DNA of 33,706 nt from Longimicrobium sp. (lineage in GTDB: Bacteria > Gemmatimonadota > Gemmatimonadetes > Longimicrobiales > Longimicrobiaceae), in the NCBI GenBank assembly GCA_036389795.1, contig DASVWD010000130.1, forward strand, positions 1 to 33,706. Reading direction: 5' to 3'. Both the position numbers and the translations under genes were made by a program. How positions within the stretch are numbered: position 1 is the first letter of the stretch; the number at the start of each line of letters is the position of its first letter. The notes beneath the pieces were generated by a model. The model did not search any database. It was not told the origin of the DNA and worked only from the letters and a program-made list of their open reading frames with translations. Below, one piece after another: positions 1 through 33,706 of this stretch.

Positions 1-126
1 TGAGACGCCGAGCCTCCTCCCGGTCACCCGTGGGGAAAGGGGCGTCGTGCTCCTGAGACACACCTCTCGCCCGACGGCCCTCTCCGACAGCGACCGCAAA
101 GCCGCACGGCGAATGTCCCGAGCTTC

Positions 127-1242
127 GTGAATAACCGAGGATATAACCAACTCCACAGCACCGTTGAGGGACTTACGACAGCTCCAGACAGTTGGTACGG
201 TAGCGGTTCGGACCCAGAGCACCTAAAAGCCTCAGTCGAATCCCTGGTCGAAGTGGGTGGCCCTCATTCAGAAATAGTGCGTTCCATGATTAAGCGACTC
301 TTCCCAGCGGCTGAGCGGTACATCGGGGGCAGCCATTATGGAGCGGAGTGGAAGGGGCGATGGCTTCGAGAACGTCGAGTCGCTCACGAGGACATCCTGA
401 GGCTGTACTGTGAGCGAATAACAGGAGAGGGCTTACGGGCCTTCACTGATGCTGAGAAGGCCTTTCATCTTATGGCCGACCAAGCTGCGTTCGACAGCTA
501 CCTGCGTTCCTTGGACATCGGACGACTGGAAGATGTCATTGCCTCGCTCGAAACGTTCGAAAGCGAATTTGCCAGCGAACACGTCGTACCTGGAACGATT
601 GTACTTCTAAACCTCCGATCTAACCTCCCTGAGCGACCCCGCGGGATGTTTGAGTTGGAGGCGCGACTTGTCGTTGCTCGCGTCACCTATCGTCTCCTAC
701 GCTCGCTTGGCGATCCCGATAACGTAGAAAGGGCAGTTAGGGCGATTCTACCCGAACTCACATCGCTTTCCGCGAAGCTGGAACTGATCAATCAAGTGGG
801 ATATAGGGAAGGTGTCGGACACAAGCTCGTCTCTGAAGCGGCAGCCGTCGAGTTCGAGAAGAGTTGGCGGTCTGAAGTCCGCGCTACATCGCCATCGGAT
901 TTGGAGCGCGAAGGCGATCTCCTACGCCTGCTTTTTTCAGTGAAACGAGACCTGGCTGCTGATGAGCCCCCGTTCGAAATTCCGGAGACCCCCGAACTCA
1001 CGCTCGCAATTCTGCGAGCCGCACGCGGCGAGGTAAGAAGCCAAAGTATGGACAGCCGAGCTATACGTCGCTCAACGCAACTCCAATGGGATGCACTGAG
1101 CGAGATCTTTGGTGGCCCCGAACAACTCAGTCAACGGGTCAATCGGCTCAAAGAAATCCATCCTGAGGGCGAGGACGAGTTACTAAGCCTTGTGGACCGA
1201 TACCTTGGAGGCTGGCGACCCAACGACTTCAACGATGACTAG
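127..1242 (+). pseudogene. C-terminal fragment of a KAP-family P-loop NTPase
   Basis: The 371 codons resemble the helical C-terminal half of KAP-type P-loop NTPases (often phage-defence or membrane-associated). The segment with SHYGAEWKGRWLRERRV near residues 68-84 and the later LNLRSNLPERPRGMFELEARLVV-like region are the recognisable parts. No Walker A or B motif is present, so the whole ATPase domain that should precede it is missing. The GTG at 127 overlaps the TGA (128-130) of the other upstream frame and lacks a clear ribosome binding site. The frame is also open back to a stop at position 1, but that upstream translation is not KAP-like. Base composition is clearly lower in G+C than everything around it, with sharp edges near 120 and 1243, which suggests horizontal origin. 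It is probably a decayed remnant. A functional stand-alone C-terminal protein, or an N-terminal part beyond the window in another frame, cannot be excluded. Confidence 0.6.
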
Positions 1243-1338
1243 AGGAAGAGTTACGGAAGTGCGGCCTACGGCGTGCTGCTGATCGCGCTGGTGGCGGTGG
1301 CGTTCGCGGCCGGCTACCAGCGCGTGATCGAACGGTGA
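1243..1338 (+). pseudogene. 3' stub of a truncated membrane-protein gene
   Basis: Directly after the TAG of the KAP fragment the same frame reads about 31 codons to a TGA at 1336. They encode a hydrophobic segment, GVLLIALVAVAFAAGYQ, followed by a short charged tail RVIER. This looks like the last transmembrane helix and cytoplasmic tail of a host gene whose 5' part is gone. Its composition is high G+C like the host genes and unlike the preceding fragment. There is no start codon of its own with a ribosome binding site. The call is an inference from the abrupt junction. Confidence 0.35.
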
Positions 1339-1539
1339 GGCTGATCCGGCCGAGGAACGGCCGATCGCACCGCATCGATCGATGTCATGTCGAGGGGAGC
1401 GGTAGCGACCCGAGGGATCTACTCGCCCCCGCTGGTGGACCGCTCCTGGCGCGAGAGATCGCCCGGGTCGCGGACCGGGGCCGGATTCTCTATCATACCG
1501 CGCACGGAACGCCCGAAACTCACGCGAGCCCCGTCCCTC

Positions 1540-1995
1540 ATGAGCGAAGACCAGCCGCGGCTCCGCTTCACGGTGCCTGGCGCGGCCGGCGTGCACACCG
1601 ACGCGGCCGGCACGTCCAGGCTCCTGCCGCTCGCCGAGGTGGAAGGGCTGCTCGGCCTGGAAGACGACGCGCTGGTGCTGCAGTACCGGGTGCGGGACAG
1701 GGCCGTGGCGTACGACTCGGGCGTACAGGAGCTGCGGGTGCCCCTGGAGGGCGTGGAGGCCCTCGACGTGCGCCGCCGCTGGCTCCGCTCCGCCCGCGTG
1801 CTGCTGCGCGTGCGCGACCTGCGGCTGCTCGAGGCGGTGCCGGGCGCCCGCGGCGGAACGCTCGCGCTCCAGCTGGGGCGCGGCGACGTTCCGGCCGCCC
1901 TGGATCTCGCCTCCACCGTCGCGCTTCGGGCCGCGGAGCGGACACTGGGCCCGGGCAGCGAGACCGGTGGGCGGCTCGGTCCGCCCTCGGCCTGA
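1540..1995 (+). CDS. conserved hypothetical protein (151 aa)
   Basis: I do not recognise a named family. The ATG at 1540 is preferred to the upstream in-frame ATG at 1387, because the extra 51 residues are low-complexity and arginine-rich with no domain character. The protein is soluble, has no signal peptide, and shows alternating short beta-like stretches (LRFTVPG, LVLQYRVRD, LRVPLEGVEAL, RVLLRVRDLRLL). A single long helix near the C terminus (AALDLASTVALRAAERTL) follows. That pattern of strands then one helix is compatible with a PH-like fold, but this is only a guess. It is the first of four plus-strand genes and lies 16 nt before the TfoX-like gene, so the two are probably co-transcribed. 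Confidence 0.6.
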   Translation: MSEDQPRLRFTVPGAAGVHTDAAGTSRLLPLAEVEGLLGLEDDALVLQYRVRDRAVAYDSGVQELRVPLEGVEALDVRRRWLRSARVLLRVRDLRLLEAVPGARGGTLALQLGRGDVPAALDLASTVALRAAERTLGPGSETGGRLGPPSA

Positions 1996-2011
1996 GGGGG
2001 GAGCTCCTTCG

Positions 2012-2359
2012 ATGAGCGCTTCGTCCGCTCCGGAAGATCGCTACGCCGCCCTTGTCGAGGCGCTGCGGGACACGCCCGGCGTCACGGCGCCCGCGGATCC
2101 CGCCGCCCCGAGCCGGAAGTTCGGCGACACGGGCCTGAAGACCGGCGGGAAGATCTTCGCCATGCTCGCCCAGGGCCGGCTGGTGGTGAAGCTGCCCCGG
2201 CACCGCGTCGACGCGCTGGTCGCGGCCGGGAGCGGCGAGCGCTTCGACCCCGGGCACGGCCGCGTGATGAAGGAATGGCTGAGCCTCGATCCGGCTGCGA
2301 AGGAAGAATGGCTCCCGCTCGCCCGCGAAGCGCTGGAGTTCGTCGCCGCGCGCGCCTAG
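2012..2359 (+). CDS. TfoX/YjbR-like small protein (115 aa)
   Basis: The segment RKFGDTGLKTGGKIFAMLAQ followed by GRLVVKLPRHRVDALVAAG matches the N-terminal domain of TfoX/Sxy-like proteins, in which a G-KIFA strand is followed by a strand ending VKLP. The rest (ERFDPGHGRVMKEWLSL, then KEEWLPLAREALEFV) is the usual closing part of these short stand-alone homologues. The ATG at 2012 is chosen over upstream starts because a G-rich Shine-Dalgarno (GGGGGGAG) lies just before it and because the longer version would overlap the preceding gene. TfoX itself regulates competence in Proteobacteria. For stand-alone N-domain proteins like this one the function is unknown. Confidence 0.65.
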   Translation: MSASSAPEDRYAALVEALRDTPGVTAPADPAAPSRKFGDTGLKTGGKIFAMLAQGRLVVKLPRHRVDALVAAGSGERFDPGHGRVMKEWLSLDPAAKEEWLPLAREALEFVAARA

Positions 2360-2391
2360 CGAAATCGGAGCCTCAGGCGGAGAGCGAGCGA

Positions 2392-2799
2392 ATGTCCCGG
2401 GTCAGACTGGCGTTCGGCGCGCTCGTCCTCGCCCAGGCCGCCCATTCGGTCGAGGAGTACCTCGGCCGCCTCTGGGAGTCGTTTCCGCCGGCCGGCTTCG
2501 TGGCGGGGCTGATCTCGCGGGACCGCGAGCTGGGGTTCATCGTGTTCAACGTGGCGCTCGTGGCTTTCGGCGCCTGGTGCCTGCTGTGGCCCGTGCGCCG
2601 CGAGTGGCCGTCCGCCGTGCCGCTCGCGTGGCTCTGGATCGCCATCGAGACGATCAACGGCGTGGGGCACCCCTTCTGGTCGCTGCGCCAGGGCGGCTAC
2701 ACGCCGGGACTCGCGACGGCGCCGGTGCTCCTGGTGCTCGCTCTTTATCTCGCTTCACGGCTGCTCACGGTCCCCCGCCCCGCCTCGCGAGCCGCCTGA
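2392..2799 (+). CDS. HXXEE-domain membrane protein (135 aa)
   Basis: The protein begins MSRVRLAFGALVLAQ and carries the defining H-x-x-E-E motif as AHSVEEYL (His18, Glu21, Glu22) in the first helix. Three or four hydrophobic helices follow, and the family's second conserved patch is present as NGVGHPFWS and GGYTPGLATAP. The length is typical of the family. It is an inner-membrane protein whose biochemical role is not established; clustered His and Glu residues in the membrane suggest metal binding. The start at 2392 follows an AGCGAG stretch and avoids the overlap that the upstream in-frame start would create with the TfoX-like gene. It sits 32 nt after that gene. Confidence 0.75.
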   Translation: MSRVRLAFGALVLAQAAHSVEEYLGRLWESFPPAGFVAGLISRDRELGFIVFNVALVAFGAWCLLWPVRREWPSAVPLAWLWIAIETINGVGHPFWSLRQGGYTPGLATAPVLLVLALYLASRLLTVPRPASRAA

Positions 2800-2864
2800 C
2801 GAGGCAGCGGAGCGGAAGGCGCGCCAGGGCAGAGCGGTCGCACCCCTTTCACGCGGAAGAGATC

Positions 2865-3545
2865 GTGGCGAATCCCGAGAGCGTCACCTGGCGGGTCCCG
2901 GTCGGCGGCGCGGAGACCACCGCGGCGTACGACCCGGCCGAAGCGGAGGGCCCGCGCGTCGTCTTCGTCTGCGCGCACGGCGCGGGCGGCAGCATGAACG
3001 ACCGCGGCATGCTGGCGGTCGCGAAAACCCTCCGCTCGCGAGGGCTCCACCTGGTCCGCTTCAACTTCCTCTACAAGGAAAAGGGCTCGGGGCGCCCCGA
3101 CCCGATGCCGCTGCTCAAGGACACCGTGTCCGCCGTCGTGTCGCGCGCCCGGGAAGAGCTGCGGCCGGACGTGCTGGTCATCGGCGGGCGGTCGATGGGC
3201 GGGCGGGCGGCCTCGATGCTCGCCGCCGACGGCTTCGCGTGCGACGGTCTCCTCCTGCTCGCCTACCCCCTCCACCCCGCCGGCCGCCCCGAGCAGCTCC
3301 GCGACGCGCACCTGCCGGCCATCCGCGTCCCCGTCCTCTGCTTCAACGGCACCCGCGACGACCTGTGCCGGCGCGACCTGATGGAGCGGGTGCTGGAGGG
3401 GGTGACGACCGACTGGACCATGCACTGGCTGGAGGGAGCCGACCACAGCTTCCACGTGCTCAAGAAGTCCGGCAGGACCGACGCCGAGGTCCTCGACGAG
3501 GTCGGCGAGGCCGCCGAGAAGTGGGTGGCGCGGCTCGGCGGGTAG
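2865..3545 (+). CDS. alpha/beta-hydrolase of the KANL3/Tex30-like family
   Basis: This 226-residue protein is a cytoplasmic alpha/beta hydrolase. The oxyanion-hole region is CAHGAGGSMND, the nucleophile elbow is GGRSMGGR (G-x-S-x-G), the acid is probably in GTRDDLC, and the catalytic histidine is in EGADHSFHV. The order and spacing match the small bacterial homologues of Tex30/KANSL3, whose substrate is unknown. The GTG at 2865 is the likely start, because GGAAGAG lies just upstream and the next residues (VANPESVTWRV) begin the conserved fold; the much longer frame starting at 2577 would run through the HXXEE gene. It is the last gene of the plus-strand group and is 65 nt from its neighbour. 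Confidence 0.8.
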   Translation: MANPESVTWRVPVGGAETTAAYDPAEAEGPRVVFVCAHGAGGSMNDRGMLAVAKTLRSRGLHLVRFNFLYKEKGSGRPDPMPLLKDTVSAVVSRAREELRPDVLVIGGRSMGGRAASMLAADGFACDGLLLLAYPLHPAGRPEQLRDAHLPAIRVPVLCFNGTRDDLCRRDLMERVLEGVTTDWTMHWLEGADHSFHVLKKSGRTDAEVLDEVGEAAEKWVARLGG

Positions 3546-3629
3546 GAGGCCCCTCCGGCTCGCTGGGGCTCGCACCTCCCCCGTTCCGTGGGAGGTCGCA
3601 GGGCGGCCTTCCACGCGGGAGGCGGACTC

Positions 3630-3718
3630 TTGATCTGTTTCTCTGTGTCTCTGTGCTTCCGTGTGAGTCAATGCCGTTGCCGTTCTCCTCTGCTGACTCT
3701 GCTGACTCTGCGTGAGAC
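3630..3718. repeat. low-complexity intergenic repeat of CTCTGTG and TGCTGACTC words
   Basis: This stretch contains CTGTTTCTCTGTGTCTCTGTG followed by a copy of the CCGTTGCCGTTCT motif, then the tandem TGCTGACTCTGCTGACTCTG. The part from about 3634 to 3700 is visibly related to the arm of the inverted-repeat element at 33537-33706 (CTCTGTTTCTCTGTGTGATTCC followed by GTTGCTGTTCTG). It is probably a decayed half copy. Confidence 0.6.
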
Positions 3719-3744
3719 CTGGTCTTTTCCCCTGGATCTCGCAT

Positions 3745-3783
3745 GAGAAAGGGCGCCGCCCCCGGGTTGGGAGCGGCGCCCTC
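3745..3783 (-). terminator. Rho-independent terminator of the barrel gene
   Basis: On the minus strand the 9-bp stem GGGCGCCGC / GCGGCGCCC with a 13-nt loop is followed by TTTCTC. It lies about 36 nt beyond the stop codon of the outer-membrane barrel gene and fits as its terminator. Confidence 0.75.
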
Positions 3784-3818
3784 TGCTTCATCCGATCGGC
3801 CGAGCGCGACCGAAAGGC

Positions 3819-4577
3819 TCAGTGCCGGTAGGAGACGCCGAAGCGCAGGACGAACACGTTCGACGAGCTGTAGTCGTAGTCGATCACCACCGGCTCGCCC
3901 ACGATCACCTCGCCCACGGCCGTGTCGCGCACGCGCAGGTCGTCGGTGTTCCAGAAGGTCATGAAGTCCTCGAACCCCAGCGACAGCGCCCACCGCTCGC
4001 TGCGTCCGATGCGGGTGACCGCGTCGGCGGCCAGGTTGAGCGCGAAGTGGCTCGAGGTGCGGTCGAGCACCTCGTCGTCGCCGTTCCAGTCCAGCCACAC
4101 CATGGTGGGCGCCACGGTGATGAACGCCGAGGGGTGGAAGCGCCGGTTGTCGGGGATCGGGTCGGGGAGCCGCACCGACACGCCCGCCTTGGCGAACCAC
4201 ATGGCCGGACCGTCGGTGTCGAAGATCTCGGTGGACTCGTCGGTGTGGAAGACGGTGATCTCGTCCTGCTCCGCGGCCGAGTAGGCGCCGCCCACCACCA
4301 GGCTCCAGGGGCCGCGCAGCCGCAGCTCGGCGTTCAGCCCCGCCATCCCGCCCCCGCCGCGCTGCGACTCGAAGCGCGACTGGTCGCCGCTCTCGCTGAT
4401 CACCACCACGTTGCCGGCGTCGAAGGGAACGCGGATGCCGATCCAGGGGGTGAGCGCGAAGCGGTGCTGCGGCAGCCGCTCCGGGGGCGGCTCGTTCGCG
4501 AGGAGCGGACGGTCCTGCGCGGCCGCAGCGGCGGGAAGCGCGAGCAGCCCCAGCAGGGCGAGCGCGCTGCGTTTCAT
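3819..4577 (-). CDS. outer-membrane beta-barrel protein, secreted (252 aa)
   Basis: The ATG at 4577 has a strong Shine-Dalgarno (AGGAGG, 5 nt away), so the longer in-frame extension to 4751 is rejected. The protein starts with a classical signal peptide (MKRSALALLGLLALPAAAAAQ). The remainder alternates short amphipathic strands (FALTPWIGIRVPF, GLNAELRLRGPWSLVVGGAYS, FAKAGVSVRLPD, SAFITVAPTMVWLDW) and ends in an aromatic strand NVFVLRFGVSYRH, close to the barrel insertion signal recognised by BamA. It resembles small OmpA/OmpW-like barrels of unknown cargo. A terminator follows. It is transcribed alone, with more than 500 nt of free sequence upstream. Confidence 0.75.
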   Translation of the reverse strand: MKRSALALLGLLALPAAAAAQDRPLLANEPPPERLPQHRFALTPWIGIRVPFDAGNVVVISESGDQSRFESQRGGGGMAGLNAELRLRGPWSLVVGGAYSAAEQDEITVFHTDESTEIFDTDGPAMWFAKAGVSVRLPDPIPDNRRFHPSAFITVAPTMVWLDWNGDDEVLDRTSSHFALNLAADAVTRIGRSERWALSLGFEDFMTFWNTDDLRVRDTAVGEVIVGEPVVIDYDYSSSNVFVLRFGVSYRH

Positions 4578-5086
4578 GGCATCCTCCTGGAAATATGGCA
4601 GGGGGTGGTGGCGTGTGTCGGCAGGTTTTTCAGGGAGTGTCACGCAAGATAATGTCCCACGCCACGTTGCGGAATACTCGCGCAACGGCGCGCCATCCGC
4701 GTGAAAGACGCGAGTCGCCGCCGATCCCGTAACCGCTTGAACGGCTTTCAACTACGCGTGTGGGCGTGTCCCCGCTGCGCGGGGCCGGGCTGCGCGCGCC
4801 GTAGGGCACGATACGACCGCGCCCAACGGCGCCGGGCCCCCGGCGCGCCCAGGTTCCGCACATTCTGCCGGTTCCGGTACTTTTTGCGCGCCGGGTTCCC
4901 GGCCCTCCGGGCGCGCATCCCTCACGCAACTGCGGGGGACAGGGAACAGGGTACAGGGAACAGCGAGCAGGCTCGCGCACGAGTCCGTAAAGTACCCTCT
5001 CCCGAAGTTGGGAGGGTGGCGACGCGGTAGCGGCGCCGGGTGAGGGCCCCCGTGGCGGCGCCGGAGCCCGCCGTCTCGCCCTGTGA
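4578..5086. other. 509-bp intergenic region with an ACAGGGA word repeat
   Basis: I see no convincing gene here. It holds the promoter side of the barrel gene and the 3' side of gluQ. Positions 4934-4971 are a tandem of 7-bp words (GGGACAGGGAACAGGGTACAGGGAACAG), the same repeat vocabulary that appears as a hairpin between sucA and sucB. Positions 4989-5014 form a hairpin (ACCCTCTCCCGAAGTTGGGAGGGT) of the kind common in intergenic DNA of many bacteria. I could not assign a promoter. Confidence 0.6.
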
Positions 5087-6088
5087 TCACCCCCCGCCCA
5101 GCCGCTCCAGCATCGCCGCGGTCACCACCGTCGGCTCGCGCGGCAGCCGCTCCACGGCGAAGCGGCCCACCAGTTCCCCCGCGGCCGCCTCCTCCCCCTC
5201 CTCCGCCAGCCCGCACGTCGCCGCCAGCCAGCCGGCCACGCGCTCCGGCCGCACCCCCCGCGCGCGCAGCTCCGCCAGCGACACCGCGCCGTGGCGCTTC
5301 GCCAGCCGCTCGCCGTCCTCGCCCAGCATCAGCGGCACGTGCAGGAAGGCGGGCGGGGCCAGGCCCAGCGCGCGGTAGAGCAGCAGCTGCCGCGCGGTGG
5401 ACGAGAGCAGGTCGGCGCCGCGCACCACGTGCGTGACCCCCATCGCCGCGTCGTCCACCACCACGGCCAGCTGGTACGCCGCGGCGCCGTCCTTCCGCCG
5501 CACCACGAAGTCCCCCGTCTCCGCCGCCGGGTCGTAGCAGCGGCGCCCCATCAGCAGGTCATCGAAGCACACCTCCCCCGGCTCCACCCCGAGCCGCAGC
5601 GCCAGCTCCGACACCCCCAGCCGCAGCAGCGACGGCGCGGCCGCGTCGGCCGCCCGCGCGCGGCAGGTGCCCGGGTAGCGCGGCCCCTCCTCCCCCATGT
5701 GCGGCGCGCTGGCCGCCGCCGCGATGTCCTTCCGCGAGCAGACGCAGCCGTAGAGCAGGCGGCGCTCCGCCAGCCGCCGGAGCGCCGCCTCGTACCACTC
5801 CCCGCGCGCGGACTGCACGTAGGGCGCGTGGGGGCCGCCCGCGTCCGGCCCCTCGTCCCAGTCCAGCCCCAGCCAGCGCAGCTCTTCGAGCTGCGCCTCC
5901 ATGACTCCCGGGCGCACGCGGCCGGCGTCCAGGTCCTCCACCCGCATCACGAAGCGCCCGCCCGCCGCGCGCGCGTGCAGCCACGCCAGCAGCGCCGTGC
6001 GCGCGTTGCCCACGTGCAGCCCGCCCGTGGGGCTCGGAGCGAAGCGCCCGCGCACCCCGCCGCCCCCGCTCACTTCGGCGGCGCCCAT
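5087..6088 (-). CDS. gluQ: glutamyl-Q tRNA(Asp) synthetase
   Basis: GluQ activates glutamate and attaches it to queuosine at position 34 of tRNA(Asp), after transcription. The protein is a glutamyl-tRNA synthetase catalytic core without the anticodon-binding domain, at the usual length of about 300-330 residues. The HIGH-like signature is RFAPSPTGGLHVGNART, the KMSKS-like loop is GERLAKRHGAVSL, and the GluQ zinc site is seen as YGCVCSRKDI with the later YPGTCRAR. Two starts are possible: the ATG at 6088 (19-nt overlap with the upstream gene) or the GTG at 6073, which overlaps the upstream TGA as GTGA and lies just before the conserved VRGRFAPSPTG. Either way it is coupled to the lipoprotein gene. 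The GTG would remove five residues. Confidence 0.92.
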   Translation of the reverse strand: MGAAEVSGGGGVRGRFAPSPTGGLHVGNARTALLAWLHARAAGGRFVMRVEDLDAGRVRPGVMEAQLEELRWLGLDWDEGPDAGGPHAPYVQSARGEWYEAALRRLAERRLLYGCVCSRKDIAAAASAPHMGEEGPRYPGTCRARAADAAAPSLLRLGVSELALRLGVEPGEVCFDDLLMGRRCYDPAAETGDFVVRRKDGAAAYQLAVVVDDAAMGVTHVVRGADLLSSTARQLLLYRALGLAPPAFLHVPLMLGEDGERLAKRHGAVSLAELRARGVRPERVAGWLAATCGLAEEGEEAAAGELVGRFAVERLPREPTVVTAAMLERLGGG

Positions 6089-6732
6089 CCCGCGCCCGGC
6101 CGCTCCTTCCCCGTGTCCCGCGGCGTCGGCGGGGGAGCCGGTGCCGGCGCGGGCGAGACCGGGGCCGGAGGCGGCGGCCCGGCCGTCTCCGCCGCGCCGC
6201 CGATGCCGGTGATCACCAGGTAGGTGAAGAGCGTGGGAGACTCGGTGCGCCAGGCGCCGCGCGCGTTCAGGATGAGCGCGGACAGCGCGGTCATCTCCCA
6301 CCCCGCCTTCTCGTCCGCCGCCCACTTCTCCTCGGTGAGCCGCGAAATGCCGTAGCGCTCGCCGTAGCGCCGCACCGACTGCGAGCCGGACTTCACGTTG
6401 TCTTCCACCGTGGGGTTGGCCCACGCCCACAGCCAGGTCTTCTCCGACTTCGAGAGCGAGCCGACGAACTGCACCTTCGCCACCACCCGCTTACCCGCGG
6501 AATCCGAGAACACCAGCTCTCCCGTGCGCTGGTCCCACTCCACGCGGCGCAGGCTGTCCAGCCCGAGCTCCTCCTCCAGGCTGTCCTGCCGCGCCTCCAG
6601 CACGTCGACGGCCTCCAGCACCAGCTTCTCGTACTCCACCTGGCCCATCGGCTCCGCCTTGCGCCCGCACCCCGCGAGCGCGCAGGCCAGGAACGGAACG
6701 GCGAGCCGGCACCAGCGCACGTAAGTCACCAC
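6070..6732 (-). CDS. putative lipoprotein, DUF6882-like
   Basis: A signal peptide ends in the lipobox LAGC (Cys at about residue 22), so this should be a lipid-anchored periplasmic or outer-membrane protein. The central part (LGLDSLRRVEWDQRTGELVFSD, TWLWAWANPTV, WEMTALSALILNARGAW) resembles DUF6882, a family of unknown function. The C-terminal 45 residues are a proline-alanine-rich tail. Two consecutive GTG codons begin the frame; the second (6729) is better spaced from the GGGAGG Shine-Dalgarno. It overlaps the start of gluQ, so the two are co-translated, although no functional link is obvious. Confidence 0.65.
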   Translation of the reverse strand: MVTYVRWCRLAVPFLACALAGCGRKAEPMGQVEYEKLVLEAVDVLEARQDSLEEELGLDSLRRVEWDQRTGELVFSDSAGKRVVAKVQFVGSLSKSEKTWLWAWANPTVEDNVKSGSQSVRRYGERYGISRLTEEKWAADEKAGWEMTALSALILNARGAWRTESPTLFTYLVITGIGGAAETAGPPPPAPVSPAPAPAPPPTPRDTGKERPGAGWAPPK

Positions 6733-7032
6733 GATCCTCCCACCTCAGGCGAACGGTCGGCGGCCAAACGAAAGCGAGCGCCGCCGCCCGCTTGCCAGAA
6801 CCGCGCCCCAGCCGCACCGCCAACGTCGTAGGGTCGTGGTCTGCCTATGGTCTGCCTCGACCGGCGGAGCCCGACCACGTCCGAAAGCCGCCTCCCGCGC
6901 GATCCTCGGCCTCCACGCGCTGTTCTCCCTCTCCCGCGCAGCAGGGAGGGCCGGGGAGGGGGCACCTGCCCGCCACCGCGCCGGAACCCGTCGAGGGCGG
7001 TTTCCGACCGCCCGTCGTGCAGCGACCTGGCC
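6733..7032. other. 300-bp intergenic region with hairpins
   Basis: No gene is supported. The region contains the hairpin CTCCCTCTCCCGCGCAGCAGGGAGGG (about 6925) and the hairpin GGGCGGTTTCCGACCGCCC (about 6996). The latter lies just past the stop of the TPR gene on the minus strand and may mark its transcript end. The Shine-Dalgarno of the lipoprotein gene is at the left edge. Confidence 0.5.
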
Positions 7033-7872
7033 TCACCCCAGCCGCGCGACGCTCTCGCGCAGCGCCGCCACGTGCGGGTGGTCCGCGCCGAGCTGCGGCT
7101 CGTAGAAGGCCAGGGCGCGCTCCAGCAGCGGGCGCGCGGCTTCGGTCTCCTCCAGCGCGGCCAGCAGCGTCCCCAGCTTGAGCAGGTCCCGCGCGACGCT
7201 GGAGTAGTGCGGCCCGTACGCGGCCTCGTCCACCTCCAGCGCACGCTCGTACAGGCGGCGGGCGCCCTCCGCGTCGCCCAGCTCCGCCAGCACGTCGCCC
7301 AGGTTGCTGCTCACCGTGGCGAAGAAGGGGTGCCGCGTCCCCCACACCTCGGGGATGAGCGCCAGCGCGCGCTCGAACTGCGCCCGCGCCCCTGCCGGGT
7401 CGCCCGAGCGGTGCAGGATGGTCCCCAGGTTGTTGATGTGGGTGACGGTGGTGCGGTGGCGCTCGCCGTGCGCCGCCGTGAAGATCTCCACCGCGCGCGC
7501 GGCGTTGCGCACCATCCCCGCGCGGTCGCCCAGGTGCAGCAGCGCGCCGTTCAGGTAGGTGAGGTCCAGCGCCACCCGCGGGTCGGCGGCGCCGTGCGCC
7601 CGCTCCCTCGCCGCGGCCGCGCGCTCCAGCAGCCCCCGCGCCTCCTGGTAGCGTCCGCGCGCCACCTCGAAGCGCCCGGCCAGGAAGAAGAGCCGCGCCG
7701 CGTGCTCCAGCCCCTCGCCCGCCGCGGCGCACCGCTCCGCCGCCTCGACGGCCTCCGGGAGCAGGCGCTCGCACCCGGCCCGCGACTCCTCGCGCTCCGG
7801 CTCGGGCGGGAACGCCTCCGCCAGCGCCGCGGCCCGCGCGGCCGGGTCTCCCCCGCCCTCCCCCGCGCTCAC
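7033..7872 (-). CDS. tetratricopeptide-repeat protein (279 aa)
   Basis: The protein is almost entirely helical repeats of the kinesin-light-chain/TPR_10-12 type. Recognisable repeat cores are RYQEARGLLERAAAARER, TVTHINNLGTILHRSGD, ATVSSNLGDVLAELGDAEGA and VARDLLKLGTLLAALEETEA with ALAFYEPQLGADHPHV at the end. There is no signal peptide, so it is probably cytoplasmic and mediates protein-protein contacts. The GTG at 7872 overlaps the TGA of the preceding SRPBCC gene (GTGA), which fixes the start and indicates translational coupling. Longer versions of this frame run through the SRPBCC gene and are rejected. Confidence 0.75.
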   Translation of the reverse strand: MSAGEGGGDPAARAAALAEAFPPEPEREESRAGCERLLPEAVEAAERCAAAGEGLEHAARLFFLAGRFEVARGRYQEARGLLERAAAARERAHGAADPRVALDLTYLNGALLHLGDRAGMVRNAARAVEIFTAAHGERHRTTVTHINNLGTILHRSGDPAGARAQFERALALIPEVWGTRHPFFATVSSNLGDVLAELGDAEGARRLYERALEVDEAAYGPHYSSVARDLLKLGTLLAALEETEAARPLLERALAFYEPQLGADHPHVAALRESVARLG

Positions 7873-8423
7873 GCCGCCCCCCGCTCGGCCGCGCGGCGCA
7901 GCGTGCGCAGCATCTCGACGCGGATGAGCCCGCTGAACGGCCCCACCAGCCGCCAGTAGCGGCGGAAGCGGCGCCGGCTCGCCTCGTCGGTGCAGCGCAC
8001 GCGCGTCTCCGTCGCCAGCCGCACCCGGCCGCCCTCGTCCGCCAGGGTAAAGTTCCACGCCGCCACCGCGTAGCCGGGGCGATCGAAGGCGCGGAGCTCC
8101 GCCGGCGTCACCCGCACGATCCCTCCCGCCGCCCGCCAGAACCGTCCGACGAGCCCCAGCACCACCTCCTCGCCCGGCCGCTCGTCCAGCAGCACGAACC
8201 CGCTCCGCAGCAGCCCGTCCATCGTCACCCCCAGCGCCCGCCGCCGCCCGCGCCCCGCGAAGAGCCCCGGCAGCGAGCGCAGCGCGAAGAGGACGCGCAC
8301 CACCGGCGAGCGGGCCAGGTCCAGCGTGCGCACGGCCGTCCACACGCGCTCCCGCGGCGCGGCCACGGCCGTCGCGTGCCGCTCCACCACGTCGTACGCC
8401 GGCATCCAGTCGTCGATCAACAT
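7869..8423 (-). CDS. SRPBCC-fold (START-like) protein (184 aa)
   Basis: The pattern VVERHATAVAAPRERVWTAV at the N terminus is the first strand and helix of SRPBCC (Bet v1-like) ligand-binding proteins. The later AAWNFTLADEGGRVRLATETRVRC is the paired antiparallel strands, and the C-terminal helix RRFRRYWRLVGPFSGLIRVEMLRTL closes the cavity. The ligand is unknown. The first ATG (8423) is directly preceded by tandem GTGCGAA-type repeats and has no Shine-Dalgarno. A second ATG seven codons in (WMPAYDVVERH) is possible but also lacks one. It is translationally coupled to the TPR gene downstream. Confidence 0.7.
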   Translation of the reverse strand: MLIDDWMPAYDVVERHATAVAAPRERVWTAVRTLDLARSPVVRVLFALRSLPGLFAGRGRRRALGVTMDGLLRSGFVLLDERPGEEVVLGLVGRFWRAAGGIVRVTPAELRAFDRPGYAVAAWNFTLADEGGRVRLATETRVRCTDEASRRRFRRYWRLVGPFSGLIRVEMLRTLRRAAERGAA

Positions 8424-8452
8424 CAGTGCGAAGTGCGAAGTGCGGGGTGCGG
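8424..8452. repeat. tandem heptamers abutting the SRPBCC start codon
   Basis: Four imperfect 7-bp words (GTGCGAA, GTGCGAA, GTGCGGG, GTGCGG) lie immediately before the ATG of the SRPBCC gene. They share their vocabulary with the tandem repeats at 11025, 15265, 16273 and 29323. Confidence 0.7.
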
Positions 8453-8484
8453 AGCCGGCTTCCTCGCGCCGAGCTGGCTTCCGC

Positions 8485-8545
8485 GCCGAAGGAGCCCGCG
8501 CAGGCGGGCTTTTCGCCGTTGTTGCCGCGGGTTCACCCGCCCCTG
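8485..8545 (+). repeat. REP-like repeat, copy A
   Basis: This is a roughly 60-bp unit: GAAGGAGCCCGCGCAGGCGGG, then CTTTTCGCCGTTGTTGCC, then GCGGGTTCACCCGCCC. Its first half is a terminator-like hairpin (AGCCCGC GCA GGCGGGCT followed by TTT) and its second half a small palindrome (GCGGGTTCACCCGC). Other copies are at 9263, 12591 and 29521. The stop codon of the Cdd1-like gene lies inside this copy. Confidence 0.85.
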
Positions 8546-8844
8546 CCGGCGCCCTTGCCCGCCCACCCCGCACCTCGGTTCTTCCACGCCCACCACTTCA
8601 GCAGCTCGGGGTCGTGCCGCTCGTGCGAGGCGAAGTAGACGGCGCAACGCAGCACGTACAGCATGCACCGGTCGATGCGCACCCCCTGGAGCTCGCACAG
8701 GCGCTCGTACAGCGCCTGGGGGTCGCGCCCGCGCAGGTCGCCCGGCGAGCGGATCCCCAGCATCCAGAGGTCCTCGGCGATCGAGCGGCCCACGCCGGGG
8801 ATGCGCCGCAGCTCTTTCAGCGCGGCGCGGCGGTCCTCCTCCAT
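8533..8844 (-). CDS. Cdd1-like helix-hairpin-helix protein (103 aa)
   Basis: The protein matches the 'pathogenicity locus' (Cdd1) family. An HhH motif ELRRIPGVGRSIAEDLWMLG is followed by RSPGDLRGRDPQALYERLCE and the family's cysteine patch VRIDRCMLYVLRCAVYFAS. HhH motifs usually bind the DNA backbone without sequence specificity; the biological role of Cdd1-type proteins is unknown. The ATG at 8844 has GGAGG eight nt upstream. The last residues (GAGWAGKGAGRGG) and the stop are contributed by REP-like copy A, so the natural C terminus may have been altered by the repeat. Confidence 0.75.
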   Translation of the reverse strand: MEEDRRAALKELRRIPGVGRSIAEDLWMLGIRSPGDLRGRDPQALYERLCELQGVRIDRCMLYVLRCAVYFASHERHDPELLKWWAWKNRGAGWAGKGAGRGG

Positions 8845-9224
8845 CCGCGAGCCTCCGTTCAAGGACGGTACAACCTTCCGGGCCGCTCGTGCGTCCAACG
8901 TTTCGGCGCGGCCTGGGGCTGGGTTGAAACCCTGCGACGCCGCGCCCCGTAAGGCAGACCGGCGGCGGGTGGGTCCTCATGGATTCCTAATCTGCCGTCC
9001 GCAACAAACGGGGCAACCGGTCTGTACTTGTTGGGCGAGTTCGGCGCGTTCGAGAATGCCGACGCGACCCCCACCTCAACGTGTAATGCGTCCTCCGGGT
9101 GGGCACGGCTGAGAACCGATCGAGCTCCGAGCAGGGTGAGACCGCATGGGCAGCGAGGCCCGCCAGGCGCAAGCCGGGCGGGCCTCGGCCTTTTCCCCTT
9201 CCGAACGTCCCCGGCTCCCCGGGC
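8845..9224. other. 380-bp intergenic region, possible plus-strand transcript
   Basis: No protein gene is supported. A hairpin GGGTTGAAACCC is at about 8921. The rest, from about 8970, is not repetitive and ends in a terminator-like hairpin (9154-9194) oriented to the plus strand, although no plus-strand gene precedes it. A small RNA is possible; see findings. The right edge is the 3' side of nhaA. Confidence 0.4.
9154..9194 (+). terminator. terminator-like hairpin between two minus-strand genes
   Basis: The 11-bp stem CGAGGCCCGCC / GGCGGGCCTCG is followed by GCCTTTTCCCC. The same stem recurs in the terminator at 33489. Its T-run points in the plus direction, but it could also end nhaA transcription on the other strand, since it starts about 30 nt past that stop. 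Confidence 0.6.
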
Positions 9225-10706
9225 CTACGGGACCACGCCTTCCGCACCGAAACCCGGCCCCCGCGCGGAACCAGCCTGCGCAGGCAGGCTTCTCGCCGTT
9301 GTTGCCGCGGGTTCACCCGCCCCGGCACCCTCGTGGTCCATCGCGCGCACCCGCGGCGGGAGCCTGCGGATCAGCAGCCACCCCACCAGCGCCGCGAAGA
9401 TCGAGGCGGCGAAGATCCCGATCTTGGCGCTGCCGACCAGCTCCTCGTGGCCGGGGAAGGCCAGGTTGGTGACGAAGAGCGACATGGTGAAGCCGATGCC
9501 GCCCAGCCACGCCACCGCGTGCAGCGCCCGCCAGGAGGCGTCGCCCGGCAGCGCCGCCAGCCGAAGCCTGGTCGCCAGCCAGGCGAAGAGCGTGATCCCC
9601 ACCGGCTTGCCGAGGAGCAGCCCCAGCAGCACCCCCAGCGTCACCGGGCCGCCCAGCTCGGCCAGCATCCCCCCGTGCAGCTCCACCCCCGCGTTGGCGA
9701 GGGCGAAGAGGGGGATGATCCCGAACGCCACCCACGGCTGCAGCCCGTTCTCGATCCACTGCAGCGGGGCCTGCGCCGCCTCGGCCGTCTCCTCCAGCTC
9801 CAGGATTGCCGCCTGCTGGCCGTGGTTGGTGAGGATGCTGTCCCCCTCGTTGCGGTCGGCGTCGCCCGCGCGGTCGAACTCGTCCAGGAGCCGGCGGCCG
9901 CGCTCCAGGAACTCGATGCTGTCGATGCGCGTCCGCGCGGGGATGGTCATCGCCAGCAGCACCCCGGCCACCGTGGCGTGCACCCCGGACTTGAGGAACG
10001 CGAGCCAGACGAGCAGCCCCGGCACCAGGTAGAACCACGCGCGCCGGCCCCCCAGCTTGTTCACCACGCCCAGCAACGCCAGCAGCGCCAGGCCGATCCC
10101 CAGCGCCCGCAGGTCGATGGAGCCCGTGTAGAAGACGGCGATCACCAGCACGGCGCCGATGTCGTCGGCGATGGCGAGGGCGGCCAGGAACACCTTGAGC
10201 GAGGCGGGGGTGCGCCGCCCCAGGAGCGAGAGGACGCCCAGCGCGAAGGCGATGTCGGTGGCCATGGGGATTCCCCAGCCGTGCTCGCCGGGGCCGCCCA
10301 GGTTGAGCGCCATGAAGATCGCCGCCGGCACCAGCATCCCGCCCAGCGCCCCGGCGATCGGCAGCGCCGCCCGCCGCGCCGAGGCCAGCTCGCCCACCAG
10401 CACCTCGCGCTTGATCTCCAGCCCCACCAGGAAGAAGAACACGGCCATCAGGCCGTCGTTGAGCCAGTGGTGGAGCGGGTACGCCAGCCGCCAGGAGCCC
10501 AGCTGGAAGGCCAGCTCCGTCTCCCAGAAGTGGTGGTAGCCGCCCGCCCACCGCGAGTTGGCCAGGAAGACGGCCGCCAGGGTGCAGGCGATCAGGACGA
10601 TGCCGCCCGCGCTCTCGGTTGCCATGAAGCGCCCGAACGGCGACAGGAGGCGCTCGAACGGCGTGGGCGGCGGGGGCGGGAGGATGTGGCTCCGGGCTAC
10701 GCTCAT
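9225..10706 (-). CDS. nhaA: Na+/H+ antiporter NhaA
   Basis: NhaA exchanges sodium for protons across the inner membrane. The 493-residue sequence shows the full family pattern: FFFLVGLEIKRE, PMATDIAFALG (Asp151, equivalent to E. coli Asp133), ALAIADDIGAVLVIAVFY (Asp181 and Asp182, equivalent to the transport pair Asp163/Asp164), and GLLLGKPVGI with the conserved lysine. The cytoplasmic loop after TM VIII (about residues 285-330) is long and acidic, as in many non-enterobacterial NhaA. The last 40 or so residues (from about DHEGAGAGEPAATTARS) are not part of the fold. They are translated from REP-like copy B, so a repeat has extended the C-terminal tail. The ATG at 10706 lacks a strong Shine-Dalgarno. 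Confidence 0.95.
   Translation of the reverse strand: MSVARSHILPPPPPTPFERLLSPFGRFMATESAGGIVLIACTLAAVFLANSRWAGGYHHFWETELAFQLGSWRLAYPLHHWLNDGLMAVFFFLVGLEIKREVLVGELASARRAALPIAGALGGMLVPAAIFMALNLGGPGEHGWGIPMATDIAFALGVLSLLGRRTPASLKVFLAALAIADDIGAVLVIAVFYTGSIDLRALGIGLALLALLGVVNKLGGRRAWFYLVPGLLVWLAFLKSGVHATVAGVLLAMTIPARTRIDSIEFLERGRRLLDEFDRAGDADRNEGDSILTNHGQQAAILELEETAEAAQAPLQWIENGLQPWVAFGIIPLFALANAGVELHGGMLAELGGPVTLGVLLGLLLGKPVGITLFAWLATRLRLAALPGDASWRALHAVAWLGGIGFTMSLFVTNLAFPGHEELVGSAKIGIFAASIFAALVGWLLIRRLPPRVRAMDHEGAGAGEPAATTARSLPAQAGSARGPGFGAEGVVP
9263..9324 (+). repeat. REP-like repeat, copy B, inside the nhaA 3' end
   Basis: It reads GCGCGGAACCAGCCTGCGCA, then GGCAGGCTTCTCGCCG, then TTGTTGCCGCGGGTTCACCCG, and differs from copy A by compensating changes in the hairpin (AGCCTGC / GCAGGCT). 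Paired changes that keep the stem suggest the structure is what is selected. It is translated on the minus strand as the NhaA tail. Confidence 0.8.
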
Positions 10707-11052
10707 CGGCTCGCGCGGCCACCCGGGCGGGGCGGCATTCGAGGTCCGTCTCGGGGTCGACGGAGGGAAGGTAACCGAATCCCGAGCGCCGCGCGAATTG
10801 AGAGTAGATGCTGCTGAATGGCGCCGTGGAGCCGTTCGGCCACGCCTTACGCCGCACCGGGGCTGGCGCCCCGGAGGCCCCCTCCCCCGCTGCGGCGGTA
10901 GAGGGGAACGCCTCGGCGCTGCGCGCGACGGAATCGCGTGCGGGATACGGGTGAAGCCTCGCGCGGTTTGCGAGGCTTTCCGTGGTTCCAGCGAGTGTGT
11001 TTACGCACTCGCGGCCAGCGCCCGCCTCACGCACTCACGCACTCACGCACTT
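10707..11052. other. 346-bp intergenic region with hairpins and a tandem repeat
   Basis: No gene is supported. It contains the upstream region of nhaA, a hairpin AAGCCTCGCGCGGTTTGCGAGGCTT (10955-10979), and a second hairpin GCGAGTGTGTTTACGCACTCGC (10992-11013). Next comes the 8-bp tandem CACGCACT repeated three times (11025-11052), ending exactly against the stop codon of the M23 gene. The first hairpin lacks a T-run in the minus direction, so it may limit mRNA decay rather than terminate. Confidence 0.55.
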
Positions 11053-11742
11053 CTACTGCTGCCCGGAGGACATCGAGGTGCGGCCGGCGCGGAAGGCGAA
11101 GCTGCCGGCGAGCAGGGGGTAGGGATTGGTGTTCACGCCGTCCCACCAGCGGGTGGGGTCCGGCACGGTGGAGACGGAGAAGTGGAGGTGGTAGTTGCCG
11201 GCGCCGGCGTTCCCCGTGTCGCCCACGTAGGCGATCACCTGGCCGCGCAGAACGGGGAGCCCTTCGCGCAGGCCGGCGGCGTAGCGCTGGAGGTGGGCGT
11301 AGTAGTAGACGGTGCGCCCGTCGGGGTCCAGCTGGTAAATGGTGGTGCCGCCATTGCTGCTCTGGCGCAGCTTCAGGATCGTCCCGTCCGCCGCCGCCAG
11401 CACGGGGGTGCCGCCCGGCGCCATGATGTCGATGGCGTGGTGCACCCGCCCGCCGGAGCGCGCGGCGTAGTACGAGTCCTCGAGCTGCTCGGGGCGGACG
11501 CCGCGCACGGGGATGGCGAGCGACGCCCCCGGCGCCACGTACGCCTCGGGGCGGGGCGCTTCCGTCCGCTCGCGGCGCTCGGGGGCGGGCCGCTCGCGCT
11601 CGTACCGCGGCTGGGGAGACGTCGCCAGCTCGCTGCGCGGGTAGCAGGCGGCGAGCGGAAGGAGGAGGGCGGCGGCGGCCAGGCGGGCCGCGCCGCGGGG
11701 GAAAACCGCACGCACGCGCGCGCGCCGACGGAGGGGAGTCAT
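11053..11742 (-). CDS. M23-family peptidase, lipoprotein
   Basis: A basic N terminus and hydrophobic segment end in the lipobox LAAC (Cys at about 33), so the protein should be lipid-anchored in the envelope. A Pro/Arg/Glu-rich linker (about 35-70) precedes the LytM-type domain. Zinc-site motifs are H-H-A-I-D in GGRVHHAIDIMAP (HxxxD type) and H-L-H-F in AGNYHLHFSVS, with VIAYVGDTGNAGA as the usual glycine-rich turn. M23 enzymes cut peptidoglycan cross-links, or act as non-enzymatic activators when site residues are lost; here they look intact. The stop codon is fused to the end of a tandem repeat. The start ATG has GGGGAG-like pairing on the complementary strand only weakly. Confidence 0.85.
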   Translation of the reverse strand: MTPLRRRARVRAVFPRGAARLAAAALLLPLAACYPRSELATSPQPRYERERPAPERRERTEAPRPEAYVAPGASLAIPVRGVRPEQLEDSYYAARSGGRVHHAIDIMAPGGTPVLAAADGTILKLRQSSNGGTTIYQLDPDGRTVYYYAHLQRYAAGLREGLPVLRGQVIAYVGDTGNAGAGNYHLHFSVSTVPDPTRWWDGVNTNPYPLLAGSFAFRAGRTSMSSGQQ

Positions 11743-12019
11743 GACGGCTCTCCGCGTTCGGGGGTGGGCGTGTTTGCGTGTGGGGGCACGGAAACGACGG
11801 GATGTCGGCTACACAGTGCGCTCGGGCTCGTATTTTGGCAAGAGTTTTATTGCGGAGGCGGCGTGTCGGCTCGATGCCATTGCATCCGGCCGCGGCAGGA
11901 TCGGCGGCCGCGCGACTGGACAAAGTTCCACGGAATGCCTATATCGGCGGCTGGACGGCGGATCGTGACCGCGCTTCCGCCAGCGGCATTCCGCATTACG
12001 ATCCGACGACCCGAACGCG

Positions 12020-12505
12020 ATGGCGACCGCGACCAGCAGCAGCCCCGAAGGCACCATCCGCCGGCAGTGGGAGAAGTGGAGCCCCCTGCCCGGGGGCAGG
12101 CGGATGTTCAGCTTCCTGCTGGGCCGGCTGGTCCCCTACACCGGGACCATCGGGGCGCGGGTGGAGGAGCTGAAGCCCGGCTACGCGCGTGCCGTGCTGC
12201 GCGACCGCCGCAGGGTGCGCAACCACCTGCGCTCGGTGCACGCGATCGCGCTGATGAACCTGGCCGAGTTGGTGTCGGGGCTGGCGCTCAACTTCGCGCT
12301 GCCGCCGGACGCGCGCTCGATCCTCAAGGGGCTCTCGATCGACTTCACCAAGAAGGCGCGGGGGACGCTCACCGGCGAGTCGACCGCCCCCGTGCTGCAG
12401 GACAACGCGGAGCGCGAGCTCGAGGTGGAGGCCACCATCCGCGACGAGGTGGGGGACGTGGTGGCGACGGCGCGGGCGCGCTGGCTGGTGGGGCCGAGGA
12501 AGTAG
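12020..12505 (+). CDS. hotdog-fold thioesterase-like protein (DUF4442)
   Basis: This 161-residue protein matches DUF4442, hotdog-fold relatives of the acyl-CoA thioesterase PaaI. The segment LLGRLVPYTGTIGARVEELKPGYARAVLRD is the first strands, RNHLRSVHAIALMNLAELVSGLAL is the central 'sausage' helix, and LKGLSIDFTKKARGTLTGES and VVATARARWLVG complete the sheet. The catalytic residue of related enzymes is an Asp or Glu in the helix, which may be Glu in NLAELVSG. The substrate is unknown. It is the only plus-strand gene in this stretch, is divergent from the M23 gene with a 277-bp shared upstream region, and is followed by a clear terminator. Confidence 0.75.
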   Translation: MATATSSSPEGTIRRQWEKWSPLPGGRRMFSFLLGRLVPYTGTIGARVEELKPGYARAVLRDRRRVRNHLRSVHAIALMNLAELVSGLALNFALPPDARSILKGLSIDFTKKARGTLTGESTAPVLQDNAERELEVEATIRDEVGDVVATARARWLVGPRK

Positions 12506-12534
12506 GGCGAGGACATCGGCGGCGGAATGAGGAA

Positions 12535-12566
12535 GCCCCGTCTCTCGGAGGAGAGGCGGGCTTTTC
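12535..12566 (+). terminator. Rho-independent terminator after the DUF4442 gene
   Basis: GCCCCGTCTCTC GGAG GAGAGGCGGGC is a 10-bp stem with one wobble pair, followed by TTTTCG, about 30 nt past the stop. Confidence 0.75.
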
Positions 12567-12590
12567 GTGGGCGCCTGGGATCTGATGGCG

Positions 12591-12648
12591 CCTGAAGACG
12601 CTGCAACAACGGCGAAAAGCCCGCCTGCGCGGGCTCCTTCGGCGCATT
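12591..12648 (-). repeat. REP-like repeat, copy C
   Basis: On the minus strand it reads GCCGAAGGAGCCCGCGCAGG, then CGGGCTTTTCGCCGTTGTTG, then CAGCGTCTTCAGG. Its first 45 bp match copy A; the distal part diverges. It lies between two convergent genes. Confidence 0.8.
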
Positions 12649-12701
12649 CCGACGCGTCGGTGTGAGTGGCCGGCTCCCGACGGGCGAGGCAGGCCTCGCC
12701 C

Positions 12702-13169
12702 CTACGCCATCGGATCGCGAGGGAGGCCGGCGAGCGCCTCCCGGTGGCGGGGAGCGAGGGTGGAGGCGTCGACGGCGGGGCGCAGGCGGGCGAGGAGAGC
12801 CAGCAGCTCGGGGCGGTCGGCGCTGGTGCGCAGGTGCGCTTCCAGGGCCAGCTCCAGCGCGCGCTTCTCGCCGGCCGCGGCGGCGGGCCCGTCGCCCCTC
12901 AGGCGGTGCACGTCGGCTTCTTCTGCCACCACCCCGGCCCAGGCGGCGAGGACGTCGGCGTCGGCCACCATGTGCGCCGCGGTCTCGGAGTCGAGCCGCG
13001 GGGCCAGGTCGCCCAGCGGGCCCAGCAGCTCGCCGACGGCGGCGCGGCACTCTCCCAGCGCCCCGGCCAGGTCGCCCGACTGCTTGCGCAGCAGCATGGC
13101 CGCCATCATCTGCGCCACCTGGCGGATGAGGCGGAGGATGTAGTCCTTGCGCTCGCGGGAAGTCAGCAT
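12702..13169 (-). CDS. conserved hypothetical protein, DUF6483-like
   Basis: The N terminus MLTSRERKDYILRLIRQVAQ followed by MMAAMLLRKQSGDLAGALGE matches the DUF6483 pattern (a phosphate-poor all-helical protein beginning KDYILRxIxQ). The remaining sequence is also all helical (EEADVHRLRGDGPAAAAGEKRALELALEA and a closing helix), with no signal or membrane segment. Function is unknown. It is 155 residues long and begins 14 nt after the membrane-protein gene, with a GGAAG Shine-Dalgarno, so the two form a small operon. Confidence 0.6.
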   Translation of the reverse strand: MLTSRERKDYILRLIRQVAQMMAAMLLRKQSGDLAGALGECRAAVGELLGPLGDLAPRLDSETAAHMVADADVLAAWAGVVAEEADVHRLRGDGPAAAAGEKRALELALEAHLRTSADRPELLALLARLRPAVDASTLAPRHREALAGLPRDPMA

Positions 13170-13183
13170 CGGCTTTCTTCCGA

Positions 13184-13657
13184 TCACCGGGAGTCGAGCG
13201 GCGCCCGCTCCGGGCTCCACCGCCCGAGCTGCGCCAGCACCAGGTCCGCCGCGCGGCCGTGGAGCGTGACGGTGACGGCCGGGTCGGCGATCGAGAAACG
13301 GAGGCGGGGGAACCGGCCGAAGCTCCGCCACGCGCGGACGTCGCCCATCGCCTCCCACGGGATCGCCAGCGGCGGGCTCACGAGGGCGAAGAGGGGAAAG
13401 ACCGAGAGCCCCACGCCTTCGCGCCCGGCCGACACGTTCAGGACGCTCCCGTAGCGGACCGGCGCCCACCGCCAGATCCTGGCGGACGCGAGCCCGACCG
13501 TGTCTTCCGGCGCCCTCAGCGGTCCGCGGAACCGCCCCGCCAGCGCGCGCCATCCGCTCAGGTAGGCGAGCAGCACGGTGATGCCGGACCACAGGACGGC
13601 GAAGAAGACGAGGAACAGCAGGATGATGAGCGGGATGCTGACCGGGGACTCGTTCAT
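13184..13657 (-). CDS. small membrane protein of unknown function (157 aa)
   Basis: The first 35 residues form one hydrophobic helix (IPLIILLFLVFFAVLWSGITVLLAYLSG). It is followed by a soluble domain of short strands (VRYGSVLNVSAGREGVGLSVF, FSIADPAVTVTLHG) and a terminal helix. This suggests a membrane-anchored domain facing the cytoplasm, with a PH- or YcxB-like sheet. The ATG at 13657 is preferred over longer versions because the extra residues are arginine-rich and have no anchor. I do not recognise a family. It precedes the DUF6483-like gene. Confidence 0.6.
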   Translation of the reverse strand: MNESPVSIPLIILLFLVFFAVLWSGITVLLAYLSGWRALAGRFRGPLRAPEDTVGLASARIWRWAPVRYGSVLNVSAGREGVGLSVFPLFALVSPPLAIPWEAMGDVRAWRSFGRFPRLRFSIADPAVTVTLHGRAADLVLAQLGRWSPERAPLDSR

Positions 13658-13830
13658 CGGCGTCGTGCTCCGGTTCGGGAGGCTACGCGAAGGACGGGGG
13701 ATCGGTACGGGCGGCGACCAGCGGAAGTTGCGGATCCTGCGTCGCCAATCCCGGATCCGCTCGAACGAATGTAATGAGGCGGAGCGGGCATCCGTGTCGC
13801 TGCCGCGCCCGACCCACGTGGCAGGGCGGG

Positions 13831-13897
13831 TAGATCCTTCGGCCCTGCGATCATCCGGACGGACGCTGGTCCCGTGTGGCCGGGCCTCAGGATGACC
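13831..13897. repeat. half copy of the GTCATCCTGAGG palindromic element
   Basis: TAGATCCTTCGG followed by GGACGG, GTGTGGCCGGG and CCTCAGGATGACC is collinear with the right half of the element at 23987-24172, including its terminal inverted repeat. It lies 17 nt from the stop of the YcaQ-like gene. Confidence 0.6.
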
Positions 13898-13913
13898 GCA
13901 AGCACCTATCAAT

Positions 13914-15140
13914 CTATGCTGCGACCTCCTCCGCGAGCAGGTTCGCGATCTCGGGCGGGTCAGAGCGGCGGATCACCACCTCGGGGGTGCCGTGCCAGGC
14001 GGCGCACTCGCGCAGCGCGCCGGCGACGTCGGCCAGGAGGCCGCGGGTGGCGCGGACGCCGGGCTCCAGGTACAGCGCCTTCACCTCGAAGACGCCCTCC
14101 CTGCGGTGCGCCTTGGCGTCCAGCCGCCCCACCAGCGCGCCGCGGCGCAGGACCGGGAGCGTGAAGTAGCCGTAGCGCCGCTTGGGCGCCGGGGTGTAGC
14201 ACTCCAGCCGGTAGTCGAAGCCGAACAGCTCCACGGCGCGCGCGCGGTCCCACACCAGCGGGTCGAAGGGCGAGAGCAGCGTGGTGAGCGTGGGGCGGAC
14301 CTCCCCCGCGGCCGCCGCCGCGGCAAGCGCGCGGTTCTCCGGGTGCACGTAGCCGGGCTCCTTCCACCCCTCGACGTCGACGGTGATCAGCTCGCCCTCG
14401 TCCGCCAGCGCGCGCACGACGGCCGGCGTCTCCCGCTTCGCCATGCGGAAGTAGTCGGCCACCCACCTGGCCCTGGCGACGCCGAGCGCGCGCACGGCCT
14501 TGAGCGCCAGCGCGCGCTGCGCCTGGCCGTGCGGCGGGACGCGGGCGTCGTCCCAGCCGGGGAGCACGCGCTGGCGCAGGTCGTAGACGCGCTGGAAGTT
14601 CTCGCGCCGGGCGATCATCAACTCGCCGGCGGTCAGCAGCGACTCCAGCGCGCGCTTCTCGGGCTTCCACCCCCACCACCCGGCCGTCCCCTTGCCGTCC
14701 CTCCGCTCGAAGTCGGCCGAGCGGACCGGGCCGCCCTCGCGCACGGCGCGCAGCACGCGCTCCGCCTGCTCGGGGTGCTTCTCGATCCAGCCGTGCGAGT
14801 ACTTCCACCCCATCGAGTGCGGGTCGAGCATGCGGTGGCGGTAGAGCGGGTAGTCCTCGATCGGGAGGAAGCACGCCTCGTGCGACCAGTACTCGAAGAT
14901 CGCGCGCTCGGCGAGCAGCTCGTCCAGCCAGCGCGGCTCGTAGGCGCCCAGCCGGCTCCAGAGCACCAGGTAGGGGCTGCGCGCCACGACGTGGATGGTG
15001 TCGATCTGGAGCGCCCCCATGCGCCGGATCGCCGCCAGCACGTCGGCCTTCGTCGCCTTGCGCCGCGGCCGCCGGTCCAGCCCCTGCGCCGCCAGCAGCA
15101 GCGCCCGCGCCGCGTCTATCGAGAGTCGAATCTCGGTCAT
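13914..15140 (-). CDS. YcaQ/AlkZ-like winged-helix DNA glycosylase
   Basis: Members of this family (AlkZ, YcaQ/AlkX) remove alkylated or cross-linked bases from DNA using tandem winged helices. The family's Q-x-D catalytic motif appears as MGALQIDTIHVVARSPYLVLWSRLG (Gln-Ile-Asp near residue 46). The HEACFLPIEDYPLYRHRM region, GWWGWKPEKRALESLLTAGELMIARRENFQRVYDL and LLSPFDPLVWDRARAVELFGFDYRLE are the other conserved blocks. The length of 408 matches full-length YcaQ. The ATG at 15140 precedes the first conserved helix directly. It may act together with the alkyltransferase-like protein further along in alkylation repair, but the two genes are far apart. Confidence 0.88.
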   Translation of the reverse strand: MTEIRLSIDAARALLLAAQGLDRRPRRKATKADVLAAIRRMGALQIDTIHVVARSPYLVLWSRLGAYEPRWLDELLAERAIFEYWSHEACFLPIEDYPLYRHRMLDPHSMGWKYSHGWIEKHPEQAERVLRAVREGGPVRSADFERRDGKGTAGWWGWKPEKRALESLLTAGELMIARRENFQRVYDLRQRVLPGWDDARVPPHGQAQRALALKAVRALGVARARWVADYFRMAKRETPAVVRALADEGELITVDVEGWKEPGYVHPENRALAAAAAAGEVRPTLTTLLSPFDPLVWDRARAVELFGFDYRLECYTPAPKRRYGYFTLPVLRRGALVGRLDAKAHRREGVFEVKALYLEPGVRATRGLLADVAGALRECAAWHGTPEVVIRRSDPPEIANLLAEEVAA

Positions 15141-15264
15141 CCGTCACGTCAGAGCAGGAAAACATCCGCGCGGCCCCCGGGGTGCCCCCTCTCCCCCCGG
15201 CCCCCTCTCCCCCGCTACGCGGGAGAAAGGGGGAGAACAACACGCGGGGACCAGGCTTCGACCC

Positions 15265-15320
15265 CACTTTCGCACTTTCGCACTTGCACTTCGCACTTCG
15301 CACCCCGCACTTCGCACTTT
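15265..15320. repeat. tandem CGCACTT words fused to the coaA stop codon
   Basis: About seven imperfect 7-8-bp words (TTCGCACT, TGCACT, TCGCACC) run directly into the coaA stop codon, sharing its last base. Just upstream (15183-15238) lies another dispersed motif, CCCCCTCTCCCCCGG followed by CGCTACGCGGGAGAAAGGGGG. Confidence 0.75.
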
Positions 15321-16273
15321 CAGATCTTCCGCAGCCTCACCCGCTCGACCCGGTGGTCCTCGCCCTTCTCCAGGATCAGGCGGGCGCGCTCGCGGGTGGG
15401 CTCGATGTTCTCGCGCAGATTGACGGCGTTGATGGTGGCCCACACCTGGCGGCCGAACTCCATCGCCTCGGCTTCGGACATGCCGATGGCGTACTGGTGG
15501 AAGAACGAGGAGGGGTCGCGGAACGCCGTCTCGCGCAGGCGGGCGAAGCGCTGGAGGTACCACTTCTCCAGGTGCTCCTCGCTGGCGTCGATGTAGATGG
15601 AGAAGTCCAGGAAGTCCGAGACGAACACCCGCGGCGGCCGCCCGTCGCCGCCGATGCCGCTCTGCAGGACGTTCAGGCCCTCCAGGATCAGGATGTCGGG
15701 CCGGCGCACCACCAGCTCCTGGCCGGGGACGATGTCGTAGACCAGGTGCGAGTAGACGGGCGCGCGCACCTCCGCCCGGCCCGCCTTCACCTCGAAGAGG
15801 AAGCGGATCAGCCGGCGCACGTCGTAGCTCTCGGGGAAGCCCTTGCGGTCCATGATCCCCCGCTCCTCCAGCACCCGGTTGGGGAAGAGGAAGCCGTCGG
15901 TGGTCACCAGGTCCACCGTGGGGTGGTCGGGCCAGCGGGCCAGGAGCGCCCGCAGGATGCGCGAGGTGGTGCTCTTCCCCCCCGCCACGCTGCCGGCGAC
16001 GGCGATCACGTACGGCACCCGGGCGGCGGGGCTCCCCAGGAAGGTGTCGGTGACGCGGTAGAGCTGCTGCGCGGCGGCCACGTACAGGTTGAGCAGGCGC
16101 GAGAGGGGGAGGTACACCTCCGTCACCTCGTCGAGCGAGACGGCCTCCTCGGCGCTCCGGAGCGCCGCCAGGTCGGCCTCGGAGAGGGTGAGCGGCGTGT
16201 TCCCGCGCAGCCGCGCCCACTCGTCGCGCGTGAACTCGATGTACGGCGAGAAGCCGGGGTCGGGGACGGACAA
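15320..16273 (-). CDS. coaA: type I pantothenate kinase
   Basis: CoaA phosphorylates pantothenate in the first step of coenzyme A synthesis. The sequence follows E. coli CoaA throughout: [38 protein letters not shown], the P-loop [64 protein letters not shown], and the ending [16 protein letters not shown] with [12 protein letters not shown]. The TTG at 16273 gives 317 residues, close to the 316 of E. coli, and is followed at once by conserved sequence; the longer frame upstream is only translated repeat. Both ends of the gene touch tandem repeats, so it has no obvious Shine-Dalgarno. The canonical enzyme is feedback-inhibited by CoA. Confidence 0.93.
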
Positions 16274-16368
16274 GTGCGTGGAGTACGGAAGTACGGAAGT
16301 ACGAGAGTACGGAAGTGCGGGGCCGGAGCAGTTTCGTACTCTCGTACCCCGTACTTTCGTACTCGCGG
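16273..16368. repeat. AGTACGG word repeats in inverted orientation upstream of coaA
   Basis: The left arm (16273-16322) has five copies of AGTACGGA/AGTGCGTG-type words. The right arm (16335-16368) has CGTACTCTCGTACCCCGTACTTTCGTACTC. The arms can pair, forming a long imperfect hairpin between the membrane-protein gene and coaA. This occupies the place of the coaA leader. Confidence 0.75.
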
Positions 16369-16371
16369 TTC

Positions 16372-16710
16372 TCACTGCACCGGCGAGGCTCCCCAGACCA
16401 CGTAGCCCAGCAGGAGCAGCGTGGGGACGAGCGGGGCCGTGGTCCACACCAGCGCGCGGCGCGTGTTGCCGCGGCGCCAGGCGCGCCACGCCACCCACAC
16501 GCAGGCCAGCACCAGCAGCGGGTACGCCCAGATGAGGGCCGTGACGGCGTAGGCCCCGGGCGGCGCCCCGGGATCGACTCCCGCCAGCGAGATCATCGCC
16601 ACCACGAACCAGGGGAGCAGCGACAGCAGCATCAGCGCCTGCGAGGCGATCATCCAGACCAGCGCCCCCCGGCGCGGACGGCGGGGCTCGGAGGTGACGG
16701 TGGCGTTCAT
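16372..16710 (-). CDS. small three-helix membrane protein (112 aa)
   Basis: After a basic N terminus ([19 protein letters not shown]) there are three hydrophobic helices: [42 protein letters not shown] and [17 protein letters not shown]. The loop between helices 2 and 3 is Arg-rich ([10 protein letters not shown]), which predicts it to be cytoplasmic. No family is recognised. It lies just upstream of coaA in the direction of transcription, separated by the word-repeat hairpin. Confidence 0.6.
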
Positions 16711-16786
16711 GGGAATCGGTGAGGGGTGCGGGCATCAGTTTCCACTCCGCACCGTCGTGACGCAAGGGGGAGCGACGGCCGTCGAC

Positions 16787-17416
16787 TCAGCCGGGTCGGT
16801 GGGCGCGGATCAGCTCGAGAGCCCGGACCGTGGCCTCCTCACCGGTCATCCCCGGCGGCTGATGCAGTTCCACCACGTTGGTACGCGTGCCGAGCACGCT
16901 GCGGAAGCGGGCCTCGAACTCGGCCAGGAACGCCATCCGGGCCTCGTCGCAGCGGCCGTCGCGCCGCAGCAGCCGGGTCCGCAGGGTTTCCGGGTCGCAG
17001 GAGAGATAGATGGTCAGGTCCGGCCAGGAGATCAGGTCGAAGAGCGCGTCCAGCACCCGCGCCACGCGCGCGCCGTCGTAGGCCCGCCCCAGGACCACCG
17101 ACTGGTAAACGTACTTGGAGAGCGGCCCCCGGTCCGAGAGCACCAGGTCCCCCCGCCTCCGGCCTTCCGCCACCCCCAGTTCGTACTGGTGGAAGAAGTC
17201 GCTCAGGAAGGCGAGCGACTGCCCGAGGAGGGACGGGGAGATGACGTGCGGGCTCTCGCTCACCGCGCCGGAGAGGTAGCGGCCGACCGGCGCGTCGGAA
17301 AACTCGGGGACCGGCCGCAGAGCGGGAAGCCGCTCCGCCAGCCGCCCGGCCACCGTGGTCTTCCCCGTCCCGTCCACCCCGTCGAGCGACACCCAGAAAC
17401 CCGCCGGCGCCGGCAT
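16787..17416 (-). CDS. thymidylate-kinase-like P-loop kinase
   Basis: This 209-residue protein is in the thymidylate/deoxynucleoside kinase class. The Walker A is GVDGTGKTT (residues 13-21), the DR-type base-sensing motif is LVLSDRGPLSKYVYQS, and a LID-like arginine segment is RLLRRDGRCDEARMAF. It differs from housekeeping Tmk: the motif is DRG rather than DRY/DRH, and the acceptor-site region FSDAPVGRYLSGAVSE is not the usual FTREPGGT. A nucleotide or nucleoside substrate other than dTMP is therefore plausible. It is the last gene of a four-gene operon: the ATG lies 7 nt after the radical-SAM stop, and the AGGAGGG Shine-Dalgarno fills that gap. Confidence 0.8.
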   Translation of the reverse strand: MPAPAGFWVSLDGVDGTGKTTVAGRLAERLPALRPVPEFSDAPVGRYLSGAVSESPHVISPSLLGQSLAFLSDFFHQYELGVAEGRRRGDLVLSDRGPLSKYVYQSVVLGRAYDGARVARVLDALFDLISWPDLTIYLSCDPETLRTRLLRRDGRCDEARMAFLAEFEARFRSVLGTRTNVVELHQPPGMTGEEATVRALELIRAHRPG

Positions 17417-17423
17417 GCCCTCC

Positions 17424-18767
17424 TCACTCGTCGTAGTCGAAGCTTTCCAAGAGACGGCGCACGCGCTCGCTGAAGAACGCCTGCACGACCACGTCGCGGT
17501 GCCGAAGTCCCCGTGGCGTGAGGCGGTACGCCGCGTCCTCCTCCTCCAGGAGCGCCAGGTTCCGCAACGCGGCGAACTGCTCCGGGAAGACCTCCGCCGG
17601 GTCGCGGCCGAACAGCGAGCGGAACCAGCCCCGGTCCAGCCGGATCAGTCCCAGCACCACCGCCTTGCGCATCCGCTCGTCGTCGTCCATGACGAACCCG
17701 TCGACGATCGCCTCTCCGGCCGCGCCGACCCGCGCGAAATAGTCCCGCAGCGCCCGGGCGCGGTGGCGAACGCTGTAGCCGTTGCGGAAGTCGCCGTGCC
17801 AGAGGTAGCTCCGGGCCCCGGCGCCGAAGCCCAGAACGTTGGCCATCCGCCAGTGGTTCTCCTTCTGGCGGTAACCGCCCCGCTCGTCGCGCACGTAGCG
17901 GATGTGCGTCTCCTGCCGGTACCCGGCCGCCAGCATCGCGGCGCGGAAGTAGTCCTGCCGCGCGTACTGCTCGCGCCCGCAGACCTCGCGGTATCCCCGC
18001 GCGCTGAAGCCCGTGGCGGGGCGCAGCGTGAGCGGATACGCGCAGATGGTCTCCGGCCGGTAGGCCAGCACGGCATCCACCGAGGCGCGCCAGCTCTCCG
18101 ACGTCTGCCCCTGCAACCCGTAGATCAGGTCCACGCACACGTTGTCGAACCCCACCGACTGGACGATCTCCAGGGCGCGAAGCGGAGTGTCGGCGTTGTA
18201 GCGGCGCCCGATCAGGTGTAGCTCGCCGTCGGCGAGCGTCTGGAACCCCAGGTTCACCCGGTTGATGCCGATGGCGCGGTACGCCCGGAACTTCTCCTCC
18301 TCCACCGTGTCGGGCGAGACCTCCAGCGCCACCTCCGGGATGGAGGCGACCTCGCAGCCGATCTCGTCGCGCAGGAAGGCGAAGAGCCGCGCGAAGAACT
18401 CCGGGGCGAGCAGCGACGGCGTCCCGCCGCCCAGGTACAGGGTGCTGAAGGTCTTGCCGCGCAGCAGGGGAGCCCGGTGCCGCACCTCGCGCTCGAGGTA
18501 GTCGACGTACGCGTTGAGCCCGGCCCCGTCGCGCGCCGCTACCGCGAACAGGTTGCAGAACGCGCAGATCTGGCGGCAGAAGGGGAAGTGGAAGTACAGG
18601 TCGACGCTTTCGAAGCGCCGGAGCGACTCGGCTAGGAGCGGCGCCAGTTCCGCCTCCCCGAAGGGGCGGTACGCCTGGCGCGGGGGATACATGTACACGT
18701 AGTCCCCCGCCACCTCCTCTGCGATGTGCCGCTCCAGCTCGGCCGGGGACGCGCTCAGCAGCTTCAC
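17424..18767 (-). CDS. HemW/HemN-like radical SAM protein
   Basis: The 447-residue protein carries the radical SAM cluster motif as FPFCRQICAFC (Cys64, Cys68, Cys71), then the glycine-rich SAM site STLYLGGGTPSLL, the EVSPDTVEEEKF strand, and the NRVNLGFQTLADGELHLIGR region typical of coproporphyrinogen-oxidase-like enzymes. The C-terminal HemN-type domain is present (NHWRMANVLGFGAGARSY ... LRNLALLEEEDAAYRLTPRGL). True HemW is a heme chaperone, and other members are class C methylases and cyclopropanases. Here the genetic partners are nucleotide enzymes, so a heme role is doubtful. The GTG start at 18767 overlaps the preceding stop as GTGA, and a GGGAGGAG Shine-Dalgarno lies upstream. A SAM- and iron-sulfur-dependent reaction on a small molecule is the best inference. 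Confidence 0.82.
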   Translation of the reverse strand: MKLLSASPAELERHIAEEVAGDYVYMYPPRQAYRPFGEAELAPLLAESLRRFESVDLYFHFPFCRQICAFCNLFAVAARDGAGLNAYVDYLEREVRHRAPLLRGKTFSTLYLGGGTPSLLAPEFFARLFAFLRDEIGCEVASIPEVALEVSPDTVEEEKFRAYRAIGINRVNLGFQTLADGELHLIGRRYNADTPLRALEIVQSVGFDNVCVDLIYGLQGQTSESWRASVDAVLAYRPETICAYPLTLRPATGFSARGYREVCGREQYARQDYFRAAMLAAGYRQETHIRYVRDERGGYRQKENHWRMANVLGFGAGARSYLWHGDFRNGYSVRHRARALRDYFARVGAAGEAIVDGFVMDDDERMRKAVVLGLIRLDRGWFRSLFGRDPAEVFPEQFAALRNLALLEEEDAAYRLTPRGLRHRDVVVQAFFSERVRRLLESFDYDE

Positions 18768-21043
18768 GGCGCTCCTCCCGCCACGACGGCTGGCGGATCG
18801 TTCACCTGGATCTTCTCCTGCGACAGGAACCGCATGATCTCGCGGGCGGAGGGCAGGTTGGTGATGCGCCGCCGGAGGCCGTCCAGCTCCAGCGTGAGGC
18901 TGATCGCCTCCAGCGGGTTGCGCTCGGTGCGGGAGAGGAGGCCCCTGGTGGCGAAAGTGGACAGGCAGAGGATGCACAGCCGCTCGAACGCCGTTTTCAC
19001 CGGCGTGAACAGCATGTCTTGGGCATAGAACTCCATCACCTCGCCGAACGTGAACCAGTACACGGGCTCTTCGCCGCGGTACCCGATCCACTCGTGGTTC
19101 GCATCGTTGATGATCGGCCGGATCGACCTATCCGCCACCGCTAGGAAGCTCAGGTCCACGTAGTGGCGCAGGCCGTCGTGCACGTCGCTGTAGCAGAGGA
19201 GCGGGCCGATGTCGATGTCGTCGCCGGAAAGCCGCAGCTCGCGCTCCGCGTACCGGCGCAGCTCGGCCGCGATGTTGCGCCGGATCCCCAGCGGCCCGCC
19301 AAAGGTCCCGTAGGTCTGGGGCTCGGGGCTCTTCCGCCGCCTGGTCAGGAGCAGCTCGCCTTCGGGGTTCAGCAGGAGCACGCCGATCCCCACCGCCGGG
19401 TGCCGGGGCTGCGCGTCGCCGATCTCCTTCACCCAGCCCAGGAAGTTGTGTTTCTCGGCCGCGAGGTCCGGGGCGGGGCTCCCGGCGCTAAAGGCGGCCA
19501 GCGAAGGGAGGTAGTCGAAGCGCACGGCACTGTGCAGCAGGTCGCTCGGCACCTCGGTCGGGGCCCGCCAGACGACGAGCACCCGCACGCCGATCTCCCG
19601 GGCGCGGTCCACCACCCGCGCAACGGCGGCGCTGCACTCCTGGCAGCGGCCGCTGTCCACGCGCAGCAGGACCAGCGCGGAAGGCGGTCGGCCCAGCACT
19701 TCCTCCAGCCGTTCCCGGGGGTCCGAGCAGAGCACCGTCGAGAAGCCCGCGATGCGGAAGCTGCGGTCCTCGGGAGCGAGCAGCCCGTCGGGGAGACGCT
19801 GGTAGCTCTCCCTCACCCACTGGTCGAGCAGGGTCGTACGCCCCCCGGGGTCGGCGCGGTCGCCGCCCGCCGCCCCGGGGACGCCGTCCCGGTGCCCGCA
19901 GGTCAGGACGCCGAACTGGAGTTCCGGGACCTCGCGCTCGTTCGTGCTCACCCAACTGGAGCCGCTCCCGGCGGCGGGCGGCGCGGACGCCGCCCCCGCC
20001 TTCGCCGGGGTCATCCGGAACCGCGTCCGCTGGTCCGCGAAGTCCCCCTTCTTCACCAAGTGGTAGTTGGTGACGAAGTCGCCGCTCCCCGTCCAGAGCC
20101 GCGGCCACACCCGCAGGATGAGCCGCCCCTTCCGGCTCCGCCAGAGGGAGCAGACGCTGTATCCGTGCTGCCGGTGCGAGGCGTTCTGGTCGTCGTGCAC
20201 GGCGCCGCTCGCCACCCAGACGATTTCCGCGCCGTCGAGCCGCCGCAGTCCCCACCCTTCGGCCTTGTGCTCGTGCCCGGACAGGTAGAGGTGCGACACC
20301 CTGGGGAGGAGCGCCCGCAGGTCCTCGCCGTCCTTGAGCCAGTCGAACGGGTGGTGGCTCAGCGCGATCACGAAGTCGTCTTCCTCCACGCCGTCCAGGA
20401 ACAGCTCGGCGAACTGCTGGTTGCCCACCTGCAGGTGCCTCCTGTCGTGGTCGCCGGCCTTCCCGGTACAGAGCAGCGCGGTGTTCATCCCCACCAGCAG
20501 GATGCTGAACTGGTCGTTCACCGGCAGGCGGTACCGCCAGTACAGCCCGTCGCCCTGGATCCCCGCTTCCGTGTTCGCCGGGGCGAACTCCCGGGCGAAG
20601 GCCTGGTAATTGGCGACCCGGCGGGCGAGCAGCTCCCGGTCCGCCGGCGTGGAAAGCGCGGCGGAGATGTCGGCCCCCTCCCACAGCTCGCTCCGCAAGC
20701 GGCTCACGTTTCCGTCCGCGTCCGCGTTGAGCTGGACGTCGTGATTGCCGGGGATGACGAAGACCCGGTCGGCGCGCACGTCCACCTCGCCCGCGATGCC
20801 CTGGAGCCACTCGGCCGCCCGGGCGTATTCCCAGTCCTGCACCGCGGCCCCGCTGAACGCGATGTCGCCCGTGACGATGATGGCGTGCGGGGCCGGCACG
20901 GTGCGGTTCTCCACCAGGTCCACGATGTCCCGCTTCATGAACTCCAGGACGATCCGCTGGTTGTACTTGTAGCCCGTGTTGCCGTGCCCGAAGTGAATGT
21001 CCGAAAGGTGGATCCAGCTAAAGACGTAGTCCGGGCTGCTCAT
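18764..21043 (-). CDS. metallophosphoesterase fused to a Nudix-like domain (759 aa)
   Basis: Residues 1-320 are a calcineurin-like metallophosphoesterase. The metal ligands are all seen: SDIHFGH (Asp15, His17), VTGDI (Asp60), PGNHD (Asn100, His101), ALSHHPF (His230, His231) and LSGHEHK (His257, His259). Residues of about 340-545 form an uncharacterised middle region; it includes a strand followed by GRCQECS (a CxxC) and a helix, a little like thioredoxin folds. From about 548 the sequence HPAVGIGVLLLNPEGELLLTRR then TYGTFGGPLG is Nudix-like. The box itself (GIRRNIAAELRRYAEREL) does not have the canonical G-x5-E-x7-REUxEE spacing, so this domain may bind rather than hydrolyse. The ATG overlaps the upstream Nudix stop as ATGA. 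There is no signal peptide. Confidence 0.8.
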   Translation of the reverse strand: MSSPDYVFSWIHLSDIHFGHGNTGYKYNQRIVLEFMKRDIVDLVENRTVPAPHAIIVTGDIAFSGAAVQDWEYARAAEWLQGIAGEVDVRADRVFVIPGNHDVQLNADADGNVSRLRSELWEGADISAALSTPADRELLARRVANYQAFAREFAPANTEAGIQGDGLYWRYRLPVNDQFSILLVGMNTALLCTGKAGDHDRRHLQVGNQQFAELFLDGVEEDDFVIALSHHPFDWLKDGEDLRALLPRVSHLYLSGHEHKAEGWGLRRLDGAEIVWVASGAVHDDQNASHRQHGYSVCSLWRSRKGRLILRVWPRLWTGSGDFVTNYHLVKKGDFADQRTRFRMTPAKAGAASAPPAAGSGSSWVSTNEREVPELQFGVLTCGHRDGVPGAAGGDRADPGGRTTLLDQWVRESYQRLPDGLLAPEDRSFRIAGFSTVLCSDPRERLEEVLGRPPSALVLLRVDSGRCQECSAAVARVVDRAREIGVRVLVVWRAPTEVPSDLLHSAVRFDYLPSLAAFSAGSPAPDLAAEKHNFLGWVKEIGDAQPRHPAVGIGVLLLNPEGELLLTRRRKSPEPQTYGTFGGPLGIRRNIAAELRRYAERELRLSGDDIDIGPLLCYSDVHDGLRHYVDLSFLAVADRSIRPIINDANHEWIGYRGEEPVYWFTFGEVMEFYAQDMLFTPVKTAFERLCILCLSTFATRGLLSRTERNPLEAISLTLELDGLRRRITNLPSAREIMRFLSQEKIQVNDPPAVVAGGAP

Positions 21044-21606
21044 GATGGTCTCCTGTATGGTCCGGCGGGAGGTGCGGCGGCGGGGGCGGGCGGATCGAAG
21101 CGGCCGGCCAGCGCCGCCGCCAGCAGGTTCCGGGTGTTGGCCGAGAGCTGGGATTCCATTTCGCGGAGTTGCTCCCAGGAGAAGAAGCGGAGCTGGTCGT
21201 GCTTCTGCGGCTCCTGAAGGGCGGGGGCCCCGGAGACCACCTCGGCGAGGAACCAGTGGTAATGCCACTCGCTTGCCCCCTCGTGGAAGGAGGCGGTCCC
21301 CAGCGGGCGCACGAGGCGCACCTCGACCCCCAACTCCTCCCGCGTCTCGCGGCGGGCGGCCTCTTCGGCGCTCTCGCCGTCCTCCACCTTCCCTCCGGGA
21401 GTCTCCCACTGCTCGCGCCCGGGGACGCAGCGGTGGAGCAGCAGCACGCGACCAGCCGGGTCGAGAATGACGCTTCCCGCGAGCGTAATGGGTGAAGGGG
21501 AACGCAAAGGGAGCGGTCGAAACGGGTGAACTGTCGTGCGGGACGCGGAGCGGCCGCGGCGAACACCGGTCAAGCCCAAGGTAACGCGGGCGGCCTGGAC
21601 GTTCAA
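21040..21606 (-). CDS. Nudix hydrolase, first gene of the operon
   Basis: The Nudix box is perfect: GGKVEDGESAEEAARRETREE then LG (G-x5-E-x7-REUxEExGU), so hydrolysis of a nucleoside-diphosphate-linked compound is expected. The fold begins at ITLAGSVILDPAGRVLLLHR, and the C-terminal strand LRFFSWEQLREME is typical. The start is uncertain: the frame is open to a TTG at 21606, but conserved sequence begins only about 41 residues later, and no ATG is available between. A TTG at 21507 would give a shorter protein. No convincing Shine-Dalgarno is visible at either. The stop overlaps the next gene's ATG. The operon promoter should lie in 21607-21738, which I cannot resolve further. Confidence 0.85.
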   Translation of the reverse strand: MNVQAARVTLGLTGVRRGRSASRTTVHPFRPLPLRSPSPITLAGSVILDPAGRVLLLHRCVPGREQWETPGGKVEDGESAEEAARRETREELGVEVRLVRPLGTASFHEGASEWHYHWFLAEVVSGAPALQEPQKHDQLRFFSWEQLREMESQLSANTRNLLAAALAGRFDPPAPAAAPPAGPYRRPS

Positions 21607-21738
21607 CCGCTTTCCGTTCCCTTGCGGCCGGTCCCCGAACGCGCGCCTCCGAGGTGTGTGGGAGGGGACGGTGCAGGCGCTCCGTCCCCGCCCGGCAGCC
21701 GCGCCGGACGGGGGCTCGTTCGTTGTCGGCCCGACGTC

Positions 21739-23400
21739 TCAGCGCGGGGCGAGCCCCAGCACGTCCGCCCCCTGCTCGAAGACGATGTCCACCGGGATGC
21801 CGGCGCCGGCCAGGCGGTCGAGGTCCGACTGCAGCTCGGCGTCGATGCGGCCGTACTTCGCCATGAACGCCTTCACGCCCTCGTAGTCGCCGTCGCCCTG
21901 GAAGCGCAGGATCTGCTCGGAGAGCGCGTTCATCGCCTGCGTCATCTTCTCGCGGTCCACCCGGTAGGTGCCGCTCGCCGCGTCGCGGGTGAAGGCGCCG
22001 CGCTCCTTGAAGTAGTTGAAGCGCGCCACGTTCGCCCGCCCGTGCGCGCTGCTGGCCCCGAAGCGCACCGAGCGGAAGATGCTGGCCAGGAAGGTGACGT
22101 AGCTGTCCATCACGTCGCCCTGCAACTCGCCCATCCCCTGCAGCTGTGTCTGCATGTAGAGGCCCAGCACGTCGGCCTTCCCCTCCTCCAGCGCGCTCGC
22201 CTCCTCCTTGAGCGCCTCGCGCACCGTCCCCCGCCCGTTCACGGTGTTCTTGATCCCCAGCCCGTGCGCCACCTCGTGGAACATGGTGTTGCCGAAGAAG
22301 GCGTCGAAGGTGATGTGCCGGCGCTGGTCGGGGGCGATCAGGATGCCGGCGATCGGCACCAGGATGCGGTCGAACTTGGCCCGCATGGCGTTCTTCAGCT
22401 GCAGCCGCCGCGTCCCCTTCTGCAGCTGCACCTCCTCGTCGTTGGGGAGGTTGATGGCGATGGTCTTGGAGCCGGCATTGGCCTGGCCGGCGTAGAAGAG
22501 CACGTCGTAGGCGTTCAGGTCGCTGTCGGTGCCCGGCGTCTCGCGCCTGTACGCCTCGGGGACGGGGAGGCCGCGCTGCAGCCGGGGAAGCAGGGCGGCG
22601 TAGCGGGTGAGGCGCCGGCTCCACTCCTGGTCCTTCACCAGCACGTACGCCTCGTGCGCCGCCTTGTAGCCGAAGAGCAGGTCCTCGTACGTCTCGATCG
22701 GCCCGATCACCACGTCGAGGTGGTTGTCCTTCATGTCCAGCCAGGCCAGGTCGCTCGCCTGGTACTGGTCGGTGAGCAGGGCCTCGGCGCGCTCCTCCAG
22801 GTAGCGGCGCAGGCCCGGCTGCGGGGCCAGCACCGCCGCCTGGCGCAGCTTCTCGGCCGCGCGCCGGTGGTGCTCGGCATACGCCACGTGGAAGGGGACG
22901 GCGGTGAGCCGCCCGGACGCGTCGCGGCGCACCAGCGTGTACAGGCCCTTGAGCGAGTCGGCGCGGGCGCCGCCGCGCGCCACCTCGGCCTCGAACTCCG
23001 CCTTCGTCATCCCCGCGGGATAGTAGCCGGCGCCCTCGGGCTTGGCGCCCGCGCCGGCCAGGAAGGGCGCGTCGCCGGCCAGGCGGTCCCACGGCCCGTA
23101 GTTGATCTCCACGTAGCGCCGCACCCGCGGGTCCGTGACGCGGGCCAGCAGCGAGTCGCGGCTGCCGTACGCCTGCATCCAGAACACCGCGTCCATCTCG
23201 CGCGCGGCGTCGATCAGCAGCGGGATCATGCGCCGCTCGTTGTCGCTCAGGCCCGACAGGTCGGTGGTGAGGCGGACGGTGGTGTACCTGGCCAGCAGCC
23301 GGTCGATGGAATCCGTCGGGGCGTTCTGCGCCGCGGCCGGGCCGCCGCCCGCGAGCAGGGCGAGGGCCGCGGCGGCCGCGAAGAGGTTGCGGGAGGTCAT
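21739..23400 (-). CDS. secreted zinc peptidase, M49 (DPP III)-like
   Basis: The protein begins with a signal peptide (MTSRNLFAAAAALALLAGG, cleaved near AAAQ) and is 553 residues long. The zinc motif is HEVAHG (His375, Glu376, His379), followed 30 residues later by EEGKAD (Glu405, Glu406, Asp410). This is the arrangement of M49 dipeptidyl peptidase III, in which HELLGH and EECRAE/D supply the ligands. Here the first motif is the shorter HExxH form, as in some bacterial M49 relatives. Other family features are PNDEEV (substrate-binding segment) and the YDVLFYAG helix. The ATG at 23400 has an AGGAGAG Shine-Dalgarno. It is probably a periplasmic exopeptidase. Confidence 0.75.
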   Translation of the reverse strand: MTSRNLFAAAAALALLAGGGPAAAQNAPTDSIDRLLARYTTVRLTTDLSGLSDNERRMIPLLIDAAREMDAVFWMQAYGSRDSLLARVTDPRVRRYVEINYGPWDRLAGDAPFLAGAGAKPEGAGYYPAGMTKAEFEAEVARGGARADSLKGLYTLVRRDASGRLTAVPFHVAYAEHHRRAAEKLRQAAVLAPQPGLRRYLEERAEALLTDQYQASDLAWLDMKDNHLDVVIGPIETYEDLLFGYKAAHEAYVLVKDQEWSRRLTRYAALLPRLQRGLPVPEAYRRETPGTDSDLNAYDVLFYAGQANAGSKTIAINLPNDEEVQLQKGTRRLQLKNAMRAKFDRILVPIAGILIAPDQRRHITFDAFFGNTMFHEVAHGLGIKNTVNGRGTVREALKEEASALEEGKADVLGLYMQTQLQGMGELQGDVMDSYVTFLASIFRSVRFGASSAHGRANVARFNYFKERGAFTRDAASGTYRVDREKMTQAMNALSEQILRFQGDGDYEGVKAFMAKYGRIDAELQSDLDRLAGAGIPVDIVFEQGADVLGLAPR

Positions 23401-23568
23401 GCGCTCTCCTGAGGGTCGGCGATCAACGTCAGGCAGATGAGATTCAGCGCGGGAGATACTCGCAACCGCGCGGAGCCGCCGCAAGCGGCGCGCGCTCGTA
23501 CGGCCGATACAGCAAGGCCGCAGTCCGGATCGGAACGGCGGGCCCCGCGTCTGGTACCGCTCCGCGCC

Positions 23569-23904
23569 TCACCCGACGCGCCGGCGGGGCTTCCACCCGA
23601 AGCGCTCGAGCGAGATGCGGCCGTTGCCGTCGAACTCCACGCCCTCGGCCTCCAGCCGGAAGCGCTGCTCCAGGTCGGCGCCGCCGCGGCCGCGGCCCAG
23701 GCTGATCCGCCCCGCGGCGTTCACCACCCGGTGCCAGGGGACAGCGGTGTGCGCGGGGAGCGCGTGCAGCGCGTACCCCGCCTGCCGCGCCCGCCCGGGG
23801 AGCCCCGCCAGCGCCGCCACCTGCCCGTACGTGGCCACGCGCCCGGCGGGGATGCGCCGCACCACGCGGTACATGCGCTCGTACGCGCTCGGCTCCTCGG
23901 TCAT
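23569..23904 (-). CDS. alkyltransferase-like (ATL) protein, MGMT family
   Basis: This 111-residue protein has the helix-turn-helix and recognition region of O6-alkylguanine-DNA methyltransferases: VVRRIPAGRVATYGQVAALAG, GRARQAGYALHALP, and AVPWHRVVNAAGRISLG. The alkyl-acceptor motif PCHRV is changed to PWHRV, so the catalytic cysteine is absent and replaced by Trp. Known ATL proteins with this change bind O6-alkylguanine lesions and hand them to nucleotide-excision repair rather than repairing them. The ATG at 23904 is chosen because upstream residues are not family-like. It is separated from the M49 gene by 168 bp, and the palindromic element 23987-24172 lies immediately upstream. Confidence 0.9.
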   Translation of the reverse strand: MTEEPSAYERMYRVVRRIPAGRVATYGQVAALAGLPGRARQAGYALHALPAHTAVPWHRVVNAAGRISLGRGRGGADLEQRFRLEAEGVEFDGNGRISLERFGWKPRRRVG

Positions 23905-23986
23905 CGCACCGGTTTGCGGAAGATCAGGGACGTCTATCGTTGTGGGATGGAATCCGGGAGTTTCGTCTACGACCCCCACGCCCATC

Positions 23987-24172
23987 GCTGTCATCCTGAG
24001 GAGCCGCCGCGCGGGATCACCGGAATGAGCGGATGCCCGGCGGCGACGAAGGATCTGCGGGCAGGATCCGAGCGTGAGCCTGGCTGACGCTCGAATCCCA
24101 CCCGCAGATCCTTCGGGCGCACAAGCTCTTGTGCGGACGCGACTTCGGTGTGCGCGCCCTCAGGATGACAGC
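23987..24172. mobile_element. 186-bp nested palindrome, MITE-like
   Basis: The ends are GCTGTCATCCTGAG and CTCAGGATGACAGC, perfect inverted repeats of 14 bp. Inside are a second pair (GAAGGATCTGCGGG at 24048 and CCCGCAGATCCTTC at 24101) and a third (CGAGCGT at 24069 and ACGCTCG at 24087). It encodes nothing. A half copy is at 13831-13897. The form is that of a non-autonomous element or a large structured RNA; no target duplication was identified with certainty. Confidence 0.75.
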
Positions 24173-24227
24173 GTGGCTATAGTGCAGGTTTGTAAACACC
24201 CTTAGAGGATGACCGGCGTCGTAATGG

Positions 24228-24560
24228 CTACACCCACGCCTTCGGCATGACCTCCTCGGCGCGGCGGCAGAGCTCCTCCAGCCCCGCTTCGTCCACCAGC
24301 GCCCAGTCGGGCGGCACCGGGCGCAGGCGGCGCTTGGAGCTCTCCGACTCGAAGGTGAGCCAGCCGGTCTCGGTGGGCGGGAAGTAGAGCCGGCTCCGGC
24401 GCATGTCCAGCCGGCGGTCGGGAATCGCGCGCCGGTCGGGGAAGTGGATCTTCGCCACCTGGATGCGGCGCATGGCCAGGCGCCGGTCGATGAGCCTGGG
24501 CGCCACGTCCCACACCCGCCACTGGGTGCCGGCGGAGTCGGTGAAGCGACGGTATGGCAT
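24228..24560 (-). CDS. conserved hypothetical protein (110 aa)
   Basis: The protein begins MPYRRFTDSAGTQWRVWDV and continues DRRLAMRRIQVAKIHFPDRRAIPDRRLDMRRSR, with the ending WLTFESESSKRRLRPVPPDW and a terminal helix (EAGLEELCRRAEEV). It is a short basic soluble protein with no signal peptide. The opening pattern FTDSxGxxWRVWD occurs in many small proteins of this kind of genome, but its role is unknown. The ATG at 24560 is preferred over the longer frame, which adds unconserved residues. It is divergent from sucA. Confidence 0.6.
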   Translation of the reverse strand: MPYRRFTDSAGTQWRVWDVAPRLIDRRLAMRRIQVAKIHFPDRRAIPDRRLDMRRSRLYFPPTETGWLTFESESSKRRLRPVPPDWALVDEAGLEELCRRAEEVMPKAWV

Positions 24561-24865
24561 CGAAGGGTCTGCCTCCAGGCGGGTGATCCGGGGAACGAAT
24601 GGGGGGAACACGTCAAATCTACACGCGCACGCCCGCATCTCCAAGACGGCCGTGCGGGCGGAGTGTACACGGTGGACGACCGCCCGGGCAGCCCGCCGCG
24701 GACCCGGCGGTGTATCAAACGGCGCGTGCGGATGTTGCAGGACGACCGTAGCGGCTTGCAGGCGCGCCAACTAAGTTACCGCCGCCTTGCCCGTCCACCC
24801 CGCAGGCAAGGGGACGCGGACGGGCGTTCCCGGCGCGCCCCAGGGCGCGCCCACGAAGGTGACCC
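24561..24865. other. 305-bp divergent intergenic region upstream of sucA
   Basis: This is the shared upstream region of the small hypothetical gene (minus) and sucA (plus). It contains a GTGTACAC palindrome at about 24663 and a CGCCCGGGCAGCCCGCCGCGG-type G+C-rich stretch. The stretch TTGCAGG...TAAGTT near 24754-24777 is not well spaced for a sigma-70 promoter. Nothing definite is assigned. Confidence 0.45.
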
Positions 24866-27733
24866 ATGGCTGATCTTCGCGACTTCCACGGCCCCAACGC
24901 GGGCTACGTGCTGGACCTCTACGAGCGCTTCCGGCGCGACCCCTCCTCGGTGGACGAGGGGTGGCGCTCCTTCTTCGCGTCGTTCACCCCGCCGGCCGAG
25001 GCGCCCGCGGCCGCGCCCGCGGAGGGCGGGGCCGCGCCGGCCGCCGCCGGGGTCGACGTCGAGAAGCTGGTGCGCGCGCGCGAGCTCTCGCGCACCATCC
25101 GCACGCGCGGGCACACCGCGGCCAGGCTCGATCCGCTGGGGTCGGAGCCGGACCGCGACCCGGCGCTCTCGCCCGCCTTCCACGAGCTCACCGAGGACGA
25201 CCTGGCGGCGCTCCCGGCCGCCGTCGTGCTCACCCCCGACCCGGCCTCGCGCACGGCGCTGGACGAGGTGCGCCGCCTCTGCGGCATCTACTCGGGGACC
25301 ATCGGCTACGACTACCACCACATCCCGAACGCCGAGGAGCGCAACTGGCTGCGCCAGGCGATCGAGACCGGCCGCTACCGGGAGCCCCTCTCGGCCGAGG
25401 AGCGGAAGGACCTCCTGCAGCGCCTGTCGCAGGTGGAGGGGTTCGAGAAGTTCCTGCACCGCGCCTTCTTCGGCCAGAAGCGCTTCTCCATCGAGGGGAC
25501 CGACGCCATGGTCCCCATGCTCGACGAGCTGGTGCGCGAGGCCGCCCGGGCGGGCGCGAAGGACGTGATCGTGGGGATGGCGCACCGCGGGCGGCTGAAC
25601 GTGCTCACCCACGTGATGGAGAAGCCGTACGCGCTGATGCTGGCCGGCTTCCAGAGCGCCCAGCGCGCCCCCGGCGTCGACGACGCGCAGAACACCGACG
25701 AGCCCTCGGGCGACGTCAAGTACCACATGGGGTGGAAGGACGAGCGCGAGATCGAGGGGACCACCATCCGCCTCACCCTCTCGCCCAACCCCAGCCACCT
25801 GGAGTTCGTGAACCCCGTGGTGGTGGGGATGACCCGCGCCGCGCAGGACGACACGTCTCGGCCGGGGCCGCCGCGGGTGGACCACGGCCAGGCGCTGGCG
25901 GTGCTCATCCACGGCGACGCCGCCTTCCCCGGGCAGGGCGTGGTGGCCGAGACGTTCAACATGAGCGCGCTGAAGGGCTACACGGTGGGCGGCACCGTGC
26001 ACCTGATCGCCAACAACCAGGTGGGCTTCACCACCGATCCGCAGGACGACCGCTCCACCCGCTACGCCAGCGACCTGGCCAAGGGCTTCGAGGTCCCCGT
26101 CGTCCACGTCAACGCCGACGACCCCGAGGCGTGCCTGGCGGTCACGCGCCTGGCCTTCGCCTACCGCCAGCGGTTCCGCAAGGACTTCGTCGTCGACCTG
26201 GTGGGCTACCGGCGCTGGGGGCACAACGAGGGCGACGAGCCGCTCTTCACCCAGCCGCTGATGTACGAGGCGATCCGCACCCACCCCACCGCGCGCGAGC
26301 TCTTCGCCCGGCGGCTGGTGGAGGAGGGCGTCGTCACGCAGGAAGAGGCCGACGCCATGCTGCAGCGGGTGAGCGACGAGCTGTCGCGCACGCTGGAGTC
26401 GCTCGGCGAGGGCGGCGGCCACGACGACGAGGACGACGAGGAGCCCTCGCCCAACGGCCGCCGCGCCGACGCGCGGGAGACCGGCGTCCCCGCCGAGCGG
26501 CTGCGCGAGCTGAACGAGGCGCTGCTCCGGCGCCCCGAGGGCTTCACCCCCAACGCCCGCCTGGACAGGAACGTGCTCCAGAAGCGGCGCGACGCGCTGG
26601 AGTCGGCCCAGCCGGCCGTCGACTGGGGGCACGCCGAGACGCTGGCCTTCGCCTCGCTCCTGGTGGAGGGCGTCCCCGTGCGCCTCACCGGGCAGGACGC
26701 CGAGCGCGGCACCTTCAGCCACCGCCACGTGGTGCTGCACGACGCGAAGACCGGCGCCGTCTACAACGTGCTGCACGGGCTGGAGCAGGCGCGGGCCAGC
26801 TTCGAGGCCTGCAACTCGCCGCTCTCGGAGATGTCGGCGCTGGGCTTCGAGTACGGCTACTCGGTGCTCGACCCGCAGGCGCTGGTGGTGTGGGAGGCGC
26901 AGTTCGGCGACTTCGCCAACGGCGCGCAGGTGATCATCGACCAGTTCCTGGCGGCCTCGCACGTGAAGTGGGAGCAGCGCTCGGGGCTGGTCCTCCTCCT
27001 CCCGCACGGCTACGAGGGGCAGGGGCCCGAGCACTCCAGCGCCCGCCTGGAGCGCTTCCTCCAGCTGAGCGCCGAGGACAACCTGCGGGTGGCCAACTGC
27101 ACCACCGCCGCGCAGTACTTCCACCTCCTGCGCCGGCAGGCCGCGCTCCTGGGCACCGACCCGCGCCCGCTGGTGCTGATGAGCCCCAAGAGCCTGCTGC
27201 GCCACCCGCTGGCCGCGGCCACGCTGGAGCAGCTGGCCACGGGCCGCTTCCACCCGGTGCTGGTGGACCGCCCCTTCGGCGGGCACGCGGAAGGCGTCAC
27301 CCGCCTCCTGCTCTGCAGCGGCAAGGTCTACGTGGACCTGGTGGGCACGGGCGACGAGCAGCGCGCCGAGCGGCTCTCCATCGAGGGCGTGGACCGCGTG
27401 GCGGTCGCGCGGGTGGAGGAGCTGTACCCGTTCCCGGCGGAGGAGATCGAGCAGGCGCTGGCGTCGTTCCCGGCGCTGCGCGAGGTGGTGTGGGTGCAGG
27501 AGGAGCCGCGCAACATGGGCGCCTGGAGCTTCGCCGCCCCGCGGCTGCGGGAGATCCTGGGCGAGCTGCCGCTGCGCTACGAGGGCCGCCCCGAGCGCGC
27601 CAGCCCCGCGGAAGGCTTCGCGCACCGCCACACCACCGCGCAGGCGCGCATCGTCCGCGCGGCGCTCTCCGGCGCGCCGGCGTTCGCGGCCGAGCCCGCG
27701 GGCGACACGCTGATCGGCAAGCGGAAGCTGTAG
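24866..27733 (+). CDS. sucA: 2-oxoglutarate dehydrogenase E1 component
   Basis: E1 decarboxylates 2-oxoglutarate with thiamine diphosphate and transfers the succinyl group to the lipoyl domain of E2, in the TCA cycle. The 955-residue protein has the family's N terminus (NAGYVLDLYERFRRDPSSVDEGWRSFF), then the catalytic block EGFEKFLHRAFFGQKRFSIEG, the GMAHRGRLNVLTHVM motif, YHMGWKD, the thiamine-binding region HGDAAFPGQGVVAET...NNQVGFTTDP, and the C-terminal LVLLLPHGYEGQGPEHSSARLERFLQL block. An acidic insertion (GGGHDDEDDEEPSPNGRR) at about 515-535 is unusual and probably a surface loop. The ATG has GAAGGTG upstream. sucB follows after a word-repeat hairpin. Confidence 0.95.
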   Translation: MADLRDFHGPNAGYVLDLYERFRRDPSSVDEGWRSFFASFTPPAEAPAAAPAEGGAAPAAAGVDVEKLVRARELSRTIRTRGHTAARLDPLGSEPDRDPALSPAFHELTEDDLAALPAAVVLTPDPASRTALDEVRRLCGIYSGTIGYDYHHIPNAEERNWLRQAIETGRYREPLSAEERKDLLQRLSQVEGFEKFLHRAFFGQKRFSIEGTDAMVPMLDELVREAARAGAKDVIVGMAHRGRLNVLTHVMEKPYALMLAGFQSAQRAPGVDDAQNTDEPSGDVKYHMGWKDEREIEGTTIRLTLSPNPSHLEFVNPVVVGMTRAAQDDTSRPGPPRVDHGQALAVLIHGDAAFPGQGVVAETFNMSALKGYTVGGTVHLIANNQVGFTTDPQDDRSTRYASDLAKGFEVPVVHVNADDPEACLAVTRLAFAYRQRFRKDFVVDLVGYRRWGHNEGDEPLFTQPLMYEAIRTHPTARELFARRLVEEGVVTQEEADAMLQRVSDELSRTLESLGEGGGHDDEDDEEPSPNGRRADARETGVPAERLRELNEALLRRPEGFTPNARLDRNVLQKRRDALESAQPAVDWGHAETLAFASLLVEGVPVRLTGQDAERGTFSHRHVVLHDAKTGAVYNVLHGLEQARASFEACNSPLSEMSALGFEYGYSVLDPQALVVWEAQFGDFANGAQVIIDQFLAASHVKWEQRSGLVLLLPHGYEGQGPEHSSARLERFLQLSAEDNLRVANCTTAAQYFHLLRRQAALLGTDPRPLVLMSPKSLLRHPLAAATLEQLATGRFHPVLVDRPFGGHAEGVTRLLLCSGKVYVDLVGTGDEQRAERLSIEGVDRVAVARVEELYPFPAEEIEQALASFPALREVVWVQEEPRNMGAWSFAAPRLREILGELPLRYEGRPERASPAEGFAHRHTTAQARIVRAALSGAPAFAAEPAGDTLIGKRKL

Positions 27734-27740
27734 GGAAATT

Positions 27741-27828
27741 CAGGGGACAGGGAACAGGGTACAGGGTACAGCCAGCCGGTTCGATCTCGGTCGCGGGCTG
27801 TCCCCTGTTCCCTATCTCCTGTACCCTG
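27741..27828. repeat. inverted ACAGGG word repeats between sucA and sucB
   Basis: The left arm (27741-27773) and right arm (27796-27828) are imperfect inverted repeats made of tandem GGGACAGGGAACAGGGTACAG-type words. CTTTTG follows the right arm. The structure could reduce or modulate read-through from sucA to sucB. Confidence 0.75.
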
Positions 27829-27862
27829 CTTTTGAAGGTCTTAACCCGAGCGCGAAACCCAC

Positions 27863-29182
27863 ATGCCCGTCGAGATCCGCGTCCCGCCGCTGGGCGAGTC
27901 CGTCGTCGAGGCCACCGTCGGCCGCTGGACGAAGCAGGAAGGCGACCCCGTCCAGAAGGACGAGATCCTGGTGGAGCTGGAGACCGACAAGATCACCGTC
28001 GAGGTCGCCGCGCCCGCCGCCGGGACGCTAGGCAAGGTCCAGAAGCAGGAGGGCGAGACGGTCGGCGTGAACGAGCTGCTGGCCGTGATGGAGGCGGGCG
28101 CCGCCGCGCCGGCCGAGCAGGCGGGGCAGGCGGCCTCCGCGCGCGCCGAGCAGCAGGCCGGCGCCGAGACTCCGACGCCCACGCCCGAGGCCGCCACGGC
28201 CACCGCCACCGCCGAGCCGGAAGCCCCGGCCGGCGGCGCGCAGACCTCGCCCGCGGCCCGCGCCATCGCCGCCGAGCACGGGGTGGACCTGGGGACCGTC
28301 CGCGGCTCGGGGCCCAACGGGCGGATCACCAAGGAGGACGTGCTCCGCATCATCGAGGACGGGCGCAAGGCCGCCGGCGCCCCGCCGCGCGAGGCCGCCC
28401 CGGCTGCGACTCCGGCGACTGCCGCGACGCCGGCGCCCTCCCCGGAGCGGAAGCCGGCCCCGGCGGCGGCACCGGCGGGCGAGCGGGCGGAGACGCGGCA
28501 GCGGATGTCGCGCCGGCGGCAGACCATCGCGAAGCGGCTGCTGGAGGCGCAGCACGGCACCGCCAGCCTCACCACCTTCAACGAGGTGGACCTCTCGGCG
28601 GTGATGGAGCTGCGCAAGCGCCGCCAGGACGAGTTCGTGAAGAAGCACGGGGTGAAGCTGGGCTTCATGTCGTTCTTCACCAAGGCCATCATCGGCGCGC
28701 TCAAGCAGTTCCCGCGGCTCAACGCCGAGATCCAGGGCGACGAGATCGTCCTCAAGCACTACTACGACATCGGCATCGCCGTGGGGGCCGAGGAGGGGCT
28801 GGTGGTCCCCGTGGTCCGCAGCGCCGACCGGAAGAGCTTCGCCGAGCTGGAGCGCGAGATCGGCGAGCTGGGGACGCGGGCGCGCGAGGGGAAGCTGACG
28901 CTGGAGGAGCTGCAGGGCGGCACCTTCACCATCACCAACGGCGGGATCTTCGGCTCCATGCTCTCCACGCCGATCCTGAACCCGCCGCAGGTGGGGATCC
29001 TGGGGATGCACAACATCGTGGAGCGCCCCGTGGTGGTCGACGGCCAGGTCGCCATCCGCCCGATCATGTACGTGGCGCTCACCTACGACCACCGCATCGT
29101 CGACGGCAGCGAAGCCGTGCGCTTCCTGGTCGCGGTGAAGAAGATGCTGGAGGACCCGCTCAGCATGCTGATCGAGGGATGA
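27863..29182 (+). CDS. sucB: 2-oxoglutarate dehydrogenase E2 (dihydrolipoyl succinyltransferase)
   Basis: E2 carries the lipoyl arm and transfers succinyl to CoA. Domains in order: lipoyl domain (residues 1-77) with the modified lysine in ELETDKITVEV (Lys43); an Ala/Pro/Glu/Thr-rich flexible linker (about 80-125); the peripheral subunit-binding domain SPAARAIAAEHGVDLGTVRG (about 130-170); another Ala/Pro linker (175-205); and the catalytic core starting RQRMSRRRQTIAKRLLEAQ. The core ends with the active-site DHRIVDGSEAVRFL (His of HxxxD type). The succinyl-type signature YYDIGIAVGAEEGLVVPVVR is present. The stop overlaps the next small gene as ATGA. Confidence 0.95.
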   Translation: MPVEIRVPPLGESVVEATVGRWTKQEGDPVQKDEILVELETDKITVEVAAPAAGTLGKVQKQEGETVGVNELLAVMEAGAAAPAEQAGQAASARAEQQAGAETPTPTPEAATATATAEPEAPAGGAQTSPAARAIAAEHGVDLGTVRGSGPNGRITKEDVLRIIEDGRKAAGAPPREAAPAATPATAATPAPSPERKPAPAAAPAGERAETRQRMSRRRQTIAKRLLEAQHGTASLTTFNEVDLSAVMELRKRRQDEFVKKHGVKLGFMSFFTKAIIGALKQFPRLNAEIQGDEIVLKHYYDIGIAVGAEEGLVVPVVRSADRKSFAELEREIGELGTRAREGKLTLEELQGGTFTITNGGIFGSMLSTPILNPPQVGILGMHNIVERPVVVDGQVAIRPIMYVALTYDHRIVDGSEAVRFLVAVKKMLEDPLSMLIEG

Positions 29183-29310
29183 GCGAGACGCACGACGCCA
29201 CGCCGGCCGACGACGAGGCCGGGTTCTGGATCGCCATAAGCCAGCCGTCGCTCGAGGCGGTCTGGGACAACGCGGACGACGACGTCTACCAGCAGCTTCT
29301 CCAGGGATGA
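29179..29310 (+). CDS. 43-aa protein, antitoxin-like tail, coupled to sucB
   Basis: The ATG overlaps the sucB stop (ATGA), so the reading frame is translationally coupled. It is acidic, and the segment SLEAVWDNADDDVYQQLLQG resembles the C-terminal ends of short antitoxins that run '...WDNEEDDVYDxL' and are normally followed by a PemK- or VapC-type toxin gene. No toxin follows here; a tandem repeat begins 12 nt after its stop. It could be an orphan antitoxin or an accessory protein. The short length limits certainty. Confidence 0.5.
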   Translation: MSETHDATPADDEAGFWIAISQPSLEAVWDNADDDVYQQLLQG

Positions 29311-29625
29311 TGTCGTCGTGAACGAGTGCGTGAGTGCGTGAGTGCGGGAGTGCGAGGGTGGTTCGCGCTCCCGCACCTTCGTACGTAGATTCCGCCCCCG
29401 CGGGCGACGGACCTGTGGCACGCATCCGCCGCGTCCCCGGTTGAAACCGGGGGCTACGAAAGCACAAAGTCCGCCTTCGCGGACTGCGGGGCCGGCGTCC
29501 GCGCACGGGGGTGGTTGCGGCGCGGAGGGAGCCCGCGCAGGCGGGGCTTTTCGCGGTTGTTGCCGCGGGTTCACCCGCCCGTGGACGAATGAACGCGACC
29601 TGGACTCGGGACCCGAAGATAGATC
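29311..29625. other. 315-bp intergenic region, dense with repeats, before lpd
   Basis: The region holds four structures and no gene. A GAGTGCGT tandem repeat is at 29323-29357, with an arm that pairs with CTCCCGCAC at 29368. A CCCCGGTTGAAACCGGGG hairpin is at about 29435-29452, similar to one at 8921. An AGTCCGCCTTCGCGGACT hairpin is at about 29468-29485. REP-like copy D is at 29521-29580. They lie between the small gene after sucB and lpd, so lpd may be separately transcribed. Confidence 0.65.
29521..29580 (+). repeat. REP-like repeat, copy D
   Basis: It reads GAGGGAGCCCGCGCAGGCGG, then GGCTTTTCGCGGTTGTTGCC, then GCGGGTTCACCCGCCC. It differs from copy A by an inserted G (GGCGGGGC) and one substitution, and ends 45 nt before the lpd start. 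Confidence 0.85.
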
Positions 29626-31020
29626 ATGGCTGAAGAGAAAACGTTCGACCTCGTCGTCCTCGGCGCGGGCCCCGGCGGCTACGTGGCCGCCATCCGCGCG
29701 GCGCAGCTGGGGTTCAAGACGGCGTGCATTGAGAAGGAGCCGGCGCTGGGGGGCACCTGCCTGCGCGTGGGGTGCATCCCCTCCAAGGCGCTGCTCGACT
29801 CGTCCGAGCTGTTCGAGCAGATCCGGCACAAGGCGGAGGCGCACGGGATCAGGGTCGACGGCGCCTCGGTCGACGTGCCCGCGATGATGAAGCGCAAGGA
29901 CGGCGTGGTGAAGGGGCTCACCGACGGCGTCGCCTTCCTCTTCCGCAAGAACAAGATCGAGTGGATCAGGGGCTTCGGCCGCCTCACCTCGCCCGAGACC
30001 ATCGAGGTGGCCGCGGAGGACGGCGCGAAGACCACGGTGCGGGCGAAGACCGTCGTCCTGGCGCCGGGCTCGGTGCCGGTCGAGCTGCCCTTCCTCAAGT
30101 TCGACCACGAGCGCATCGTCGACTCCACCGGCGCGCTCTCCATCCCCCAGGTCCCCGGCCACCTGGTGGTGGTCGGCGGCGGGGTGATCGGGCTGGAGCT
30201 GGGGAGCGTGTGGCTGCGCCTGGGCGCGAAGGTCACCATCCTGGAGGCGATGCCCACCATCCTGCCGGGGATGGACGGCGAGGTGATCAAGGCCGCCGAC
30301 CGCATCTTCCGCAAGCAGGGCTTCGACATCCGCACCGGCGCGCGCGTCACCGGCGCCGAGCGGCGGGGCGACAGGGTGATCGTCTCGGTGGAGGGGCAGG
30401 AGCCGCTGGAGGCCGACTACCTGCTGGTGTCGGTCGGGCGGCGCGCGTACACCGAGGGGATGGGGCTCGAGGAGGCCGGCATCCGCCTGGAGCGCGGGGT
30501 GATCCAGGTGGACGGGCGCTACCACACCGGCGTGGGCCAGGTCTACGCCATCGGCGACGCCATCGGCGGGCGGATGCTGGCGCACAAGGCCGAGGAGGAG
30601 GGCGTGGCCGCGGTGGAGCTCGCCGCGGGGAAGCACGGGCACGTCAACTACGACGCCGTGGCCAACGTGGTGTACACCTGGCCCGAGATCGCCTCGGTGG
30701 GGATGACGGAGGAGGAGGCGAAGGCCGCCGGGCGCGAGACCAGGGTGGGCAGGTTCCCCTGGAGCGCCAACGGCCGCGCCAAGGCGATGGGCGAGCAGGA
30801 CGGCTTCGTGAAGGTGATCGCCGACGCGGCGACCGACCGCGTCCTGGGGGTGCACATCCTGGGGCCGCGCGCGTCGGACCTGGTCGCCGAGGCCGCGCTG
30901 GCGGTGGAGTTCGAGGGCGCGGCGGAGGACATCGGCCGCAGCGTCCACGCGCACCCCACCCTCCCCGAGGCGGTCAAGGAGGCCGCGCTGGCCGTGGCGG
31001 GCCGCGCGATCCACGTCTAG
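29626..31020 (+). CDS. lpd: dihydrolipoyl dehydrogenase
   Basis: E3 reoxidises the dihydrolipoyl arm of the 2-oxoglutarate (and pyruvate) dehydrogenase complexes, passing electrons to NAD. The 464-residue sequence has the FAD site LVVLGAGPGGYVAAIRAAQ, the redox disulfide GGTCLRVGCIPSKALL (Cys45 and Cys50), the NAD site LVVVGGGVIGLELGSVWLRLG, the FAD ribityl-binding YAIGDAIGG region, and the dimerisation end HAHPTLPEAVKEAAL with the catalytic His-Glu pair. The Shine-Dalgarno before the ATG is weak (GAAGATAGATC). It is the third subunit gene of the sucAB cluster. Confidence 0.96.
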   Translation: MAEEKTFDLVVLGAGPGGYVAAIRAAQLGFKTACIEKEPALGGTCLRVGCIPSKALLDSSELFEQIRHKAEAHGIRVDGASVDVPAMMKRKDGVVKGLTDGVAFLFRKNKIEWIRGFGRLTSPETIEVAAEDGAKTTVRAKTVVLAPGSVPVELPFLKFDHERIVDSTGALSIPQVPGHLVVVGGGVIGLELGSVWLRLGAKVTILEAMPTILPGMDGEVIKAADRIFRKQGFDIRTGARVTGAERRGDRVIVSVEGQEPLEADYLLVSVGRRAYTEGMGLEEAGIRLERGVIQVDGRYHTGVGQVYAIGDAIGGRMLAHKAEEEGVAAVELAAGKHGHVNYDAVANVVYTWPEIASVGMTEEEAKAAGRETRVGRFPWSANGRAKAMGEQDGFVKVIADAATDRVLGVHILGPRASDLVAEAALAVEFEGAAEDIGRSVHAHPTLPEAVKEAALAVAGRAIHV

Positions 31021-31095
31021 CTTCTTGCGAAAGAACGGGGGCGGGAGCCGCCGCGGGAGCGCGGCCCGCCGGGAACCAACAGGAGACGGAGAACG

Positions 31096-31275
31096 ATGGC
31101 TACGTTCGAGCTGAGCCAGGACGAGGCGGAATCCCTCGCGGTCGCGCTGCGGTCGTACCTGGGCGACCTGCAGGACGAGATCGGCCACACCGACGACTAC
31201 GACTACCGGCAGTCGCTCCAGCAGCGGCGCGACCACCTGGAGGCCATCCTCGCGCGCCTGGCGCCGAACTCCTGA
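31096..31275 (+). CDS. small helical protein (59 aa)
   Basis: The frame reads MATFELSQDEAESLAVALRS, YLGDLQDEIGHTDDYDYRQS and LQQRRDHLEAILARLAPNS. It has a good Shine-Dalgarno (AGGAGA) 8 nt before the ATG and is followed by a terminator. The pattern of an E-L-x-x-D/E-E start, then LxxYLxDLxxEIxxTxxYDYR and a closing leucine-rich helix, occurs in a family of small conserved proteins of unknown function. It is 75 nt from lpd and may be co-transcribed. Confidence 0.7.
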   Translation: MATFELSQDEAESLAVALRSYLGDLQDEIGHTDDYDYRQSLQQRRDHLEAILARLAPNS

Positions 31276-31307
31276 CGCCGCCGCGCGAGGCGCGATCCCA
31301 CCCGCTG

Positions 31308-31345
31308 ACGCCGCGCTCCGCCCCGACGGAGCGCGGCGTTCCCTT
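31308..31345 (+). terminator. Rho-independent terminator after the small gene
   Basis: ACGCCGCGCTCCG CCCCGA CGGAGCGCGGCGT is a 13-bp perfect stem followed by TCCCTTTGT. It closes the lpd / small-gene transcript. Confidence 0.85.
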
Positions 31346-31409
31346 TGTCCACTAAGGCCACTATGCTCGGCAGGGGCACTGCGTTTTCACCTGCTGCCGG
31401 AGAAGGCCG

Positions 31410-31823
31410 ATGGCAACCAGCGACTGCGACGGAACCGGGATCTATACGACGATGAAGGGCGAGAGGCGGGAGATCCGCATTGAGCTGCTCGAACCCGAGA
31501 TAGGGGAATTCTGCAGCAGGTTGACACCGGCGCAACGGCTCATGGGTGGAGCCTACCTCAACCGTCTCGCTCGCCAGATCATCCGAGACGAGGTAGCCGA
31601 CCTGCACCCCGACTGGTCATCCGAGCAGATCGACTGCGAGGTGGCGCGCAGGTGGCTGAACGAGGAGTTTTCCGAGAGAGTAAAGGAGGAGGCGCGGCCT
31701 TACGAAGGAGTTCATCGCCGATCCCGACTTCCTGGCCTACATCAACGCGTGACCTTGCGGAGGAAGGCGGAGTCGAGGGCGGCGCACTTCGCGTGGGCGT
31801 TGCAGACCCAGCGCACGTCATAG
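31410..31823 (+). CDS. hypothetical protein, possible frameshift near its end
   Basis: The first 95 residues are coherent: MKGERREIRIELLEPEIGEF, then LTPAQRLMGGAYLNRLARQI and LHPDWSSEQIDCEVARRWLN. This is the helical 'LTPAxRL...HPDW' pattern seen in small proteins of unknown function, often next to nucleotidyltransferase genes. After EEARP the frame turns into arginine-rich sequence that overlaps the convergent MBL gene by about 80 nt. The neighbouring frame reads TKEFIADPDFLAYINA and stops at 31750. A one-base shift near 31700 would therefore give a natural end. A good Shine-Dalgarno (GGAGAAGG) precedes the ATG. The frameshift may be real or a sequencing error. Confidence 0.5.
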   Translation: MATSDCDGTGIYTTMKGERREIRIELLEPEIGEFCSRLTPAQRLMGGAYLNRLARQIIRDEVADLHPDWSSEQIDCEVARRWLNEEFSERVKEEARPYEGVHRRSRLPGLHQRVTLRRKAESRAAHFAWALQTQRTS

Positions 31824-32527
31824 GGGCGGATGCGCTCGAAGAGGGAGCGCAGGCTCTCGCGCGCGGTCCGCCTGTCGGTGGTGAAGATCGGGTCGGCGCC
31901 CTTGAAGCCGGTGAGCGGCTTGCGCGCGACGGCGTCGCCGGCGAAGAGCACGCCGCGGAAGAGGTAGGCGGCGTGCCCCGGCGTGTGCCCGGGGACCAGG
32001 AAGGCGCGCACCGTGTCGGCGCCGAAGGTGAAGAAGGTGTCGGAGGCGAACGGGCGCACAGCCACCTCGCCCGGCCACGGACCCGCCCTCCCCGACACCG
32101 ACTGGCCGGCGCGCGAGGGGAAGTCGGCGTACGTCGCCCGGCCCTCGAAGAACGGCGCCTCGGCCGCGGACAGGTGGAAGCGGGCGTGGCGCACGGTGCG
32201 CCAGGCGCCGATGTGGTCGCGGTGGCCGTGCGTGAGGAACACGTCGGTCACGTCGCGCGGCTCCGCGCCGAGCCGGCGCAGGCGCTTCGCGAGCGCCGCC
32301 CCCGCGCCGTGCCAGCCCAGGTCGACCACGATCACCCCGCTGTCCGTGCGCGCCGCGTACACCATGCTCTGCCACGGGCCGCCCGTCGGGAACGCCACCG
32401 AGCGCCCCGGCTCCCGCACCTGCCGCAGGTTGTACGTGCAGCCGGCGAGCGCGGACAGGACCGCCGCGAATCCAAGGCGGACCGCGCACCGTACGGTCGC
32501 AGCGCAACGGCAGACGGGCGTGCTCAT
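31742..32527 (-). CDS. MBL-fold metallohydrolase, lipoprotein
   Basis: A signal peptide ends in the lipobox ALAGC, so this beta-lactamase-fold enzyme should be anchored in the envelope. The metal-binding motif is LTHGHRDHIGAW (HxHxDH), followed by VPGHTPGHAAYL (third histidine), LFAGDAV (bridging Asp) and a late His in VCNAHAKCAAL. The spacing is that of general MBL hydrolases (glyoxalase II, lactonase, beta-lactamase types); the substrate cannot be deduced. It is 261 residues long with an ATG at 32527. The gene is convergent with the upstream hypothetical gene and overlaps it by about 10 nt if that gene ends at 31752. Confidence 0.85.
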   Translation of the reverse strand: MSTPVCRCAATVRCAVRLGFAAVLSALAGCTYNLRQVREPGRSVAFPTGGPWQSMVYAARTDSGVIVVDLGWHGAGAALAKRLRRLGAEPRDVTDVFLTHGHRDHIGAWRTVRHARFHLSAAEAPFFEGRATYADFPSRAGQSVSGRAGPWPGEVAVRPFASDTFFTFGADTVRAFLVPGHTPGHAAYLFRGVLFAGDAVARKPLTGFKGADPIFTTDRRTARESLRSLFERIRPYDVRWVCNAHAKCAALDSAFLRKVTR

Positions 32528-32606
32528 CCGTCCCTCTTGACCGTGCACTTTGTTCGCATTATCATCGTCCAGAACGTGCGTTTTGCTCCTGGAAAAGGAA
32601 CTGACA

Positions 32607-32978
32607 ATGAAGACGACTCGCCGCGAAGGGTTCAGGCCAGTGGGCGGCACGCTCCGGATCGGACGTCACGTGGTGACGCTGAGCCGCGGCGGCCTGGCGC
32701 TTGCCGAGTCGGCACTGGTGGCGGTGTTCGCCGCCCTGGCCGCGACGCTGGCCAACCTCGACGCGCTGGCGGCGGCGGGAGACCGGGCGGTCTGGCTCGT
32801 GGCGGCCGCGCTGCTGGGCACCGCGGTGATGCTGGCGGCGCTCAGCCGGCTTCTCCTCGGCGTGGCGTCGCGCAAGGCCGGTCCGCCGTCGCACGGGGTG
32901 GAATACCACCTCGTCCAGGTGTACAACCGGCTCCTGGACGAGAGCAGCCTGAATCCGCACGGGAAGGGCCGCGCGTGA
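32607..32978 (+). CDS. small two-helix membrane protein (123 aa)
   Basis: The ATG at 32607 has AAGGAA seven nt upstream. After a basic N terminus (MKTTRREGFRPVGGTLRIGR) there are two hydrophobic segments, ALAESALVAVFAALAATLANL and AVWLVAAALLGTAVMLAALSRLLLG. The soluble tail follows (HGVEYHLVQVYNRLLDESSL). No family is recognised. The TGA overlaps the GTG of the next gene (GTGA), so the two proteins are made together and may form one membrane complex. Confidence 0.65.
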   Translation: MKTTRREGFRPVGGTLRIGRHVVTLSRGGLALAESALVAVFAALAATLANLDALAAAGDRAVWLVAAALLGTAVMLAALSRLLLGVASRKAGPPSHGVEYHLVQVYNRLLDESSLNPHGKGRA

Positions 32979-33460
32979 GCGAGGCTCCCGGAACTGCGCC
33001 GGGATCCGCGCCCGCTGCCCTTCCCGCCCCACCCGACCCGCCCTCCACATCACGCCCGGAGCCCAGGCTCTCCCCGGAGATCTCCGTCTGGGTGGACTCC
33101 CGCCTCTCGTCGGTGAACCCCGCGCTCTTCTCGCAGCGCGGGTTCGCCGAGCTCAAGCTGCGGATCGACGGCTACGTCGTGGACCTGGTGACGGAGTCGC
33201 GGCGGATCGCCGAGCGGCACCAGGCGGACTCGATCTCGCCGGCGTACGTCCAGCGGGCGAGCGAGCACCTGGTCTCGCGCACCCGACGGCGGCGCTTCAC
33301 GCTGATCGGGACGCTGGGAGGGATCGCGCTGGGGTCCTCGTTCTCCAGCTTCCTCGACGTGGCGTCGGCCGCCGCGCCCTCCACCCCGCAGGTGCTGATC
33401 GCGGCGGTGCTGGGCGTGCTGGGCGCCTTCTGCATCGCGCTGCAGTTCTCGCAGGAATAA
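32975..33460 (+). CDS. membrane protein with a histone-fold-like segment (161 aa)
   Basis: Translation starts at a GTG overlapping the preceding stop. The first 30 residues are Pro/Ala-rich and disordered. Then comes a helix-turn-long-helix-turn-helix pattern: VNPALFSQRGFAELKLRIDG, YVVDLVTESRRIAERHQADS and ISPAYVQRASEHLVSRTR. This resembles a histone fold, with 'I-A-E-R-H-x-A-x-x-I-S-x-x-Y-V-x-x-A' as the alpha2-alpha3 junction. An arginine cluster (RTRRRR) leads into two hydrophobic helices (FTLIGTLGGIALGSSF and VLIAAVLGVLGAFCIAL). The histone resemblance is my inference from sequence pattern. A terminator follows. Confidence 0.6.
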   Translation: MSEAPGTAPGSAPAALPAPPDPPSTSRPEPRLSPEISVWVDSRLSSVNPALFSQRGFAELKLRIDGYVVDLVTESRRIAERHQADSISPAYVQRASEHLVSRTRRRRFTLIGTLGGIALGSSFSSFLDVASAAAPSTPQVLIAAVLGVLGAFCIALQFSQE

Positions 33461-33488
33461 GCACGCCCGCCAGCCCGCCGCAAGCCGA

Positions 33489-33521
33489 CGAGGCCCGCCG
33501 ACCGGGCGGGCCTCGTCTTTC
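33489..33521 (+). terminator. Rho-independent terminator of the membrane-protein pair
   Basis: GACGAGGCCCGCC GACCG GGCGGGCCTCGTC is a 13-bp stem (33487-33517) followed by TTTCG. The inner stem is the same as in the hairpin at 9154. Confidence 0.85.
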
Positions 33522-33536
33522 GATCCGAAGCGCGGG

Positions 33537-33706
33537 CTCATACCACCTTGCAGAGCATCGTTCGGGAATAGGTCCTGAAAGGCCTCACACAGAGAAACGG
33601 AGAAACAGAGGACTTCGGTTTTCTCTGTTCCTCTGTTTCTCTGTGTGATTCCAATCTGTTGCTGTTCTGTTTGGAAACAGAACGATGCTCCGAGACGTGG
33701 TATCAG
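33537..33706. mobile_element. MITE-like element with 27-bp imperfect inverted repeats
   Basis: CTCATACCACCTTGCAGAGC then ATCGTTC at the left pairs with CTGATACCACGTCTCGGAGC then ATCGTTC (reverse complement of the right end): 22 of 27 positions agree. A second inverted pair lies inside (CACACAGAGAAACGGAGAAA then CAGAGG, with CCTCTGTTTCTCTGTGTG), and GTTCTGTTTGGAAACAGAAC forms another small palindrome. There is no reading frame. A related half is at about 3634-3700. It may extend beyond the window edge. Confidence 0.7.

Follow-up and report, generated by a model that had tools for sequence, protein, structure and literature searches.

The end of a 33,706-nucleotide stretch of Longimicrobium sp. 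DNA (contig DASVWD010000130.1; hereafter, the window) raised the question of whether a small bacterial membrane protein carries a histone-type fold and, if so, what the fold is used for. The original prediction, made from the sequence of the window, was that two coupled genes encode membrane proteins and that the second protein has a histone-fold-like segment. Our analysis supported both parts, with the fold leaning on a divergent second copy of gene 2 in a related genome and on predicted models of low to modest confidence. The explanation that we came to favor, by a modest preference, is that the gene 2 protein would be a cytoplasmic histone-fold pairing domain carried on a hairpin of two transmembrane helices, in complex with a partner that also has two transmembrane helices, and that it would act as a protein-protein scaffold and not as a chromatin protein.

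Gene 1 (plus strand, 32607-32978) encoded a protein of 123 residues, and gene 2 (plus strand, 32975-33460) started with GTG and encoded a protein of 161 residues. Reading of the frames and of the GTG start bore out the two overlapping genes and the GTGA start/stop overlap (plus strand, 32975-32978) that had been predicted. A Shine-Dalgarno-like stretch was found by eye 5' of each gene. Upstream of gene 1, a consensus scan identified a sigma-70-type promoter match (TTGACC-17-TATCAT; plus strand, 32537-32565), which agreed with the consensus at 10 of 12 positions (the mean in 50 shuffles was 0.0), although a consensus match of this kind is, alone, no evidence of function. There were 41 bases between the end of the promoter-like match and gene 1. 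Downstream of gene 2 was a GC-rich hairpin (plus strand, 33487-33517) that was a likely transcription terminator. The hairpin had a 13-bp stem and a folding energy of -33.8 kcal/mol for 55 nucleotides (33478-33532), and none of 200 shuffled sequences was as stable. The pair had been predicted to end in a strong terminator; the hairpin was strong, but the T run was short and weak (UCUUUCG), and the hairpin was absent from the list produced by a terminator scan.

The contig ended 246 bases 3' of gene 2, and its last segment (33537-33706) formed a palindromic element of about 170 bp, with outer arms of 27 nucleotides that were 81% complementary and inner arms of 45 nucleotides that were 76% complementary. 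A search of the source genome with this element yielded 76 matched stretches, a count that includes the element itself and some matches to the opposite strand of the same place. Seven other copies were 86 to 98% identical across nearly the full length. The element is a MITE-like dispersed repeat and was probably the cause of the break in the assembly.

Hydropathy analysis placed two membrane helices in the gene 1 protein and two in the gene 2 protein, and the latter result agreed with the original prediction. The gene 2 protein began with a Pro-rich N-tail (residues 1 to 33), followed by the histone-fold-like domain (residues 34 to 102, encoded by plus-strand positions 33074-33280 and delimited by the model and by structure comparison), an Arg cluster (residues 102 to 107), and membrane helices at about residues 109 to 127 and 140 to 158. 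Both the IAERHQADSIS junction and the arginine run RTRRRR were present, as had been noted. The gene 1 protein had a C-terminal tail ending in YNRLLDESSLNPHGKGRA, and the most conserved stretch of the protein was the YNRLLDESSLNP part. Specifically, comparison with the orthologue described below placed the best-conserved part near the C-terminus (YNR-LDESSLNP). Because positive charges precede the first membrane helix in both proteins, the positive-inside rule suggested that the N- and C-termini of both are probably cytoplasmic.

Searches of NCBIfam and PHROGs produced weak matches (best E values of 0.069 and 0.018, respectively). Two candidate identities for gene 2 were rejected. One was DUF6518, for which there was a sub-threshold Pfam match over the membrane half of the protein (E 0.0024; 17.8 bits versus a cut-off of 25); the orthologue did not share it, and it was therefore taken as a membrane-segment match. 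The other was a TRADD-N/CyanoTRADDas_TM (PF20712) protein, an identity suggested by the architecture. Neither gene 2 nor its orthologue had a Pfam match to this family, and the accessible portions of the relevant literature contained no such pair. The sole PF20712 place in the source genome at E values of up to 1 was a different gene (G000:C264:42686-42880; L015), whose product scored above the curated cut-off (E 3.8e-12). Judging by the name of the family, we presume that it is tied to TRADD-N conflict systems.

Relatives of gene 2 were present in 2 of 21 family genomes, namely, the source genome and that of a second species from the same genus (G008). The orthologous pair in G008 had the same gene order and an overlap of one base (TGATG), and its gene 2 protein was 58% identical over residues 26 to 161. 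The dN and dS values were 0.35 and 1.38 for gene 2 (dN/dS of about 0.25) and 0.66 and 1.34 for gene 1 (dN/dS of about 0.5). Such an overlapping, orthologous pair with these ratios exceeds what chance would produce, and comparison of the two sequences indicated that gene 2 is under purifying selection and gene 1 more weakly so. The original prediction had been open to refutation if no other genome held the pair; the pair was conserved, but narrowly.

The searches of larger genome sets were consistent with a narrow distribution. Searches with gene 1 matched 2 genomes among 61 relatives and 2 among the 395 genomes of a phylum sample. A gene 2 search matched 3 of the 61 genomes, one of which (G045; E 0.0098) was set aside as an N-tail match, and 5 of the 395 genomes, three of which were discarded once translated, since what matched was a membrane segment or a frame interrupted by stops. 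When the divergent copy was used as the query, 5 of 298 genomes matched and none held a credible family member; two of the matches were FtsH-type lids (L021 and L023), and the other three were not small membrane proteins of the gene 2 kind. A class-wide search with a three-row profile matched 26 of 394 genomes, and 2 of these genomes (three places) held the gene 2 family. Thus, the inspected places of the larger searches contained no further credible gene 2 member. Bacteria outside the phylum were covered by two scans of species-genome contigs with patterns that reach close relatives, and three scans of viral contigs had the same reach; none of the five yielded relatives. Plasmid searches returned nothing or a single match, at an E value of 1, in an Orc1/Cdc6 gene, and phage searches returned nothing better than an E value of 0.1, both kinds of search likewise reaching close relatives. 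No description of the pair was found in the accessible text of the published literature.

A whole-genome search of G008 identified a second, divergent relative of gene 2 on contig C193 (33% identity; E 5.3e-6), and hhalign aligned gene 2 with this copy over 93 columns (E 5.2e-6). The second copy followed another overlapping gene whose product has two transmembrane helices, and the gene order and overlap were the same as those of the window pair. No homology was detected between this gene 1 and the window gene 1 (hhalign probability, 1.5; E 0.035), and the two gene 1 proteins appear to have only position and topology in common. In the second-copy protein, only a single segment passed the hydropathy threshold, although the predicted model had two long helices there. 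The second pair (L019, 114-3268) was located between genes for a class-III aminotransferase and a GNAT acetyltransferase, and another small membrane-protein frame was present farther out.

The second copy provided the strongest sequence link to histones. When it was aligned with six histones, the hhalign score was 29.3, while shuffled sequences scored 9.7 ± 2.0 with a maximum of 17.6, and none of the 300 shuffles reached the score of the copy. Searched alone against the PDB, the second copy matched single-copy H2B with E values of 0.0044 to 0.01 and a tandem H2B construct with E values of 1.8e-6 and 9e-7, and a reversed-sequence control listed no histone. The three-row profile matched a single H2B domain (E 0.0068) and the tandem construct (E 3.5e-7) over positions 3 to 66 with one gap. 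The best 60 of its 181 PDB rows were all H2B and near-copies of one another, and they amount to something close to one hit given the redundancy of H2B in the PDB. The second copy also matched the Pfam CBFD_NFYB_HMF family with an E value of 0.01, which was below the cut-off.

The window protein itself was less informative. It had no Pfam histone match, and PDB searches with the window protein, with its G008 orthologue, and with a two-row profile of both listed no histone. When the window core and the orthologue were aligned with histones, the hhalign score was 13.4, the alignment was out of register, and 15 of 300 shuffles reached the score. The window domain was identical to H2B at 7 of 46 positions and to HMfB at 7 of 46 positions. 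Counted on the alignment, the L1 serine and the L2 isoleucine were 35 residues apart, the same distance as in HMfB and H2B. Evidence that the window protein has a histone fold is thus indirect and comes from homology to the second copy, the predicted model, and the L1-L2 spacing.

Predicted structures pointed in the same direction. An AlphaFold2 model of the window gene 2 protein, built from two alignment rows, had a mean pLDDT of 55.7 and placed helices at residues 34 to 47, 49 to 53, 57 to 81, and 89 to 102, plus two more; three of these (34 to 47, 57 to 81, and 89 to 102) came close to the short-long-short pattern described in the original prediction. Of the five models of the second copy, which were built from three rows, the best had a pLDDT of 73.8 and the other four ranged from 66.6 down to 47.6. 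The second-copy model had an alpha2 helix at residues 14 to 41 and an alpha3 helix that continued into the membrane helix, and alpha1 was absent. In Foldseek searches of the PDB at E values of up to 10, the best 50 of 1273 matches to the window model and the best 50 of 740 matches to the second-copy model were all histone-containing entries, but H2B is so redundant in the PDB that 50 such rows are also close to one hit. The best E value was 0.16 for both models. With VIA-align, the highest Z score of the window model was 6.9. For the second copy, it matched chain F of the TAF5-TAF6-TAF9 complex (Z 8.1), nucleosome chain 9mmt_H (Z 7.5; rmsd of 1.0 over 49 residues), CENP-W (Z 7.4), and an archaeal histone (6.6), as well as unrelated helical proteins such as rubrerythrin (Z 7.7) and AhlB (7.2); according to the notes of the tool, a Z score below 8 may be ordinary.

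A serious rival to the histone fold, which we considered possible but on the unlikely side, is that the gene 2 domain is a helix-strand-helix module of the AAA+ lid type rather than a full histone fold, docking on FtsH, on a different membrane AAA+ protease, or on another partner. The LonB AAA-lid was the only Pfam family touched by all three gene 2 proteins (best E 0.0046), although its scores of 14.4 to 17.4 bits were below the curated cut-off of 22.4. Of the places matched by the three-row profile across the class, 25 were outside the gene 2 family. We inspected 20 of them, of which 16 were lids at the histone-like segment, 10 of the FtsH type and 6 of the LonB type as read from sequence, and 4 were not credible (L029, L033, L038, and L045). 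Pfam confirmed four of the lid loci, through either AAA_lid_3 with Peptidase_M41 or LonB_AAA-LID. FtsH and Lon are common genes and histones are rare in bacteria, so genome frequency is no fair contest between the two folds. The PDB holds both lids and histones, and there the best 60 of 181 rows were the H2B rows described above.

Direct alignments with lids also scored well. The window core aligned with seven FtsH-type lids with an hhalign score of 32.7, which none of 200 shuffles reached, and the second copy aligned with the lids with a score of 35.1 and 52% identity over 33 residues; however, these scores were inflated, because the same profiles had served to select the lids. LonB and Cdc6 lid models scored as well as histone models. 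The likeness to the C-domains of FtsH, LonB, and Cdc6 was found in the motif made up of the end of alpha2, a loop, and alpha3, and in the sub-threshold LonB-lid matches. A common helix-strand-helix motif has been proposed for histone folds and AAA+ C-domains in the accessible part of one report (PMC1847821), and on that proposal, a likeness to lids is expected of a histone fold and fits a lid-type module too. The lid match spanned 33 to 37 residues, or about half of the domain, and the histone match spanned 52 to 64; the long central helix was 25 to 28 residues in the models, longer than that of a lid; and gene 2 has no ATPase domain. No lid was present among the best 50 Foldseek rows for each model or among the VIA-align matches listed, a result that excludes nothing. 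We favor a histone fold over a lid on sequence and model grounds, given that its alignment is longer, that the central helix is longer, and that H2B ranked first in the PDB.

Handshake dimerization is general among histone folds, and a histone-fold-type domain in gene 2 would therefore most likely serve to pair the hairpins in the membrane and to retain the gene 1 protein. According to the explanation that we favored, the gene 2 protein would consist of a cytoplasmic alpha1-alpha2-alpha3 domain of the histone-fold type fused to the two-helix hairpin, and handshake pairing of two such domains would bring their hairpins together. The gene 1 protein, made from the same message and also having two transmembrane helices, would join this complex in the inner membrane, and its conserved YNRLLDESSLNP tail, a plausible docking peptide, would probably dock on the histone-like pair.

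Like H2B and HMf histones, the window protein had the L1-L2 spacing, a long alpha2 helix, and a similar predicted model, and H2B was the best PDB match of the three-row profile. It differed from these histones in its low identity (7 of 46 positions), its loss of the RxTxxxxD motif, its slightly acidic domain, and its fused membrane helices. The original prediction held that a domain of this kind tied to the membrane would be unusual in bacteria, which was only partly right, since the accessible text of Schwab et al. 2024 (PMC11390915) already reports transmembrane histones without DNA-binding residues as a minor category in prokaryotes, in a set gathered through the InterPro histone-fold superfamily. 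As described there, these proteins resemble the window protein in having a histone-type fold (predicted here), transmembrane segments, and no recognizable DNA-binding residues. The window protein is different in lacking a Pfam histone match, and the published set enters this comparison by its description only. The same text describes RdgC histone operons, which also combine a histone-fold gene with a membrane protein gene; in those operons, the histone gene comes first and is accompanied by genes for an RdgC-like protein and a four-domain transmembrane protein, whereas here the histone-like protein comes second and is itself in the membrane. Thus, the pair is probably a rare and divergent relative of the loosely described transmembrane-histone group, an already reported kind, as far as sequence and models indicate. 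If so, it would supply a concrete two-gene system for the transmembrane histones, a category that has been reported without an explanation, and it would show a histone-type fold in bacteria being used outside chromatin in connection with a membrane partner gene.

It is improbable, in our assessment, that the locus is instead a two-component membrane effector pair, namely, a pore-former and a regulator of the SLATT-like or toxin-antitoxin-like kind, with the helical domain in control of the hairpins. Small overlapping genes for proteins with two transmembrane helices and a patchy distribution would be in keeping with such a system, as would a weak SLATT_1 match in the G008 orthologue (residues 94 to 157; E 0.078). 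However, PADLOC matched none of the four proteins, and the SLATT score, found for one of the four, was 12.9 bits against an NCBIfam cut-off of 41. SLATT proteins are likewise small and have two membrane helices, but the match was far below the cut-off and mostly in the membrane half. The absence of credible relatives in the plasmid and phage searches and the corresponding chromosomal site of the pair in both species also argued against an effector.

The original prediction also suggested that the domain is DNA binding or oligomerizing, and our results made the second option likelier and did not support the first. In the accessible text of Schwab et al. 2024 (PMC11390915), the DNA-binding motif of nucleosomal and face-to-face histones is RxTxxxxD, with an L2 Lys/Arg in addition in nucleosomal histones. 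The motif was absent from all three gene 2 proteins, in which the corresponding residues were A84/S86/Y91 (window), A84/V86/Y91 (orthologue), and A44/V46/H51 (second copy), and the L2 lysine position was occupied by D, D, and G, respectively. The net charge of the domain was -1, -3, and -3, compared to +3 for HMfB and +4 for H2B. DNA binding is unlikely because the motif and the L2 lysine are missing and the domain is slightly acidic. A chromosome tether, in which the domain would bind DNA at the inner membrane, is consequently very doubtful despite the histone-like fold in the models and the second-copy profile and despite the arginine cluster at residues 102 to 107, since these arginines are at the membrane edge and are accounted for by the positive-inside rule.

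The double resemblance, to histones on one side and to AAA+ lids on the other, is relevant to how the histone fold is proposed to have originated. As a long shot, the family might be a surviving, membrane-anchored intermediate on the way from an AAA+ lid helix-strand-helix to a histone fold, with an alpha2-alpha3 region like that of FtsH and LonB lids, a histone-like long helix and loop spacing, and a dedicated partner with two transmembrane helices, and it would then be a membrane scaffold that has no chromatin role. The gene 2 members fell below the Pfam histone cut-offs, so such proteins may be under-represented in surveys that apply thresholds of this type; for bacteria, Hocher et al. 2023 (PMC10627809), according to the accessible text, used Pfam gathering cut-offs plus a further list in their survey.

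The genomic site of the pair was also compared across the genus. Beside the window pair was a gene for an MBL-fold protein (minus strand, 31742-32650; Pfam Lactamase_B, E 8.7e-23), relatives of which were detected at an E value of 1e-20 in 9 of 10 genus genomes and not in G003. In G008, the order was the MBL-fold gene, a membrane-protein frame without a Pfam match, the pair, and a tryptophan dioxygenase (TDO) gene (Pfam E 4.4e-33). Relative to this MBL-fold gene, both pairs were on the same side; the window contig stops 246 bases past gene 2, so that a TDO gene could not be seen there. In three genomes (G001, G002, and G007), the pair was absent and TDO directly abutted the MBL-fold gene, with 321, 164, and 150 bp, respectively, between match ends. 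The pair was also absent from G009, in which a relative of the G008 membrane-protein frame was located between TDO and the MBL-fold gene. In G004, G005, and G006, the MBL-fold gene was present, and neither TDO nor the pair was found within the stretches examined. Thus, the site of the pair corresponds between two species, and the others lack the pair. These sequences fit a single ancient gain of the pair with later losses, or the opposite course.

The segment between the MBL-fold and TDO genes (L046, L063, L067, L068, and L069) varied within the genus, in that it was empty in three genomes, held the membrane-protein frame alone in one, and held the frame plus the pair in G008. Elsewhere in the window, a row made up of genes for 2-oxoglutarate dehydrogenase E1 and an E2 acyltransferase and a lipoamide-dehydrogenase-like gene was located at 24866-31020, and a frame of 137 residues (31410-31823) had a sub-threshold match over residues 39 to 84 to an Rv0078B-related antitoxin family (E 1.9e-4; 21.8 bits versus 27.1).
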